Positions 1-64,000 of a DNA stretch of 64,000 nt are shown piece after piece. The notes under the pieces were generated by a model. That model saw nothing but the letters and a program-made list of their open reading frames with translations. It had not been told where the DNA came from and ran no database searches. Location: positions 124,001-188,000 of the forward strand of contig JAQTZA010000004.1 in the NCBI GenBank assembly GCA_028687995.1. Direction: 5' to 3'. The stretch's first letter is position 1. Every line of letters begins with the position of its first letter. The position numbers and the translations under genes were made by a program. Origin of the DNA: Bacteroidales bacterium. Lineage in GTDB: Bacteria > Bacteroidota > Bacteroidia > Bacteroidales > UBA7332.

Positions 1-2
1 TG

Positions 3-1301
3 CAGGCTTCTCGCTGTATGGACTGTGGTATTCCGTTTTGCCATTGGGCTTGTCCTACGGCAAACCGTCAACCAGAGTGGCAAGATTTGGCATACAGAGG
101 AAAATGGAAAGAGGCTTACGAATCGTTGGAATCTACAGACGACTTTCCTGAATTTACAGGTCGCGTGTGTCCTGCACCTTGCGAAAAGGCGTGCGTGCTG
201 AAACTTACAAACGATAGTCCTGTGACCATTCGTGAAAACGAATGTTCGATTGCAGAACGTGCCTTTGCAGAAGGCTTTGTGGTGCCTCGCATCCCAAAGT
301 ACCGATCTGGGAAGAAAGTGGCTGTGATTGGTTCAGGTCCTGCCGGTATGGCAGCTGCCAATCAGTTGAATCGTAAAGGTCACGAAGTAACTCTTTTTGA
401 GAAAAATGAAACCATTGGCGGATTGCTTCGCTTCGGTATTCCAGATTTCAAACTCAATAAAAAGGTAATTGATCGTCGTCTCGAGATCATGGAAACAGAA
501 GGCGTTCAGTTCAAAACGGGTGTGCATGTTGGCAAAGATATTTCTGGCAAAGAAATTATGAATCAATACGATGCTGTTTGTTTGGCAATAGGTGCTGAAC
601 AACCACGCGATTTACCCATTCCGGGACGTGATTTGAAAGGGGTGTATTTTGCATTGGAATTTCTTTCTCAACAAAACCGGGTGATTGCTGGTCAAACTTT
701 TGATGCCGATACTCGTATCGACGCCAAAGGGAAGCATGTATTGGTGATTGGTGGTGGTGATACCGGTTCCGACTGCGTTGGAACGTCTGTTCGTCACGGT
801 GCAGCAAGTATTACTCAAATTGAGATTATGCCTATGCCTCCTGCACATCACAACCCAGCTACTCCATGGCCAGCTTATCCAATGGTATTGAAAACATCTT
901 CATCTCACGAAGAGGGTTGTACCCGTCGTTGGAGCTTAGAGACAAAACAGTTCATCGGTAAAGATGGTGTTTTGACCGAAGTAGAACTCGAAGAGGTGAA
1001 ATGGGAAAAGGATGCTGAAGGACGCATGCAATTGGTTCGCACCGGTAAGAAAGAGATGATGAAAGTGGATCTTGTATTCTTGGCGATGGGTTTTGTACAC
1101 CCAGTTCAAGAGGGATTGCTTGCTGAGTTAGGTGTTGCAGCTGATGCACGTAAGAACGTACAAATCAATGGTCGTTACCAAACATCTATTGATAAGGTAT
1201 TTGCTGCCGGTGATGCTCATTTGGGCGCCAGTTTGGTGGTTCGCGCTATCAACTCAGGTCGCAAAGCGGCTGAAGGCATCGATAAATTCTTGAAAAAATA
1301 G
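3..1301 (+). CDS. gltD: Glutamate synthase (NADPH) small subunit, 5'-truncated by window
   Basis: Small (beta) subunit of glutamate synthase, which passes NADPH electrons through FAD and Fe-S centres to the large subunit for glutamate formation from glutamine and 2-oxoglutarate. The reading frame is open to the window edge and the conserved start of the family (SRCMDCGIPFCH) begins before the first ATG at 18, so the gene starts upstream and the large subunit gene is probably there too. Visible: the cysteine pairs of the N-terminal iron-sulfur domain (CMDC...C...C and CPAPCEKAC), the FAD dinucleotide motif GSGPAG near visible residue 105, the NADPH motif GGGDTG near 245, and the C-terminal FAD motif AAGDAHLGAS. 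A rho-independent terminator follows. Other members of the GltD-like oxidoreductase family are possible but the full-length match favours GltD. Confidence 0.93.
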   Translation, partial: QASRCMDCGIPFCHWACPTANRQPEWQDLAYRGKWKEAYESLESTDDFPEFTGRVCPAPCEKACVLKLTNDSPVTIRENECSIAERAFAEGFVVPRIPKYRSGKKVAVIGSGPAGMAAANQLNRKGHEVTLFEKNETIGGLLRFGIPDFKLNKKVIDRRLEIMETEGVQFKTGVHVGKDISGKEIMNQYDAVCLAIGAEQPRDLPIPGRDLKGVYFALEFLSQQNRVIAGQTFDADTRIDAKGKHVLVIGGGDTGSDCVGTSVRHGAASITQIEIMPMPPAHHNPATPWPAYPMVLKTSSSHEEGCTRRWSLETKQFIGKDGVLTEVELEEVKWEKDAEGRMQLVRTGKKEMMKVDLVFLAMGFVHPVQEGLLAELGVAADARKNVQINGRYQTSIDKVFAAGDAHLGASLVVRAINSGRKAAEGIDKFLKK

Positions 1302-1323
1302 TATTTCAAAATACTGGTTTAAC

Positions 1324-1359
1324 AGCTGCTGCGAGATGATACTTGTAGCAGCTTTTTTT
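1324..1359 (+). terminator. Rho-independent terminator of gltD
   Basis: Stem AGCTGCT / AGCAGCT separated by a 16-base loop and followed by seven T, 22 bases after the gltD stop codon. Confidence 0.8.
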
Positions 1360-1620
1360 GTTCCCAAGGGACGAGCGGTTTTCCAATCGCTTGAAAATTG
1401 AATCCAATCACTCAAGCGACAAGGATGTCGCTTCTCCTTAGATACACGATTTATGAAACTTTTTATACTAAAATATAAAATTTCTTTTTTTTGAAAGAGG
1501 CGTAAAATTTCAAGACATATTAATGGCAGTTTATGTGTATTTTTGTACCGCAATAGGGTATTTGTTAGAAAATAACCCAGATTCAACTCTTTATATAACC
1601 CAACAATAGAAATCTGAAAG
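1360..1620 (+). promoter_or_regulatory. gltD-purF intergenic region with a probable purF -7 box
   Basis: No gene is seen here. At 1538-1545 TATTTTTG matches the Bacteroidota -7 consensus TAnnTTTG, which would give a purF leader of about 70 bases. No clear TTTG -33 box lies at the expected distance. No riboswitch was recognised. Confidence 0.45.
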
Positions 1621-3489
1621 ATGTCGGATAGCATCAAGCACGAATGCGGTATAGCGATGATTCGCCTTTTGAAACCGCTGGAGTATTATCAGGAAAAGTA
1701 CGGAACTAACTCTTATGGGCTAAACAAGCTTTACCTGCTGATGGAAAAACAGCACAACCGAGGGCAAGAAGGTGCCGGAGTAGCTTGTGTAAAACTTGAC
1801 GCAAAACCTGGTGATGAGTATATTTTCAGAGAGCGATCGACCGGCTCGAACGCCATTCACCGCACGTTTGAGAGCATTCATGCTCATATAAACGACGTAA
1901 ACAATCCAAACAACAACTCATTTAAAGGAGAACTCTACATGGGTCACCTCCGATACAGTACCACCGGTCGATCTGGTATCTCCTACGTTCACCCTTTCCT
2001 TCGTCGCAATAACTGGAAAAGTAGAAACATCGCTTTGGCTGGTAATTTTAACCTCACCAATGTAGATGAAATATTTAATTTCATCGTGTCGCAAGGTCAG
2101 CATCCTCGACACAATGCAGACACGTTTATCATTCTCGAATTGATCGGCTATCTGCTCGACAGACAAGTAGAAAAACTTTACGAACAGTACAAATGGAACG
2201 GTGCTACCGGACCAGAAATCAACAAACTGATAGAAGAAAATTTGGATGTGGAAAACATTATCCGTGAAGCCAGCCGTATGTGGGATGGTGGTTATGTGAT
2301 GTGTGGTCTTATCGGAAGCGGCGATGCATTTGCGTTTCGCGACCCGTGGGGCATTCGTCCGGCTTTCTATTATCAGGATGATGAAGTCGTAGTGATTGCA
2401 TCCGAGCGCCCAGTGATACAGACAGTGATGAATGTGGCGTACGATGATGTGAAAGAGTTGAATCCCGGACAAAGCATCGTTATCAAAAATAATGGTACGG
2501 TCAATTTAACCCAAATCCATCAACCTCGCGAGACTTCTGCTTGTTCGTTTGAGCGTATCTATTTCTCTCGTGGTAGCGACAAGGATATCTATACCGAACG
2601 AAAAGCGCTGGGGAAAAAATTGGTGGATCAGGTATTGAAATCGATAGACAACGACTTGGATAATACCGTATTTTCCTTTATTCCAAATACTGCCGAAGTA
2701 GCCTTTTACGGTTTGGTGGAGGGGATGGAAGAGCACCTCAACAACAAGAAAATCAAACAGATTCGAGAGAAAAATGGTAGCTTGACGGAGCAGGATTTGC
2801 AAGATATTCTGGCAAAACGTATCCGTTTTGAGAAAGTGGCCATCAAAGATATTAAGTTGCGCACATTTATTGCCGAAGATAACAACCGTAACGACTTGGC
2901 AACACACGTTTATGACATAACGTATGGCTCTATTCGTCCGGGAATCGATAATTTGGTGGTGATCGACGACAGCATTGTGCGAGGAACTACTTTGAAACAG
3001 AGCATTATTAAAATTTTAGACAGATTAAACCCTAAAAAAATTATCATCGTCTCCTCTTCGCCTCAGGTGCGTTTCCCCGATTGCTACGGCATCGATATGT
3101 CGCGCATGAACGAGTTTATCGCCTTCAAAGCGGCGGTAGAGTTGATGAAAGATCAAGGTCGCGAGGCAGAAATAGAGAAAATATACAAAAAATCGAAAGC
3201 GCAAGAGGGTTTTCCGAAAGAGAAAATCAAAAACTACGCTGTAGAAATTTACAACTCATTCACCGACGAAGAGGTCTCTGCCAAAATCGCTGAGATGCTC
3301 ACTCCTGCCGACACAAAAGCCAGCGTAGAGATTGTCTATCAAACCATCGAGGCTCTGCACAAAGCGTGTCCCAATCATACGGGCGACTGGTATTTCTCTG
3401 GTGAATACCCAACACCCGGTGGTACACGGCTTGTCAATCAGGCTTTTATCAACTACATCGAAGGAAGTGACAAGCGCATGGTAGAGTAA
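1621..3489 (+). CDS. purF: Amidophosphoribosyltransferase, long Bacteroidota form
   Basis: Catalyses the first committed step of purine synthesis, converting PRPP and glutamine to phosphoribosylamine. The N-terminal Ntn glutaminase domain begins with the probable nucleophile Cys9 (HECGIAM), so an eight-residue propeptide would have to be removed, followed by QHNRGQEGAG and GHLRYSTTG. The phosphoribosyltransferase loop VVIDDSIVRGTT lies near residues 445-456. At 622 residues it is longer than the ~500-residue E. coli type; the long form is known in Bacteroidota and has extra segments in the PRT domain and at the C terminus. Some Bacteroidota carry a second, shorter PurF, so this could be one of two paralogues. 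A strong terminator follows. Confidence 0.88.
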   Translation: MSDSIKHECGIAMIRLLKPLEYYQEKYGTNSYGLNKLYLLMEKQHNRGQEGAGVACVKLDAKPGDEYIFRERSTGSNAIHRTFESIHAHINDVNNPNNNSFKGELYMGHLRYSTTGRSGISYVHPFLRRNNWKSRNIALAGNFNLTNVDEIFNFIVSQGQHPRHNADTFIILELIGYLLDRQVEKLYEQYKWNGATGPEINKLIEENLDVENIIREASRMWDGGYVMCGLIGSGDAFAFRDPWGIRPAFYYQDDEVVVIASERPVIQTVMNVAYDDVKELNPGQSIVIKNNGTVNLTQIHQPRETSACSFERIYFSRGSDKDIYTERKALGKKLVDQVLKSIDNDLDNTVFSFIPNTAEVAFYGLVEGMEEHLNNKKIKQIREKNGSLTEQDLQDILAKRIRFEKVAIKDIKLRTFIAEDNNRNDLATHVYDITYGSIRPGIDNLVVIDDSIVRGTTLKQSIIKILDRLNPKKIIIVSSSPQVRFPDCYGIDMSRMNEFIAFKAAVELMKDQGREAEIEKIYKKSKAQEGFPKEKIKNYAVEIYNSFTDEEVSAKIAEMLTPADTKASVEIVYQTIEALHKACPNHTGDWYFSGEYPTPGGTRLVNQAFINYIEGSDKRMVE

Positions 3490-3511
3490 CACAACACCTT
3501 ATATTTCCAAG

Positions 3512-3549
3512 AACTCCCGCTCAACTATCTGTTGGGACGGGAGTTTTTT
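3512..3549 (+). terminator. Rho-independent terminator of purF
   Basis: Stem AACTCCCG (3512-3519) / CGGGAGTT (3538-3545) with an 18-base loop and a T run. The right arm GGGACGGGAGTTTTTT is almost the same as the right end of the fold-back repeat at 5285-5300. Confidence 0.85.
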
Positions 3550-3579
3550 ATATACTCTCTTTGCGGTTAATTAGATTAT

Positions 3580-3703
3580 TCGGTATATTTGTTGGCGGAA
3601 GATAATTCTTAATACAAAAGAAGCAGAATTACAATTGAAATCAGCGGAGTTAAATCTCGCTGACGTTCATCGCCATTGTGCGGTATATCCGAAGGAACGG
3701 GGG
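3580..3703 (+). repeat. Fold-back repeat, copy 1 (degenerate)
   Basis: The right half, 3640-3703, matches copies 2 and 3 (TCAGCGGAGTTAAATCTCGC, then GCGGTATATCCGAAGG-ACGGGG). The left half is strongly diverged; only GGTATATTTGTTGGCGGAA near 3582-3600 resembles it. It sits about 55 bases before the DUF3592 gene. Confidence 0.6.
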
Positions 3704-3757
3704 AAGCAGATATTAAATAAGAAATAAATCTCAGTACTAAATTAAATATATAAACTT

Positions 3758-4249
3758 ATGTCATCAGAATACATTTTTTATATACTGATTGTCTTTTGTG
3801 TTGGTTTTATAGTTATTCTATTTGGAATTTATTTAGCTGCAAAGTCAAGCGATACAAAAAAATGGCATGAAACAACAGGAGTTGTTTTAAAATCGGAATT
3901 AGAGAAAACAAGTACGGCAGCTGGATATGATGGAGAATCTCAATCCTTTAAAGCATCAATTGAATATAGATATAAAGTAGATAATCAAGAATATACTTCT
4001 AAGAGAGTTTTCTATGGAGATAATATTAGTTTACCTCTACCATTTAAATTTAAATCATTGATTAAACTATATTCAAAAGATTCTGAAGTAATTGTGTATT
4101 ACAATCCTTTAAAGCCCAAAGAATCAGTTTTACAAAAAGGTCTCAAATTTATTGTAATTGAGCTTTTTTTATTAGGTTGTTTCTTTATCCTATTTGGATT
4201 TGCAATTTTGAAATATGAAACAGCTATCAAATCTTTCTTTGCTAATTAA
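3758..4249 (+). CDS. DUF3592 family membrane protein
   Basis: A 163-residue protein with a transmembrane helix at about residues 5-28, an extramembrane beta-rich stretch (VEYRYKVDN-like, GDNI, VYYNP-KPKESVL) and a second helix at about 131-153, the layout of DUF3592 proteins. Function is unknown. Relatives are often found among immunity-type genes of polymorphic toxin loci, but that is context from other genomes. The gene has low GC compared with purF and lies between two copies of the fold-back repeat, as an isolated cassette with its own ~50-base AT-rich leader. Confidence 0.72.
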   Translation: MSSEYIFYILIVFCVGFIVILFGIYLAAKSSDTKKWHETTGVVLKSELEKTSTAAGYDGESQSFKASIEYRYKVDNQEYTSKRVFYGDNISLPLPFKFKSLIKLYSKDSEVIVYYNPLKPKESVLQKGLKFIVIELFLLGCFFILFGFAILKYETAIKSFFAN

Positions 4250-4410
4250 TTATTTTAACCCGTAGTGCGGTAATGTATCAGATTTGGTGATGACGATTCA
4301 AATAGTTGGTAATCAAATGATAATTGAAGAGTGGTGGGTAATGTACTCGCCATTCTTTGTTATAAGAGTTTAAAACAAAGAATATAGAAGCATTATGAAT
4401 GAGAATAACA
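4250..4410. other. Downstream flank of the DUF3592 cassette, no gene
   Basis: Non-coding. It contains the 18-mer GGTAATGTATCAGATTTG (4269-4286), which recurs exactly after the barstar-like gene (5110-5127), followed in both places by a similar but diverged AT-rich stretch before the fold-back repeat. The two cassette flanks therefore share ancestry. Confidence 0.6.
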
Positions 4411-4532
4411 CCCCGTACCGCCGGATATGAAGCCATAGAATAGTGATGTTGGTTGGCGGGAAACAAAGTTCAGTGGAGCTAAATCTCGCTAACCAACAAC
4501 ACGATTGTATGATATATCCGAAGGGACTAGGA
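4411..4532 (+). repeat. Fold-back repeat, copy 2
   Basis: About 93% identical by eye to copy 3. Nested arms: GGATAT (4423-4428) / ATATCC (4513-4518) and TGTTGGTT (4447-4454) / AACCAACA (4491-4498). The outermost arm CCCCGTACC / GGGACTAGG pairs at only 6 of 9 positions, unlike copy 3 where it is perfect. Confidence 0.85.
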
Positions 4533-4579
4533 GACATAAGAGACCATTATAAAACACTTAAAAAATTTAAATATTGATT

Positions 4580-5104
4580 ATGGCTAATTGGAAATGGGAT
4601 AGAAGTTATGATGAAGATGAAAGCTTAGATTGGACCATTATTCGTAATGGGCCAATTGTAAAATATTTTTCATCGGACATCTTAGAACAACACATTGTAG
4701 ATTTGAAAAAAATGCGATATCAAGTAGTTGATGTGTCAGTTTCTACATGGACAAAAGATAATGCACATAGAAAAATCCGTGAGGCATTTGATTTTCCCGA
4801 GTATTATGGGGAGAACTCCGCAGCATTCGGGGATTGTTTAGATGATATGTTTAACAGAAAATATATTGGTTTGGTGATTGTATTTCGCCATTTTGATAAT
4901 TTTTATTCTAAAGAACAAGATTTTAGCGAGGCATTGCTTGATTCCATTTTTGGGGTAACATGGGCTTGGCTACTTACTGGACAGAAGCTAATTACTATTA
5001 TTCAATGCGAGAATCCCGACTTTGAAACAAATAAGGTAGGAGGATTTGTGCCTTCTTGGAATGGTTGGGAATGGTTAAATAGTAGGCGTGAGAAGAAGAA
5101 GTAA
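4580..5104 (+). CDS. Barstar-like (barnase inhibitor) family protein
   Basis: About 174 residues. The central segment KDNAHRKIREAFDFPEYYGE and the following ALGDCL-like NSAAFGDCLDDM is the hallmark of the barstar family, whose founder binds and blocks the RNase barnase. The protein is nearly twice as long as classic barstar (~90 residues), with extra N- and C-terminal parts. No barnase-type RNase gene is nearby, so it is an orphan inhibitor or an immunity cassette. ATG at 4580 is chosen; a TTG two codons earlier is possible. The gene lies between fold-back repeats 2 and 3 and has an AT-rich leader of about 47 bases after copy 2. Confidence 0.75.
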   Translation: MANWKWDRSYDEDESLDWTIIRNGPIVKYFSSDILEQHIVDLKKMRYQVVDVSVSTWTKDNAHRKIREAFDFPEYYGENSAAFGDCLDDMFNRKYIGLVIVFRHFDNFYSKEQDFSEALLDSIFGVTWAWLLTGQKLITIIQCENPDFETNKVGGFVPSWNGWEWLNSRREKKK

Positions 5105-5171
5105 AATTTGGTAATGTATCAGATTTGCCGATAATACTTTAAGTGGTTGAAAATAAGCAATAATCAGTAAA

Positions 5172-5300
5172 CCCCGTCCCGCCGGATATGAAGCCATAGA
5201 ATAGTGATGTTGGTTGGTGGGAAACAGAGTTCAGCGGAGCTAAATCTCGCTAACCAACAACACCATTGTACGGTATATCCGAAGGGACGGGGAGTTTTTT
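5172..5300 (+). repeat. Fold-back repeat, copy 3, ending as a terminator
   Basis: Perfect outer arms CCCCGTCCC (5172-5180) / GGGACGGGG (5284-5292), then GGATAT / ATATCC across a 3-base internal loop, then TGTTGGTT (5208-5215) / AACCAACA (5252-5259). The right arm runs straight into AGTTTTTT, so as RNA it could act as a rho-independent terminator for the barstar-like gene. Confidence 0.85.
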
Positions 5301-6150
5301 ATTTTTGTTTTGCCAAAACGATGCTGTTTTTGAAATCGATCCCTTCATACATCGGATAATTTCGGGGAGTTTGCTCACCCATAGTTCCATTTTCGTCGGA
5401 TCGATTGCCTTCCATTCCTCCATTTCTATTCCCGTAACCGCCACCCATTCTTCTGCCACCTTCGCCACCCATTCCTGCACGGAAACTGCCACCCATATGA
5501 TTTCCATCATCCGATTGTATCACTTGCAATGTAATATCTTTGGTGCATATTTTCGCTAAGTCGAAATTTTCTCCAAAGAGTTCACTCAGTGGAACTCTGC
5601 ACTCAAGTATCATCTGATTTTGTTTGTTCCACTTGATGTCGAAAGAGATCACGCCACCCTCTCCCGAGGTCAAGGTCTCTTTGCTTTTCAGAAATCCATC
5701 GGTTTGAATGTTGGGTTTTGCCATCAGATAGAGGTTTTTGAGAATGTCCATCCGGTTGTTGCGCACCTGATTAGGATTGCTGTTATCCAGTTTGGATTCG
5801 CTCATTTGGTCAACGCTTTCTTTGTCGGGTTTATGTCCCGATAATTTCAACGTGCCAGCCACTTTCGGTTTTATTTTTGTTTTGAGGCTAATCGTCAATC
5901 CACCACGCATAATTCGCATCTGACCAGAAGGCTCAATAACATCAAACGCTAGATAGAGATACCGTTCGTCGTTCCCAAAACCATAGCGCATGGTACTCGT
6001 TTTATCGAAATAGTGAAGCGCATTTTTCCAATCTTGCGTATTCCCATCAATGATTACACTGTCTAGCCACTCGGCTCTGTTTTGTGCGTTTGTATTTTGT
6101 GCGAATAAAAATATCACAAACAGTACGATACTCCATTTCGAAAATTTCAT
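5299..6150 (-). CDS. Secreted protein with CBM9-like domain and glycine-rich tract
   Basis: 283 residues with a signal peptide (about 1-22, ending TNAQ). Residues ~25-75 (IDGNTQDWKNALHYF ... YLYLAFDV) match the opening of family 9 carbohydrate-binding-module-like domains, which occur in secreted Bacteroidota proteins. Residues ~213-245 are a Gly/Met/Arg-rich low-complexity tract (GGSFRAGMGGEGGRRMGGG). A role in binding a carbohydrate or other ligand at the cell surface is inferred from the domain only. A TATCTTTG -7 box (6180-6187, minus strand) would give a ~23-base leader. The stop codon is 7 bases from the end of fold-back copy 3, so the gene converges on the cassette patch. Confidence 0.7.
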   Translation of the reverse strand: MKFSKWSIVLFVIFLFAQNTNAQNRAEWLDSVIIDGNTQDWKNALHYFDKTSTMRYGFGNDERYLYLAFDVIEPSGQMRIMRGGLTISLKTKIKPKVAGTLKLSGHKPDKESVDQMSESKLDNSNPNQVRNNRMDILKNLYLMAKPNIQTDGFLKSKETLTSGEGGVISFDIKWNKQNQMILECRVPLSELFGENFDLAKICTKDITLQVIQSDDGNHMGGSFRAGMGGEGGRRMGGGYGNRNGGMEGNRSDENGTMGEQTPRNYPMYEGIDFKNSIVLAKQK

Positions 6151-6179
6151 TGTCTCAACGTTTAAGTGGGATGAAAAAG

Positions 6180-6187
6180 CAAAGATA
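6180..6187 (-). promoter_or_regulatory. -7 box of the CBM9-like gene
   Basis: Minus-strand TATCTTTG matches TAnnTTTG; predicted start about 7 bases downstream. No convincing -33 element was found. Confidence 0.4.
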
Positions 6188-6382
6188 GAGAAACAACTAT
6201 TTGAAATACGCCAAATTTCGTCAATTAACAGGTGTCAAATGTTAATAAATTGGGGCAACACTCAACAAAATAGACATTTCTTCATCTAACGAATAAGTGG
6301 TTTCGAAACTAAATTGTGTGAAAGTTGCAGATTCTTGGGCATTTAAAATTTTCTCGAAATGCAGACGAATGCAAGCTAGCAT

Positions 6383-6413
6383 ATTGATTTTTTGAAATCA
6401 ATTTTTACCTTTG
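6383..6413 (+). promoter_or_regulatory. Promoter with overlapping hairpin, upstream of beta-barrel gene
   Basis: TTG (6384-6386), 19 bases, TACCTTTG (6406-6413) fits the Bacteroidota promoter. An inverted repeat TTGATTT (6384-6390) / AAATCAA (6395-6401) covers the upstream element and ends just before the -7 box, so it could be an operator. The rest of the 303-base gap 6151-6453 shows no gene. Confidence 0.5.
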
Positions 6414-6453
6414 AACCACGATAACAAATTTAACCCTAAATAAAATTGATTGT

Positions 6454-7068
6454 ATGAAAAAGAAAATCGGATTATTGGTCATTGTTTTAACTCTTGGGAT
6501 TGTCTCTACTGTGAATGCTCAAATCAAATTTGGAGCAAAAGTAGGACTCAATATGTCGTCTGCCAGTGTGCTCGATTTTGGGAATTTGAGTAATAACCTC
6601 AACGCCGCCAATTACAACGGGTTGATGGTGGGTCCAACCATGGAGGTTTCTTTGTTTGGTATGGGTTTCGATGCGTCGTTACTCTACTCCCAAAAAGGAA
6701 TCGCGATTAAAGATTTCGGAAATGCGTCCATTTCGTATCTCGAATTACCTATCAATTTGAAGTACAAATTGGGTATTCCAAAAGTGATAGGTGTATATGG
6801 TACTGCAGGTCCCTATTTTAGTTATGCTTTCTCCGATAAGCTTTCGAGCGATGTTATCAAATCGATCGACAAAAGCAGCGTTGAAGTAGGTGTTAGCGTG
6901 GGTGCTGGCGTGGAGTTGTTGAGCAAAATACAGGTGGGTGCTGTGTATAGCATCGGATTGAATAAAAATACCGTAGAAATCGCTGATCCAATGAATGCCG
7001 CCGCCGCATTAACCAAAATGGATTATCGAAACGGTACTTTATCGCTTACTGCTACCTATTTCTTTTAA
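6454..7068 (+). CDS. Outer membrane beta-barrel protein (PorT/OmpA-barrel type)
   Basis: 204 residues. Signal peptide at about 1-22 (cleavage after VNA), then FGAKVGLNMSS, typical of the outer-membrane beta-barrel family common in Bacteroidota, with alternating hydrophobic strands through to a terminal aromatic residue (ATYFF). Such proteins sit in the outer membrane; no specific transport substrate can be inferred. It has its own promoter and terminator and appears monocistronic. Confidence 0.8.
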   Translation: MKKKIGLLVIVLTLGIVSTVNAQIKFGAKVGLNMSSASVLDFGNLSNNLNAANYNGLMVGPTMEVSLFGMGFDASLLYSQKGIAIKDFGNASISYLELPINLKYKLGIPKVIGVYGTAGPYFSYAFSDKLSSDVIKSIDKSSVEVGVSVGAGVELLSKIQVGAVYSIGLNKNTVEIADPMNAAAALTKMDYRNGTLSLTATYFF

Positions 7069-7089
7069 AATAAAATAAACATTCCATCG

Positions 7090-7126
7090 ACTCCCATTTC
7101 TACTATAAGAAGTGGGAGTTTTTTTG
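7090..7126 (+). terminator. Rho-independent terminator of the beta-barrel gene
   Basis: Stem ACTCCCATTTCT / AGAAGTGGGAGT (one G-T pair), 6-base loop, then seven T. Confidence 0.88.
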
Positions 7127-7153
7127 TGATATTGCACAAAATGTGTACTTTTG
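7123..7153 (+). promoter_or_regulatory. Promoter of the gtrA-like gene
   Basis: TTTG (7123-7126), 19-base spacer, TACTTTTG (7146-7153): an excellent match to the TTTG/TAnnTTTG Bacteroidota promoter. The -33 box is embedded in the T run of the preceding terminator. The start codon follows after about 26 bases of leader. Confidence 0.65.
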
Positions 7154-7185
7154 GCACTTGCTTTTAAAACCCAATTTCCCATTCA

Positions 7186-7677
7186 TTGAAAACGCTCCAA
7201 CATTTCATCATTATACTGCTCGATGCTCTTCACAAACCATTTGCGAAGATTATTCCACAGCAAACATTTCGGTATGCAGCCTGTGGTGGTGGAAATTCAG
7301 CGTTGGACATCTTGCTCTATTTTATAGCCTTTCATTTTGTGTTGCACGAAAGCATTGTAGAACTCGGTTTTGTAGCCATCAGTGGTCACATTGCTGCTTT
7401 TTTGTTGGTTTTTCCTATCACTTTTTCAACAGGTTTTTTGTTGGGGAAATACATCACCTTCACTCAATCAGAATTGAGAGGTCGCATTCAGCTTTTACGC
7501 TATGGCATCACAGTTGGCGGTTCTATTCTCCTAAATTATCTGTTCCTCAAACTCTTTGTCGAATATGTTCATTTGTTCCCAACTGTTTCTAAAATCTTGA
7601 CCACCTTTTTTGTTGTTGCATACAGCTATGTGGTTCAGAAATACTACACCTTCAAAGTTGTTGCTACCAAAGGTTGA
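7186..7677 (+). CDS. GtrA-like membrane protein
   Basis: 163 residues with four hydrophobic helices (about 38-60, 67-90, 103-125, 130-150) and the motif FRYAACGGGNSALDILLY near residue 28, which is the GtrA/DPMS-TM domain (RY...GG). GtrA proteins act with polyprenyl-phosphate sugar transferases in surface polysaccharide synthesis, possibly flipping the lipid-linked sugar. No glycosyltransferase is adjacent, so the partner is elsewhere. It lies between its own promoter and priA. Confidence 0.83.
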   Translation: MKTLQHFIIILLDALHKPFAKIIPQQTFRYAACGGGNSALDILLYFIAFHFVLHESIVELGFVAISGHIAAFLLVFPITFSTGFLLGKYITFTQSELRGRIQLLRYGITVGGSILLNYLFLKLFVEYVHLFPTVSKILTTFFVVAYSYVVQKYYTFKVVATKG

Positions 7678-7744
7678 GTGGTTGATAGTCAAAATCCGAT
7701 GCCTAGGCAAGAAATTTTGGCTATGCGAATCCATCTTTTTTGCC

Positions 7745-7752
7745 TATTTTTG
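7745..7752 (+). promoter_or_regulatory. -7 box just upstream of priA
   Basis: TATTTTTG, with a TTTG 25 bases upstream (7716-7719), slightly too far. If used, transcription would start only a base or two before the priA ATG, giving an almost leaderless mRNA. Confidence 0.35.
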
Positions 7753-7760
7753 TAGTTCGT

Positions 7761-10235
7761 ATGGAAAACTTCCCTCACTTTGTCGATGTCATACTACCAC
7801 TGCCCTTGCCGCGATATTTTACCTATTCGCTGCCCGAAGAGTTGTGGGAATCGGTGCATGTAGGCAGTCGGGTAATCGTTCCATTTGGCAAACGGAAGTT
7901 CTATACCGCTATCGCCGTCAATATTCACTACAGCGCGCCCGAAGAGTACGAAACCCGCGATGTGGTGTCGGTGCTCGACCATGCGCCGATTGTCCGTCAG
8001 CTGCAAATCAAGTTTTGGGAGTGGCTTGCCGATTATTACCTCTGCTCGGTAGGGGATGTCTATAAAGCAGCTTTGCCTTCGGGTTTGAAGCTCGAGAGCG
8101 AAACATTGCTCCTGCTCAATCCGAATGCTGAGATAGAACCGGATTCACTTTCGCCGAAAGAGATTTTGGTGATAGACAAACTTCCTGCAGACGAAAAAAT
8201 AAGCATTATCGAACTTGAGAAAGAGACCGGACTGAAAAACCTGCTTCCTGTGCTCAACGGTTTGCTCGAAAAGGAGATTCTACTCATCAGTGAGCAGATG
8301 AAAGCCGATTTTCGACCCAAACTGGAGCAATATGTTCGTCTCACGTTGCAAACCGACGAGCAAGATCGATTGAGAACACTTTTTGATGAATTATCGAAAG
8401 CACCCAAACAGCTCAATGTATTGCTCAAATACCTCGACTTGTCTCACTTTTTACAACCCAAAGAGACTCTGCGCGAAGTCAATCGCAAAGAGTTGTTGAA
8501 ACAGGCCGATGCTACTGCCGCTGTGCTAAAAGCCTTGGTAGATAAAGGGATTTTCGAAGCTTATACCAAAGAGAAAACACGACTATCGACCTACAGGCGT
8601 GAGACGGTGGATGCGATGTCGCTCAACGAACCACAGCGCAAAGCTTATGATGAAATTCATGCACAATTTTCAGAAAAAGAGACTGTTTTGCTACACGGAG
8701 TCACCTCCAGCGGCAAGACCGAACTATATATTCACCTGATACAAGAGCAACTCCAACAAGGCAAACAGGTGCTCTATCTTTTGCCCGAAATTGCCTTGAC
8801 AACTCAACTCACCGACCGCTTGCAGCGTGTGTTTGGCAATCGATTGGGCATCTATCACTCCAAATTTTCGGACAACGAACGGGTGGAAATTTGGAACAAC
8901 TTGTTGCAAGAGAAAGGTTACGATGTCATCCTTGGGGTGCGGTCGTCTGTCTTTTTACCGTTTCGCAATTTGGGATTGATTATCGTGGACGAAGAGCACG
9001 AGAATACCTACAAACAGCAAGATCCTGCTCCTCGCTACCACGCCCGCAGTGCTGCACTCGTGTTGGCTTCGATGCACAAAGCGAAAACGCTGCTCGGCAC
9101 CGCCACTCCTTCCATCGAGAGTTATCACCTCGCTTTGCAGGGAAAATTCGGATTGGTGGAGCTTAACGAACGATACGAAGGACTTCAATTGCCAGAGATT
9201 ATACCAGTCGATACCAAAGAATTGCGCCGCAAGAAGCGAATGAACGGAACATTCTCCCCACTTTTGGTGGAGAAGATAGGAGAGGCATTAGCCAAAAAAG
9301 AGCAAGTGATACTCTTTCAGAACCGCCGCGGATTTGCACCCATGATGGAGTGCAAGCAGTGTGCCTGGGTGCCCAAATGCAAAAATTGTGATGTAAGCCT
9401 CACCTACCACAAATTTCAATATCAGCTCACGTGCCACTATTGCGGATTCGTGCAGCCGATACCCAAAAGCTGTCCGGCGTGTGGAAATACCTCACTCGAA
9501 ATGCGTGGTTTCGGCACCGAGAAGATTGAAGACGAAATCAAGGAGCTATTTCCCGATGTTTCGGTCGGTCGCATGGATCTCGACACCACCCGCACCCGTA
9601 AATCGTATGAGCAACTGATTCGCGATTTTGAACAACGGAAGACCAAGATTCTAATAGGCACGCAGATGGTGTCGAAAGGTCTCGATTTTGATAATGTGAG
9701 CGTGGTGGGTATTATCAGTGCCGACTCGATGATGAATTTCCCCGACTTTCGTTCCCACGAGCGGGCATATCAACTGATGGTGCAGGTGAGTGGTCGTGCA
9801 GGTCGCAAAAACAAACGGGGAACGGTCGTTTTGCAGTGTTCCGACGAGGCGCATCCTGTCATTCGGCAGGTGATTGCGAGCGACTACAAATCGCTCTACG
9901 AAACTCAATTGGCAGAGCGACAACTGTTTCGCTACCCGCCGTTTTATCGCTTGATTTATATCTATCTAAAACACCGCAACGAACCTCTCCTGATCCAAAT
10001 GGCGGATGTGATGGCAGCCAAGTTGCGCACAATCTTCGGTGAGCGCATCTTAGGTCCCGACAAACCACCGGTGGCACGCATTCAGAATTTCTATATCAAA
10101 AAGATTGTGGTAAAAGTGGAGCAACAAGCCTCGTTGCCTCGGGTGAAAGAGCTGCTGCGCCAAGTGCAAAAAGAGATTCTGGAGACCGAAGGTTTCAAAT
10201 CTGCCCTCGTCTATTACGATGTGGATCCGATGTAA
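7761..10235 (+). CDS. priA: Primosomal protein N' (replication restart helicase)
   Basis: 3'-to-5' DNA helicase that reloads the replisome at stalled forks. Start at 7761 is chosen because the family opens with FVDVILPLPL and the seven codons before it carry the -7 box. Visible: N-terminal 3'-OH-binding domain (1-~105), Walker A GVTSSGKTE near residue 312, DEEH box near 408, then eight cysteines of the zinc module (CKQC...CKNC...CHYCG...CPACG, about 530-575) and GTQMVSKGLDF with the arginine-finger segment GRAGR. Length of ~824 residues is normal. A terminator follows. Confidence 0.96.
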   Translation: MENFPHFVDVILPLPLPRYFTYSLPEELWESVHVGSRVIVPFGKRKFYTAIAVNIHYSAPEEYETRDVVSVLDHAPIVRQLQIKFWEWLADYYLCSVGDVYKAALPSGLKLESETLLLLNPNAEIEPDSLSPKEILVIDKLPADEKISIIELEKETGLKNLLPVLNGLLEKEILLISEQMKADFRPKLEQYVRLTLQTDEQDRLRTLFDELSKAPKQLNVLLKYLDLSHFLQPKETLREVNRKELLKQADATAAVLKALVDKGIFEAYTKEKTRLSTYRRETVDAMSLNEPQRKAYDEIHAQFSEKETVLLHGVTSSGKTELYIHLIQEQLQQGKQVLYLLPEIALTTQLTDRLQRVFGNRLGIYHSKFSDNERVEIWNNLLQEKGYDVILGVRSSVFLPFRNLGLIIVDEEHENTYKQQDPAPRYHARSAALVLASMHKAKTLLGTATPSIESYHLALQGKFGLVELNERYEGLQLPEIIPVDTKELRRKKRMNGTFSPLLVEKIGEALAKKEQVILFQNRRGFAPMMECKQCAWVPKCKNCDVSLTYHKFQYQLTCHYCGFVQPIPKSCPACGNTSLEMRGFGTEKIEDEIKELFPDVSVGRMDLDTTRTRKSYEQLIRDFEQRKTKILIGTQMVSKGLDFDNVSVVGIISADSMMNFPDFRSHERAYQLMVQVSGRAGRKNKRGTVVLQCSDEAHPVIRQVIASDYKSLYETQLAERQLFRYPPFYRLIYIYLKHRNEPLLIQMADVMAAKLRTIFGERILGPDKPPVARIQNFYIKKIVVKVEQQASLPRVKELLRQVQKEILETEGFKSALVYYDVDPM

Positions 10236-10270
10236 AGTCAATTAGCATAAACCAGTTCACAAAAAAATAG

Positions 10271-10306
10271 AAAGCCATTATCTGAATGTTTCGGATAATG
10301 GCTTTT
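10271..10306. terminator. Terminator between priA and the der fragment, possibly bidirectional
   Basis: Perfect stem AAAGCCATTATC / GATAATGGCTTT with an 11-base loop. A-rich on the left and T-rich on the right, so it can serve priA on the plus strand and the displaced der end on the minus strand. Confidence 0.8.
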
Positions 10307-10326
10307 AAAAATTAGTTTTTTCCTAA

Positions 10327-10551
10327 CTACTTATCGCGGATAAATAGATTAATCTGCACTCCTTCGAAGTTCCAGTGGGCGCGGATTTTATTTTCCAAAA
10401 AGCGTTTGTAGGGATCTTTCACCCATTGAGGCAAGTTTGCAAAGAAAACAAACGTCGGAATGTAAGTGCCTGGCAACTGTGTCACGTATTTGATTTTGAT
10501 GTATTTCCCTTTGTGTGCTGGTGGCGGAAAGCTGTCGATAATTGGCAACAT
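10327..10551 (-). pseudogene. Displaced 3' fragment of der (C-terminal 74 codons)
   Basis: The 74 codons from MLPIIDSF to FIRDK* encode exactly the C terminus of the complete Der at 12596-13909. By eye about 27 of 222 bases differ and every difference is synonymous. Homology stops abruptly at about 10551, where the sequence becomes unrelated. The fragment lacks both GTPase domains and cannot be a functional Der. It looks like the former 3' end of der, or an incoming one, separated by the ~2 kb segment 10552-12595. Confidence 0.85.
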
Positions 10552-10553
10552 TA

Positions 10554-10814
10554 CCCCCTGTTTGTCGTAGCGTATAATAAACCGTAACGCGGTCGTTTGG
10601 CGAAGGCTCTGCCTTCGTCAGTGCTAAAAGCAAAGCTCCGCTTTGCAATAAAAAAAGGCAGAGCCTTAAAGATACACGTCGTAGGCGGAGCCATACGCCA
10701 AACCGAGATAAATTGAGGATGACTATTAGGCAACCATTCTGTGTTAAGAATATTTTGCGAAAACAAACTCAACGCAAAAACATTCATTACGAGTATTGCA
10801 ATATATTTCTTCAT
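10554..10814 (-). pseudogene. Truncated secreted-protein gene interrupted by a fold-back element
   Basis: Opens with a clear signal peptide (MKKYIAILVMNVFALSLFSQ) and about 16 plausible mature residues, but from residue ~36 on the reading frame runs through the inverted-repeat element at 10596-10702 (RMAPPTT... onward) and has no domain character. Probably the 5' end of a gene whose remainder was lost. It lies 9 bases downstream of the T9SS cargo gene. Confidence 0.45.
10596..10702. repeat. Nested inverted-repeat element (MITE/REP-like)
   Basis: Outer arms TTTGGCG (10596-10602) / CGCCAAA (10696-10702), inner perfect 13-base arms AAGGCTCTGCCTT (10603-10615) / AAGGCAGAGCCTT (10655-10667), and a central hairpin CAAAG-CTCCG-CTTTG (10631-10645). 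No coding capacity of its own. Confidence 0.65.
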
Positions 10815-10823
10815 GGGATTTTC

Positions 10824-12176
10824 TTAATGAATTAATAATTTTTGTCTGACTACATAGTTGTTCATATCATCCTTACACTCCAATATATAGATGCCTGACG
10901 CAAGGTTGTCAGTATTAATAGAAATGGTTGAAGTATCAGAGAATTTGACAGATTTACACGCGATCCCAATACGATTGTAGATGTTTATTGCGCCAGTGGC
11001 AGTAAGTGGGAGCATAACTTCAAGGGTATGATTCGTTTGCTTTACTCTGCTTTCGACTGGGTGTTCTCGTACTGCCATGCCACCAAATTTACATTCTTTA
11101 AAATGTGGGTTGAGATAAGATTCTCTCTCAGTCTCATAGCACAAGAGGTATGAGTAAGGCATATCTGGCATCACTCCACGATTCGTTCCCATACCTTCAA
11201 TATATTCAAATTTTTCAGGATTATTTTCACTACTATACGAAAGAACTTGCGTATTCATTCGTACATGTTTACGACCATCTTTGAAATAGATTGAATCCAC
11301 TAACGCATAAGCACGGTATTTGTCGTTAGATTTAAAATTTACGAAATAGAAATCGAAGAGTGGAATGGTGTCACCAACCCAAACAGATAAATTCATGATT
11401 TCAGTATCTTCGCTTTCTGGAATGGATTGCAAATGATAAGAGAGTTTCCCCAATATTGTGTCCTCTTTCATATATCTTGAAGGTAAATTAGTAAAATAAC
11501 CTTGTGAGTTAATTTCAATTGGGCCCCAATCTGTATATTCGTATGTGGCAATAATAGTCCATTTTGTATATTCTTTTCCAAAACAGGATTTGTAGCTGGT
11601 TTTTCCATCACAATTCGTGTATTTAGGATTTAGATAGAGCAATTGGTTGTTTTTGGAATAACAGAGTAGTTCAGTTTTTTCTCCATTGATTGACTCAAAA
11701 AGATGAGTGAAGAATCCATTCAGCGAACCAACCCCTTGAATAATCTTTGTATTCCCACCAAATGCAACAGTCTGATATGGCTTATTATTAAATAAGAGTA
11801 TAGAGCCAATCTGATCTATTTTACCCATTAGCAGTAACTGTTCATTGTCAAGCGGTTCGTACTTAAGAGAATCGCCAACATTCCATTGGAAATCATATAC
11901 CAATTTTTCGTGAGTTTTATTGGGGAAAAACACATATACTTTATTTTGAGAATCTTGCCTGACTGCTGAATAATACACTCCATCTTTTGTGACTTTGTAA
12001 TACAAAACATTACTCAAAACAGTATCACCCAAAATTTCATACCGATGAATTACTGGCGAAACAGATTCTTTCGTTACTATTTCTGACCATTTCACGTTTT
12101 TTGCAATCTGTCCAAAGATTTGAAATTGACATAAAAGCAATATCAAACCGATTAATGACCAATGTTTTGTTTTCAT
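10824..12176 (-). CDS. Secreted protein with T9SS C-terminal sorting domain
   Basis: About 450 residues. Signal peptide at ~1-22 (SLIGLILLLCQFQIFGQ). The C-terminal ~75 residues (INIYNRIG...SINTDNLASGIYILE...YVVRQKLLIH) have the pattern of the type A sorting domain (NxxG, LxxGxYxL, KLxx) that directs cargo through the type IX secretion system in Bacteroidota. The body contains two similar stretches around YLLCYETERESYLNPHFKEC and LLCYSKNNQLLYLNPKYTNC, suggesting an internal duplication; no catalytic motif is recognised. ATG at 12176 or 12182. It is the main gene of the segment lying between der and its displaced 3' end. Confidence 0.78.
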   Translation of the reverse strand: MKTKHWSLIGLILLLCQFQIFGQIAKNVKWSEIVTKESVSPVIHRYEILGDTVLSNVLYYKVTKDGVYYSAVRQDSQNKVYVFFPNKTHEKLVYDFQWNVGDSLKYEPLDNEQLLLMGKIDQIGSILLFNNKPYQTVAFGGNTKIIQGVGSLNGFFTHLFESINGEKTELLCYSKNNQLLYLNPKYTNCDGKTSYKSCFGKEYTKWTIIATYEYTDWGPIEINSQGYFTNLPSRYMKEDTILGKLSYHLQSIPESEDTEIMNLSVWVGDTIPLFDFYFVNFKSNDKYRAYALVDSIYFKDGRKHVRMNTQVLSYSSENNPEKFEYIEGMGTNRGVMPDMPYSYLLCYETERESYLNPHFKECKFGGMAVREHPVESRVKQTNHTLEVMLPLTATGAINIYNRIGIACKSVKFSDTSTISINTDNLASGIYILECKDDMNNYVVRQKLLIH

Positions 12177-12182
12177 AATCAT

Positions 12183-12524
12183 AAGTTTTATTTAGTTAAT
12201 ATCATTCTCTTGGTATCGATCTCGTTGCTATGCGTTGGTATATACCCCAGTTTTTTTTGTGTAGAAATGCATGCACCTGTGCTCGTTATTTGTTGTGACG
12301 TTTTAAAATCAACAACCTTAGATTGAATAATTAACTTAAACTATACAATATTACAGAATAACTTTTGGAAGTAAGTTAATAAAAATCTCATTTTTTTCTC
12401 ATTTTTTTCTAATCAACTATAAAGTAATACTTCGTGATATATGTAATACCTAATTGTTTATCAGTTGCTTGTGTCTGTTTTGGGTATTTTGCTGATAATT
12501 GTTGTTTTTTTCAAATTGAATAAA
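12183..12524. other. Intergenic stretch between T9SS cargo gene and der, no gene seen
   Basis: AT-rich, with homopolymer runs near 12385-12415. No coding frame, RNA gene or good promoter match was recognised. Confidence 0.5.
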
Positions 12525-12553
12525 AAATGCCCCGACAGAATAGTCGAGGCATT
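12525..12553 (-). terminator. Terminator of der
   Basis: Stem AAATGCC / GGCATTT around the loop CCGACAGAATAGTCGA (which can extend the stem), A-rich on the left so T-rich on the minus strand. Confidence 0.75.
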
Positions 12554-12595
12554 TATGATATGTTTCTGAAAACAGAATAGTCAGTTTTTTACTTT

Positions 12596-13909
12596 CTACT
12601 TATCGCGGATAAACAGATTGATTTGCACTCCTTCGAAGTTCCAGTGAGCACGTATTTTGTTCTCCAAGAAACGTTTGTAGGGATCTTTCACCCACTGTGG
12701 TAAGTTGGCAAAGAAGACAAACGTTGGAATATAAGTGCCTGGTAATTGGGTCACGTATTTGATTTTGATGTATTTTCCTTTGTGCGCTGGAGGTGGAAAG
12801 CTGTCGATAATCGGTAGCATCACTTCGTTCAATTCGCTGGTGCGAACCCGACGCTGACGGTTTTGATTAATGTCGATTGCAGTTTCTAACACTTTGAAAA
12901 TACGTTGCTTTGTAGTAGCAGAAGTCAGCACAATTGGAAAATCGGTGAACGGTGCAAAACGTTCGCGAATAGCATCTTCGAAGGTTTTTATTGCTTTCTG
13001 CGATTTATCTTCTACTAAATCCCACTTGTTGATGCAGACCACCATTCCTTTTTTATTCTTCTGAATCAGCGAGAATATATTCATATCTTGGCTCTCAATA
13101 CCACGAGTGGCATCAATCAGCAAAATGCAAACATCTGCATTCTCAATGGCTCGAATCGAACGAATAACGGAGTAATATTCAATATCTTCGGTCACTTTTC
13201 CTTTTTTGCGAATACCAGCAGTATCCACAAGGTAGAAGTCGAATCCGAATTTGCTGTATCGGGTGTAGATGGAGTCGCGCGTCGTACCGGCAATGTCGGT
13301 CACGATGTAGCGGTCTTCGTCCATAAAGGCGTTGATGATCGACGATTTACCAGCATTTGGGCGACCTACTACGGCAAAGCGAGGCAGTTCGTCTAGTTTC
13401 TCTTCCTCTAATTTTTTAGTGAATTTTGAAATCAATAAATCAAGAAAATCTCCTGAGCCCAATCCATTAATCGCCGAAAGAACAATCGGTTCACCCAATC
13501 CTAATCCGTAGAACTCAGCAGCGCCGTATTGCATTTCGTGTGTATCCACTTTGTTAGCAATGAGCAATACCGGTTTCGCAGTGCGACGAAGTATTTTCGC
13601 CACATGATCGTCAAGATCGGTGATGCCATTGGCTGTGTCCACCACAAATAGAATGACATCCGCCTCTTCGAGTGCGATGGTCACCTGTTTGTTGATCTCT
13701 TCTTCAAAAACGTCTTCGGAGTTTACTACCCAACCACCCGTGTCGATGATCGAAAATTCTTGTCCGCACCACTCCACTTTGCCGTATTGACGGTCGCGCG
13801 TGGTGCCTGCCTGTTCGTTCACAATGGCTTGACGGCTTCCGACCAAGCGATTAAATAGCGTCGATTTCCCTACATTTGGACGACCTACGATGGCAGCTAT
13901 ATTTCCCAT
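12596..13909 (-). CDS. der: Ribosome biogenesis GTPase Der (EngA)
   Basis: Essential GTPase with two tandem G domains that assists 50S subunit assembly. First P-loop GRPNVGKST at residues 8-16 with DTGG and NKVD; second P-loop GRPNAGKSS near 182 with DTAG and NKWD; C-terminal KH-like domain to residue 437, normal length. The last 74 codons exist a second time at 10327-10551 with only synonymous differences. A minus-strand TATCTTTG -7 box at 13993-14000 would give a ~77-base leader. The order yceD-rpmF-fabH-era-mntH-der on one strand suggests linked but separately terminated units. Confidence 0.97.
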
Positions 13910-13992
13910 TTTATAATCTTTTTTGTTTGAATATCAATCGGATAGCCCGATTTTGAATCGTTACGACATCACTGCCTTTTTCGATTCAGCCT

Positions 13993-14000
13993 GCAAAGAT
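13993..14000 (-). promoter_or_regulatory. -7 box of der
   Basis: Minus-strand TATCTTTG fits TAnnTTTG. It lies in the 127-base gap between mntH and der. No clear -33 element. Confidence 0.4.
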
Positions 14001-14036
14001 ACAACTTTTTTGCTTCATCTCCACTAAACCAATGAG

Positions 14037-15296
14037 TTAGAATAGAGAAAGCAGCAATTTGATATTCAAAAAAGTGACGATTCCGCCAATGGTTAGTAGT
14101 ACACCAATGAGGAATTTACTATTGGCATATTTGCCCATCACTTTTTTGGAGGAAGTCAGATAAAGCTGTATAAATATGGTGAATGGTAGCTGAATACTCA
14201 GTATCATTTGTGAGTAGATGAGTCCCATGAACGGGTTAGAAATCAAGAAAATGATAATGAGCGCTATTCCCAACGAAAGGTAAACTCCCAGTCTACTGTG
14301 GTTGTCTTTCAAATCCATCGGTTCGCCAAATAGTCCGGCAAAGATAGAACCACCCGCCATTCCCGACGTGATCGTCGATGAAATACCGGCTAAAAGTAGC
14401 GCCACTGCAAACACTATAGACGCACCTTTGCCCAGCAGCGGAACAAGAATGGACCCAGCTTGTTGCAGTTCCGTGACCTGTGTGTGGTTTTTGAAAAATA
14501 CAGCAGCTGCCATAATGATCATCGCACTATTGATTGCCCAACCCACAATCATCGAAAAAAGTGTATCGTAAAATTCGTATTTAAGCTGTTTGCGAATCAC
14601 CACATCGTCTTCGAGATTCCATTGGCGACTCTGTATTACTTCGGAATGCAAAAAAAGGTTGTGTGGCATGACCACTGCGCCAAGCACACTCATGACAATT
14701 AGAATAGAGCCTTCGGGCAATGCGGGAGTCACCCAACCTCGAACAGCTTCTCCCCAACTGATGTCGGCGATGTAGAGTTCATACACGAAAGCAAAACCAA
14801 TGATAGAGACAAATCCCATAATCCATTTCTCTAGCTTGCGATAGGTATTACTAAACAGAATGAATATCACAAATACCACCATGACAATTGAGCCAATTTT
14901 AACGGGTACTTTAAAAAGCATATCGAGAGCTATCGCACCACCGAGAATTTCGGCTAATGAGGTAGAAATGGAAGCCAGCATAGCTGATCCAATCAAAGTG
15001 CGAGAAGTTGTAGGGGAAAGATATTTATTGGCAGCTTCGCTCAGGCAAAGTCCGGTAGCAATGCCGAGGTGAGCCACATTGTGTTGTAGCACGATAAGCA
15101 TGATGGTGGAAAGTGTCACCATCCAGAGCAGTGTGTACCCGAAATCGGCACCAGCTGCTAGATTCGAAGCCCAGTTGCCCGGGTCGATAAAACCAACCGT
15201 TACTAGTAAACCGGGACCAATATATCTAAGCAATTCGAGACCACCCAAATTGGGTTTATGGTCATCTTTGAGAAAATCTTTTAAAAATCCGAACAT
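14037..15296 (-). CDS. mntH: NRAMP-family divalent metal (Mn2+/Fe2+) transporter
   Basis: 419-residue inner-membrane transporter with 11 or so hydrophobic helices. The metal-site motif of helix 1, DPGN, is at residues 38-41, and the helix 6 motif MPHNLFLHS with the preceding ...GAVV is present, so both halves of the metal site are intact. The family imports Mn2+ or Fe2+ driven by protons; the metal used here cannot be told from sequence. It is inserted between era and der on the same strand. The gap upstream (15297-15389) contains two CAAGTTGAC copies and no obvious regulator box. Confidence 0.9.
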   Translation of the reverse strand: MFGFLKDFLKDDHKPNLGGLELLRYIGPGLLVTVGFIDPGNWASNLAAGADFGYTLLWMVTLSTIMLIVLQHNVAHLGIATGLCLSEAANKYLSPTTSRTLIGSAMLASISTSLAEILGGAIALDMLFKVPVKIGSIVMVVFVIFILFSNTYRKLEKWIMGFVSIIGFAFVYELYIADISWGEAVRGWVTPALPEGSILIVMSVLGAVVMPHNLFLHSEVIQSRQWNLEDDVVIRKQLKYEFYDTLFSMIVGWAINSAMIIMAAAVFFKNHTQVTELQQAGSILVPLLGKGASIVFAVALLLAGISSTITSGMAGGSIFAGLFGEPMDLKDNHSRLGVYLSLGIALIIIFLISNPFMGLIYSQMILSIQLPFTIFIQLYLTSSKKVMGKYANSKFLIGVLLTIGGIVTFLNIKLLLSLF

Positions 15297-15389
15297 CTTT
15301 TGTTTTGAGTTAACGAGTAAACAAGTTGACTAGTACACAAGTTGACGGTTAACCTAATTGGCAAATTGACACATTGGCAAATTTGCTAA

Positions 15390-16271
15390 TTATTTGCTGT
15401 CATATCCGAAATTGCGTAAGGCACGCTCTTTGCTTCTCCAGTCTTTTTCAACTTTAACGTATAGTTCTAAGAAAACCTTTTTATCGAGGAATTGTTCAAT
15501 GTCCTTGCGAGATTCTGTACCCACACGTTTGAGTGCAAGGCCACCTTTACCTATAATAATTCCTTTTTGGCTGTCGCGTTCCACGTAAATTACAGCACTA
15601 ATGTTGACCTGCTTTTCCGATTCTTTATACTGCTCTACCAATACTTCTACTGAGTATGGAATCTCTTTGTCGTAGTGTTCCAAAATCTTCTCGCGAATAA
15701 TTTCGGTTACAAAAAAACGAGTAGGACGGTCAGTCAATGCATCTTTGTCGAAAAACGGCTCAGATTCTGGCAATAGCTCTTGAATCCGTTTCAATAGATA
15801 GTCGGTATTGAATTTCTCTTTGGCCGAAATTGGAATCAATTCAGCTTTTGGTAACAACTCTAACCATTGTTGCGCCAAACCATCTAACGCTTTTGGGTCG
15901 GTAGTGTCTATTTTGTTAATCAAAAGCAGTACTGGAATTTCGAGAGCTCTCACTCGCTCCAAAAATGATTCGTTTTTGTTAACTTTTTCCACCACGTCGG
16001 TCACATAGAGCAACACATCGGCATCAATCAGCGCTGAGCGTGAAAAGCTAAGCATCGACTCTTGCAATTTATAGTTAGGCTCGAGCACGCCCGGGGTATC
16101 CGAATAGACAATTTGCACGTCTTCTGTATTCACAATCCCCATGATGCGGTGACGCGTGGTTTGCGCTTTCGAGGTGATGATGGAGATACGTTCGCCAACA
16201 AGGGCGTTCATCAAGGTCGATTTTCCGACGTTTGGGTTTCCAACGATGTTGACAAATCCTGCTTTGTGCAT
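15390..16271 (-). CDS. era: GTPase Era
   Basis: Binds the 3' end of 16S rRNA and aids 30S maturation at the membrane. G1 GNPNVGKST at residues 11-19, DTPG (G3), NKID (G4), and a C-terminal KH domain with GIIIGKGG. 293 residues, the usual length. Downstream of fabH on the same strand, separated by 130 bases containing the fabH terminator. Confidence 0.97.
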   Translation of the reverse strand: MHKAGFVNIVGNPNVGKSTLMNALVGERISIITSKAQTTRHRIMGIVNTEDVQIVYSDTPGVLEPNYKLQESMLSFSRSALIDADVLLYVTDVVEKVNKNESFLERVRALEIPVLLLINKIDTTDPKALDGLAQQWLELLPKAELIPISAKEKFNTDYLLKRIQELLPESEPFFDKDALTDRPTRFFVTEIIREKILEHYDKEIPYSVEVLVEQYKESEKQVNISAVIYVERDSQKGIIIGKGGLALKRVGTESRKDIEQFLDKKVFLELYVKVEKDWRSKERALRNFGYDSK

Positions 16272-16349
16272 ATATTTTTAGATAAGAGATTAAAGAACAA
16301 AGATTGATTATTCCTAAATCACATGTGATAAATTTATTCGTAAAGATAA

Positions 16350-16379
16350 ACAAAAAACGCATCCCGAAAGAGATGCGTT
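16350..16379 (-). terminator. Terminator of fabH
   Basis: Stem AACGCAT / ATGCGTT (extended by TC/GA) with a short loop; six A on the plus strand give a T run on the minus strand, about 22 bases past the fabH stop. Confidence 0.8.
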
Positions 16380-16401
16380 CTATTTGCGAAATATTTTGAG
16401 T

Positions 16402-17400
16402 CTATTTTCCGTCGTATCCCCATTTCAGATAGATGGCTCCCCAGGTGAATCCGGCACCAAAAGCAGAGAGGATAATATTGTCTCCCTTTTTTAGTTGCGG
16501 TTCCCATTCCGAGAGGCAAAGTGGCAGTGTAGCTGCACTTGTGTTGCCATATTTCTGAATGTTGATCATTACTTTTTCTTTTTCAAGTCCCATGCGATTG
16601 GCTGCTGCATCGATGATACGCATATTTGCTTGATGAGGCACAAACCATGCAATGTCGTCGTGTGTCAATTGATTACGTTCCATTATTTCGGCTGAGACGT
16701 CAGACATACGAGAAACCGCATATTTGAATACTACTTGACCTTCTTGATAGACCGTGTGTAAATTATTGTCAACTGTATCATGCGAAGCAGGACAAGCCGA
16801 TCCACCTGCTTTTAGTTGCAGGTTAGGAATACCTACGCCATCGGTACAAAGTATTGAATCGAGTACACCAAAATGCTCTTCGGTAGGCTCTACAAGTACT
16901 GCAGCCGAAGCATCTCCGAAGAGAGGACAAGTTGTACGGTCGGTGTAGTTGGTGATAGACGACATTTTTTCAGCAGCTACCACTATCACTTTCTTGTAAC
17001 GTCCAGCTTTAATAAAAGCAGTCGCTGTTTCTAACGCGAACAAAAATCCCGAACATGCGGCCGAAAGGTCGTATGCAAATGCATTCTTGATACCATTGCC
17101 TTCGGCAATCATAGCAGCTGTTGAAGGAAAAGTGAAGTCAGGCGTTGAGGTAGAACAGATAATGAGTTCAATTTCCTCTGGTTTGGTTGCTGTTTTTTCT
17201 AACAATGATTTTACGGCACGAACACCCATATATGACGATCCAACACCCTCTTCTTTCAATATTCTTCGCTCCTTAATTCCGATACGTGACATGATCCACT
17301 CATCGGTGGTATCAACCATGGTCGAAATTTCGTTGTTGTCAAGAATATAGTCGGGAACGTAAGATGCTACACCAGTAATTACTGCATTCAAATCTTTCAT
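16402..17400 (-). CDS. fabH: 3-oxoacyl-[acyl-carrier-protein] synthase III (KASIII)
   Basis: Condenses acyl-CoA with malonyl-ACP to start fatty acid synthesis. Catalytic triad visible: Cys116 in AACSGFLF, His in VPHQANMR near residue 257, Asn in YGNTSAA near 287. 332 residues, normal. It follows rpmF, from which it is separated by a hairpin terminator; the usual plsX between rpmF and fabH is absent here. Confidence 0.95.
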
Positions 17401-17417
17401 TGTGTGATAATTAGAGC

Positions 17418-17452
17418 CAAAAAAAACGCCCTAAAATAGTCTCATTTAGGGC
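17418..17452 (-). terminator. Terminator between rpmF and fabH
   Basis: Perfect stem GCCCTAAA (17428-17435) / TTTAGGGC (17445-17452), with eight A on the plus strand giving a T run on the minus strand. It would partly uncouple fabH from the yceD-rpmF transcript. Confidence 0.8.
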
Positions 17453-17488
17453 TATATTTTTAAAAAAACAATAACAGATATAATCAAA

Positions 17489-17674
17489 TTATACTGCTGC
17501 TTCTTTTTCGATAGCTAATTTACCTCTGTAATATCCGCATTCTCCACATACTGTGTGGTAGATGTGCCAAGCGCCACAATTTGGGCATACTGACATTGTT
17601 GGTGTAGTTGCTTTGTCATGCGTTCTTCTTTTCGCAGTTCTCGATTTCGATTGTTTTCTCTTTGGATGTGCCAT
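17489..17674 (-). CDS. rpmF: 50S ribosomal protein L32
   Basis: 61 residues beginning MAHPKRKQSKSRTAKRR, the basic L32 signature, followed by the zinc-ribbon cysteines CPNC...CGEC. Lies 14 bases downstream of the yceD-like gene, the standard pairing. Confidence 0.97.
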   Translation of the reverse strand: MAHPKRKQSKSRTAKRRTHDKATTPTMSVCPNCGAWHIYHTVCGECGYYRGKLAIEKEAAV

Positions 17675-17688
17675 TTTACTATAACTTT

Positions 17689-18261
17689 TTAATTATTATC
17701 GATAATTTTTTTTAGATCGTCCCATCTCGGGTCTGTCTCGTTGTTTGATGAATCTGATTCTTCCTCTACATCTTCAAATTCGAAGGAGTTATCGTCATCA
17801 TCATCTGATTTTGTACTGTGTTTTTTGAGTTTGCTCGACATTGTTTTGTTGCATTTTCCGGGTCCGTGAACGTGTTTCATCGGAATGCAAAGTGCCACAA
17901 ATTCATAAATAAACCAAGCTAAATTAATTTCACCTTCCGTTTCTGGAATTACAATTATATTGTCGCTCTCTTCGGTATATTCTTTGCCTAATTTCACAAA
18001 GAGTTTTTCGGTCGTTTCTACCAATATCTCAACATCGTCGAGGCAGCGGTCGCAAGGAACAAGAACTGCTCCATTGATAACAAACGAAAATTCATGGGAC
18101 GTAACACTTTTTTTGACAGTTAATTCAACGGTGAGTTTGCCTTTTTGCACCTCATTTCCATCAATCTTCTTGAAAAAGTCATTGTCCAGAAAGAACTCGA
18201 ATGAACGAATATCTTCCTGATGCCCCTTTAATGAAATGTTGTAAATATCAAATTTTCCCAA
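17689..18261 (-). CDS. yceD: DUF177 / YceD family protein
   Basis: 190 residues. The core LVPCDRCLDDVEI with the later CIPMKHVHGPGKC is the DUF177 family, whose members are almost always encoded directly before rpmF and are linked to 23S rRNA accumulation or ribosome assembly in E. coli and plants. The C-terminal third is acidic and low in complexity (DDDDNSFEFEDVEEESD). A minus-strand TACTTTTG at 18284-18291 is a likely -7 box with a leader of about 16 bases. Confidence 0.88.
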   Translation of the reverse strand: MGKFDIYNISLKGHQEDIRSFEFFLDNDFFKKIDGNEVQKGKLTVELTVKKSVTSHEFSFVINGAVLVPCDRCLDDVEILVETTEKLFVKLGKEYTEESDNIIVIPETEGEINLAWFIYEFVALCIPMKHVHGPGKCNKTMSSKLKKHSTKSDDDDDNSFEFEDVEEESDSSNNETDPRWDDLKKIIDNN

Positions 18262-18283
18262 AGCTTATACTGGTAAAACTCCG

Positions 18284-18291
18284 CAAAAGTA
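18284..18291 (-). promoter_or_regulatory. -7 box of the yceD-rpmF transcript
   Basis: Minus-strand TACTTTTG fits TAnnTTTG, 23 bases upstream of the start codon. Confidence 0.45.
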
Positions 18292-18344
18292 CAAAAAAAA
18301 CTGATTAGAGCTATACTTGCTTCGTTTTTTTTGGTTGTTTGACA

Positions 18345-19502
18345 TCAGTTTATAATTTTTAATTCGATGCGAAAAATGGTTCCTTTGTTTATCTCTGAAG
18401 ATTTTACGAATATTTTGCCTTCGTGATACTCCTCTACAATTCGCTTCACGAGAGTTAATCCCAATCCCCAGCCGCGTGATTTGGTTGTATATCCTGGTCT
18501 AAAGATTGTGCTGAATTTTGATTTTGGTATTCCTTTCCCCGTATCGGCCACTTCGATAATCGCAAAATCGTCGATGGTGGTTTTAAGAGAAATTGTGATA
18601 TTTCCCATACCATCCATTGCATCAATTGCATTTTTGCATAAATTTTCTACCACCCATTCAAACAATGGAACACATAACTTCACGATAACTGCTTCATCTG
18701 GTAATTCAGTATTCACAATGACTTTGGCCGAAGTTCGTTTCGCAATATATGCTGTCGCTTGTTGTAAAGTAGGAACAATGTCAATCGGAATAATTTCAGG
18801 TTTTGATCCGATTTTAGAGAATCGTTCGGCAATGATTTTCAGTCGATTGACATCCTTGCTCATGTCGTTGAGTAGTGCGGGCTCCACATTTTTCATCTTC
18901 AAAAGTTCTGTCCAAGCCATTAGTGAAGAGATGGGAGTTCCAAGCTGATGAGCAGTTTCTTTAGATAACCCGACCCAAAGTTGATTCTGCTCTGCCCGTT
19001 TTGCGCCCCTGAGCGCAAAAAATACCACCAAAAGGAATACCGACATCACCGAAAGTTGAATATATGGGTAATAGGATAATTTCTTAAGTAGCGTTGAGTC
19101 GTCGTAATAGAGGTATTGGTAGGTCGATTCACTTAGTGGAATCACTATTTTGTTGTTTTTCGCTTTCAATTTTTGAACTTCGTGAGCCAAAAAGTCAATA
19201 GAGTCGTGTGATGGTATTTCAATATTTTTGTAGGTTTGCACAACATCCTGTTCATCTACTAATACGACCGGGATCGTATGATTGCTTTGCAAAACTTTTA
19301 AAATCAGAGGGATTTCTACTTCACCCGATTCGGTGGAGAGAATACGCATCGATTCTGCCCAAATTTCAATTTTAGTGCGCTCTTCAGACGAAAGTTCATC
19401 GACTAATTTATGGGAAAAATAGAGAAAAATTGCAACAAGAATAACAGAAATTGAGACAATTAAAAGTGTTCCTTTGAGTTGCTTATCGTAGATTGAAGAC
19501 AT
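18345..19502 (-). CDS. Membrane sensor histidine kinase
   Basis: About 385 residues from the ATG at 19502 (codons up to 22 upstream are open but carry no signal). Two transmembrane helices (about 13-33 and 150-170) bracket a ~115-residue periplasmic sensor. The cytoplasmic part has an H box of the form LSKETAHQLGTPISSL, then the N box ENLCKNAIDAM, G1 ADTGKGIP and G2 GWGLGLTL. No response regulator gene adjoins it, so the partner is elsewhere. No HAMP domain is seen. The 'AHQLGTP' H box is typical of a Bacteroidota subgroup of kinases. Ligand unknown. Confidence 0.88.
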   Translation of the reverse strand: MSSIYDKQLKGTLLIVSISVILVAIFLYFSHKLVDELSSEERTKIEIWAESMRILSTESGEVEIPLILKVLQSNHTIPVVLVDEQDVVQTYKNIEIPSHDSIDFLAHEVQKLKAKNNKIVIPLSESTYQYLYYDDSTLLKKLSYYPYIQLSVMSVFLLVVFFALRGAKRAEQNQLWVGLSKETAHQLGTPISSLMAWTELLKMKNVEPALLNDMSKDVNRLKIIAERFSKIGSKPEIIPIDIVPTLQQATAYIAKRTSAKVIVNTELPDEAVIVKLCVPLFEWVVENLCKNAIDAMDGMGNITISLKTTIDDFAIIEVADTGKGIPKSKFSTIFRPGYTTKSRGWGLGLTLVKRIVEEYHEGKIFVKSSEINKGTIFRIELKIIN

Positions 19503-19631
19503 AAAATGAGTATTTTCTTTGAAACGGAATAAACCGAATGATAGTATTTGGAACTGTTTAGAAAACAAAAATAGTGAATCAAATCGGTTGACTCACTATT
19601 TTTCATAAAATTAGATAGCTATTCGACTAAT

Positions 19632-20753
19632 TTATAGACATTTTGCGAAACGCTCTAGAAACACATTTACATCTGCAATAGTCAAGGTCAATGGTGGCAA
19701 CAGACGAATGACATTTGTGCCTGTCACACCAGTAAAGACTTTTTGTTCAAAAAGCAGTTTGAAGCGAATCTCTTTAATTGGCTGTTCAAATTCTAAACCA
19801 ATCATCAATCCTAATCCACGCACCTCTTTTATTTGTGGGAATTTTTTTAATTCTGTCATTAAATAATCGCCGACTTTGGCGGCATTTTCGATCAGATTTT
19901 CTTCTGCCATAATATCCAAAACCGCAATGGCAGCGGCGCAACCAAGGTGATTGCCCCCGAACGTGGTACCTAACATTCCGTGAACGGCTTTGAACATTGG
20001 ACTAATGATGATTCCACCGATTGGGAAACCATTTCCCATTCCTTTTGCTACGGAAATAATGTCGGGTTTGATGCCAGCATATTCGAAAGCAAAGAATTTT
20101 CCGCTACGTCCGTATCCCGATTGAATTTCATCGAGAATCAAAACCGTACCGTTCGCAGTGCACAATTTGCGCAACGCTTGCAAAAATAAAACATCCGGCA
20201 CTTTGATTCCGCCAATTCCCTGAATGCCTTCGATAATAACGGCACAAATGTCGCCTTTTTCGAGTTCGGCTTTGGTGGCGGCCAGATCGTTCCACGGCAA
20301 GAATACGACATTCATATTGTCGTTGATTGGGGCAACAATTTTTGGATTGTCAGTCACGCGAACCGCTGCTGCAGTACGACCGTGAAAACTGTTTTTGTAC
20401 GAAATTACTTTCGTGCGCCCGGTGTGAAAAGATGCCAGTTTCAGCGCATTTTCATTGGCTTCGGCACCTGAGTTAATCAGGAATAGCGAATAATCCTCTA
20501 ATCCTGAGAGTTTTCCCAGCTTTTGAGCCAATTCTACCTGAAGCGGATTTTGCACTGAGTTGGAATAAAATCCCAACTTTGCCGCTTGATCGGTGATTGC
20601 TTTCACATACTTCGGATGCGTGTGGCCTACAGAAATCACCGCGTGACCGCCGTAAAGGTCGAGATACTCAGTACCTTCATTATCAAAAACTTTGCAACCC
20701 ACCCCTTTGTCGATGGCGATGTTGAAAAGTGGATATACGTCGAATAAATTCAT
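19632..20753 (-). CDS. argD: Acetylornithine (acylornithine) aminotransferase
   Basis: Class III PLP aminotransferase of arginine synthesis; makes the N-acylated ornithine from the semialdehyde. The PLP lysine motif SVAKGMGNGFPIGG and LILDEIQSGYGRSG are present; 373 residues, normal. Clustered with argC, argG and argR, which supports the arginine assignment over other class III enzymes. In Bacteroides fragilis the pathway uses N-succinyl rather than N-acetyl intermediates; the substrate here cannot be told from sequence. Confidence 0.92.
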   Translation of the reverse strand: MNLFDVYPLFNIAIDKGVGCKVFDNEGTEYLDLYGGHAVISVGHTHPKYVKAITDQAAKLGFYSNSVQNPLQVELAQKLGKLSGLEDYSLFLINSGAEANENALKLASFHTGRTKVISYKNSFHGRTAAAVRVTDNPKIVAPINDNMNVVFLPWNDLAATKAELEKGDICAVIIEGIQGIGGIKVPDVLFLQALRKLCTANGTVLILDEIQSGYGRSGKFFAFEYAGIKPDIISVAKGMGNGFPIGGIIISPMFKAVHGMLGTTFGGNHLGCAAAIAVLDIMAEENLIENAAKVGDYLMTELKKFPQIKEVRGLGLMIGLEFEQPIKEIRFKLLFEQKVFTGVTGTNVIRLLPPLTLTIADVNVFLERFAKCL

Positions 20754-20768
20754 AGTTGTATTATTTTA

Positions 20769-20890
20769 CCGCAGAGAGCGCTAAGTTTTTCGCAAAGTGC
20801 GCAAAGCTTGTTTTCTGTAGTTAATTATTTGTATTTGCGTACATTATTCTTTGCGTTTCTCTGCGCATTTTCTTTGCGTTCTCTGCGTTT
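20769..20890. repeat. Imperfect inverted repeat rich in CGCAAAG / CTTTGCG
   Basis: Left arm 20769-20806 (CGCAGAGAGCGC...CGCAAAGTGCGCAAAG) and right arm 20849-20890 (CTTTGCGTTTCTCTGCG...CTCTGCG) are roughly reverse complements. The same short units recur at 21886-21912 and 39011-39105. Occupies the argD-argC gap. Confidence 0.5.
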
Positions 20891-20901
20891 AGATCTCTTC
20901 T

Positions 20902-21876
20902 TTAAAATGCCGATGATTTCAGATTCAATCCTATCTTCTCATCCAATCCGAACATCAGGTTCATGTTGTGAACAGCTTGTCCGGATGCGCCTTTCAGCAG
21001 GTTGTCGATGATAGAGGTGACGAGCAGTTTGTTGCCGTATTTTTCTACTTGTACGATGCCTTTGTTGGTGTTCACCACTTGCTTGAGGTCGATGGTTTTG
21101 TTGGCTACAAACGTAAACGGATGCCCTGCATAAAACTCTTCAAACATCGCCTTCACCGCTTCGACATCCAAATCACAATCAAGATAAACAGTAGCAAAAA
21201 TGCCCCGCGCAAAATCTCCGCGAACGGGAATAAAGTTGATCACACCGTCGTAACCGTTTTGCAATTGCGCAAGCGATTGTTTGATTTCCGGCAAATGCTG
21301 ATGTTTGAAGGGTTTGTAAATCGAGATATTGTTGTTTCTCCAACTAAAGTGGGTCGATTCTGTCGGTTTTTGCCCAGCACCTGTAGATCCGGTGATGGCG
21401 TTGACATGAACTTCGCCTTTCAACAAGCCGTTTTTAGCCAACGGCAACAGCGCTAATTGAATGCAAGTTGCAAAGCAACCCGGATTCGCCACGTATTTCG
21501 CCGACTTAATTTTCTCGCGGTCTAACTCCGGCAAACCGTACAAGAAATCGTTTCCTTCCGCTTTCAGACGAAAATCATTTGCCAAGTCGATGATTTTGAG
21601 CGAAGCCGGCAGATTGGCGCCGTGTGTCTCCATAAACTTTTTGCTATCGCCGTGCCCCATGCAGAGAAAAAGCAGATCGATGCTGTCGAACGGCATGGCG
21701 TCTGTGAAAGTGAGTTCTGTTTCGCCAAATAATCCGGCGTGGACATCACTGATTTTGTTGCCTGCATTGCTGCTGCTATTGATAAAGGTGATTTCCACTT
21801 CGGGGTGGTTTATCAGCAATCTGAGTAGTTCTCCAGCGGTGTAACCTGCTCCGCCGATAATTCCAATTTTAATCAT
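20902..21876 (-). CDS. argC: N-acetyl-gamma-glutamyl-phosphate reductase
   Basis: Reduces the acylglutamyl phosphate to the semialdehyde with NADPH. NADP motif GIIGGAGYTAGELL at the N terminus, catalytic cysteine in ANPGCFATCIQLAL near residue 137 and GSTGAGQ beyond it. Start at 21876 (MIKIGIIGG) is preferred to an upstream ATG at 21912, which adds a non-conserved 12 residues. About 324 residues, normal. Confidence 0.95.
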   Translation of the reverse strand: MIKIGIIGGAGYTAGELLRLLINHPEVEITFINSSSNAGNKISDVHAGLFGETELTFTDAMPFDSIDLLFLCMGHGDSKKFMETHGANLPASLKIIDLANDFRLKAEGNDFLYGLPELDREKIKSAKYVANPGCFATCIQLALLPLAKNGLLKGEVHVNAITGSTGAGQKPTESTHFSWRNNNISIYKPFKHQHLPEIKQSLAQLQNGYDGVINFIPVRGDFARGIFATVYLDCDLDVEAVKAMFEEFYAGHPFTFVANKTIDLKQVVNTNKGIVQVEKYGNKLLVTSIIDNLLKGASGQAVHNMNLMFGLDEKIGLNLKSSAF

Positions 21877-21929
21877 AATATTCTTATTAAACGCTAAGAC
21901 GCTAAAGCGCAAAGGGTCATTTTTTTAAT

Positions 21930-22235
21930 TTATCTTTTCCCAGATTTTAAAATGTGTTTCATCGCCAACACCGGATGACGGTAAATCATGTGTGGTCCGG
22001 CAATGCGCATGATTCGCTTGGCTTCTACTCGCAAATCAGGTTTGTAGCAATGAATTTTGCAATGTTTGCAGTTTGGTTTTTCTTCTCCAAACGGACATTT
22101 ATCGAGTCGAATGAGAGCATACTCATTCATCTTTTCGCATTTGATGCACAATCCCGACTGGATTTTGTGCACTTTTCTGCAATAGATTCTCAGCATTTTG
22201 CTGAACGTCAATTTCTCCGTTTCGATGCGATTCAC
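21930..22235 (-). CDS. Nitrous-oxide-stimulated-promoter family protein
   Basis: 101 residues with the pattern IYC...H...LCxxC...Y...R...CPFGEEKPNCKHCKIHCYKPDLR and GPHMIYRHPVLA, the PF11756-type family named after the nitrous oxide-stimulated promoter locus. Six to seven cysteines suggest metal binding. Function is not known. Its start overlaps the argG stop by 4 bases, so it is probably translated from the arginine operon. Confidence 0.82.
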   Translation of the reverse strand: MNRIETEKLTFSKMLRIYCRKVHKIQSGLCIKCEKMNEYALIRLDKCPFGEEKPNCKHCKIHCYKPDLRVEAKRIMRIAGPHMIYRHPVLAMKHILKSGKR

Positions 22236-23440
22236 AACTCTTCTATTCCGTTACGTTTTTGCACGTTGTGGTAAATTTTCATTTGGTTGCCCAAAATCTT
22301 GGTAAAACCGCGGGCATCGTCTGCCGACCACGCTTTGTTCACTTCGCCATATTCGCCGAAATCGGTTTTCATCATGTCGAACGGACTGTCCACACCGACT
22401 AATACGTAGCGATAAGGCGTAAGGTTGATAATGACCTGACCGGTCACGTTGCGTTGCGAAGTTTGGAGGTACGACTCGATGTCGCGCATCACCGGTTCGA
22501 GGTATTGCGCTTCGTGCAGGAACATGCCGTACCAGTTGCCGAGTTGCTCTTTCCAATACTGCTGCCATTTGGTCAGCGTATGCTTTTCGAGCATTTTGTG
22601 GGCGTTGATGATGATCATCGGTGCAGCGGCTTCGAATGCAACACGACCTTTGATACCGATAATGGTATCGCCGATGTGCATGTCGCGGCCGATGGCGAAT
22701 TTCGACGCAATCTCTTCGATTTTCTGAATGGCAGCCACTTTGTCTGAATATTCAACGCCGTTCACCGCAGCGATTTCACCTTCCAGAAAATCGATTGTCA
22801 AGGTTTCGTTTTCGGTAGCGGTCATTTGCGATGGATAGGCTGATTCTGGCAGTGTTTGCTCCGATTTGAGCGTCTCTTTTCCTCCGATGCTGGTTCCCCA
22901 CAACCCTTTGTTGATGGAGTATTCCATTTTCGTGAAATCGGCTTCGTAACCGTGCGATTTCAGGTAGTTAATTTCGTATTCGCGAGTCAAAATCATATCG
23001 CGCGTTGGAGTGATGATTTTGATTTTGGGAGCTAATACTTCGAAAGTCAGGTCGAAGCGGATTTGGTCGTTACCCGCACCGGTCGAGCCGTGAGCTACGC
23101 AATCAGCACCAATCTCTTTGGCATAATTAATAATGGCAATGGCCTGGAAGATACGCTCCGAACTCACCGAAATCGGGTAAGTTCCGTTGCGCAATACATT
23201 TCCGAAAACCATGTATTTGATGCTTTTCTCGTAATATTCTTGCGTGACATCGAGTGCAACGTGTTTCACCGAACCAAGTTTGTAGGCACGCTCTTCGATG
23301 CGTTTCAATTCCTCTTCGCTAAAACCGCCGGTGTTGGCAATGGCAGTGTAAACTTCGTATCCTTTCTCCTGAGCCAGATACATGGCGCAAAACGAAGTAT
23401 CGAGACCTCCGCTGAACGCTAAAACTACTTTTTCTTTCAT
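22232..23440 (-). CDS. argG: Argininosuccinate synthase
   Basis: Joins citrulline and aspartate with ATP. The N-terminal pyrophosphatase loop is visible as LAFSGGLDTSF at residues 7-17, and GAGNDQIRFDL and TPTRD follow. 402 residues, normal. Second gene of the group transcribed towards argC and argD. Confidence 0.96.
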   Translation of the reverse strand: MKEKVVLAFSGGLDTSFCAMYLAQEKGYEVYTAIANTGGFSEEELKRIEERAYKLGSVKHVALDVTQEYYEKSIKYMVFGNVLRNGTYPISVSSERIFQAIAIINYAKEIGADCVAHGSTGAGNDQIRFDLTFEVLAPKIKIITPTRDMILTREYEINYLKSHGYEADFTKMEYSINKGLWGTSIGGKETLKSEQTLPESAYPSQMTATENETLTIDFLEGEIAAVNGVEYSDKVAAIQKIEEIASKFAIGRDMHIGDTIIGIKGRVAFEAAAPMIIINAHKMLEKHTLTKWQQYWKEQLGNWYGMFLHEAQYLEPVMRDIESYLQTSQRNVTGQVIINLTPYRYVLVGVDSPFDMMKTDFGEYGEVNKAWSADDARGFTKILGNQMKIYHNVQKRNGIEEL

Positions 23441-23443
23441 TTA

Positions 23444-23567
23444 ACCTCCCCAACCCCTCCCAAGGAGGGGCTTATTAAAACATTTATTTATTTTATTTTT
23501 CTATTAAAACTTTAATGGACTGCAGATTGACTCTCTATTCCCCTCCTTGGGAGGGGTTAGGGGAGGT
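23444..23567. repeat. Inverted pair of C-rich/G-rich repeats between the GNAT gene and argG
   Basis: Arms 23444-23470 (ACCTCCCCAACCCCTCCCAA...) and 23540-23567 (...TTGGGAGGGGTTAGGGGAGGT) are reverse complements over 27 bases with a one-base indel. Each arm contains the palindrome CCCTCC-TTGG-GAGGG type core. Reminiscent of dispersed intergenic repeats in other Bacteroidota. Confidence 0.75.
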
Positions 23568-23569
23568 CT

Positions 23570-24157
23570 TTATTCAATCACAATATCGTCCGCTATTCCG
23601 TCCAGAATATCCTTTTTGCCTTGATCTGCCGGGTCGAAAATCAATCCAGTACACATACAAAAACGGCGGTTGGCACGTTGTAGAATGTCGAAGTTGACAC
23701 ATGTCTCGCAACCTTTCCAGAATGCCTCGTCGTCCGTCAATTCTGAGTAAGGAACGGGTTTGTAACCCAGTTCGGTATTGATTTTCATCACGGCCAATCC
23801 GGTAGTTAGACCGAAAATCTTGGCATTTGGGTAGCGCTCGCGGCTAAGGTCGAAAGCCCGTTTCTTGATGGCTTTTGCCAATCCTTTTCCGCGGTAAGCA
23901 TCCACCACGATAAGTCCCGAGTTGGCAACAAACTGCTTGTTGCCCCACGTTTCGATGTAGCAAAATCCTGCAAATTGGTCTCCTGCTAAGGCGATGATGG
24001 CTTTTCCTTCGCGCATTTTTTGTTCCACATATTCGGTCGAACGGCGTGCAATACCTGTTCCGCGTACTTTGGCGGCAGCTTCGATGGTGTCTAATATTTT
24101 TTGCACATAAGGCACGTGCGCATCGCTCGCCACCATTACTTTAATTTGATTATTCAT
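23570..24157 (-). CDS. GNAT acetyltransferase of the arginine cluster
   Basis: 195 residues. The acyl-CoA motif is VVDAYRGKGLAKAIKKRAF near residue 85. The C-terminal region carries a cysteine set (CETCVNFDILQ...RRFCMCTG) not usual in GNAT enzymes. Its place between argR and argG, in the same orientation, makes it a candidate for the first step of arginine synthesis, N-acylation of glutamate; this is inferred from position, not from substrate motifs. It is unrelated to the classic ArgA (fused kinase-like) enzyme. Confidence 0.75.
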   Translation of the reverse strand: MNNQIKVMVASDAHVPYVQKILDTIEAAAKVRGTGIARRSTEYVEQKMREGKAIIALAGDQFAGFCYIETWGNKQFVANSGLIVVDAYRGKGLAKAIKKRAFDLSRERYPNAKIFGLTTGLAVMKINTELGYKPVPYSELTDDEAFWKGCETCVNFDILQRANRRFCMCTGLIFDPADQGKKDILDGIADDIVIE

Positions 24158-24189
24158 TGTTTTTATGTAGAAATCGGTTCTGTTTAATC

Positions 24190-24651
24190 TTAAAATAGTT
24201 CTGAAAGCGCATTTTCAATCTCCTGTCGTGTGAAGCCTTCGCGTGGAATGAGCAATATGGTATCGTCACCGGCAATCGTTCCCAAAATGACATGCGAGGC
24301 GTTTGTGTCAATTTCGTATGCAATGGCACTTGCGTGACCAGGGCGCGTTTTTACTACGGCGAGTTGGTTCGAAAATTCCACCGAAATAAATCCAGATAGC
24401 GTTCGTGAATCGCGACTGGATGCTGTCGTTTGCTCGTCTCGTTTAATGGATTGGGGCAATGTATATACATATATTCCCTTTTCGTTGGGGGCTTTTACCA
24501 CTTTCATCAGTTTCAAATCCCGAGAAAGAGTGGCTTGAGTAACTTCGAATCCGGCTTGCTCCATCATGCCCAATAGCTCTTCCTGACTGCTCAACTGGTG
24601 CTGTGCAATCATCTCACGAATGAAGTTTAAACGGTTGGTTTTTGGAGACAT
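24190..24651 (-). CDS. argR: Arginine repressor
   Basis: 153 residues. N-terminal winged helix (QHQLSSQEELLGMMEQAGF then TQATLSRDLKLMKVVK) and C-terminal hexamer/arginine-binding core with GTIAGDDTILLIPRE. Expected to bind arginine and control the downstream arginine genes. First gene of the cluster; 32 bases separate it from the GNAT gene, so it may be autoregulated with the operon. Confidence 0.95.
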   Translation of the reverse strand: MSPKTNRLNFIREMIAQHQLSSQEELLGMMEQAGFEVTQATLSRDLKLMKVVKAPNEKGIYVYTLPQSIKRDEQTTASSRDSRTLSGFISVEFSNQLAVVKTRPGHASAIAYEIDTNASHVILGTIAGDDTILLIPREGFTRQEIENALSELF

Positions 24652-24653
24652 AA

Positions 24654-24689
24654 TGTATATTTATACAAATTGAATGCAAAATTATACAT
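24654..24689 (-). promoter_or_regulatory. argR promoter and candidate operator
   Basis: On the minus strand TAATTTTG (24677-24684) fits the -7 consensus. Between it and the argR start lies TGTATA-TT-TATACA (24654-24667), and a further half site TGTATA overlaps the -7 box at 24684-24689. These AT-rich dyads are plausible ARG boxes, though they do not match the enterobacterial TGAAT...ATTCA consensus. Confidence 0.5.
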
Positions 24690-24772
24690 TTTGATTTGAT
24701 TTTTATGCAAGATATGGCGAATATTTTCTGAAAAAAGTGTAATTTCGGTCGTATTTTCATTGAATTAACACT

Positions 24773-25369
24773 ATGTTACTCCCCTTTTTACAAGAAAACA
24801 GAATAGAAGCTGGATGCGATGAAGCTGGTCGTGGATGCTTGGCGGGAGCGGTTTTTGCTGCTGCGGTCATTTTGCCGCCCGACTTTCGGTGCGAAGAGTT
24901 GAACGACTCCAAAAAGCTGACCGAAAAGATGCGCTACGAACTTCGTCCACTGATTGAGCAAGAAGCAGAAGCGTGGGCTGTGGGCATTGTTTCGCCCGAG
25001 GAGATTGACAAAATCAATATTTTGCAAGCCTCTTTTTTGGCGATGCATCGCGCTGTAGAGCAATTGGCTGTTGTGCCCGAATACCTTTTAATCGATGGAA
25101 ATCGCTTTAAACCTTATCCCCAAATTCCCCACACCTGCATCGTGAAAGGCGATGGCAAAATGCTCTCCATCGCAGCGGCTTCTGTACTCGCAAAGACTTA
25201 TCGCGACGACTACATGATGCAGCTTAACGAAGAATTCGGCAACTATTCTTGGGATAAAAACAAAGGGTATCCAACTAAAGCCCATCGTGCGGCAATCTCC
25301 AAATTTGGCACTACACCATATCATCGAATGACTTTTCAATTATTAGATCGACAGCTAAAGATTTTTTGA
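24773..25369 (+). CDS. rnhB: Ribonuclease HII
   Basis: Removes ribonucleotides from DNA-RNA hybrids. The metal-binding opening [14 protein letters not shown] is at residues 15-28, with DSKKLT and the later LIDGNRF and D/K motifs. 198 residues, usual length. Convergent with nnr, with 4 bases between stop codons, and divergent from argR. Confidence 0.95.
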
Positions 25370-25373
25370 ACGA

Positions 25374-26873
25374 TTATCTCATTGATTTGTACGCATTGCC
25401 TAATTGATCTATGATGTCACTTGCAATCATCGATTCTTCAGATTGGTGGTCAAGAGCGAGATCAGCTGCTCTACCGTGTAGAAAAACACCAATTTTTGCA
25501 CTCTCTTCCGAGTTATAACCTTGCGCCAATAGACCAACTAATATGCCGGTTAGCACATCTCCAGAACCAGCGGTCGACATCCCTGGGTTTCCAGTACTGT
25601 TGAAAAGAAGTTTTCCGGTCGGTGTTGTTATAACCGTGTGTGCGCCTTTCAGAATAATATATAACCCAAAAGTTTTTGCATTTGACTGAGCTTTTTTCAA
25701 CCGCTCGGTACTATTTTTGCACGCTCCAAAAAGTCTATCAAACTCTTTTGGATGGGGTGTAAGAATGCTATTTTTAGGAATTTGAGGCAATAACTCTTGG
25801 TATTTTGCAATGATATTTAAGCTGTCGGCATCAAGAACACAGGGTTGATGATAATTTTCGAATAGCAGACGTAATGCGTAAGCCGTTTGGCTGTGCATTC
25901 CACTTCCTGGGCCAATGGCTAAAGCATTATATGGCTCTAGATTGGGCGTTTCTGTAATTGACCCAATAGCTTTATCTGCACTAAAAATGACTTCAGGTAC
26001 AGCAGTCTGTATGACCGTTTGATTGATTGATGCGCTATGCAATGTGACTAACCCTGCACCACTTCGTAAAGCCGCTTTGGTGGATAAAATCGCTGCACCC
26101 GCCATTCCAGAGCAACCAGCCAGTACAATGGCATGACCAAAGTTTCCTTTATGCGAGAATTTTGAACGTTTTTTGAGTAATGGTGTAATGTCGGATTGTT
26201 CTAAGAAATGAAAATCGCTAGGTGTTTGTTGGATGGCTTCGGGATGAATGCCGATATCGAGCACCTGCCATTCGCCTACGAATTGTTCATTTTCTGGAAA
26301 TAGAAAAGCGAGTTTTGGGAATTGGAGTGCGAGTGTTAGATTTGCGTTGACTATCGCTGACTTATCATTAACAATATTCTCTTCGCCCATTAAACCTGAT
26401 GGAATGTCGATAGAGACAACAAAATTTTCGGATCTATTGATACGGCGAATAATATCAGTCACTTGACCACTCAACACACGATTCAATCCTGATCCGAAAA
26501 GGCCGTCGATAATAACCGCTTTTTCGTTGAAAATTAGTGAAGAGAAATCGTTGAAAAAAGCAGAAGGGAATTGAGTTTGTATTTTATTTCGATTGATTTC
26601 GCAATCGGGTGATAGTCTGTTTTCAGAAGTTAAAAGATAAACCGACACTTCATATTTCTGAAGTAGAAGAAGCCGAGCCATCGCCAAAGCATCACCTCCA
26701 TTATTCCCTTGTCCAGCAATGACAATTACGGGATTTTCTATCGAAAAACGTGCTGTAAAATCGCTAACGAGTGCCAAAGCAGCTCGTTCCATCAAGTCGA
26801 TGGAAGAGATGGGCTCGTGGTTGATTGTGTATCGGTCGAGCTCTCTGATGATTTGAGTTGGGAAAAATTTCAT
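25374..26873 (-). CDS. nnr: Bifunctional NAD(P)H-hydrate epimerase/ADP-dependent dehydratase
   Basis: Repairs hydrated NAD(P)H. The N-terminal YjeF-type epimerase domain (1-~210) has GQGNNGGDALAMARLL and the aspartate motif DGLFGSGL; the C-terminal ribokinase-fold dehydratase (~228-499) has NSTGNPGMSTAGSGDVLTG. 499 residues, the standard fused form. Confidence 0.94.
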   Translation of the reverse strand: MKFFPTQIIRELDRYTINHEPISSIDLMERAALALVSDFTARFSIENPVIVIAGQGNNGGDALAMARLLLLQKYEVSVYLLTSENRLSPDCEINRNKIQTQFPSAFFNDFSSLIFNEKAVIIDGLFGSGLNRVLSGQVTDIIRRINRSENFVVSIDIPSGLMGEENIVNDKSAIVNANLTLALQFPKLAFLFPENEQFVGEWQVLDIGIHPEAIQQTPSDFHFLEQSDITPLLKKRSKFSHKGNFGHAIVLAGCSGMAGAAILSTKAALRSGAGLVTLHSASINQTVIQTAVPEVIFSADKAIGSITETPNLEPYNALAIGPGSGMHSQTAYALRLLFENYHQPCVLDADSLNIIAKYQELLPQIPKNSILTPHPKEFDRLFGACKNSTERLKKAQSNAKTFGLYIILKGAHTVITTPTGKLLFNSTGNPGMSTAGSGDVLTGILVGLLAQGYNSEESAKIGVFLHGRAADLALDHQSEESMIASDIIDQLGNAYKSMR

Positions 26874-26923
26874 AGAATAAATGTTCTAATTAGTTATCCC
26901 TTTTTACTTAGAAGAATAGTTTC

Positions 26924-29629
26924 TCAGAATAGTTTCATTTGCCCAGTAGCTTCATCGAGAATGTCGTCATCCGATTCTGGATTGATATCTTCTGGCAATT
27001 CATCTTCGTCAGGCACTTCGTCATCTAATATTTCTTCTGCCACTACTTCGGGGAATCGCAATGGTACCAATTCACTCACTTTATCGATAAAATAGGTCGA
27101 AATTCGTTTTCCTTTTGCACGGAAACTCTTCACGGCAATAAACTCATCCACATCAATTTCGATGGCTTCACGGAAGCTATCTCCGCCACCAAAAGTCACT
27201 TCGATGCGAGGATAAACTTCGCAACTGAGCAGCCACATTTCCGATTTTGGGTTCTCGCCCAAGAAGCTTTGGCGTTTGGAATTGGCTTCAAAAGTAAAGC
27301 GTTTGAGGTAAGGGAAGCCTTGTTCAGCATCGAACAGTGCTACTGACCATACTTTATTTGCATCAAATTTCTCGATTTTCAGGATATTGGCTTCGTAGTG
27401 GTTGCCTGCATCGAAATTTGTAGTATAGTATTCGCCATTTTTCAGTACAACAAGAATTTGGTCGTCGCTGTGGAATTCTCCTACATAATCACCACGATTG
27501 TCGTAGTTTACACGGAGAACATCCCAATCGAACCAAACTTTTCGACCACCCAATGTGCTACCACCACGGTTTTTCAATGTGATGCGGAACACATCATTTT
27601 TAGTCAGGATATTACCGTTCGATTGACGGCCTTTGATGGCTATTTTACTGAAATCTTCTTCGAATGAAGTTTTTCTCAAACGTGGATTTGGTTTCAATAC
27701 CACGCGTATTACTTCTGCTTCACCATTCGGGTTGGCGGTGAAATAGTGCACTTTGCTGCCTGCTTTGCCTTGTGTTAAATCGTAATCTTTGTCCCTTGTT
27801 AGTCCAGTGACAGCAAAACGTTTGACATAATATGCTCCACCTTTACCGTCCTGATAGACAGCATTGTATATGGTTCGTTTGTCATTTTTCTTGAAAACAT
27901 GAACGTATATAATTCCTTTGCCAACAAACTGTTTCTCGCTCACTTTCACGATTTTGTATTTTCCATCTTTGAAGAAAATAATTACATCGTCGATATCCGA
28001 ACAGTTGCTGATAAATTCGTCTTTACGCAACGTGGTGCCAATAAATCCCTCTTCGCGATTGATATAGAGTTTTTCGTTTGCCTCTGCTACTTTGGTAGCC
28101 ACGATGGTATCGAAATTTCGAATTTCGGTCATTCGAGGGAAATTCTTGCCATATTTGTCTTTCAACTTTTGGAACCAAGCTATCGTATATTCTATAATAT
28201 GTGCCAAATGGTGGTCGATTCCATCTATTTGAGTTTTGATGTTTGCCATCAACTCTTCGGCTTTATCAGAGTTGAATTTGAGGATACGACCCATCTTGAT
28301 CTCCATCAATTTCAGCAAATCTTCTCGAGTAATCTCTCTTATAAATGTTGGTTTGAATGGTTCTAACCGTTTGTCGATGTGAGCCAACGCCTCGTCCATT
28401 GAGTTCGAATTCTCAAACTGCTTGTCTTTGTAGATGCGCTCTTCGATGAATATTTTTTCTAACGAAGCAAAATGAAGTTGCTCCTGCAGCTCACGTTTTT
28501 CGATTTCGAGCTCGGTGCGAAGCAATACCAATGTAAGATCTGTATCGTGTTTCAATACCGAACTGACGGTAACAAAGTGAGGTTTATTCTCAGAAATTAC
28601 ACAGCAGTTGGGTGAAATACTCACTTCACAATCGGTGAACGCATAAAGAGCATCTATCGTTTTGTCCGAAGAGACACCAGGTTGAAGATGCACAAGAATC
28701 TCAACATCTTGCGCTGTATTATCATCCACTTTTCGGATTTTAATTTTCCCTTTTTCAGTTGCTTTCAGAATAGAATCGATGATGGTCGAAGTCGTTTTTC
28801 CGAAAGGAATCTGAGTGATAGCGAGCGTTTTGTTGTCCTTTTTCTCAATTTTGGCGCGTACTTTTACCGAACCGCCACGTTCACCATCGTTGTATTTTGT
28901 CACATCGATGTATCCGCCAGTCTGAAAATCTGGAAAGAATTGAAATCTTTCGTTTTTCAAATAAGCAATCGATGCGTCGAGTAATTCGTTGAAGTTGTGC
29001 GGTAATATTTTAGAAGAAAGTCCCACGGCAATGCCTTCTACACCTTGTGCCAGTAGCAATGGAAATTTAACAGGAAGAGTGATGGGCTCTTTGTTCCGTC
29101 CGTCATAAGAAAGTTTCCAATCTGTTGTTTTGGGATTAAAGACTACCTCAATCGCAAATTTAGAGAGTCGTGCTTCGATGTAACGAGGCGCAGCTGCTCC
29201 ATCACCGGTGAGAATATTTCCCCAGTTTCCTTGACAATCTATCAACAAATCTTTTTGACCTAGTTGCACCAGCGCATCGCCAATGGAGGCATCACCGTGT
29301 GGGTGAAACTGCATGGTGTGACCAATAATGTTAGCCACTTTGTTGTAGCGCCCGTCATCAAGTCGTTTCATCGAATGAAGAATACGTCGCTGAACAGGTT
29401 TTAGTCCGTCGTTTATATGCGGAACGGCACGCTCCAGAATAACATACGAAGCATAGTCGAGAAACCAATTCTGGTACATTCCCGAAAGATGATGTTTCGT
29501 CAATTCAGTAGTAACGGAAGGCACTCTGTACCCAGAGCGTAACTCTTTGTCAGGTGAAATTTCTGCTGTTTCTTCGCCAATATTCTCCTCCAATTCTTCT
29601 GGGAGGTTCTCTAAAGTTTCGTCAGACAT
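26924..29629 (-). CDS. parC: DNA topoisomerase IV / gyrase subunit A
   Basis: Type IIA topoisomerase breakage-reunion subunit. The catalytic tyrosine is Tyr150 (AAAPRYIEARL). The helix around 108-119 reads FHPHGDASIGDAL: at the place of GyrA Ser83 this protein has Ala114, while the Asp corresponding to GyrA Asp87 is kept (Asp118). The C-terminal part forms the expected beta-pinwheel region, and the tail is strongly acidic (residues ~860-895). 901 residues. The ParC-type assignment over GyrA rests on the diverged C-terminal domain and the HPHGDASIGDALV form common in Bacteroidota ParC. A TACTTTTG -7 box (29650-29657, minus) gives a ~14-base leader. Confidence 0.87.
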   Translation of the reverse strand: MSDETLENLPEELEENIGEETAEISPDKELRSGYRVPSVTTELTKHHLSGMYQNWFLDYASYVILERAVPHINDGLKPVQRRILHSMKRLDDGRYNKVANIIGHTMQFHPHGDASIGDALVQLGQKDLLIDCQGNWGNILTGDGAAAPRYIEARLSKFAIEVVFNPKTTDWKLSYDGRNKEPITLPVKFPLLLAQGVEGIAVGLSSKILPHNFNELLDASIAYLKNERFQFFPDFQTGGYIDVTKYNDGERGGSVKVRAKIEKKDNKTLAITQIPFGKTTSTIIDSILKATEKGKIKIRKVDDNTAQDVEILVHLQPGVSSDKTIDALYAFTDCEVSISPNCCVISENKPHFVTVSSVLKHDTDLTLVLLRTELEIEKRELQEQLHFASLEKIFIEERIYKDKQFENSNSMDEALAHIDKRLEPFKPTFIREITREDLLKLMEIKMGRILKFNSDKAEELMANIKTQIDGIDHHLAHIIEYTIAWFQKLKDKYGKNFPRMTEIRNFDTIVATKVAEANEKLYINREEGFIGTTLRKDEFISNCSDIDDVIIFFKDGKYKIVKVSEKQFVGKGIIYVHVFKKNDKRTIYNAVYQDGKGGAYYVKRFAVTGLTRDKDYDLTQGKAGSKVHYFTANPNGEAEVIRVVLKPNPRLRKTSFEEDFSKIAIKGRQSNGNILTKNDVFRITLKNRGGSTLGGRKVWFDWDVLRVNYDNRGDYVGEFHSDDQILVVLKNGEYYTTNFDAGNHYEANILKIEKFDANKVWSVALFDAEQGFPYLKRFTFEANSKRQSFLGENPKSEMWLLSCEVYPRIEVTFGGGDSFREAIEIDVDEFIAVKSFRAKGKRISTYFIDKVSELVPLRFPEVVAEEILDDEVPDEDELPEDINPESDDDILDEATGQMKLF

Positions 29630-29649
29630 AGGATTTGGGTTGATTCCTG

Positions 29650-29657
29650 CAAAAGTA
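29650..29657 (-). promoter_or_regulatory. -7 box of parC
   Basis: Minus-strand TACTTTTG fits TAnnTTTG; the predicted leader is about 14 bases. Confidence 0.45.
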
Positions 29658-29721
29658 ACAAAATTTTCGGAATTGATGGAATCTATTTTTGAGGTGAAAG
29701 TAATGAAATATACATTTTATA

Positions 29722-29750
29722 TGCAAAATAAGCAGGCTATCGTCTGCTTA
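29722..29750 (-). terminator. Terminator of yaaA
   Basis: Stem TAAGCAG / CTGCTTA with an 8-base loop, followed on the minus strand by TTTTGC, 5 bases past the yaaA stop. Confidence 0.6.
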
Positions 29751-29754
29751 TATA

Positions 29755-30522
29755 TTATCTCACAAATACCCATTTATTTTCGGTCGATAGCTCTTCTGCA
29801 AAACCATATCGCTCCACATCAAATAACTTTAACTCTTCTGGATTTCCTATTTTGTTTTCAATAATAAAACGAGCCATCATGCCTCGTGCTTTCTTTGTAT
29901 AAACGATAATGGGTTTGAATTTCCCATTTTTCATTTCATTAAATTCAATGTCTATGACCCTTGCTTTTAGTTTTTTCCGTTGGACTGATTTGAAATATTC
30001 GTGTGAAGATAGATTAATAAGAACTTGTTCGTCACCGGAATGTTTGATTGCTTTTGCGATGGCTTTGGTAATTCTATCTCCCCAAAATTCATACAAATTA
30101 TTCGCATTTTCAGTATCTAAAGGAATGCCCATTTCGAGGCGATAGGGTTGAATCAAATCAAGTGGACGAAGCACACCGTATAGACCAGATAGAATTCGCA
30201 GATGATCTTGAGCATATTCTATGTTTGAAACAGAGAGAGTTTTGGCCTTCAGTCCATTATATACCTCTCCATTGAATGCAAAAGCTGCTTGTTTGGCATT
30301 TTCAAGTGTGAAAGGCAATCGCCAAGAACGATAGCGCTCGTAATTGAGTTGGGCGATTGATGGGTTTACGTTGAATAATTTTGCTAAATCACGTGCTGAC
30401 AAATCGAAAAGCCGATGAATCAATATTTTTGATGATTTGACAAAATCTGGTTGACTATAAAGGGATATAGGAGGTGGCGTTTTAAAATCGACATTTTTGG
30501 CAGGAGAAATTACGATAAGCAT
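29755..30522 (-). CDS. yaaA: Peroxide stress protein YaaA family
   Basis: 255 residues from the ATG at 30522 (MLIVISPAKNVDF), the conserved N terminus; the ATG at 30543 adds seven poorly conserved residues. Contains LFNVNPSIAQLNYERY and LSGLYGVLRPLDLIQPYRLEMG, the family signatures. In E. coli YaaA lowers free iron during peroxide stress and binds DNA. It follows the YjdF-like gene with almost no gap and probably shares its transcript. Confidence 0.93.
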   Translation of the reverse strand: MLIVISPAKNVDFKTPPPISLYSQPDFVKSSKILIHRLFDLSARDLAKLFNVNPSIAQLNYERYRSWRLPFTLENAKQAAFAFNGEVYNGLKAKTLSVSNIEYAQDHLRILSGLYGVLRPLDLIQPYRLEMGIPLDTENANNLYEFWGDRITKAIAKAIKHSGDEQVLINLSSHEYFKSVQRKKLKARVIDIEFNEMKNGKFKPIIVYTKKARGMMARFIIENKIGNPEELKLFDVERYGFAEELSTENKWVFVR

Positions 30523-30539
30523 ATTGTTGAATGATTTTT

Positions 30540-31184
30540 TCAATTAGGAATCTGATTGACCTCTTCGAATGTGTGAATTTTAAGTTTTCTTCTTCTAATC
30601 AAATGATAATGATATTTGGAGAGAAAAAGCATCATTGTCGTGGCTCCAATAAATGCAAAAAGCATATCTGATTGAGTATCCCAGGGGTCACCTTGTGTTC
30701 CTAAAAAGGCTTCTGAGGATTCTTCTGAAATCACTGCTACAAGCCATTCGATTAGTTCATAGAAAGCACTTATAGTCATGCAAACTGTAATAGTGAGAAA
30801 AATTGTCCAAGCTCCCTTTTTTACAATCCGACGACGGATAAAGATTTCGTGAACGATGGCTGCGGGCACAAAACCTTGTGCAAAATGTCCCACTTTGTCG
30901 AAATTGTTTCGGCTTTGATGAAAAATATCTCTCACCCAATCAAACAACGGCACTTCGGCATACGTGTAGTGTCCGCCAATAAAGAGAATGTAACAATGAA
31001 TCAGAATCAACCAATAGACAAAATCGGTAAATTGAAACCGCTTTCGGGTAATAATTAATATCGCAGCACCAATCAGAGCGGGAAACACCTCCAACAACCA
31101 TGTGAAGTAGTCGGCAGGCTGTATAGCTGATGCAATTAAACCTATTATAAATAAGAAAAGATAAAAAGGTTGTCTGTTTTTCAT
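30540..31184 (-). CDS. YjdF-like (DUF2238) membrane protein
   Basis: 214 residues with about six transmembrane helices and the conserved NNFDKVGHFAQGFVPA and EAFLGTQGDPWDTQSDM, both signatures of DUF2238. Function is unknown. It lies in a run of three minus-strand genes (GNAT 10 bases upstream, yaaA directly downstream). Confidence 0.85.
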   Translation of the reverse strand: MKNRQPFYLFLFIIGLIASAIQPADYFTWLLEVFPALIGAAILIITRKRFQFTDFVYWLILIHCYILFIGGHYTYAEVPLFDWVRDIFHQSRNNFDKVGHFAQGFVPAAIVHEIFIRRRIVKKGAWTIFLTITVCMTISAFYELIEWLVAVISEESSEAFLGTQGDPWDTQSDMLFAFIGATTMMLFLSKYHYHLIRRRKLKIHTFEEVNQIPN

Positions 31185-31194
31185 AAATTTGATC

Positions 31195-31785
31195 TTATTC
31201 AGAAATATAATAACGCACCATCGGTCGATTTATTGATGTGCGATCTACAATTTTGAATCCTGCTTTGGCGAACGAATTGTAGTGTCCAATCCACAGAAAT
31301 GAGTCTGGCAATTTTTCTGTCGTTGGGGTGGTTGGGTATGCTTCAATAATTTTCACATTTTGTTGTTTTGCAATCTCTTTCACGCCATTCAAAAGAGCAA
31401 CTGAGACTCCTAAATTTCTAAATCGTTTATCAACAAAAAAACAAGGAATTGACCACACGGGTTGATTGTCAATTCGTTTATGAACCCTTGATTTTTCTAA
31501 TTTTAAAAAGTCTTCTCTTGGAGCGAAAGCACACCAAGCAATGGGCAAATCTTCATAAAATGCCAATATTCCTGTTGGTAAATTGGCATCAACCAATGCT
31601 TTCATCGCCAACTTATTACCATCATTCAATTTCCCTTCACGATATTCTTGTTTCGAAAGTCGGTAATACATACACCAACAATTTCCACAAGCTCCTCTCT
31701 CTCCAAATAGTTGAATGAACTTTTTCCAGTTGCGTTTGGTCAACGGTTCGAATGTTAATTGGCTGACCAAATATTCATTCTCCAT
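31195..31785 (-). CDS. GNAT family N-acetyltransferase
   Basis: About 196 residues (ATG at 31809 also possible). The acetyl-CoA motif region is VDKRFRNLGVSVALLNGVKEIA near residue 125, preceded by WSIPCFFV. An N-terminal CGNCWCMYYR is typical of a small GNAT subgroup of unknown substrate. First gene of the run leading to yaaA. Confidence 0.8.
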   Translation of the reverse strand: MENEYLVSQLTFEPLTKRNWKKFIQLFGERGACGNCWCMYYRLSKQEYREGKLNDGNKLAMKALVDANLPTGILAFYEDLPIAWCAFAPREDFLKLEKSRVHKRIDNQPVWSIPCFFVDKRFRNLGVSVALLNGVKEIAKQQNVKIIEAYPTTPTTEKLPDSFLWIGHYNSFAKAGFKIVDRTSINRPMVRYYISE

Positions 31786-31809
31786 GTTCTCTGCATTCCT
31801 TATTACCAT

Positions 31810-32250
31810 TCGTATTCAATACTATTAATATGAAAATAAAACAGCCAAAATTATGTAAAATTGTTCTAAATAGAGCTATTATAGCTTACAATTTTAAAAT
31901 TTATCGCTAAAAATATTATCATTTTTATAGGGTATTAGTTGCAAGAATGAAAGATTATTGCAAAATTTGCACTTTGTTTTTTTTTCGAGCTAGAATGGAT
32001 TAATTTCAATCCTAAAATTGATTTTTTCAAGTGGATTTTATCCCATAAAAAGAACAAAAACCGAAAACACACATATCATATTTGCTTAATAAGCCAACAC
32101 TACTACAACTATTCCCCCAAAGATGCGATAAAATTAATAAATAAAATGAATATCAACTCTAACTGTGTTCATTTTCGAGCGGTATAACTGATATTTTAAA
32201 TCTCAAATCGAAAACTTTTACCCTTTATCATAAACTAAAATCATTTAACA
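31810..32250. other. Divergent intergenic region before hppA, no gene seen
   Basis: 441 very AT-rich bases between the divergent GNAT gene and hppA. CATATTTG near 32087 is one base off a -7 box. No RNA gene, repeat or hairpin of note was recognised. Confidence 0.5.
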
Positions 32251-34692
32251 ATGAAAAAAACAATGTCGTTGATCAGCCTATTTTTATTGCCTTTTTTGGC
32301 AATGGCAAGTGAAGCTGATTTGAAAATTCCTGAGGAAATAAAATCTCAGAATGTGTTGTATTTCGGATTTCTAATTACCCTATTGGGGTTGGTTTTCGGA
32401 TTCTATCAATACAAAAAAGTGAAAGGGTTACCCGCCCACCAGTCTATGCTTGACATCTCTGAAGTGATATACCAGACGTGTAAAGCTTATCTTTTGCAAC
32501 AGGGTAAATTTCTTGCGATTCTCTTTTTATTTATTGGTGCTGCTGTTGCTGGTTATTTTGGTTTTTTGAATCCAATCGGAGATACAGCTGCAGAAAAATT
32601 TGGATCTGTCGCACTCATCATCACGTGGACGATTGTTGGCATTCTTGGGTCGTATGCCGTTGCTGCATTTGGTATTCGCATGAATACATTGGCAAATTCG
32701 CGTATGGCTTTTGCTTCACTCAAACGTGATCCACTCAAATTGCTTAATATTCCTTTGAATGCAGGTATGAGTATTGGCGTTGTGTTGATTTGTGTTGAGT
32801 TGATTTTGATGCTTGTGATTTTGATGTTTATGCCGGGTCATTTGGCTGGAGCGTGTTTCATAGGTTTTGCCATTGGAGAGTCGCTTGGTGCATCAGCGTT
32901 GCGTATCGCCGGTGGTATTTTTACGAAAATTGCTGACATCGGTTCCGATTTAATGAAAGTGGTTTTCAAAATTGGAGAAGATGACCCTCGTAATCCAGGT
33001 GTAATCGCCGATTGTACGGGTGATAATGCAGGTGATTCAGTAGGTCCTACAGCAGATGGTTTTGAGACTTATGGTGTCACGGGAGTTGCGCTTATCTCAT
33101 TTATTCTTTTGGCAGTTGGTGGTGCTGCGCTAGGAATGACAGATATTATTACTAATGAGTTGAAAGTGCAACTGTTGGTTTGGATATTTGTGATGCGAAT
33201 TTTGATGATTGTGACCTCGGTTGCTGCATTTTACATTAATGGATTTATCAGCAAAATCAAATATAGTGGCAAAGATGAACTAGATTTTGAAGCACCGTTG
33301 ACACATTTGGTTTGGATTACTTCATTGCTTTCTATTGCGGTCACATTTGTAGCGAGCTATATCATGATTCCGAATTTGAATGGAAATACGAATATGTGGA
33401 TTGTACTTTCTACTATTATTAGTTGTGGTACGATTGGGGGCGCATTGATTCCTGAATTTACAAAACTATTTACTTCCCCAAAATCGGCTCACGTGCAAGA
33501 AGTGGTGAGTGCGGGTAAAGAAGGCGGTGCATCGTTGGTCATTCTTTCGGGATTGGTAGCTGGTAATTTCAGTGCTGTTTGGACTGGTTTAGTATTCTTT
33601 GTGTTGATGTTTTCTGCCTATTTTGCCAGTACATTCGGGTTGGATGCTATTATGATTTACCCATCCATATTTGCTTTCGGATTGGTTGCTTTCGGATTGT
33701 TGGGCATGGGCCCTGTGACGATTGCTGTAGATAGTTATGGTCCAGTAACAGACAATGCGCAGTCGGTTTATGAACTTTCGTTGATCGAAGATGACAAAGT
33801 AACTGCTGAAAAAGAGATTGAGAAAGAGTTCGGATTCAAACCTGATTGGGAGAAATCTAAATATTATCTTGAAGCCAATGACGGTGCTGGAAATACATTC
33901 AAAGCTACTGCAAAACCTGTTTTAATCGGTACTGCAGTTGTGGGTGCTACTACAATGATTTTCTCATTGATTCTTATGATTGAGAAAACATTGCTAATTA
34001 AACCTGAGACTATTCTGAATTTATTGAATCCATATTCAATTCTCGGATTTATTTTGGGTGGTTGTGTAATATATTGGTTTACCGGTGCTTCGATGCAAGC
34101 CGTTACAACAGGTGCATACAGAGCAGTTGAGTATATCAAAAAGAATATCAATCTCGATCCAAATGCTCCTAAAAAAGCAGATACAGCCAAATCAATCGAA
34201 GTGGTAAAAATCTGCACACAATATGCCCAAAAAGGAATGTTCAATATCTTTATCGGCATCTTCTTCTTTGCGTTGGCTTTTGCATGCTTATCTTCGCCAT
34301 CGAGCATTGGTGGAGTAAATGCAGTAGCATTGTTTATCAGTTATTTGATTTCAATTGCTGTGTTTGGATTGTTTCAAGCAATCTTTATGGCAAATGGCGG
34401 TGGAGCATGGGATAATGCAAAGAAAGTAGTAGAAGTAGATTTGAAAATGAAAGGCACGCCGTTGCACGATGCGACCGTAGTGGGTGACACTGTAGGTGAT
34501 CCATTCAAAGATACCTCTTCTGTGGCGCTGAATCCAGTAATCAAATTCACTACATTGTTTGGTTTGTTGGCAATGGAAATTGCAATCAGCCCAAGTTTTC
34601 GCGATGTGGCTCCTTTCTTCGGAGTGGTGTTCCTCGTTGTTGCATTGGTGTTTGTTTGGCGTTCGTTCTACAAAATGAGAATCGAAAAATAA
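32251..34692 (+). CDS. hppA: Membrane-bound ion-translocating pyrophosphatase
   Basis: 813 residues, about 16 transmembrane helices. Couples hydrolysis of pyrophosphate to transport of H+ or Na+ across the inner membrane. Active-site motifs are DIGSDLMKV, EDDPRNPGVIADCTGDNAGDSVGPTAD (near 247-272) and GDTVGDPFKDT near the C terminus. The K+-dependence motif reads GNTFKATAK, with Lys551 where K+-dependent enzymes have Ala, so K+-independent activity is predicted. The sequence differs from the common GDCAGM form (here GDSVGP) and belongs to a diverged branch. It has a signal-like first helix. A strong terminator follows. Confidence 0.93.
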   Translation: MKKTMSLISLFLLPFLAMASEADLKIPEEIKSQNVLYFGFLITLLGLVFGFYQYKKVKGLPAHQSMLDISEVIYQTCKAYLLQQGKFLAILFLFIGAAVAGYFGFLNPIGDTAAEKFGSVALIITWTIVGILGSYAVAAFGIRMNTLANSRMAFASLKRDPLKLLNIPLNAGMSIGVVLICVELILMLVILMFMPGHLAGACFIGFAIGESLGASALRIAGGIFTKIADIGSDLMKVVFKIGEDDPRNPGVIADCTGDNAGDSVGPTADGFETYGVTGVALISFILLAVGGAALGMTDIITNELKVQLLVWIFVMRILMIVTSVAAFYINGFISKIKYSGKDELDFEAPLTHLVWITSLLSIAVTFVASYIMIPNLNGNTNMWIVLSTIISCGTIGGALIPEFTKLFTSPKSAHVQEVVSAGKEGGASLVILSGLVAGNFSAVWTGLVFFVLMFSAYFASTFGLDAIMIYPSIFAFGLVAFGLLGMGPVTIAVDSYGPVTDNAQSVYELSLIEDDKVTAEKEIEKEFGFKPDWEKSKYYLEANDGAGNTFKATAKPVLIGTAVVGATTMIFSLILMIEKTLLIKPETILNLLNPYSILGFILGGCVIYWFTGASMQAVTTGAYRAVEYIKKNINLDPNAPKKADTAKSIEVVKICTQYAQKGMFNIFIGIFFFALAFACLSSPSSIGGVNAVALFISYLISIAVFGLFQAIFMANGGGAWDNAKKVVEVDLKMKGTPLHDATVVGDTVGDPFKDTSSVALNPVIKFTTLFGLLAMEIAISPSFRDVAPFFGVVFLVVALVFVWRSFYKMRIEK

Positions 34693-34712
34693 TCTATCTG
34701 ATTATAATACTT

Positions 34713-34754
34713 AAAGCGGCTATCGATGAATTTTTCGATTAGCCGCTTTTTTCT
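34713..34754 (+). terminator. Terminator of hppA
   Basis: Stem AAAGCGGCTATCG / CGATTAGCCGCTTT (one bulged base), then TTTTTTC. Confidence 0.88.
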
Positions 34755-34794
34755 TTTCATCCATCTACTCATTTTCTTCATTCAGTAAAAATAA

Positions 34795-34826
34795 TTTGTT
34801 CAAGTTTATTTTGAGTTCTACATTTG
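34795..34826 (+). promoter_or_regulatory. Promoter of the TonB-dependent receptor gene
   Basis: TTTG (34795-34798), 20-base spacer, TACATTTG (34819-34826). Predicted start near 34833, so the ATG at 34856 has a ~23-base leader. This argues against an in-frame ATG at 34796, which lies inside the promoter. Confidence 0.65.
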
Positions 34827-34855
34827 CTGCATCATTTATTCAAATTACAATTTTT

Positions 34856-37237
34856 ATGAAACGATTAATTTTATCTCTGACCTTAGTTACTGTCCTTGTT
34901 TCTAGTATTTTTGCTCAAACAAACGGACAAACAGTACGTGGAGTAGTGATAGACGCATTTGCCGGCAATCCATTGCCGGGAGCTACCATCGTCATTCTCG
35001 ATACAAATCCGATTGTGGGTGTCACTACCGACGAAAATGGGGAATTTAGTTTCAAAAATATTCAGCCCGGACGGTGGTCGTTTGCCTGTTCGTTTATGGG
35101 ATTCAATAGTCAGTCCATCGCCAATGTGATGGTATCGTCAGGAAAAGAGAGTATGCTAACTTTCAAGTTGACGGAGAAAGTGACCCGGCTCAACGACATC
35201 GTGGTGAGTGCTAAAAGTTCGAAAGAAAAACCCCGCAACGAATCAGCACTGATCAGCGCACGGGCATTTAGTGTGGAAGAAACCGAACGATTTGCCGGAA
35301 GTTTGGGTGATCCTGCTCGCATGGTCGCTAACTATGCCGGCGTGGTGACGGGCAACGACTCGCGCAACGACATTGTCATCCGCGGCAACTCGCCGATGGG
35401 TCTGCTCTGGCGGTTAGAGGGTGTGGATGTGCCCAATCCCAACCACTTTGGGGCACAAGGCACGACGGGCGGCCCGGTGAGTATGCTCAATTCCAATTTA
35501 TTGGCAAATTCAGATTTTATGACCGGAGCTTTCCCTGCGGAGTATGGCAATGCGCTGTCGGGTGTATTCGATGTGAATCTTCGCAGCGGCAACAAAGAGA
35601 AATATGAGTTTACCGGCCAGGTTGGGTTCAACGGCTTTGAAGCCGCTGCCGAAGGACCGATTTCTTTGGGAAAAGGAAACCCGAAAGGATCATTTATCGC
35701 CGATTATCGTTATTCAACATTACAGTTTGTAAGTAAAATGGGAATGGATTTGGGCACCGGCACAGCCATCCCCGAATACCAAGATTTCTCCTTTTTGGCA
35801 GATATTCCGACCAAGAAACTGGGTCGTTTTAAATTAATTGGTTTGTATGGAAATAGTTTTATTCGCCTAGGTCGATCATTCGACCAAAATGAAGTGTCGA
35901 GCCACAGTCAGTTGGGCTATGCTGTTGATTTTGGTGCAGGGTTGAATATTACAGCGCTCACTCATACCTTGATGATTAACGAAGATACACGATTTAAGTC
36001 GTCCGTCTCGTTCCAAAAATCGACCTCGACAACCATTAGTGATACCATCGATTACATCAACAAAAACTATTTTACACAGTATGCCGGCATCTTAGACGAA
36101 AGTAAATTATCGGCTTCCACACAGTTCAAACACAGATTTAGTACGAAAAATAATCTGACTATCGGTGTCACAGCTAACCATTACATCACACTTTACAACG
36201 ATTCGATTTATATGAAAAAATATCATAAATACATCTCGTTGACGGAAGTGAATGACGAACAATCACTGTTGCTCGAAAGTTATGCCAATTGGCAGCACAA
36301 ATTTTCGGATGTATTGACTTTGAATTTGGGATTGCATCATCAATATTATGATTTGAATAAGGAAAATATCGTAGAACCTCGATTTGGGTTACAATGGCAA
36401 GCCACGACGAACCAAACTGTCAGCTTGGGATACGGCTTGCACAGTCAGATTCAGCCTCGCACCACCTATTTCTACAAAGGATACAACGACTTGACGGGAC
36501 AGTATTCGCAAAATAACAGGGATTTGAAATCGACTAAATCACAACATTTTGTGCTCGGATACGATGTGCATTTGGGCAAAGAATTTCGTGTGAAAGCCGA
36601 AACTTATTATCAGGACATCAGTAATGTGCCGGTTTCGAAATCAAATCCTGAATTTTCGATGCTCAACAACGGTAGCGGTTACTACATTCCAACACTCGAT
36701 AGCCTCGAAAATAAAGGAAAGGGTCGAAATTATGGTGTGGAACTGACTCTTGAGAAATTTCTTAGCAATGGATATTATGCCCTGATGACGGTATCAATCT
36801 ATGATTCTAAATATCAGGGATATGATCAAAAATGGCGAAATACGGCTTTTAATAGCAATTATGCAGTGAATCTACTCGCCGGATATGAGTGGAAAGTAGG
36901 TAAGAATAACTTCTTGACGTTTGATTTACGCACGGCTTGGTCAGGCGGAAAACCACGCACACCCATTGATTTGGTAGCTTCAGTTGCAGCTGGAGAAGAG
37001 AAGTATGATTTGACAAAAGTTTATTCTGATAAATTCAAAGATTATCTCAGAACAGATCTTCGCATCGGATTCAAAATGAATGGAAAACGATTCTCGCAAG
37101 AGTGGGGATTGGATTTGCAAAATGTGACCGATCACCAAAACATCTTTGGTGAACAATACAATGCAGTAGATCGCAAAGTGGCTACTGTTTATCAACAAGG
37201 TTTTATGCCGATGATGTTGTACAGAGTGAATTTTTAA
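34856..37237 (+). CDS. TonB-dependent receptor with carboxypeptidase-like domain
   Basis: About 793 residues. Signal peptide 1-20 (ends SIFAQ), carboxypeptidase-regulatory-like beta domain ~27-110 (GVVIDAFAGNPLPGATI ... SFMGF), plug domain ~130-230 (RNDIVIRGNSPMGLLWRLEG) and the outer-membrane beta-barrel to the C-terminal Phe. Imports a ligand across the outer membrane using TonB energy. No SusD partner is adjacent, so a siderophore, metal complex or other small ligand is as likely as a glycan. It is followed by a flavodoxin-fold gene and a LytS/LytTR pair. Confidence 0.9.
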   Translation: MKRLILSLTLVTVLVSSIFAQTNGQTVRGVVIDAFAGNPLPGATIVILDTNPIVGVTTDENGEFSFKNIQPGRWSFACSFMGFNSQSIANVMVSSGKESMLTFKLTEKVTRLNDIVVSAKSSKEKPRNESALISARAFSVEETERFAGSLGDPARMVANYAGVVTGNDSRNDIVIRGNSPMGLLWRLEGVDVPNPNHFGAQGTTGGPVSMLNSNLLANSDFMTGAFPAEYGNALSGVFDVNLRSGNKEKYEFTGQVGFNGFEAAAEGPISLGKGNPKGSFIADYRYSTLQFVSKMGMDLGTGTAIPEYQDFSFLADIPTKKLGRFKLIGLYGNSFIRLGRSFDQNEVSSHSQLGYAVDFGAGLNITALTHTLMINEDTRFKSSVSFQKSTSTTISDTIDYINKNYFTQYAGILDESKLSASTQFKHRFSTKNNLTIGVTANHYITLYNDSIYMKKYHKYISLTEVNDEQSLLLESYANWQHKFSDVLTLNLGLHHQYYDLNKENIVEPRFGLQWQATTNQTVSLGYGLHSQIQPRTTYFYKGYNDLTGQYSQNNRDLKSTKSQHFVLGYDVHLGKEFRVKAETYYQDISNVPVSKSNPEFSMLNNGSGYYIPTLDSLENKGKGRNYGVELTLEKFLSNGYYALMTVSIYDSKYQGYDQKWRNTAFNSNYAVNLLAGYEWKVGKNNFLTFDLRTAWSGGKPRTPIDLVASVAAGEEKYDLTKVYSDKFKDYLRTDLRIGFKMNGKRFSQEWGLDLQNVTDHQNIFGEQYNAVDRKVATVYQQGFMPMMLYRVNF

Positions 37238-37244
37238 AACTATC

Positions 37245-37305
37245 TCCCGCAGATTGCGCGGATAACGCAGATTTTCTTTCTGCGAAATTTGCGAGATCTG
37301 CGGGA
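37245..37305. repeat. Inverted repeat between TonB receptor and oxidoreductase genes
   Basis: Perfect arms TCCCGCAGAT (37245-37254) / ATCTGCGGGA (37296-37305) enclosing more GCAGA/TGCGA units. Resembles dispersed CGCAGATT-type intergenic repeats. It leaves a ~15-base leader for the next gene. Confidence 0.65.
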
Positions 37306-37322
37306 CAAAAAACAAACGAAAA

Positions 37323-37901
37323 ATGAAAAAGATTCTCATTATCAACGGACATCCAAACAAGGATAGTTTCAATGCCGCATTGGCAGAAGCATACAAAAAA
37401 GGTGCATTGGCAAGTGGTGCCGAGGTACAAGAAATTGTGATTGCCGATTTGAAGTTTAATCCAAATCTTTCGATGGGTTACAAAAAGCGCACCGAGCAGG
37501 AACCCGATTTGGTGGAGGCGTGGGCGAAAATCGTCTGGGCCAATCACCTCGTGTGGGTGCATCCGGTGTGGTGGGGCGGATTACCGGCCATCACCAAAGG
37601 CTTTATCGACCGGGTATTCTTGCCGGGATTTGCGTTTCAGTATCGCGAAAACTCGCCTTGGTGGGATAAACTGCTGAAAGGGAAAACGGCACACATCATC
37701 ACTACGCTCGATCAGCCAGGTTGGTTTTATGGATTGTTCTTCGGCAAACCGAGTGTCAATCAGTTGAAAAAGTGCACGTTGCAGTTTTGTGGTGTGAAGG
37801 TGAAAAAAGTGTCGTATGTCGGTCCGATAAAAACAACCACCGCCGAAAAGCGCATCAAAATGTTGCAAAAAATCGAGTGCTACGGTCGTTCTTTTCGATG
37901 A
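37323..37901 (+). CDS. Flavodoxin-fold NAD(P)H oxidoreductase
   Basis: 192 residues. N-terminal KKILIINGHPNKDSFN and the central VWVHPVWWGGLPAITKGFIDRVFLPGFAF are the FMN-binding signatures of the NQO/MdaB-like flavodoxin-2 family, which reduces quinones or nitro compounds with two electrons. Substrate not predictable. Sits between the TonB receptor and the LytS-type kinase, 61 bases before the latter. Confidence 0.88.
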   Translation: MKKILIINGHPNKDSFNAALAEAYKKGALASGAEVQEIVIADLKFNPNLSMGYKKRTEQEPDLVEAWAKIVWANHLVWVHPVWWGGLPAITKGFIDRVFLPGFAFQYRENSPWWDKLLKGKTAHIITTLDQPGWFYGLFFGKPSVNQLKKCTLQFCGVKVKKVSYVGPIKTTTAEKRIKMLQKIECYGRSFR

Positions 37902-37962
37902 ATGAGCAGAAAATTCTCTATCTTGCCAACGTTTTAGGCAGAACATCTCAAACTTTACGACG

Positions 37963-39003
37963 ATGAGTACACAAAATACATTCGACATCAAGACCCTTTA
38001 TCCGCGCTGGTACACCTATGCAGCTATTGTTCTGTTATCTACCGTGTTGATTGGGTATTTGTTCTCAGTAGCAATGGGGTTGAGGTTTACGCTTTCTCAC
38101 GTGATCATTCAATCGTTTGTGAGCACAATCGTTATCTGGAGCGGTTGCATGGGGATTGTAACGTTGACGTGGCTCAAATTCCCTTGGGAAACACGCCCCA
38201 AAACACACCTGATTGTCGAAGTTTCGTTTATTCTCATTTACCTCGCCACCTATATTTCGCTCTATAACTTGTATAATATTGGCATTTCGGGTAAAACATT
38301 CGCAGCAGGATTGGAGGAATACAGAGCCGACATTTCGATGACGATTTTGATTACCTTTTTGATTACCTCCATTCACGAAGCACACTTCTTTTACAAACAG
38401 TGGCAGTTCAATTTTTCAAAATCCATCAGCCTCGAAAAGGATAACCTTCAGGCACAATACAATGCCCTAAAAGCACAGGTCAATCCCCATTTCCTGTTCA
38501 ATAGCCTCAACAGTTTGATGAATTTGCTCGAGGACAATCCGAAAGCCGAACAATACGTTCAGAACCTGTCGGAATACCTTCGCTACGTGCTTTTGAGCAG
38601 TTCGCGCGAGACGGTGACATTGCAAGAAGAACTCGAAAACGTGGAGAAATACATTGCATTACAAAAGCTGCGTTTCGAGGAGAATTTCGAAGTGGAAGTA
38701 ACTGTCAATATGCCGTCGTTGCAAATGTTGATTCCGCCATTAGCGTTACAAATGCTGGTCGAAAATTGCATTCAACACAACGTGATTTCGAAAAGTCATC
38801 CGCTGAAAGTCCGTATTTTCGATGATGAGAATCGCATCACAGTAGTCAATAATTTACAGAAAAAAGCGGACCACGAATCCACTGGAAATGGACTGAAAAA
38901 CATCGAAGGTCGCTACCGTTTTGCTGAAGAGGGAAACCTGAAAGTGGAGTCTGACGAACACTTTTTTGCTGTCTCCATTCCGTTGTTGAAGAATAAGAAT
39001 TGA
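37963..39003 (+). CDS. LytS-type sensor histidine kinase
   Basis: 346 residues. Four hydrophobic helices (about 18-40, 48-70, 83-105, 122-140) form the membrane sensor, then a short coiled coil and the His_kinase domain with phosphoacceptor His176 in QVNPHFLFNSLN, followed by a HATPase with VENCIQHNV and GNGLKNIEGR. Pairs with the LytTR regulator encoded 119 bases downstream. Confidence 0.92.
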   Translation: MSTQNTFDIKTLYPRWYTYAAIVLLSTVLIGYLFSVAMGLRFTLSHVIIQSFVSTIVIWSGCMGIVTLTWLKFPWETRPKTHLIVEVSFILIYLATYISLYNLYNIGISGKTFAAGLEEYRADISMTILITFLITSIHEAHFFYKQWQFNFSKSISLEKDNLQAQYNALKAQVNPHFLFNSLNSLMNLLEDNPKAEQYVQNLSEYLRYVLLSSSRETVTLQEELENVEKYIALQKLRFEENFEVEVTVNMPSLQMLIPPLALQMLVENCIQHNVISKSHPLKVRIFDDENRITVVNNLQKKADHESTGNGLKNIEGRYRFAEEGNLKVESDEHFFAVSIPLLKNKN

Positions 39004-39010
39004 AAAAATC

Positions 39011-39105
39011 TAAACGCAAAACTTGTCCCGTATATACGGGAGACTTAAAGTAGTTAAGGAATCATAAATGAATTTTTACTTTGCGCCTTCGTACCTTTGC
39101 GTTTA
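39011..39105. repeat. Inverted repeat in the kinase-regulator gap
   Basis: Perfect arms TAAACGCAAA (39011-39020) / TTTGCGTTTA (39096-39105), with an inner perfect hairpin CCCGTATATACGGG (39027-39040). Related in sequence to the CGCAAAG repeats beside argC and argD. Confidence 0.6.
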
Positions 39106-39121
39106 AATATAAATACACAAT

Positions 39122-39877
39122 ATGATAAAAGTCTGCATTATCGAAGACGAACAGCCCGCAGCGCAACGCCTTGCGAAGTTGTTGAAACAAGCCGCACCCG
39201 ATGCCGAAGTAGTGCAGCATTGCGACAGTATCGAGACCGCGGTTGTCTATCTCAAGGGCAATCCGATAGTTGATTTACTTCTGCTCGACATTCAATTGGG
39301 AGATGGGCTGAGCTTCGACATTTTCAAATCGGTGGAGGTGGATTGTCCGGTGATATTCACCACCGCTTTCGACGAATTTGCCATCAAAGCCTTCGAGCTC
39401 AACAGCATCGACTACCTGCTGAAACCCATCCGTGTGGAAGCACTTTTCAGAAGCATCGAGAAGTTCCGCAAGTTGAATCAATCCACGCAACCCGACCTGA
39501 AAATGCTGGCAACGCTGCTCGACAAAGAGAAACGCGACTACAAACGGCGCTTTCTTGTCTATGCTGGCGAAAACCTCGTATCGGTGAAAACCTCCGACAT
39601 TAGCTACTTCTATTCGGTAGAGAAATCGACCTTCCTCACCGCTCAAAACGGTCGCAGCTATGCGCTTGATCTTTCACTCGACAAACTGGAAGAGCTACTC
39701 AACCCGACCGACTTCTTCCGCATCAACCGCCAATATTTGGCAGCCTTTTCTTCCATCAAAAAAATTTCACTGCAATCGAAAAGCCGCATCAAGCTTACGC
39801 TCGACCCACTTCCCAAAGAGGAAATCCTCGTCAGTACCGCTCGTACGCACGAGTTTCGGGAGTGGTTGGATCGGTAA
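39122..39877 (+). CDS. LytTR-family response regulator
   Basis: 251 residues. Receiver domain 1-~120 with acidic pocket Glu8-Asp9-Glu10, phosphoacceptor Asp56 (LLLLDIQLG) and Lys in LLKPI; C-terminal LytTR DNA-binding domain ~145-251 (YFYSVEKSTFLTAQNGRSYALDLSLDKLEE ... FRINRQYL). Cognate to the LytS kinase. Its target could be the TonB receptor cluster, by proximity only. Confidence 0.93.
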   Translation: MIKVCIIEDEQPAAQRLAKLLKQAAPDAEVVQHCDSIETAVVYLKGNPIVDLLLLDIQLGDGLSFDIFKSVEVDCPVIFTTAFDEFAIKAFELNSIDYLLKPIRVEALFRSIEKFRKLNQSTQPDLKMLATLLDKEKRDYKRRFLVYAGENLVSVKTSDISYFYSVEKSTFLTAQNGRSYALDLSLDKLEELLNPTDFFRINRQYLAAFSSIKKISLQSKSRIKLTLDPLPKEEILVSTARTHEFREWLDR

Positions 39878-39902
39878 AAACTGTCGTTTTTAGCCGTTAC
39901 CT

Positions 39903-39997
39903 CTATTCTGAATAGTGTATTTTGGCGTTTACCACTATTTCAAATAGAAGTAAATGGTCGAATTGTTCTATTTGAAATAGAATAATTGCTATCTTTG
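39903..39997 (+). promoter_or_regulatory. Three spaced palindromes and -7 box before AAA_14 gene 1
   Basis: Palindromic 13-mers CTATTCTGAATAG (39903-39915), CTATTTCAAATAG (39935-39947) and CTATTTGAAATAG (39968-39980), centres 32 and 33 bases apart. The last two belong to a perfect 15-base inverted repeat. A -7 box TATCTTTG follows at 39990-39997. They look like operators read on one face of the helix. Confidence 0.65.
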
Positions 39998-40021
39998 TGC
40001 TTCATCACCACTCAAAATAAG

Positions 40022-41278
40022 ATGAAAGACATACTAAGAATAGTCATAAAAGAGCAGCAAAGGCAACAAGTAACCTCTTCTGAAATAGATCGGGGTATGC
40101 CTCAGGAGTTGGTCGATTCGCAAGAGATATTGGTTATTTCTGGCATTCGTAGATGCGGAAAATCGGTTTTACTCCAGCAAATTCGTAAAAAGCAGAAAGA
40201 TCAGGACTTCTTCCTCAACTTCGACGATGAGCGATTAATCAAATTTCAGGTCGATGATTTTCAGCTTCTCCACGAAGTGTTTATTGAGCTATTTGGCGAG
40301 CAGCGAACATTCTATTTCGATGAAATACAAAATATTGCAGGCTGGGAGAGGTTTGTCAGACGGTTGTATGATTCTGGATACAAAGTTTTCATCACAGGAT
40401 CGAATGCTACTATGCTTAGCCGGGAGCTGGGTACGCACCTTACAGGGCGGTACGTGCGATATGAACTCTACCCTTTTTCTTTTCAGGAATTTATTGCGTT
40501 CAGACAAAAAGAACTACCTGCCGATCAAATCTTTGATACCGCTGAACGAGGAGCGATCATATCGTTGTTTCAAGATTACTTGACGATGGGAGGAATACCG
40601 TTGTATCTGAAAACCAGTCAGGATATTTATCTTAAACAGCTCTACGAATCGATTTTATACAAAGATGTGTTGGTTCGAAACAAGATAACCAATGAAAAGG
40701 AGCTATTGCAGTTGGTCTATTTTCTGGCAAGCAATGCCACCAAACTATCGACCAACAAATCGCTGTCTAACGTGATCGGGGTGAAGAATCCTACCACGGT
40801 GCGCAATTATTTGGAATTTGTGGAAAATACCTATTTACTTTTTCAAATCTCAAAATTCGATTTTTCGCTGAAAGTCCAGTTGGCAAATCCAAAAAAAACC
40901 TATTTTATCGACAACGCATTGATCCTCAAATTAGGATTTAATTTTTCAGAAAATCGAGGTCGCTTGCTCGAAAATCTTGTATTTATTGAGTTGAAACGTC
41001 GTGGTAACGAAATTTTCTACCATCAGGGAAAGGGAGAGTGCGATTTCGTGATTCGTAATGGAATTGCAGTATCGCAAGCCATACAAGTATGCGCCGCGTT
41101 TGAGAGTGAAACGACAAAACAGCGTGAAATCAACGGATTGATGGACGCAATGGTGACCTACAATTTATCAAAAGGCATTATTCTGACCATCGAAACCGAA
41201 GAAATAGTAACGCTCGAAAACAAACAAATCGAGATTATTCCTGTCTGGAAATGGTTGCTGGTGAGTAAGAATAGTTAA
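40022..41278 (+). CDS. AAA_14/DUF4143 ATPase, copy 1
   Basis: 418 residues from the ATG at 40022 (an upstream ATG at 39986 lies in the promoter). Walker A GIRRCGKS (41-48), Walker B FYFDEIQN (Asp100-Glu101), sensor ITGSNA, a central winged-helix-like stretch (LSTNKSLSNVIGVKNPTTVRNYL), then a C-terminal DUF4143 domain of PD-(D/E)XK-like fold (ENLVFIELKRRG ... GKGECDFVI ... IQVC). Such ATPases are abundant and variable in Bacteroidota; their function is unsettled. Promoter carries iterated palindromes. Confidence 0.9.
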   Translation: MKDILRIVIKEQQRQQVTSSEIDRGMPQELVDSQEILVISGIRRCGKSVLLQQIRKKQKDQDFFLNFDDERLIKFQVDDFQLLHEVFIELFGEQRTFYFDEIQNIAGWERFVRRLYDSGYKVFITGSNATMLSRELGTHLTGRYVRYELYPFSFQEFIAFRQKELPADQIFDTAERGAIISLFQDYLTMGGIPLYLKTSQDIYLKQLYESILYKDVLVRNKITNEKELLQLVYFLASNATKLSTNKSLSNVIGVKNPTTVRNYLEFVENTYLLFQISKFDFSLKVQLANPKKTYFIDNALILKLGFNFSENRGRLLENLVFIELKRRGNEIFYHQGKGECDFVIRNGIAVSQAIQVCAAFESETTKQREINGLMDAMVTYNLSKGIILTIETEEIVTLENKQIEIIPVWKWLLVSKNS

Positions 41279-41338
41279 TTGAGACTCATATTTAAATTAA
41301 TGAACGAATGTTTTAAGTAATGGATTGATGAATGTTTA

Positions 41339-41346
41339 TATATTTG
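41339..41346 (+). promoter_or_regulatory. -7 box of the PGN_0703-like gene
   Basis: TATATTTG fits TAnnTTTG, 50 bases before the start codon. Confidence 0.45.
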
Positions 41347-41395
41347 TAGTTGAGTAAATAAAATTTATCTGCAATTATAACCCAACATTTCTAAT

Positions 41396-42310
41396 ATGAC
41401 AAGACCGACGAAAGACGAAAAAATAAAGTTTAATGTAGACTATCCGCCAGATACTGACTTTTCGGCGTATGCCAGATTACTTCAAAGCAAATGGAGGGTG
41501 CGTAATGGATTTGGATATAATAAATACGGGAATTTTTTACCTAAAGACTTTGCAATACAAACTAAAGCGAACTTTCTAACATCGAAAATTCGATTACTTG
41601 CTGAATATGAGCTTCTTCGCAAAGGCAATTTTGGAAAATTAATTAAAGAAGACAGAATGTGGGAAAACCTACTTTCCTCACAACCGTTGTGCTTTAACTT
41701 ATTTGGTGAACTTCATTTTGATCATAAACTTGCAACAAAGTTTTTCAGAAAATTATTTCCTCACAGAATACAGACAGTTACGGAGGTATTATTTGAACAT
41801 TCACCAGGCAGAGGCAATAAAAAATTCACTGGCGACCATTCTGCTTTTGATGTATTCGTTGAATATACAAATGGCGACAAAAGAGGGTTTATCGGAATTG
41901 AGGTAAAATATGCCGAAAGTCTAAAAGAGGAGCAAGAAAAAACAGCCCAAGCAACATTTAATAAACATGAGACTGAATATACACGCTTGACTACTTCTGA
42001 CATTTTCTGTGATGGCGCAATTGAGACGCTACGTAAAACACCGTTATCTCAAATATGGCGTGACCACTTACTTTCTCTTGCAACAAGACAACTTTATGAT
42101 GAGGGATTTTTTGTTTTTCTGTTTCCTTCCCAAAATAAGCAATGTCAAATAGGAGTTGACGATTATAAAAAATATATCTCGTCTGACAATGAAGAAAAGT
42201 CTGGATTCTATCCGCGGCACTTAGAAGACTTTATTTCAACACTACAGGACATCATAAATGCCGACTGGACAAACGAATTAAGACGAAGATATCTTGGAGA
42301 TGATGTATAA
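41396..42310 (+). CDS. PGN_0703-like putative restriction endonuclease
   Basis: 304 residues. The stretch GDHSAFDVFVEY ... GFIGIEVKYAES (about 142-172) reads as a PD-(D/E)XK nuclease core: His/Asp, then E-V-K on the next strand. The N-terminal part resembles the PGN_0703-type family found in Porphyromonas and relatives. No methyltransferase or specificity gene is next to it, so a classical restriction-modification system is not evident; a stand-alone defence or repair nuclease is possible. AT-rich relative to neighbours, flanked by AAA_14 genes on both sides. Confidence 0.7.
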   Translation: MTRPTKDEKIKFNVDYPPDTDFSAYARLLQSKWRVRNGFGYNKYGNFLPKDFAIQTKANFLTSKIRLLAEYELLRKGNFGKLIKEDRMWENLLSSQPLCFNLFGELHFDHKLATKFFRKLFPHRIQTVTEVLFEHSPGRGNKKFTGDHSAFDVFVEYTNGDKRGFIGIEVKYAESLKEEQEKTAQATFNKHETEYTRLTTSDIFCDGAIETLRKTPLSQIWRDHLLSLATRQLYDEGFFVFLFPSQNKQCQIGVDDYKKYISSDNEEKSGFYPRHLEDFISTLQDIINADWTNELRRRYLGDDV

Positions 42311-42459
42311 AAGCTCTTTGTAGATACAGCTCTACAAACCGTACAAATGCCCCCGTTCATCATAGCCTCTGCCTACATCGATTCCAACTTTAAAATCCTA
42401 ACTCCTATTTTCATCTACCATTAGCCAATAAACCCATATTTTTCAACTTTTTAGGAACG

Positions 42460-42515
42460 TAATCCAAAAAAGTATAGACTTTTCGGAAATATAATCCAAA
42501 AAAGTTGTATTTTTG
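42460..42515 (+). promoter_or_regulatory. Two direct repeats and -7 box before AAA_14 gene 2
   Basis: The 14-mer TAATCCAAAAAAGT occurs at 42460-42473 and 42492-42505, exactly 32 bases apart, each preceded by GGAA. The -7 box TATTTTTG (42508-42515) follows the second copy by two bases, so a bound protein would block the promoter. Confidence 0.7.
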
Positions 42516-42536
42516 CTTTCTATTAAGCTCAATGTT

Positions 42537-43658
42537 ATGGTAGAAAGAACATTAAAAACTGCTTTTGAGGAAAAATTCGGGAAAGGCAAAGCCCTTATCT
42601 TGATGGGTGCGCGACAGGTGGGTAAAACCACCCTATTGCGCCAGTTGTGCAGCGATTCTGAGAAAACTCTTTGGCTCAACGGCGACGAAACCGACGTGCA
42701 ATCTTTGTTCGAAAACATATCGGCAACAAGGCTAAAAGCAATATTCGGCGATAAAACATTCGTAGTGATTGACGAAGCGCAACGGATCAACAACATTGGA
42801 CTTCGCTTGAAACTGATTACCGACGAAATGCCCGAAATCCAGTTGATTGCAACGGGTAGTTCATCATTTGAGCTCGCCAATCGGGTGAATGAACCGCTGA
42901 CCGGCAGAAAGTGGGAGTACAAAATGTATCCGCTTTCGTTTGCCGAAATGGTGGCGCACCACGGGCTGCTGACAGAGAAAAGAATGATTCCTCATCGTTT
43001 GACTTATGGCTCATATCCAGAAGTCGTCAACAACCAAGGCAATGAGCGAGAGATTCTTAAACAATTGTCGGATAGTTACCTATACAAGGACATTTTGATG
43101 TGGGAACAGATCAAAAAACCCGACAAAATCATAAAACTATTGCAGGCGTTGGCATTTCAACTTGGTTCGCAAGTATCGTATAGCGAATTGGGGCAGATTT
43201 GTGGAATTGACTCAAAAACGGTAGAGAAATACATCATCTTGCTGGAGCAGACTTTTGTGATTTTCAGGTTGGGTTCTTTCAGTCGAAATCTACGAAACGA
43301 GCTGAAAAACAGCAAGAAAATCTATTTTTACGACAATGGAATACGCAATGCGATTATTGCAAATTTCGCTCAAATTGAGAATCGTACAGATGTTGGGGCA
43401 CTTTGGGAAAACTATTTGATCTCAGAGCGAATCAAAAAAAACGACTATACCAATCAATGGAAGAATCAATGGTTTTGGCGAACAAAAGAGCAAAAGGAGA
43501 TTGATTATATTGAGGAAGGTGATGGCGTTATTAATGCCTTTGAGTTTAAGTGGAACAATTCGGCGAAAGTAAAAACACCAAAGTTATTTCTTGAAAATTA
43601 TTCAAACTCAACGTTTACTGTTATTCACAGAGATAATGTAGAAGAGTTTTTACTGTAA
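42537..43658 (+). CDS. AAA_14/DUF4143 ATPase, copy 2
   Basis: 373 residues from the ATG at 42537, chosen because the -7 box lies at 42508-42515. Walker A GARQVGKT (24-31), Walker B VVIDEAQR (Asp79-Glu80), IATGSSSFELAN, a winged-helix stretch near 205-240 (SYSELGQICGIDSKTVEKYI), and a C-terminal DUF4143 domain with KEIDYIEEGDG. Only distantly similar to copies 1 and 3, so these are not recent tandem duplicates. Function unknown. Confidence 0.9.
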   Translation: MVERTLKTAFEEKFGKGKALILMGARQVGKTTLLRQLCSDSEKTLWLNGDETDVQSLFENISATRLKAIFGDKTFVVIDEAQRINNIGLRLKLITDEMPEIQLIATGSSSFELANRVNEPLTGRKWEYKMYPLSFAEMVAHHGLLTEKRMIPHRLTYGSYPEVVNNQGNEREILKQLSDSYLYKDILMWEQIKKPDKIIKLLQALAFQLGSQVSYSELGQICGIDSKTVEKYIILLEQTFVIFRLGSFSRNLRNELKNSKKIYFYDNGIRNAIIANFAQIENRTDVGALWENYLISERIKKNDYTNQWKNQWFWRTKEQKEIDYIEEGDGVINAFEFKWNNSAKVKTPKLFLENYSNSTFTVIHRDNVEEFLL

Positions 43659-43671
43659 TCCCTCTTATTTG

Positions 43672-43690
43672 CGCGATTCTGTGAATCGCG
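43672..43690 (+). terminator. Hairpin after AAA_14 gene 2
   Basis: Perfect 8-bp stem CGCGATTC / GAATCGCG with a TGT loop, 13 bases past the stop, but without a T run; terminator function is uncertain. Confidence 0.4.
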
Positions 43691-43767
43691 TAAATGTTAA
43701 CAACAGATAGTAGTTTCTTTAAACTTGACATAAGTTTAACTTCTAAAGCACAAGATATTTTCGGTAA

Positions 43768-43908
43768 TTATCCCAGAGACATTGCCGTATGCGCCGCGAT
43801 TGTTCGCTCGTCAAAATGATATATTTCGTTGTCATTCGACGGCAAAAAAGCCTTTCTGACAGGTTTATCCAGAATCTCTTCTAATCAAAAAAAGTGCTTG
43901 GCATCTGT
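43768..43908 (-). pseudogene. Probable gene remnant of unknown family
   Basis: On the minus strand the frame reads TDAKHFF, an in-frame TGA, then LEEILDKPVRKAFLPSNDN and EIYHFDERTIAAHTAMSLG before a stop. The amino-acid composition looks coding, but there is no intact gene, and a T7 run at the break suggests a frameshift or decay. I do not recognise the family. It lies directly downstream (minus strand) of the three-copy repeat array at 43915-43993. Confidence 0.35.
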
Positions 43909-43914
43909 TTTCGA

Positions 43915-43993
43915 ATTCCAAATATTACGCCATTATTTGTATCGTGATTCCAAATATTACGCCTGATTTTGTATTATAACTCTACATATTACG
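43915..43993. repeat. Three-copy 32-base-spaced repeat array
   Basis: ATTCCAAATATTACGCC occurs at 43915-43931 and 43947-43963; the core ATATTACG recurs at 43922, 43954 and 43986, exactly 32 bases apart each time (third copy diverged outside the core). Same spacing as the repeats before AAA_14 genes 1 and 2. Remaining parts of the 456-base gap 43659-44114 hold no intact gene. Confidence 0.75.
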
Positions 43994-44060
43994 GATTTGT
44001 CACCCATATTCCTTGATTTTATATAAACTTTTTTTGGTTAATTTATCTGAATATATAATT

Positions 44061-44086
44061 CTATATAGATAATAGTTATACTTTTG
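44061..44086 (+). promoter_or_regulatory. marR promoter region with short dyad
   Basis: TACTTTTG (44079-44086) fits the -7 box, and the palindrome CTATATAG (44061-44068) within a very AT-rich stretch lies just upstream, a plausible MarR-type site. Confidence 0.4.
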
Positions 44087-44114
44087 TAACCATTATAAAA
44101 AATGTATATTTCAG

Positions 44115-44561
44115 ATGGATAAACTAAATGTAGATGTGATTGCCGAAAATCTAATGGCCATTCATCCGCTTTTGTACAAAAGCCTGACGCGCCCAGCCAA
44201 GACCAATAGCAACATCACGCCCGGTGGAATGTTTGTGTTGGGAAGCTTGAAGCGTCATCAAACACTTTCGATGTCCGACATTGGCAAATGCCTGTCGATG
44301 CCGAAACCACACGTTACCGTGATTGTTGATAAATTGATAGAAGAGGGGTATGTGGAGCGAAGTAATGATGTGAATGACCGACGGATTATCAATATTTCGT
44401 TGACAGAAAAAGGCGCCACAGATTTTGAAGAACTGAAATTGGCCATTAGTGAAAATCTGAAGGAGAAATTGCTGTTGCTAAGTTCAGAAGAGATTGAGCA
44501 ATTGTCGGTGGCATCCAAACAGGTGAAAGATATTTTGATTTCGATTTTATCAAAGGTATAA
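44115..44561 (+). CDS. MarR-family transcriptional regulator
   Basis: 148 residues. Winged helix at about 50-100 (LSMSDIGKCLSMPKPHVTVIVDKLIEEGYVERSNDVNDRR, then INISLTEKG). As first gene of an operon with membrane fusion, exporter and TolC genes, it is probably the local repressor released by a small toxic ligand. 61 bases separate it from the next gene. Confidence 0.9.
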   Translation: MDKLNVDVIAENLMAIHPLLYKSLTRPAKTNSNITPGGMFVLGSLKRHQTLSMSDIGKCLSMPKPHVTVIVDKLIEEGYVERSNDVNDRRIINISLTEKGATDFEELKLAISENLKEKLLLLSSEEIEQLSVASKQVKDILISILSKV

Positions 44562-44622
44562 GAATAAACAATAGGTTGTGTTTTAAAGGTATTAGTTTTA
44601 ATAAATTTGGTAGAGAAAGTAT

Positions 44623-45633
44623 ATGGAAAAGAATCAAGAAAAAAAAGAGAGCAATAAAAAAGTATATATTCCACTTATTCTTGTAGTGGTTTTGATATTA
44701 GGCGGAGTCGTGAAATGGTACATCGACTATTCTAGATACATCACAACGGACGATGCACACGTAGAGTCTGAAAATGTGTCGGTCAGTCCTAAAATTCAGG
44801 GACGAATCAGTGCTGAATTTGCTCAAGAAGGAGATTCAGTGAAGCAAGGTCAACTCCTCGTGACACTTGATAGCACCGATTTGTTGGCGCAAAAAGGGCA
44901 GGCAGAAGCTGGCAAAGTACAAGCCGAAGCCGCCATTGCACAAGCCGAAGCCAAATATCAATTTGATCAAACTAATAACAAAGTGCTCGAAATCGCATTG
45001 ACAAAAGCTCAAGACGATTTTAATCGAGCTAAAAGTCAGTTCAAAGGTGATGTGATTACCAAAGAACAATTTGACCACGCAAAGAAAACGCTCGAAACAG
45101 CTCAGGCGCAGTACGATGCTGCAAAATCGCAAATCAACGTATCTGCTTCGCAGGTAAAAAGCGCCGAAGCAGCATCGAAAACAGCCAAAGCGCAAGTGAA
45201 TGTGCTCGAAACGCAACTCAACAACACCAAATTGTATGCGCCTTGCGATGGCATTGTGGCCAAACGTTGGTTGTTGAGAGGCGATATTGCACAACCGGGA
45301 CAATCCATCTACACCATATTGAATGACAGTAAACTTTGGGTGAGCATTTTCCTCGAAGAGACAAAATTAGAGAATGTTCACAACGGACAAGCGGCATTAT
45401 TTACTCTTGATACTTATCCTGACGAGACATTCACGGGAAAAATATTCACCATTGGATCGAGCACGGCGGCTACTTTCTCACTGATTCCTGCCAACAACGC
45501 TTCGGGAAACTTTACCAAAGTGACTCAACGTGTGCAAATTAAAATTTCTATCGACGGAACGAAAGAGGGTAAAAAATTATCGGATTATCACATTTTCTCA
45601 GGAATGTCGGCAGTCGTTAAAATCATTAGATAA
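44623..45633 (+). CDS. EmrA/HlyD-type membrane fusion protein
   Basis: 336 residues. One N-terminal transmembrane helix (~13-32), TTDDAHVESENVSVSPKIQGRI typical of the EmrA subgroup, a lipoyl-like half, a long Ala/Gln-rich coiled-coil hairpin (~90-195) and the second half with YAPCDGIVAKRWLLRGD. Periplasmic adaptor that links the inner-membrane exporter to TolC. Start 62 bases after marR; 2 bases before the exporter gene. Confidence 0.92.
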   Translation: MEKNQEKKESNKKVYIPLILVVVLILGGVVKWYIDYSRYITTDDAHVESENVSVSPKIQGRISAEFAQEGDSVKQGQLLVTLDSTDLLAQKGQAEAGKVQAEAAIAQAEAKYQFDQTNNKVLEIALTKAQDDFNRAKSQFKGDVITKEQFDHAKKTLETAQAQYDAAKSQINVSASQVKSAEAASKTAKAQVNVLETQLNNTKLYAPCDGIVAKRWLLRGDIAQPGQSIYTILNDSKLWVSIFLEETKLENVHNGQAALFTLDTYPDETFTGKIFTIGSSTAATFSLIPANNASGNFTKVTQRVQIKISIDGTKEGKKLSDYHIFSGMSAVVKIIR

Positions 45634-45635
45634 CA

Positions 45636-47234
45636 ATGTCGAAAATTACCACTGCGCATAAGTTACGCCGAAAACTGCGTAACCGCGATTCTGCATTCCA
45701 CCCTCGGCACGATAATTACAAATGGTTTGTGTTGGGCAATATCATGCTTGGCACCTTCATGGCAGTACTTGACAGCACGATTGTGAATGTTGGGTTACCC
45801 AAGATAATGGCTTCATTTGGTGTCGGTATCGACAAAATTGAATGGGTGATTACTGCCTATATGCTTGCCATGGCGGTAATGCTGCCTACTTCAGGTTGGT
45901 TGGCCGATAAATTTGGGTACAAAAAACTCTATTTCTTCGGCTTATTTTTCTTCACACTTGGTTCGTTGCTTTGTGGATTGTCGTATGACGAAAACACGTT
46001 AATTCTTGCTCGCATTGTGCAGGGATTAGGTGCAGGTGTAATACAACCGCTAGGGATGGCTATCATCACACGGGAATTCCCACCTCATGAACGAGGCATG
46101 GCGCTTGGTTTTTGGGTGATTGCTGCTGCTGCTTCGGTCTCTTTTGGTCCGTTGATTGGCGGTTATTTGGTAGATAATTTTAGCTGGCAGTTAATATTCA
46201 CAGTCAATATCCCATTTGGAATTGCAGCCATGTTGTTTACAATTCTGATTCAACGAGAATTTATCAATAAACGGGTGGGAAAATTTGATTTTATCGGGTT
46301 TATCACCATCGTAATCTTTTTGCCCATCACGCTATATGCACTATCCGAAGGAAATGCAGCTACCAATACTGGGGGATGGACATCACCTCTTATTCTGACC
46401 TGTTTTGCCATTTCAGTTCTTTCGTTGGTCATTTTTATCACGCGAGAATTAACGATATCGAACCCATTCATCGAGCTTCGACTGCTTGCTGACTACAACT
46501 TTGGTGTAGGTAATTTAATTATGATGTTACTTTTCTTGGGAATGTTGGGCAGCACGTTCTTATTGCCGCTCTATTTGCAAAATGGGTTGGGTTACACCGC
46601 AGTGCAGGCTGGATCTGTCTTCTTACCAGTGGGAATTATTCAAGGAATTATGTCGCCACTTACAGGTAAGTTCTCGGATAAATTTGGCGCAAAGGCGCCT
46701 ATGGTTCTAGGTATCACGCTTTTGGCGTTTAGTTTCTACATGAATTCGAAGCTTACCTATCTCTCGGAACACGATTTCATCATGACTTCGCTCTATATTC
46801 GTGGCTTTGCAATGGGTATTTTCATCACACCCGTGAGTGCTGCAATGTTGATTACCATTCCTCGTGAAAAGATGGCACAGGCGTCGAGTATCACAAACAC
46901 CATTCGTCAGTTGGGTGGAAGTTTGGGAATCGCATTTTTCTCAACTTTCCTATCATCCCGCATTACTTATAATGCACAAATGTATGGTGCGGCTATTCAA
47001 TCCACTTCTCAGCAGTTTAAAAATACAGCTGGGAATATTGCCTATTTTGCACAACAACATGTGGGTAGTAATATGTCAACGGCGATGCAACAAAGTAAAT
47101 ATATGATTTTATCGCATGTGAATCTACAGGCATATATTCAAGGAATTAGTGATGATTTCTGGATTGCTTCTGTGATTACCGGGCTAGGAATTATTCCCGT
47201 CATCTTGATGCGAACAAAAAAACAAACCGTATAA
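45636..47234 (+). CDS. DHA2-family MFS drug exporter (EmrB-like)
   Basis: 532 residues with 14 predicted helices, the DHA2 layout. Motifs: LDSTIVNVGLPKI in helix 1, GWLADKFGYKKLY (motif A) and the helix 5 motif ending GPLIGGYL (motif C). Proton-driven efflux of hydrophobic compounds through the adjacent adaptor and TolC protein. Confidence 0.92.
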   Translation: MSKITTAHKLRRKLRNRDSAFHPRHDNYKWFVLGNIMLGTFMAVLDSTIVNVGLPKIMASFGVGIDKIEWVITAYMLAMAVMLPTSGWLADKFGYKKLYFFGLFFFTLGSLLCGLSYDENTLILARIVQGLGAGVIQPLGMAIITREFPPHERGMALGFWVIAAAASVSFGPLIGGYLVDNFSWQLIFTVNIPFGIAAMLFTILIQREFINKRVGKFDFIGFITIVIFLPITLYALSEGNAATNTGGWTSPLILTCFAISVLSLVIFITRELTISNPFIELRLLADYNFGVGNLIMMLLFLGMLGSTFLLPLYLQNGLGYTAVQAGSVFLPVGIIQGIMSPLTGKFSDKFGAKAPMVLGITLLAFSFYMNSKLTYLSEHDFIMTSLYIRGFAMGIFITPVSAAMLITIPREKMAQASSITNTIRQLGGSLGIAFFSTFLSSRITYNAQMYGAAIQSTSQQFKNTAGNIAYFAQQHVGSNMSTAMQQSKYMILSHVNLQAYIQGISDDFWIASVITGLGIIPVILMRTKKQTV

Positions 47235-47245
47235 AAGATTCAAAT

Positions 47246-48568
47246 ATGATAAGTACAAAAATTAGAAACGGATTATTTTTGGCATTGACCATTTGTCTGG
47301 TGGCAAATCCGATAAAAAGCATGGGTCAAACCAAAGATTCACTTTCTTTAAATGCAATTATTAGTGAAGTGGTTCAAAATCATCCTTCTGTGAAAAAAGC
47401 GATGGAAGAGTTGAACTCTACAGATGCAAAAATTGGAATTGCAAAAGCTGGTTATTTGCCAAATGCTGAATTTACGGCTTCTTATTCACGCATTGGGCCA
47501 GTTTCGAAAATCACCTTGCCCGGAACCACCAATTCATTCAGTTTGATGCCAACTGACAACTATTCGGCGGCTTTTAGCGTAAATCAATCGATTTACGACT
47601 TTGGAAAAACCGATAAAAGCATTTCTCTTGAAAAACAGGCAAAAGAGCTTTCGCGTCAGTCTGTGGAACAGGTGAAACAGCGACTTTCACAAGCCGTAAT
47701 TGCGAACTACTATTCGTTGGTTTACTTGCAAGAAGCAATCAAAATCAAAGAAGAGCAACTCAGCACACTCAACGAACACCTTCGTTTTGTGGAAAAGAAA
47801 CAGGCTACAGGTTCTGCTACACAATATGAAATTTTGACCACTCAGGTACGTATTTCTGCCATAGAGAATCAGAAAATTGACCTTGAAGCTGCTCATCAAG
47901 TGCAAGTTTCTCAGCTGAATTCATTGCTTGGTCAACCCGAGAATTCGCCCGAATTAGTTAAAAATGAAATCTATGTAGCGTTACCCGATTTACAGAGCGA
48001 TGCATTGATAGCTTCGGCCATTCAAAACCGCGATGAGATGAAATTAGCACGTGAAAAAGCAAAGTTGGCAGATTTGCGCTATAGCTTGACCAACTCGCAA
48101 AACAATGCTTCACTCAATGGATTCGTCACTGGTGGCATTAAAAATGGGTACATACCGTACATGTACGATCCAACACCCAATTTTGCAGCAGGAGTCACTT
48201 TTAAAATTCCGATTTATGATGGTAAAAGAGCAAAATATAATTTAGTAACAGCAAAATCGGCTATTTCAGTAAATGACCAAGAAACAGAAATCACACGTCG
48301 AAACATTGTAAATGAGGTGGTGGAAATGCAATCTGGAGTAAAATCGGCACAAAAGAGAGTGGAGCAATCGGAGTTGATGCTGAAACAGGCGACGCAAGCC
48401 TATTCATTGGCCAAAGTTCGTTTCGAATCGGGAGTGATCACCAATCTCGAATTATTAGAAGGTTCAACTTCTGTTTCGGAGAGCCGATTGATGTTGCTGA
48501 AAGCAAAAATCGATTATACAGTCAATTTGTATAAGTTGAAATCAGCGATTGGCGAACGATTATATTGA
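47246..48568 (+). CDS. TolC-family outer membrane channel
   Basis: 440 residues, signal peptide ~1-27 (ends SMG), then two OEP repeats with long coiled-coil helices (QAKELSRQSVEQVKQRLSQ and IVNEVVEMQSGVKSAQKRVE regions). Provides the outer-membrane duct of the tripartite pump. 11 bases after the exporter gene. Its 3' end overlaps the convergent AAA_14 gene 3 by 9 bases. Confidence 0.92.
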   Translation: MISTKIRNGLFLALTICLVANPIKSMGQTKDSLSLNAIISEVVQNHPSVKKAMEELNSTDAKIGIAKAGYLPNAEFTASYSRIGPVSKITLPGTTNSFSLMPTDNYSAAFSVNQSIYDFGKTDKSISLEKQAKELSRQSVEQVKQRLSQAVIANYYSLVYLQEAIKIKEEQLSTLNEHLRFVEKKQATGSATQYEILTTQVRISAIENQKIDLEAAHQVQVSQLNSLLGQPENSPELVKNEIYVALPDLQSDALIASAIQNRDEMKLAREKAKLADLRYSLTNSQNNASLNGFVTGGIKNGYIPYMYDPTPNFAAGVTFKIPIYDGKRAKYNLVTAKSAISVNDQETEITRRNIVNEVVEMQSGVKSAQKRVEQSELMLKQATQAYSLAKVRFESGVITNLELLEGSTSVSESRLMLLKAKIDYTVNLYKLKSAIGERLY

Positions 48569-49738
48569 GATTTGATCGTTATTATGACTTGTTAGATTAT
48601 TGAATATCAATATATTGTGCTCATTAATTTTCAATTCTTTATTCCCTGCATACACCAAATTAGAGGAACCTATTCGATCTGGTGCAAATTTCTTAAAATA
48701 TTCGAGCCCTTTTAAAAAATGAGGAGTAAAAGTCTGGGCTGATTTTATTTCATAGAGATTTAGTTTATATCCTGCTTCTTGCAATACATCAATTTCATTC
48801 CCATGGTTATCTCTATAAAAATATATATTGTTGTCTAATCCTTTATTATAGCGATTTTTTAGAAGTTCTAATATTACAATATTTTCAAAAAGCGATCCTC
48901 TCAATGGGTGACTTTCAACATGATTAGTGTTTTCTATTCCGAGCAAATATGAGGCAAGACCGACATCATAAAAATACAATTTGGGTGTTTTCACCAAACG
49001 TTTGCTTATGTTTGCAGTCCAAGGTTGAACCAAAAATATAATATAAGTTGCTTGTAGAACAGATAGCCACGATTGAATAGTTACTGACGAAACACCCACT
49101 TCTGTTGCTAAATTACTAGCATTCAAAAGCTGACCAACGCGCCCAGCACATAGTTTCATAAACTTCTGAAAATGAGAGATATCTTTAACGTTAATTATTT
49201 GTCGTATGTCACGCTCTACATACGTTTCGTAATAGTTTCGATACGCCTTTGTTGGATTTAATTCTTCGACATAAATTCTAGGATAAAATCCATTTAACAT
49301 ATATTCATTTGTTGTGAAATTTCTATTCAATGTAGAAATTTCATGAATTGTAAATGGCAATAATTTTAATAACGCAACTCTACCAGCCAAACTTTGGGTT
49401 ATGTTTGTAAGCATTGATACATTATTACTTCCGGTCAGAATAAATTGCCCATTCTGTTGTCTGTCATCAACTATTCCTTGTATGTATGATAAAATATCGG
49501 GATAACGTTGAAATTCATCAATGATAGCCCCATCAGGATTTGAAGAGAAAAATGCACGAGGATCACTTTTTATCTGCTCTCTGACATCAGGGTTTTCTAA
49601 CGAAAAGTACGGTTTGTTTGGGAAAGTTTGGCGAGCTAGTGAAGTTTTACCAGCTTGGCGAGGTCCTGTAATCATTACAACAGGATAGCTTGATGCCAAA
49701 TCTAAAAGTTCGAAGGTTATTTCTCTTTTTACCCACAT
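48560..49738 (-). CDS. AAA_14/DUF4143 ATPase, copy 3
   Basis: 392 residues from the ATG at 49738 (MWVKREITFELL); an ATG at 49777 lies inside the operator. Walker A GPRQAGKT (25-32), Walker B IIDEFQRY (Asp74-Glu75), LTGSNNVSML, then a winged-helix-like segment (NASNLATEVGVSSVTIQSWL) and the C-terminal DUF4143 domain with ENIVILELLKNRY and GNEIDVLQEAGY. Function unknown. It is convergent with the efflux operon and divergent from nothing; the helicase gene lies upstream on the same strand. Confidence 0.9.
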   Translation of the reverse strand: MWVKREITFELLDLASSYPVVMITGPRQAGKTSLARQTFPNKPYFSLENPDVREQIKSDPRAFFSSNPDGAIIDEFQRYPDILSYIQGIVDDRQQNGQFILTGSNNVSMLTNITQSLAGRVALLKLLPFTIHEISTLNRNFTTNEYMLNGFYPRIYVEELNPTKAYRNYYETYVERDIRQIINVKDISHFQKFMKLCAGRVGQLLNASNLATEVGVSSVTIQSWLSVLQATYIIFLVQPWTANISKRLVKTPKLYFYDVGLASYLLGIENTNHVESHPLRGSLFENIVILELLKNRYNKGLDNNIYFYRDNHGNEIDVLQEAGYKLNLYEIKSAQTFTPHFLKGLEYFKKFAPDRIGSSNLVYAGNKELKINEHNILIFNNLTSHNNDQISI

Positions 49739-49788
49739 ATTTGTACAATAATAAAATACAACTTTAATATTGTACAAATATAGTTCAA
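49737..49788 (-). promoter_or_regulatory. Perfect 14-base inverted repeat over the promoter of AAA_14 gene 3
   Basis: Arms ATATTTGTACAATA (49737-49750) and TATTGTACAAATAT (49768-49781) are exact reverse complements, each with the palindrome TTGTACAA; centres are 29 bases apart. On the minus strand TATATTTG, a TAnnTTTG box, overlaps the distal arm, and the proximal arm overlaps the start codon. Confidence 0.7.
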
Positions 49789-49816
49789 TAACTCAAAATA
49801 ACAATAGTTTTAGATT

Positions 49817-51166
49817 CTATTTTTTATTCTTCTTTCCAATGGGTTTCATACCACGGGTTTTTGGCTTTTTGTATTTCATCTTCATCTGTTCACAACGGCG
49901 TATTTTGTTGTTCACTTTTTTGTTTTTCTCCAATTTTTCGTGGAAAGATGGTCCAGCTTCGTCACGTGGAGGTAGTTTTACCAAGATGTTTTTCATCTCC
50001 ACTTTGGGAGATTCGTCGTCGGTGAGTAGTTTAGAAATCTCTAACTCTTCAGGAAGATTTTTACGAGGAATTTTGGTGTTCATCAACTCTTCAATTGCCT
50101 CTTTGGCCTCTTTTTCTGCTTTGGTAACAAACGTGATTGAGTTTCCTTTTTTATCGGCACGACCAGTACGACCGATGCGGTGGATGTAATTCTCTGGAAC
50201 GTCGGGTGTATCAAAGTTGATGACGTGACTCACTTCAGAAATATCCAATCCACGTGCTACGAGATCAGTCGCAATCAATATTCTGATTTCGCCCGAATGA
50301 AATTGAGCTACTGTGGCAAACCGATTATTTTGTGCTTTATTGGAGTGAATTACCCCTATTTCCTCAGGAAAAAATGGTTCAATCTCTTCTGCTATTTGAT
50401 CTGCTAATTTCTTCGTTGCTGCAAAAATTAGCACTTTTTTACACTCCTCTTTGTTGGCAAGGAGGAGTTCTAACAAATTTATTTTTGTGTAAAAATTCGG
50501 CAAATGGTAGCAAATTTGTTCAATGTTTTCAAGCGGAGTTCCCATTGGTGAAGCTTCGATCCATAAAGGTGCATTGAAGAAATCGTGAATCAAATCGTTC
50601 ACCTCTTCAGTAATGGTTGCTGAGAACATCAAGTTCTGGCGCTTTGGCGGCAACAGATCGATGATGCGAATCAATTGAGGACGAAATCCGAGATTCAACA
50701 TTTCATCAACCTCATCGATAATCAACCGTTTTACCGATTTCAATCTGATGGAGCCATTCAGCACCAAATCGAGCAACCGTCCAGGAGTAGCAACAAGTAC
50801 ATCCATTCCGCCAGATACAGTAATCATCTGCTGCTTGATATTTACACCACCATATACGCCGACAACCGCTGCACTCATATAGGTAGTTAGTTTTTGTACC
50901 TCTTCCACTACTTGAGTAACCAATTCTCGCGTAGGAACGACGATTAATATTTGAGGATGAATCTCTTTGGTGAATTTCCACATGCGAAGAACAGGAAGCA
51001 AATAGGCATACGTTTTTCCAGTACCTGTTTGTGCAATTCCTACCACATCTTGTCCAGACATAATTGCTGGAAACACACGCTCTTGAATGATAGTTGGCGT
51101 AGTAAAGCCAAGGTCGGCAATCGCGTTTCGCAACGGCGTATTGATATTTAAATCTGCAAAAGTCAT
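49817..51166 (-). CDS. DEAD-box ATP-dependent RNA helicase
   Basis: 449 residues. Q motif (FTTPTIIQERVFP), Walker A AQTGTGKT (45-52), motif II reading DEVD instead of DEAD near residue 150, SAT in MFSATI, ATDLVARGLD and HRIGRTGR. Unwinds short RNA duplexes, likely in ribosome assembly or mRNA turnover. The C-terminal tail is basic (KKNKKVNNKIRR ... GKKNKK), suited to RNA binding. Confidence 0.93.
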   Translation of the reverse strand: MTFADLNINTPLRNAIADLGFTTPTIIQERVFPAIMSGQDVVGIAQTGTGKTYAYLLPVLRMWKFTKEIHPQILIVVPTRELVTQVVEEVQKLTTYMSAAVVGVYGGVNIKQQMITVSGGMDVLVATPGRLLDLVLNGSIRLKSVKRLIIDEVDEMLNLGFRPQLIRIIDLLPPKRQNLMFSATITEEVNDLIHDFFNAPLWIEASPMGTPLENIEQICYHLPNFYTKINLLELLLANKEECKKVLIFAATKKLADQIAEEIEPFFPEEIGVIHSNKAQNNRFATVAQFHSGEIRILIATDLVARGLDISEVSHVINFDTPDVPENYIHRIGRTGRADKKGNSITFVTKAEKEAKEAIEELMNTKIPRKNLPEELEISKLLTDDESPKVEMKNILVKLPPRDEAGPSFHEKLEKNKKVNNKIRRCEQMKMKYKKPKTRGMKPIGKKNKK

Positions 51167-51277
51167 ATTTTCAATCTAATTGGGCTGCAAAGGTAACGCT
51201 AAAGTGCCAATAATCAATCCTTTTCGAGCGTATAAATAGTTGCGATGTGAAAAGTGATACCTTGATTAATTGAATAT

Positions 51278-51955
51278 TTACTTGTTTTTCTTTGTGTTTT
51301 TCTCAATTTTCCTTTTCGATTTTTTTAGCACTTTGGCAATTTTCTCGGCCATCACACCTGCTCCTTTTGCATTTGGATGAATGAGATCTGGGAACAATTC
51401 TGGTTGATTGGCTAGCAATTTATTCAAATTAATTATTTCTAATTTTCGTTGTTTCGCAACCGATTTAACCATCGGAATCACATCCACCTGTATGATGCTG
51501 TCGTTGATTCCCCATCTCGAGCCATAAGCAGGTGCTGGTAGGCAAACAAAGATAATTGGATGCGAAGGAAGGGCTCTCAATGTATCAATCAGCGTGAGGT
51601 AGTCTTTTATATATTCGTCTTTGTATTTCCAGTTTTGAGGTTTTGAGTCGTTCGTCCCAAGCTTAATTACCACAGCATCAGGATTAAATGCCATCGCTTC
51701 AGCCATGCGAGTCAATTTCCAATATGGTTTATCACCATTTTTGAGCAAAGTCGCGCCGCTTACGCCAAAGTTTTCCACTTGCCAATTTTTGCCAAGAATT
51801 CTTGACATTTGTGCTGGATAGCTCAATGAATCGCGATGTTCGATGCCAGCACCATAAGTAATGCTATTACCAATGCAAGCAACCTTAATTTGCGCATGGA
51901 TAATAAAATTTGAGAAAAGAAATAATACGAGTAGATTAATTTTAAATGTCTTCAT
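51278..51955 (-). CDS. Secreted SGNH/GDSL esterase
   Basis: 225 residues, signal peptide ~1-21 (ends IIHAQ). SGNH blocks: GNSIT with the nucleophile serine near residue 33, GVSGAT, KLGTNDSK, and the C-terminal DLIHPNAKG with Asp and His. Sialate-O-acetylesterase or other acyl esterase activity is plausible; substrate unknown. Basic tail (KKSKRKIEKNTKKNK). Confidence 0.9.
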   Translation of the reverse strand: MKTFKINLLVLFLFSNFIIHAQIKVACIGNSITYGAGIEHRDSLSYPAQMSRILGKNWQVENFGVSGATLLKNGDKPYWKLTRMAEAMAFNPDAVVIKLGTNDSKPQNWKYKDEYIKDYLTLIDTLRALPSHPIIFVCLPAPAYGSRWGINDSIIQVDVIPMVKSVAKQRKLEIINLNKLLANQPELFPDLIHPNAKGAGVMAEKIAKVLKKSKRKIEKNTKKNK

Positions 51956-52118
51956 GTGTGTGTTATTTTAGTTAGCGAAGGCAAATTTATTAAAAAAGAA
52001 CTTATTATTTGCCATCCGAGGATATTATTCAGAACCGATTACAGTTGTTATTGTTCTATTTTCATCGTCCAAAATATTCAGTGGTCGAATTTTCTTTTTT
52101 TAGTATATGAGAGAAGCG

Positions 52119-52126
52119 TATGTTTG
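52119..52126 (+). promoter_or_regulatory. -7 box of the metallophosphoesterase gene
   Basis: TATGTTTG fits TAnnTTTG, giving a leader of about 20 bases. The SGNH gene is divergent. Confidence 0.45.
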
Positions 52127-52152
52127 TGTCACATTATTCAAATTGAAAATTT

Positions 52153-53265
52153 ATGAAACTCGGATTTGCTATAGTTTTTTGTATTTTAATTTCGCTTATC
52201 ACGCTTACCATCATTAGAGGTTCGCAATCATTACCCGCACAAAGTTTTTGGCGCACTGGATACGTGACGTTAAGTATCTCAATGTTTATCTTGTTTATAG
52301 TTGGAATGATTTTTGGGCATAAAATGCCGACTGAAGTTGCCAAAATTGTCTCTTTTGTGGGTAATAGTTATGTCATCATTTTCGTTTATTTGGCTATTTC
52401 ATTGCTTTTACTCGATACAATTTTGGCGATTAATTTCTTTGCAAAATTCGCGCCCAATGGATTGGCCAACTTTAGGTTTTGGTGGATGATGGTTTCTTTT
52501 GCAATCATCGCCATTGTGATGATTATCGGGAACTACAATTTTAATAATCCAAAAACTGTTTCTCTCACCATTCAATCTGACAAACCGCTACAGGGAAAAA
52601 TCATGAAAATTGTCGCAGTAAGTGATTTACACCTAGGTTTTTCTATCGATAAGCAACGGTTGAAGAGTTTTGTGAAGATGATAAATGACCAGCATCCAGA
52701 TTTAGTTTTGATGGCTGGTGATATCACAGACCGATCGATTGAACCTGTTATTCGTCAAAATATGAGGGAGGAATTGAGTCAAATTCATTCAACACTTGGA
52801 GTTTTTGCCATCAATGGGAATCACGAGCATTATGCCGAACAGATGAATGCGACAGAAAACTACTTGAAGTCAGCGGGAATTACTTTTTTGAAAGATTCTG
52901 TTGCGATGGTTAATCAATCATTTTATATAGTAGGTCGTGACGATCGGACAAATGGCAATCGCCAATCACTCTCCACTCTTGTGCAAGGAATTCAATCCAA
53001 TCTACCAATTATTCTGCTCGATCACCAGCCCCATCAACTTGAAGAAGCTGAAATGAATGGTATCGATTTGCAGTTTTCGGGACATACACACGAGGGGCAG
53101 TTTTTCCCAGGAAATTTGTTGGTGAAACGAATGTTTGAGATTGGGCATGGCTACCTCAAAAAAGGCACAACACACTACTTTGTATCTTCTGGATTGGGTA
53201 TTTGGGGGCCGCAATACCGCATCGGTACCCAATCAGAAATAGTGGTGATTGATTTCAAATATTAA
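52153..53265 (+). CDS. Membrane-anchored metallophosphoesterase (YkuE-like)
   Basis: 370 residues. Four N-terminal transmembrane helices (to about residue 130), then a calcineurin-like phosphoesterase domain with metal-binding motifs VSDLHLG, MAGDITD, NGNHEHY and FSGHTHEGQ. Related to membrane phosphodiesterases that act on lipid or UDP-lipid substrates; exact substrate not predictable. Its stop overlaps that of the convergent response regulator gene by 4 bases. Confidence 0.9.
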   Translation: MKLGFAIVFCILISLITLTIIRGSQSLPAQSFWRTGYVTLSISMFILFIVGMIFGHKMPTEVAKIVSFVGNSYVIIFVYLAISLLLLDTILAINFFAKFAPNGLANFRFWWMMVSFAIIAIVMIIGNYNFNNPKTVSLTIQSDKPLQGKIMKIVAVSDLHLGFSIDKQRLKSFVKMINDQHPDLVLMAGDITDRSIEPVIRQNMREELSQIHSTLGVFAINGNHEHYAEQMNATENYLKSAGITFLKDSVAMVNQSFYIVGRDDRTNGNRQSLSTLVQGIQSNLPIILLDHQPHQLEEAEMNGIDLQFSGHTHEGQFFPGNLLVKRMFEIGHGYLKKGTTHYFVSSGLGIWGPQYRIGTQSEIVVIDFKY

Positions 53266-54161
53266 TAATCTTGTAGAAAAAGCATAAGCGACGTTTTGTC
53301 GTTCATTTGCATTTTTTTCCGGATTCGATAAACTGCCTTTCGTACTGCCTCATAATTTGAAAAGTTCAAAATTGCAATTTCTTTCGAAGATAAGCCAATT
53401 TTGTAAAAAGCGCAAAGTCGCATTTCATTAGAGGTAAGTTCCGGAAATTGAAATCTCAGATTCTTGTAGAATTCCATGTTCAACTCTGTGAAGCGAGTTT
53501 CGAACATTTGCCAATTGAATGAGTTTGATTCGTGTTCGTATTTACTCAGGATTTTTAAAAATGGATTTCTTGTAGATGAAAGATCGAATACGTCTGACTG
53601 GAGAACATCTGATTTAATATTGTCTATCAGCTTTTTATTGTGTAGAATACTAATTGTAGATGCTATCAACTCTCTCTCTTTTTTATCAAGTTCATTTTGT
53701 AGAAGTTTTGCTTTCGTTTCTGACAAAAGAAGTTTTTGATCTGCTACCTCAATTTGCATATCAACGATTTGTTTAATATATTCGAAGGTAGAGATAGCAG
53801 AAGCCACTCGAGCCGCAAGCTCAATTTCGTCAATTGGTTTACGAACAAAATCGAATGCACCAGAATCAAGAGCTGTTTTCAAATCGCCTGAATCCGTTCT
53901 TACACCGGTTGAAATAATAATCGGTATATCAGATAATTCTGAATTTGCCTTTATCTCTTTGAGCACTTCTATTCCGCTTTTTTCAGGCATTATCCAGTCT
54001 AGAATAATCAATTGTGGAGAAACTTCTCTCACTCTATCCAATGCTAACAATGAGTTTTTTAACGTAAAAACCTCGTAGTTTAATTCTTCTAACAAATACT
54101 CGAATACGTCGATTGAGCTCTCATCGTCGTCGATTATCAATATTTTATACTTTGGCTTCAT
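53262..54161 (-). CDS. Response regulator with coiled coil and C-terminal helix-turn-helix
   Basis: 299 residues. Receiver domain 1-~125 with phosphoacceptor Asp55 (LIILDWIMPE) and KPID; a coiled-coil segment ~130-185 (ADQKLLLSETKAKLLQNELDKKERELI); C-terminal HTH at ~235-290 (FPELTSNEMRLCAFYKIGLSSKEIAILNFSNYEAVRKAVYRIRKK) of the LuxR/SARP-like type seen after TPR or REC domains in Bacteroidota. Encoded 6 bases downstream of the kinase gene, its likely partner. Confidence 0.88.
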   Translation of the reverse strand: MKPKYKILIIDDDESSIDVFEYLLEELNYEVFTLKNSLLALDRVREVSPQLIILDWIMPEKSGIEVLKEIKANSELSDIPIIISTGVRTDSGDLKTALDSGAFDFVRKPIDEIELAARVASAISTFEYIKQIVDMQIEVADQKLLLSETKAKLLQNELDKKERELIASTISILHNKKLIDNIKSDVLQSDVFDLSSTRNPFLKILSKYEHESNSFNWQMFETRFTELNMEFYKNLRFQFPELTSNEMRLCAFYKIGLSSKEIAILNFSNYEAVRKAVYRIRKKMQMNDKTSLMLFLQDY

Positions 54162-54167
54162 TTGTTT

Positions 54168-54950
54168 CTACTTTTGAATTGGAAAAGAGATGGTGAACGT
54201 TGATCCCTCATTCAGTTGACTAACGCAATTTATTTGCCCATTGTTATTCACTAATAGCTCTTTTGTGAGCAACAGTCCAAATCCCAAACCTGGCTCTTCA
54301 TTGGTGCCAATGCTTTTTTCGATTGCGTCGGGAGAAAATATGGTTTTGAGTTTTACGGGATCAATACCAATTCCAAAGTCTTGTATTGATATTTCGATTC
54401 GGTCGTTTATTTCTTGCGATATTATTTTAATAGTCGAATTCTCGTGACTAAATTTAATTGCGTTTGAAATCAAATTTCTGAGAATTGAAAATAGTTGAGC
54501 TTTGTTACATAAAAACGAGTTCAAATGAGAAAATGAAATATCGATCGTTATCGACTTCTCTTCAGTTTTATCTTTATACGCTAATAGTAAAGGATCTACA
54601 ATCTCCGACAGATTCGTTATTTGAAGTTTTTCACCACCATATCCGATTGCCATTTTGGACCATTCACGAATATTTGATAAAATTGAATAGGCTCTTTCTG
54701 CTGAATTGCGTATAGTTTTAAGCGGTTTTTTTAAACGTTCGGGTAACTCTTCGTCTGTCGATACTTTTCTTGAGAGCAGGAGTAAAGCGTTGAACGAGTT
54801 ATTCAAGTCATGAGAGAGAATTGAAATTAGTAGGTTCTTTTGTTTGAGTAATCTTTCATGTTCATCAAGACTAATCATTTTCCCGATTTCATTCTGCTCT
54901 TCAGATGGATACCAATCTGTTACATTATTAGTTTTCATAATAGTAGTCAC
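54168..54950 (-). CDS. Soluble sensor histidine kinase
   Basis: 260 residues without a transmembrane helix or recognisable input domain. H box SILSHDLNNSFNALLLL near residue 45, N box LRNLISNAIKFSHENS, G1 DFGIGID and G2 GLGFGLLLTKEL. The signal must come from a partner protein or a short N-terminal segment. Start may be an internal Met (residue 5). Confidence 0.87.
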   Translation of the reverse strand: MTTIMKTNNVTDWYPSEEQNEIGKMISLDEHERLLKQKNLLISILSHDLNNSFNALLLLSRKVSTDEELPERLKKPLKTIRNSAERAYSILSNIREWSKMAIGYGGEKLQITNLSEIVDPLLLAYKDKTEEKSITIDISFSHLNSFLCNKAQLFSILRNLISNAIKFSHENSTIKIISQEINDRIEISIQDFGIGIDPVKLKTIFSPDAIEKSIGTNEEPGLGFGLLLTKELLVNNNGQINCVSQLNEGSTFTISFPIQK

Positions 54951-55055
54951 TTTTTTTGGGTTCTAAAGATTCTTCATGATTATTTTGTATAATGAGCATC
55001 TATATTGCAAATGTATAATTTAATTTTTTATGTCCCTATTTTGTCCCGTTTTATT

Positions 55056-55088
55056 TTTGGAAAAATATATTAGAAGCCCCTATTTTTG
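55056..55088 (+). promoter_or_regulatory. Promoter upstream of the candidate RNA
   Basis: TTTG (55056-55059), 21-base spacer, TATTTTTG (55081-55088). Predicted transcription start near 55095. No open reading frame follows until 55374. Confidence 0.6.
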
Positions 55089-55094
55089 CAATAT

Positions 55095-55289
55095 AAAATT
55101 TTGAATAAAGATTTTTCAATAGTTAAGTAAATTGATAGGTGGTTTTTTTTGATGTTGCTAGAAATATCGAAAAAGAAATTATAAACCAGAGAACTTTGTT
55201 GATTTTTAGACCTTACACTCGTTGGTGGTACAAGTGGTGAACGGAATAAATAAAAGTTGATGTAAGATGTTCTCTGGTTTATTTTTTTG
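55095..55289 (+). ncRNA. Candidate structured RNA or leader of the LRR gene
   Basis: The downstream part forms a long stem: ATAAACCAGAGAAC (55181-55194) with GTTCTCTGGTTTAT (55269-55282), 14 perfect pairs, followed by TTTTTTG. Inside, CTTACA (55212-55217) pairs with TGTAAG (55261-55266), and CGTT/AACG can pair further in, leaving an asymmetric internal loop of 17 bases on the 5' side. A good promoter lies ~90 bases before the stem. It may be an independent ~195-base RNA or an attenuator-type leader. I cannot assign it to a known RNA family. The rest of the gap 54951-55373 holds no gene. Confidence 0.4.
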
Positions 55290-55373
55290 CCAAAATTCAC
55301 TTTATTCTAATATTTAACTCCTCTTTCGTAAAGCTTATTAATCAAAAAGCCACACTTTATCTAGTCCATCTAA

Positions 55374-56051
55374 ATGATATCATTACTGAAAAGACTGACA
55401 TTGTCTAAACTCTTTATATCCAGACGTGCTGAGAAGAAAATTATTCATTGCGAAAAATCTGGACTACTTCTAAAAAAATTGACTGATTCTGATATTTCAG
55501 ATTTAACCAGTTTGATCATCACTGGCGAACTGGATAAAAATGATTTTGGTACTATCAGAAAAATGATGAAATTACAAAACTTAGACCTAAGCGGAGTTCA
55601 AATTATAGACTCTAAAAACGAAAAGACAGAGCACTTACCCAAAGGAGCACTTGCTGATATTCGGGTGTTAGAAAACGTGATCTTACCTCGATCAATCTCC
55701 GTAATTGACGATTTAGCGTTTCACAAATGCTATCAGTTAAAACGCATTACAATTCCTCCAAGTGTTACTCATATTGGGTTCTCTGCTTTTTATAATTGCT
55801 CTTGTTTGGAAAATGTTGTGCTTCCCGAAAACTTGAAAAATTTAGGACATTGGTCGTTTTATGGTTGTCAAAACCTAAAATCGATAGTAAGTCATTCTAA
55901 ATCAGTTATACATCTTGGTTCAGAATCTTTCGTTTTTTATGGTGTCCCATACCAAAAGTGCATATTAACCGTTCCCAACGGATCAGTAAAACATTACTCT
56001 GAAGCTAATGTTTGGCGAAATTTTCAAAATATAACAATCTTTGAACAATAA
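55374..56051 (+). CDS. BspA-like leucine-rich-repeat protein without signal peptide
   Basis: 225 residues. From ~80 on it has four to five LRR_5 (BspA-type) units (LENVILPRSISVIDDLAF, LKRITIPPSVTHIGFSAF, LENVVLPENLKNLGHWSF, ...), ending in NGSVKHYSEANVWRNFQNI, the usual end of such proteins. Unlike most BspA-like proteins it has no recognisable signal peptide and starts with a basic, moderately hydrophobic segment. It lies between two groups of two-component genes. Role unknown; partner binding is likely. Confidence 0.82.
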   Translation: MISLLKRLTLSKLFISRRAEKKIIHCEKSGLLLKKLTDSDISDLTSLIITGELDKNDFGTIRKMMKLQNLDLSGVQIIDSKNEKTEHLPKGALADIRVLENVILPRSISVIDDLAFHKCYQLKRITIPPSVTHIGFSAFYNCSCLENVVLPENLKNLGHWSFYGCQNLKSIVSHSKSVIHLGSESFVFYGVPYQKCILTVPNGSVKHYSEANVWRNFQNITIFEQ

Positions 56052-56201
56052 AAAATGCGATCTCATTTTGATTTCAATCTCTCTAGAAATCAAGAAAACT
56101 AAACAATAATCCTTTTCATTTTCATTTTAATTCTTAAATTTGCTTTGTTCGATCTCTCTGATGCATTTCATTTATTTTGAGAGAGTTATACTTTGTATAT
56201 T

Positions 56202-57875
56202 ATGTATGCGAAGTTATGCAATAATGAACACACAACCCCAATACGAATGAGGCAAGAAGAGCAATTTGATCATAATAGTTTAATAAAAAAAATCGAGAAT
56301 TTGAATGCTGTCATCAATTCAATTCCCGATACCATGGTTATTCTAGATAAATTAGGAACCTACATTGAGCATTATCGCTCTTTTGACGAATCTCATGGGT
56401 TGCTCGACAAATCGATATTAGGATTGAGTGTATATGATGTTTATGATATTAAAACAGCCGAAATTCATCTTCGTAATATTCAATTTGCACTTCAATTCAA
56501 GGAGCCAATAACTTACGAATACCCGTTAGAAAAAAATGGAATAACCTCATTTTATGAAGTTCGAGCTATTGCTCTGTCTGACAATTCGATTCTTCAAATA
56601 ATTCGAAATATTACGAATCGAAGAATCGCTGAGCAGGAAATACAAGATTTAAACTCTTCTCTCGAAATCAAAATGGAAGGTAGAGCGAGCGAACTTGAAG
56701 AGGCAAGAAAAGAGGCCGAAAGCGCAAATTTAGCTAAAAGTGAATTCTTGTCTAGGATGAGTCACGAGCTACGCACTCCCATGAATTCGATATTGGGTTT
56801 TGCTCAATTGCTCAATATGGGAGAGCTTAATAAAGGTCAACAAAAGGGCGTAAATCACATTCTTAAAAGTGGAAATCATTTACTTGATTTAATAAATGAA
56901 ATATTAGATATTTCGCGAATTGAAGCAGGCAGAATGGCACTAAGTTTTCAATCAATACAGATGAAAAGTGTTATTGAAGAGATAATTGATACAATTAAAC
57001 CTATTGCAAACGAACGTCATATCACAATCGAATTTATCAATACTGATGAAAATTTGCTATACGTAAATGCCGATTTCAAAAGATTAAAACAAATATTGAT
57101 TAACCTTCTCAATAACGCTGTAAAATACAATAATAAGAATGGATTTATTTATATCGAATGTGATTTAAGAATAAACAAAGAAACGGGCGAGAATTTTTTA
57201 CGTACATCTATTAGAGATACGGGAATTGGAATTGATGAAGAGGATATTCCAAAATTATTCAATGCATTTGAGCGAATAAAAGCTGAGGGAACAAGGGTTG
57301 AGGGAACAGGTTTAGGCTTAGCATTAGTAAAGAAGCTAGTAGAAATCATGGATGGTCGCGTCGGAGTTTCGAGTCGTCCGATAAAAGGCAGCACCTTTTG
57401 GTTTGAACTTCCGTTAGTTGAGAATCAGTCACTCGAACTCGAAGAAAATTTTGAGCGGTTAAGTACTGTAATTACACCCATTATTAAAACTGGAAGAATT
57501 ATATATATTGAAGATAATCTGCCTAATCTTGAGTTAGTTACTGGCATTTTAGAGATCCATAGACCAAACATCGAATTACTTACGTCCCGATTTGGGAATT
57601 ACGCTGTCAATCTTTCCACAGTTCACAAGCCTGATTTAATTCTTTTAGATCTTGATTTGCCCGATATTTATGGAGGAGAAGTACTCAAAAACCTAAAAGC
57701 TGACTTGAATACAAAATCTATTCCTGTAGTGATAGTAAGTGCAGATGCAATGCCCAAAAAGATCGAACATCTGATGCAATCAGGAGCATCTGAATATTTG
57801 ACTAAACCACTTGATGTAGCATTATTTCTGAGAACAATCGATCAGTGGATATCGACTAAAAATGAAAAATCTTAA
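56202..57875 (+). CDS. PAS-containing hybrid histidine kinase
   Basis: About 557 residues. PAS sensor ~35-140 (NAVINSIPDTMVILDK ...), coiled coil ~145-180, H box FLSRMSHELRTPMNSILGF near 190, N box LINLLNNAVKYNNKNG, G1 DTGIGID and G2 GTGLGLALVKKL, then a receiver domain ~430-557 with acidic pocket YIEDN, phosphoacceptor in LILLDLDLPD and TKPLD. Cytoplasmic. A TTG three codons upstream and a later ATG at 56247 are alternative starts. Translationally linked to the next receiver gene. Confidence 0.9.
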   Translation: MYAKLCNNEHTTPIRMRQEEQFDHNSLIKKIENLNAVINSIPDTMVILDKLGTYIEHYRSFDESHGLLDKSILGLSVYDVYDIKTAEIHLRNIQFALQFKEPITYEYPLEKNGITSFYEVRAIALSDNSILQIIRNITNRRIAEQEIQDLNSSLEIKMEGRASELEEARKEAESANLAKSEFLSRMSHELRTPMNSILGFAQLLNMGELNKGQQKGVNHILKSGNHLLDLINEILDISRIEAGRMALSFQSIQMKSVIEEIIDTIKPIANERHITIEFINTDENLLYVNADFKRLKQILINLLNNAVKYNNKNGFIYIECDLRINKETGENFLRTSIRDTGIGIDEEDIPKLFNAFERIKAEGTRVEGTGLGLALVKKLVEIMDGRVGVSSRPIKGSTFWFELPLVENQSLELEENFERLSTVITPIIKTGRIIYIEDNLPNLELVTGILEIHRPNIELLTSRFGNYAVNLSTVHKPDLILLDLDLPDIYGGEVLKNLKADLNTKSIPVVIVSADAMPKKIEHLMQSGASEYLTKPLDVALFLRTIDQWISTKNEKS

Positions 57876-58311
57876 AGCTATGAAAAATCGCACATTTCCA
57901 GAAGCCAAAATACTCATTATCGATGATCAGGAGGCAAATATTGAAGTTCTTCTTGACCTATTGGAAATGCAAGGTTATTCTAATTTTATGACCTCTACCG
58001 ATTCACGGAAAACTGTAACTCTATATAAATCATTTCAGCCTGATATCATTTTATTGGATTTGATGATGCCTTATTTCAGTGGCTTCGAAGTGTTGGAACA
58101 ACTGTCAGCAATTATTCCAGAAGATGAATTTCTACCCATTCTGGTTTTAACAGCAGATATCAACCAGGAATCTCGTTTAAAAGCATTAAAAAATGGCGCC
58201 AGCGATTTCATCGTCAAGCCGTTAGATCTTATCGAAGTAGATTTGCGTATCAAAAATCTACTCTTCTCGCGGCATTATTATACGCTTTACAGAAATAGGA
58301 TGAAAGAGTAA
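57862..58311 (+). CDS. Single-domain response regulator
   Basis: 149 residues, a stand-alone receiver. Acidic pair DDQEAN, phosphoacceptor Asp in IILLDLMMPYFSGFEVLEQL near residue 67, Thr in LTADIN and Lys in IVKPLD. No output domain. Starts inside the end of the hybrid kinase gene (14-base overlap); an ATG at 57880, just after that stop, would remove the overlap. Likely takes phosphate from the preceding kinase, or works as a phosphorelay step. Confidence 0.88.
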   Translation: MKNLKAMKNRTFPEAKILIIDDQEANIEVLLDLLEMQGYSNFMTSTDSRKTVTLYKSFQPDIILLDLMMPYFSGFEVLEQLSAIIPEDEFLPILVLTADINQESRLKALKNGASDFIVKPLDLIEVDLRIKNLLFSRHYYTLYRNRMKE

Positions 58312-58385
58312 ACTGAAAAAACGAGTGGCGTTCATTATCTCTATATAATAGAGAAATAATGAACACCATTCTCAATTCAACACCA

Positions 58386-60731
58386 TTATTCAATCATCAG
58401 CGTCAGTTCGGTTAGATTTTCTTTTACTGACGAATTTCCTATCAATATTTTGAATTCTCCTGACTCAGTAATTCGTTTGTAATCTAAGCCAATCATTTCA
58501 AATGATTCCGCAGGTAATTCGATTTCTACCTCCTGCGCTTTTCCGACATCTACCGTCACACGTTTAAATCCTTTCAGTTGCATCACTGGTCGAGTTACAC
58601 TTGCTACTACATCTTTGACATATACTTGAACCACTTCATCGCCGATTTTATTCCCAGTATTAGTAAGTTTTGCCTTAACAATACAGGATTCACCTTTCTT
58701 GATTATTGACTTATTCAAAGTGCAATTTGAGATAGAAAAAGTGGTGTAACTCAATCCAAAACCAAATGGATAGAGCGGTGTGGAATCTTCGAAAAGATAG
58801 GATTTCAAGGTTCCTGAGGCACGTTGACTATAATACATAGGTAGATGCGCCGAGCTGCGAGGAATTGTCACGGGAAGCTTCCCTCCTGGATTAATTTCTC
58901 CAAAAAGTGTTTTTGTAATCACGTTTCCTGTCTCTTCACCAAGATACCATGCATCTAGTACGGCATTCGCTTTTTCGGCGATATAATTCACAGTGAGCGA
59001 TCTACCATGCATCAAAACCACAATCACAGGTGTTCCTGTTTCAACAATGGCTTTAACTAATTCATTCTGATTACCTACTAAATCAAGATTGGCTCGGTCT
59101 CCCAAATTACCATTGGAATAGATGGCTTCGCGAGTAGTGAAATAGTTATCACCAACGCAAACCACAGCTACATCGGCTTGTTTTGCTATATTGACGGCAT
59201 TGTTGATTTTTCCTATTTCTTGTTCGTATGGAATGGTTTCTATTTTGCCAGAATTCAGATTTCCAATCTCAAATTGAGAGGCTGATTTTTGCTTCGTAAT
59301 GGCACATCCTTCGGCGTAAATCACTTCGATTCCCGAACCAGAGAGATATTTCTCCAAACCATCCTGAATGGAGACAGCTTTGTATTTTCGAGGAGAATAA
59401 CCTCCCAAAATCACATTGTCGGCATTGGGTCCGATAAGTGCAATTTTCTTTAATTTAGATTTGTCTAATGGTAATATTTGTTTTTCATTCCTGAGTAATG
59501 TTATCGCTTTCGAACCCGCTGTAAATGCCAACTCTTTATTTTTGGGATTTGAGATAATCTCTGTTGTCAGCGTTTCATCGACATAAGGATTTTCAAATAA
59601 TCCGAGTAGAAATTTGACACGCAGAATCTCACGAACACGTTCATTCAGATAAGTTAAATAATTTGGATTTATAGGTAATGATTCTACCAAAGTTTGATAA
59701 CAAGCACTAATAGGAAGATCAAAATTGACTCCTGATTTCAGTGCTAGCAGTGCCGCATCGCTGTTATCTTTTGCTACATGATGAAGAATGTTAAGTCGTT
59801 CCACATCGTAATAATCGGAGGCTACTACACCTTTAAATTCTAGTTCTTGGCGTAATATTTTTGTCAACAAATAGTTGCTGCCGTGTGCAGGAACGCCATC
59901 TAATTCGCTGTGGGAAGGCATAATACCAAGTATGTGTCCCTTTTGAATCGCTGTTCTGAAAGGAGCTAATATTTCTTCTAAAAACACACGTTCGGTGATG
60001 TTTTCGGGTGCGAAGTTTCGACCGCCTTCGCATTGTCCATAACCAGCAAAATGTTTTGGTGAAGCAATAACGTGACTTTTGTCAACTTCAAATTTTCCGC
60101 CCTGAAGTCCAGTTACGCAAGCCAAACCCATTTGCGAAACAAGGAAAACATCTTCGCCGTAAGTCTCTTCCATTCGCCCCCAACGTGGATCGCGAGCAAT
60201 ATCTAAAACTGGACTAAATACGAAATTCGTACCTCGGCTTCGAGCTTCGAGGGCTGTTTGTGTAAAAATTTTCTGTATCAAGTCTGTATCCCAAGTGCCT
60301 GCTAATGCAATTGCTTGCGGGAATGAAGTGGCTCCATACGCCACAATGCCATGAAGTGCTTCGCCTTGAACTAACATCGGGATTCCGAGTCGCGAATTTT
60401 CTATTACAAAGCGTTGCGCTTCGTTGATTGTTTTGGCATCATCTGCTGCATTTCGAGGAGAATTGATGTATTGCAAGGCTCCAATTCCTTTCAGGAAATT
60501 TTCGCGGGTTAATTTATTGTAAACTGTTTTGCCTGTATCGTCAACATCTTGTTTGAGAAATCCACTGCTGAGCTGATTGACTTTTTCAGCTAATGTCATC
60601 TCTTTTAAGAGTAACTCCACACGTTTATCGATAGGCAGTTTGGGGTTAAGATAGGCTTTGTTAGGAGTGCTAGCTAATGAAATGCCTATAGCCACGAAAG
60701 AAAGAAACAGATTTTTTATTAATTGATTCAT
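58386..60731 (-). CDS. Secreted glycoside hydrolase family 3 (beta-glucosidase-like)
   Basis: About 781 residues from the ATG at 60731; a signal peptide spans ~1-21. N-terminal TIM barrel with GHILGIMPSHSELDGVPAHGS and the nucleophile region KGVVASDYYDVERL (Asp in SDY), then the alpha/beta sandwich (IALIGPNADNVILGGYS) and the fibronectin III-like C-terminal domain (YPFGFGLSYTTF). Cleaves beta-linked terminal glucose, xylose or similar residues. Seven codons 5' of 60731 belong to the intergenic region. Directly downstream of the sulfatase, probably one transcript. Confidence 0.94.
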   Translation of the reverse strand: MNQLIKNLFLSFVAIGISLASTPNKAYLNPKLPIDKRVELLLKEMTLAEKVNQLSSGFLKQDVDDTGKTVYNKLTRENFLKGIGALQYINSPRNAADDAKTINEAQRFVIENSRLGIPMLVQGEALHGIVAYGATSFPQAIALAGTWDTDLIQKIFTQTALEARSRGTNFVFSPVLDIARDPRWGRMEETYGEDVFLVSQMGLACVTGLQGGKFEVDKSHVIASPKHFAGYGQCEGGRNFAPENITERVFLEEILAPFRTAIQKGHILGIMPSHSELDGVPAHGSNYLLTKILRQELEFKGVVASDYYDVERLNILHHVAKDNSDAALLALKSGVNFDLPISACYQTLVESLPINPNYLTYLNERVREILRVKFLLGLFENPYVDETLTTEIISNPKNKELAFTAGSKAITLLRNEKQILPLDKSKLKKIALIGPNADNVILGGYSPRKYKAVSIQDGLEKYLSGSGIEVIYAEGCAITKQKSASQFEIGNLNSGKIETIPYEQEIGKINNAVNIAKQADVAVVCVGDNYFTTREAIYSNGNLGDRANLDLVGNQNELVKAIVETGTPVIVVLMHGRSLTVNYIAEKANAVLDAWYLGEETGNVITKTLFGEINPGGKLPVTIPRSSAHLPMYYSQRASGTLKSYLFEDSTPLYPFGFGLSYTTFSISNCTLNKSIIKKGESCIVKAKLTNTGNKIGDEVVQVYVKDVVASVTRPVMQLKGFKRVTVDVGKAQEVEIELPAESFEMIGLDYKRITESGEFKILIGNSSVKENLTELTLMIE

Positions 60732-60759
60732 ATTTTTATATTTGATAGTCAAAGAGAAA

Positions 60760-62142
60760 TTAGTCGAGTGGGGCTGGAACCGCTAAGCTGAAAATGGTTT
60801 TAGATTCAAGTTTAGTTCCTTTGGTGATACCTTTCCACCACTGGTTTATTTCCGATTTCATGGTTTCAATTTGCTGTTTATATTGAGCCTGTTCGTGGAG
60901 ATCATTTTTCTCGTATGGATCAGTCGTAATATTGAAAAACTCAACCCTATTTTTACTCCACACTAATTTCCAATTTCCGTCCGTCATAGCGCACAAACCT
61001 CTATTGGCCCAGAAGCTTTTTCGTGGTTGAAGTTTTTTTCCCGAAAGCAAAAGAGGAGTAAGAGATTCTCCATCTACTTTTGTCGTTTTATTCTTTACAC
61101 CACAAAACTCAAGAATGGTTGGCATCAAATCCATAGACATCAATAATTGATTCGTAGTTTTGTGCTGTTTAATCCGTTTTGGATAGGAGAAAATGGCTGG
61201 TACACGTGTTCCACCTTCGTACAATACACCTTTCCAACCTCTGAAATCGCCATTGGGTGATGGGTATTTTTCGGTGGCATTTTGTTCTGCTCCATTATCA
61301 GATAAGAATATAATCAGTGTGTTTTCGCGCTTTCCTTGTCTGTTGAGTTCTTTGATAATAGCTTGTAATCCTTCGTCAATCGAATACACCATTTCGCGGT
61401 AGCGACGGCGGTAATCGGCAGTATCCATCTGAATATCGTGACGGTAAGCATAGAAATTGCTCGTCCGTAATGGCGCATCATTTGGCCCTTGCATGGGCAC
61501 GTGAATAGCTGCATGCGAAATATACATAAAGAACGGTTTATCTGTCGATTCTTTGATGAAATCCACCGCATGTTTGTTTATCAATGTAGATGCATATCCA
61601 GACTCATCTTTTAGCTCTTTGTTGTGCCACCAATCGACTTCTTTCGACGTATTAATGTGAGAAATAAAATCGATATTTCCTTTCATATATCCTCTAAACT
61701 CATCAAATCCGTAATTAGTCGGATTGAATTTGATATCTTGTCCTAAATGCCATTTTCCAAATATTCCCGTGTGATAACCAGATTGTTGAAGCATTTTCAC
61801 AAACGTGGTGTATTTGATCGGATCTAAACCATCCATGCGGTCTTTTTCAGAATAAATATGGTCGAGACCGGTTCGCTGCTGATACATTCCTGTGAGAATA
61901 GAGACTCTGGTGGGAGAACTTACAGGCGCATTGGTATGGAAGTTAGTACAGACAACACCCTCCTTGGCTAAATTGTCGATGGCTGGAGTTTTTACACCTT
62001 TGCCTCCGAAACAATTGACGCCTGCATAGCCCATGTCATCTGCAAGAATTAGTATCACGTTGGGACGTTCGTGCGTAGTTTTAGCGGCCATTTGTCCTGA
62101 AACGAGCAGAAGTGGAATGGCAATTTGATTGAACTTATTCAT
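60760..62142 (-). CDS. Secreted sulfatase (Ser-type)
   Basis: 460 residues, signal peptide ~1-20. Metal motif LILADDMGYAG, and the catalytic signature reads VSSPTRVSILTG: Ser75 occupies the formylglycine position instead of Cys, so maturation would need an anaerobic sulfatase-maturating enzyme (anSME). Further motifs GKWHLG and SDNGAE are intact. Removes sulfate from a polysaccharide, in concert with the GH3 enzyme 28 bases downstream. No anSME gene is in the window. Confidence 0.93.
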   Translation of the reverse strand: MNKFNQIAIPLLLVSGQMAAKTTHERPNVILILADDMGYAGVNCFGGKGVKTPAIDNLAKEGVVCTNFHTNAPVSSPTRVSILTGMYQQRTGLDHIYSEKDRMDGLDPIKYTTFVKMLQQSGYHTGIFGKWHLGQDIKFNPTNYGFDEFRGYMKGNIDFISHINTSKEVDWWHNKELKDESGYASTLINKHAVDFIKESTDKPFFMYISHAAIHVPMQGPNDAPLRTSNFYAYRHDIQMDTADYRRRYREMVYSIDEGLQAIIKELNRQGKRENTLIIFLSDNGAEQNATEKYPSPNGDFRGWKGVLYEGGTRVPAIFSYPKRIKQHKTTNQLLMSMDLMPTILEFCGVKNKTTKVDGESLTPLLLSGKKLQPRKSFWANRGLCAMTDGNWKLVWSKNRVEFFNITTDPYEKNDLHEQAQYKQQIETMKSEINQWWKGITKGTKLESKTIFSLAVPAPLD

Positions 62143-62166
62143 TATTTTTAGTTTTTAGTTTCTGAA

Positions 62167-63999
62167 TTAATGCGGCTTTATGGGAGGTGCAAATTCTTTG
62201 AAATATGGGTAAGAAGAGGTTTCATCAATCGTCCAAATTGTATCAAAATCCCATCCGACAAACGAGGCTTTTAACTTCATATTGGTTGGTGAAAGTGTTT
62301 CAGAAACACCTGCGTATTGAGCTATTGAGCCAGCTTCATTTCCGCTATTTTTGGTTATTGAGGCACCTTCTTCATGATAAATGCCTGTGATCTTACCATT
62401 GGTTAGTGAAGTATTCCAGCCATATCCATTGTTGTTTCCCACAATGAAACCAGCATTTGTAGAAAGGACACCCACTATGTAGCAGTTTCGAATCTCAATA
62501 CTGGTTTGTCCAGAATTTTGATTTGAGTATTGACCAACTAAGGCTGCAGCTCGATTTTCATTTAATCCCGACATATCGCCACAAAAATAGGAGTCTCTCA
62601 GAATGGAGTATTGCGATCCAAAACCGAGCAATCCTCCACTATTGTATGCTGTTGTCACATTTTCAAGAGCGACTACACCTGAGGTGTAGCAACGCTCCAC
62701 AACGGCGTAATTTGCACCAACCACACCACCCATTCGCATAATCGTACTTTTGATGTTTCCTTCGTGTGCACAATAGCGAACAGTTCCATAGTTGAGTCCT
62801 ACCACACCACCGTTGTCATTTTTAGCACCCACCACTCCATTAGTCGATTTGTTGATACAGTATTCTACCAAAATGTTGTCTTTTCGGTTTACATTCACGG
62901 CTAAATCACTGGCACAAGTACCAACTACTCCACCCGATTGTCCTCCGGTAAAGGCGAATGTGGCATAATTATTACAATGTGAAATAAGTGAATAATTGTT
63001 TGCTCTACCCACAATACAACCAGAGCCTGCACCCGAAGAGGTCACTGTGCCATAGACTGACAGATTTTTCACTTCAGCATTTAGAGTGGCAGTGCCTTCT
63101 ATAAATCCTATAAATCCGGCATTGGCAGCGGTTGATGTTATGGTTAAATCGGTAATCATTTTGTTGTTACCGTCGTAAATTCCCTTAAATCTATTGGTTG
63201 TGCTTCCAATAGGAATCCAATTACTAAACTCAGCTAATGAAATATCAGATGTTTGTTTCAAGAAAATTCCTTCATACGTATTTCCCGAATTCACGGCATC
63301 GGCAATTAGTTTTAGTTGAGTAGCATTCGCAATTGTGATGGGTCGTGCAGGAGAATCTCCGCCAAACATTTTCAGTGCGTTGTCCCAATGTTCTGAAGGT
63401 GAAATGTGATCGCTACTTGCAATAATATTTACAAATCCGCCAATATCTACTGATGTGGCATCGGTATATTTTACCGTTTTTATCACATAATTGCCAACAG
63501 CAACATTTTCGTAGAGCAAAATAGAAGTTCCGCTTCCATCCACATTGACTTCCCCTGGCATGATGAGCGCACTACCTGAAGGTTGAGGTTCGAGCGTAAT
63601 GTTGGCTTGTCCATCCTTCAAAATACCACTCATTCCTACAATTCGAATGCTTTGAGCATCAATCCTGGTGGCTTGCTTTACAGTTAAAGATGCTTGAACG
63701 GGAGAAGTCACATTAACTCCTTCTACCAATAATTTGGCACTTCGGGGATTGTCGTAAGATGGATTTCCGGTAGCGTTTATGGAAATTGAAGCCCCTTTAC
63801 TTCCCTGACTATTGGCTGGAGAAACGGCAGAAAGCCAAGTGGCCGGAGTTTCGGGTGTACTAATCTCTGAAAATGAGAATTTCCAGTCAATGTTGGAGAC
63901 AATTCGGAACCCAGAATTTCCGCCCATTCTACTAACATTTAATTCACTGATTTCATCACCATCTGCATTTACTAATTTGATAAATGGAGCACGACCTGC
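62167..63999 (-). CDS. BACON/GLUG surface protein, N-terminus beyond window
   Basis: At least 610 residues; the frame is open to the window end, so the ATG at 63927 is not the true start. Near it a BACON-like domain can be seen (FRIVSNIDWKFSFSE...ATWLSAVSPANSQGSKGASISI...KQATRI), then a spacer with ASSDHISPSEHWDN, and at ~200-560 repeated GLUG-type units (GGVVGTCA, GGVVGLNYG, GGVVGANYA, GGLLGFGS and similar) as in secreted Bacteroidota adhesins or glycan-binding proteins. The C terminus (SSYPYFKEFAPP) is short. Starts the run sulfatase-GH3 and may bind the substrate glycan. Confidence 0.8.
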   Translation of the reverse strand, partial: AGRAPFIKLVNADGDEISELNVSRMGGNSGFRIVSNIDWKFSFSEISTPETPATWLSAVSPANSQGSKGASISINATGNPSYDNPRSAKLLVEGVNVTSPVQASLTVKQATRIDAQSIRIVGMSGILKDGQANITLEPQPSGSALIMPGEVNVDGSGTSILLYENVAVGNYVIKTVKYTDATSVDIGGFVNIIASSDHISPSEHWDNALKMFGGDSPARPITIANATQLKLIADAVNSGNTYEGIFLKQTSDISLAEFSNWIPIGSTTNRFKGIYDGNNKMITDLTITSTAANAGFIGFIEGTATLNAEVKNLSVYGTVTSSGAGSGCIVGRANNYSLISHCNNYATFAFTGGQSGGVVGTCASDLAVNVNRKDNILVEYCINKSTNGVVGAKNDNGGVVGLNYGTVRYCAHEGNIKSTIMRMGGVVGANYAVVERCYTSGVVALENVTTAYNSGGLLGFGSQYSILRDSYFCGDMSGLNENRAAALVGQYSNQNSGQTSIEIRNCYIVGVLSTNAGFIVGNNNGYGWNTSLTNGKITGIYHEEGASITKNSGNEAGSIAQYAGVSETLSPTNMKLKASFVGWDFDTIWTIDETSSYPYFKEFAPPIKPH

Positions 64000-64000
64000 T

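Follow-up and report, generated by a model that had tools for sequence, protein, structure and literature searches.

Do small genes separated by copies of a folded repeat form an array of integron-type cassettes, or have mobile elements come to lie between unrelated genes? The question is raised by a short region (3575-5292) of a 64,000-nucleotide stretch of Bacteroidales bacterium DNA, referred to here as the window (assembly GCA_028687995.1, contig JAQTZA010000004.1, positions 124,001 to 188,000), in which co-oriented short genes of low G+C content are accompanied by conserved intergenic sequence (Table 1). The original prediction described two nested fold-back repeats of about 121 bp and a decayed third copy flanking a DUF3592 and a barstar-like gene, and our analysis confirmed this layout. 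The complete repeats were 93% identical over 124 nt (4410-4533 against 5171-5294), the value first proposed, and both fold as long bulged hairpins with RNA z-scores of -9.0 and -6.6 against dinucleotide shuffles; folded as DNA, copy 3 gave z-scores of -6.5 on the + strand and -5.3 on the - strand. Copy 1, left over from the right-hand side of a longer form, is indeed decayed: it showed no folding excess over dinucleotide shuffles (z -0.35), and within it 3641-3702 corresponds to the right half of the repeat (62 nt, 85% identity to copy 3). A profile search of the window proteins bore out both gene identities, each match exceeding its Pfam cut-off, and the G+C content of both genes lies below that of purF (44%).

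Table 1 Features of the array at 3575-5292 of the window
Feature	Position	Strand	Description
Copy 1	3575..3702	+	Right-hand part left over from a full-length element, with its RE arm at 3667-3702 (found at 4 edits)
DUF3592 membrane protein gene	3758..4249	+	163 aa, 27% G+C, Pfam PF12158, E 1.6e-12
18-mer GGTAATGTATCAGATTTG, first copy	4269..4286	+	Start of a different dispersed repeat family of ~78 bp
Copy 2	4411..4532	+	121-bp internally deleted element; LE 4411-4449, RE 4496-4531
Barstar-like gene	4580..5104	+	174 aa, 36% G+C, Pfam PF01337, E 2.1e-12
18-mer GGTAATGTATCAGATTTG, second copy	5110..5127	+	
Copy 3	5172..5292	+	121-bp internally deleted element; LE 5172-5210, RE 5257-5292

The 18-mer said to be shared by the two units is real, but it lies outside the element and opens a separate dispersed repeat of about 78 bp, the GGTAATGTATCAGATTTG family, which is represented in the window's own genome (G000) by about 9 long copies as well as several short matches. 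Members of this family (G000:C3:597619-597834, C24:156992-158279 and others, in addition to 4269 and 5110 in the window) are often found just past stop codons and sometimes in tandem. A reading of the 18-mer as the tail of an RHS gene (reading frame GNVSDL) was rejected in favour of its membership of this family.

The prediction had proposed a BLAST search for the repeat in Bacteroidota genomes. Copy 3 recovered 49 pieces in G000, far more than chance would give, distributed over most contigs, partial copies giving best E-values between 1e-14 and 1e-23. Among 59 relatives, the repeat was restricted to two genomes of the same genus, G001 and G002, in which a G001 query found 18 and 11 pieces respectively; none was detected in the 57 others. 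One LE motif searched against 84,980 species genomes matched a single Bacteroidota MAG, in a set from which records very near the window were possibly omitted. The element was defined by two arms, LE (CCCCGTCCCGCCGGATATGAAGCCGTAGAA...) and RE (...TGTGCGGTATATCCGAAGGGACGGGG), and its ends are CCCCGTC/GACGGGG. As a control, the same arm search on a shuffled window returned a single match, at the loosest threshold. In G000 it identified 11 LE-RE pairs, made up of eight full-length copies (209-278 bp), one copy of 106 bp and the two 121-bp window copies, beside 27 single arms. When the 121-mer was used as a query, left-half matches covered positions 1-72 and right-half matches positions 60-121, and the 13-mer TCAGCGGAGCTAA (5231-5243 in copy 3) occurs in both halves of longer copies. 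The overlap of these matches indicates that the 121-bp form is an internal deletion joined at TCAGCGGAGCTAA. In G001, the final base of contig C4 is also the final base of an RE (locus L076, G001:C4:393883) and contig C9 stops near an element locus (L147), so that copy numbers in draft genomes are probably underestimated.

Several further properties of the family were sought. No compensatory change between the LE and RE of one copy was detected (4195 of 20000 permutations reached the observed mean), and the two arms of one copy match no better than arms taken from different copies. A sigma-ABfr-like promoter within the element is not claimed, since the strict motif was present in only 1 of 11 copies. 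Candidate target-site duplications were better explained otherwise: a 171-bp repeat around the L148 element corresponds to paralogous 3' flanks that also surround a G001 gene, and duplicates of 257 bp (L034) and 66 bp (L036) are paralogous gene remnants. A clean empty site with both flanks was not found for any of these elements. A separate repeat family, similar to L153:6474-6705, forms a clean 388-bp insertion in G002 (L150:6723-7110), with an exactly contiguous empty site in G001 (L132:6888).

The sister species G001 pointed to the origin of the repeat. At two G001 loci, L129 (4925-5695) and L075, a RAYT gene is enclosed by LE and RE; the loci share a 771-bp block of 86% identity running from the start of LE to the end of RE in otherwise unrelated surroundings. 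A common block bounded by LE and RE at unrelated loci indicates an autonomous element with the ends of the window repeat. The protein encoded at L075 exceeds the cut-off score of the NCBIfam model NF047646 (REP-associated tyrosine transposase). Its L129 counterpart shares 97% identity with it, and MSNHLH, FWQ and YIHNNP, corresponding to the NHLH, WQ and YIHNNP motifs, are present in both. A third G001 copy (L130) is broken by an in-frame stop. The alignment of non-autonomous copies with the transposase-bearing element extends to the start codon of the latter, and we therefore regard these shorter elements as deletion derivatives. Both a RAYT gene between the same terminal sequences and many dispersed copies of these ends per genome mark it as a TIRtron/REPtron-like family of RAYT-mobilised elements. 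Another group of RAYTs in G001 (L127, L128 and L131), 73-80% identical among themselves, is devoid of LE and RE ends.

Very probably, then, the repeat is a MITE-like, non-autonomous form derived from a RAYT element (LE-transposase-RE) of the IS200/IS605-related HUH Y1 class; it would be moved by RAYT, and its RE may be active in recombination. The 209-278-bp copies carry no transposase gene, and still more of the element is missing from the 121-bp copies. One suggestion of the original prediction, that the fold-back repeat is mobile and that the factor moving it is encoded at another place, agrees well with these data, the factor being the RAYT found between the same ends in G001.

RAYTs are usually described as domesticated single-copy genes, and the route by which REPs spread is unresolved. 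On its motifs, the G001 transposase can provisionally be placed in RAYT (TnpA-REP) subclass 2.6, or Bertels group 5, a Bacteroidetes group characterised by NH[LIV]H, WQ and YIH[QN]NP (PMC6006769). Subclass 2.6 genes are described there as lying between 'atypical secondary structures' that recur at other places in the genome, and the elements studied here share the NHLH/WQ/YIHNNP motifs, the Bacteroidota host and the structured flanks with dispersed copies. They differ from the subclass as described there in having internal-deletion derivatives and RE-anchored gene turnover. They also differ in that the G001 transposase gene is found with its ends at three loci of one genome, one of them broken, whereas according to PMC8266576 there is no evidence that RAYT genes are mobile. 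TIRtrons (PMC3733652) are similar in having long inverted ends around a RAYT-like gene and moderately abundant end-derived repeats; in contrast, the ends described here are modules of about 100 nt with inner hairpins, the copies keep both ends and a spacer in the manner of MITEs, and the element is genus-restricted among the genomes searched. As in REPINs and BIMEs, an inverted pair of palindromic units is moved by RAYT, but the elements measure 121-278 bp rather than consisting of pairs of 20-40-nt REPs, and the GTAG foot of the REP/REPIN palindrome was not found, the ends being CCCCGTC..GACGGGG.

Neither an intact LE-RAYT-RE element nor the cognate RAYT was found in the window's own genome, where only an N-terminal relic of 172 bp was detected (L039:9558-9729). 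The relic matches the L129 element from the first base of LE (80% identity, E 2e-36) and runs up to and into the RAYT start, reading MNIANRITGEVWFV. It interrupts an IS1 transposase gene after GAGCTAT, and intact IS1 paralogues read through this position. The two RAYTs that are intact in G000 share about 50% identity with the cognate one, and the repeats on their flanks are of another family. These two genes (L032:6188-6772 and 9067-9651, G000:C3:341-345 kb) are 95% identical to each other, and their flanking repeats (CGTAGCGAGGACGCTACGCCAAACGA / GCAAGCGAGGACGCTTGC) are also found beside other G000 loci. Since no intact cognate RAYT was found in G000, the copies in the window have probably lost their mobility or depend on one of the two other RAYTs.

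The position of the elements relative to genes was strongly biased: LE lay behind the 3' end of a gene in the same orientation in 24 of 27 cases, and RE lay ahead of one in 17 of 20, giving the arrangement gene-LE..RE-gene. LE usually comes after a stop codon, copy 3 ends in a T run and an Rfam search with the repeat found no family near its gathering score, all of which is compatible with plain transcription terminators or structured RNA leaders that drift and duplication have spread without active movement. We consider this extremely unlikely as an origin, since one copy is inserted within the IS1 gene and a parent element with identical ends carries a transposase; the mobile elements could act as terminators as well.

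Small unknown proteins lie beside the elements, as do Imm27 and RHS proteins, one of the latter with a Tox-MPTase3 tip; ilvC, galK and glycosidases, named from their sequences, are also neighbours. At L034:8128-10275, an N-truncated RHS protein with a Metallopeptidase toxin 3 domain at its end lies downstream of an RE end. The expectation that the repeats flank unrelated short genes was consequently borne out in part: small unrelated genes do lie between co-oriented elements, but copies also stand beside ordinary genes. An integron, or a CALIN array with unusual attC sites, would account for co-oriented short genes separated by imperfect hairpins of about 120 bp, and integron gene cassettes share the array look and the folded repeat after each gene. 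The elements nevertheless end in CCCCGTC/GACGGGG and not in RYYYAAC/GTTRRRY, none of the genome's seven tyrosine recombinases (Phage_integrase matches) is on the window contig C23, copies stand singly beside housekeeping and catabolic genes, and the ends are common to a RAYT element. An integron origin is on this evidence next to negligible in probability, and attC sites served by an integrase were discarded as a reading, with no core sites in the ends of any copy. The observation that the repeat does not match attC and that no recombinase is visible was therefore correct, and the idea of an integron-type array with variable cargo is supported only as a description: unrelated small genes lie between co-oriented elements, and one such gene differs between G001 and G002.

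The array also resembles the rAID arrays of Bacteroidota (PMC12247911), with co-oriented short genes of low G+C content belonging to immunity-like families and conserved intergenic sequences, and Imm27 and the RHS protein with the Tox-MPTase3 tip adjoin other copies of the element. The published definition places a tyrosine recombinase upstream of the array (PMC12247911), and no such gene is adjacent here. In addition, the separators are transposable elements, found genome-wide and not bound to one array. That the window holds a rAID array is thus very unlikely.

Comparison with relatives was to show whether single units are present or absent. Around the window array, purF synteny was compared with G001, G002 and G003; the downstream region differs and offers no simple empty site. 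A homologue of the barstar-like gene was not found in G001-G003. DUF3592 has a single homologue each in G001 and G002, at another chromosomal place and again adjoining these elements. G001 and G002 can be aligned with each other at about 95%; the G002 assembly has 830 contigs and 8% contamination, so a chimeric contig is possible for single events. In one array, an element (E1) is 100% identical in the two genomes and homology stops exactly at the end of its RE. To the right, a truncated element and a 157-aa gene follow in G001, and in G002 the short tail of a gene, a gene of 174 aa and one more fragment; the two genomes align again from the element that follows the replaced stretch. The same position is thus occupied by gene X with element E2x in G001 and by gene Y with element E2y in G002. 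E2x and E2y are 76% identical, like unrelated copies, compared with 96-100% for orthologous elements, indicating that they are different copies, and E2y is joined to the final ~19 bp of an E2x-type RE. The proposed comparison accordingly revealed a gene between two elements that differs between relatives, but no clean empty site with both flanks.

Two other loci behaved similarly. At L135/L142 the element is conserved and gene-tail lengths differ immediately after RE, G002 being 186 bp shorter, and at L076/L148 G002 lacks a 2.6-kb segment that in G001 follows RE directly and carries a gene for a 640-aa secreted protein. Within each genome, RE was followed within 8 nt by an N-truncated homologue, i.e. 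the C-terminal part of a gene that is longer elsewhere, in 4 of 31 cases, compared with 48 of 1920 random intergenic positions; on the LE side this pattern was seen in 1 of 47 cases, the IS1 insertion. Open frames across RE junctions were no commoner than at random intergenic positions. Sequence up to RE is therefore conserved between G001 and G002, and sequence to the right of RE is replaced, deleted or truncated, which suggests RE-anchored deletion or strand transfer by RAYT.

These junctions bear on whether a gene and its element are inserted or exchanged as one unit at RE, as in an integron, by RAYT or another recombinase. The different units at one position (X with E2x, Y with E2y), the divergence of E2x from E2y, the left breakpoint exactly at the RE of E1, the fusion of E2y to the RE tail of E2x and the presence of DUF3592 once per genome, at different loci but always beside elements, would all fit such a cassette system. 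A longer ancestral array followed by three RE-anchored deletions suffices to explain the same facts with no gene insertion. At several junctions, what adjoins RE is a partial gene tail or a 3' flank rather than a complete unit, and no unit was seen duplicated at two loci. We thus view a cassette system as rather doubtful, and cassette-like turnover based on RAYT, in which a small gene with its folded element is gained or lost at RE and immunity-like arrays are reshuffled with no integrase, as an equally tentative proposal.

Collectively, the data presented indicated that the window holds a real array of RAYT-mobilised fold-back elements rather than integron cassettes, and mostly explain it. 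In the mechanism that we favour, RAYT would act on the folded single strand and move elements between genes, leaving small genes separated by co-oriented copies. The RE end may also be active in recombination in place: were RE cut and rejoined to a site downstream, the right flank would be deleted or replaced while the left flank stays, and repeated events of this kind could produce arrays whose small genes turn over like cassettes.

RAYT elements as such are already known; a RAYT moving as a unit and the RE-anchored turnover of small-gene arrays appear to be new, as judged from full-text searches of open-access literature and from passages of PMC3733652, PMC6006769 and PMC8266576. What remains surprising is that RAYT elements have travelled as units and that small genes were replaced or lost again and again at junctions formed by the right ends of these elements. 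A RAYT element moved as a unit, its internal-deletion derivatives and a recurring one-end junction can here be followed in two sister species that are comparable base by base. How immunity-like arrays of this type change content is a question left open by the rAID literature, and RE-anchored rearrangement, if true, would provide an integrase-free route for such change in arrays of small immunity-like genes.
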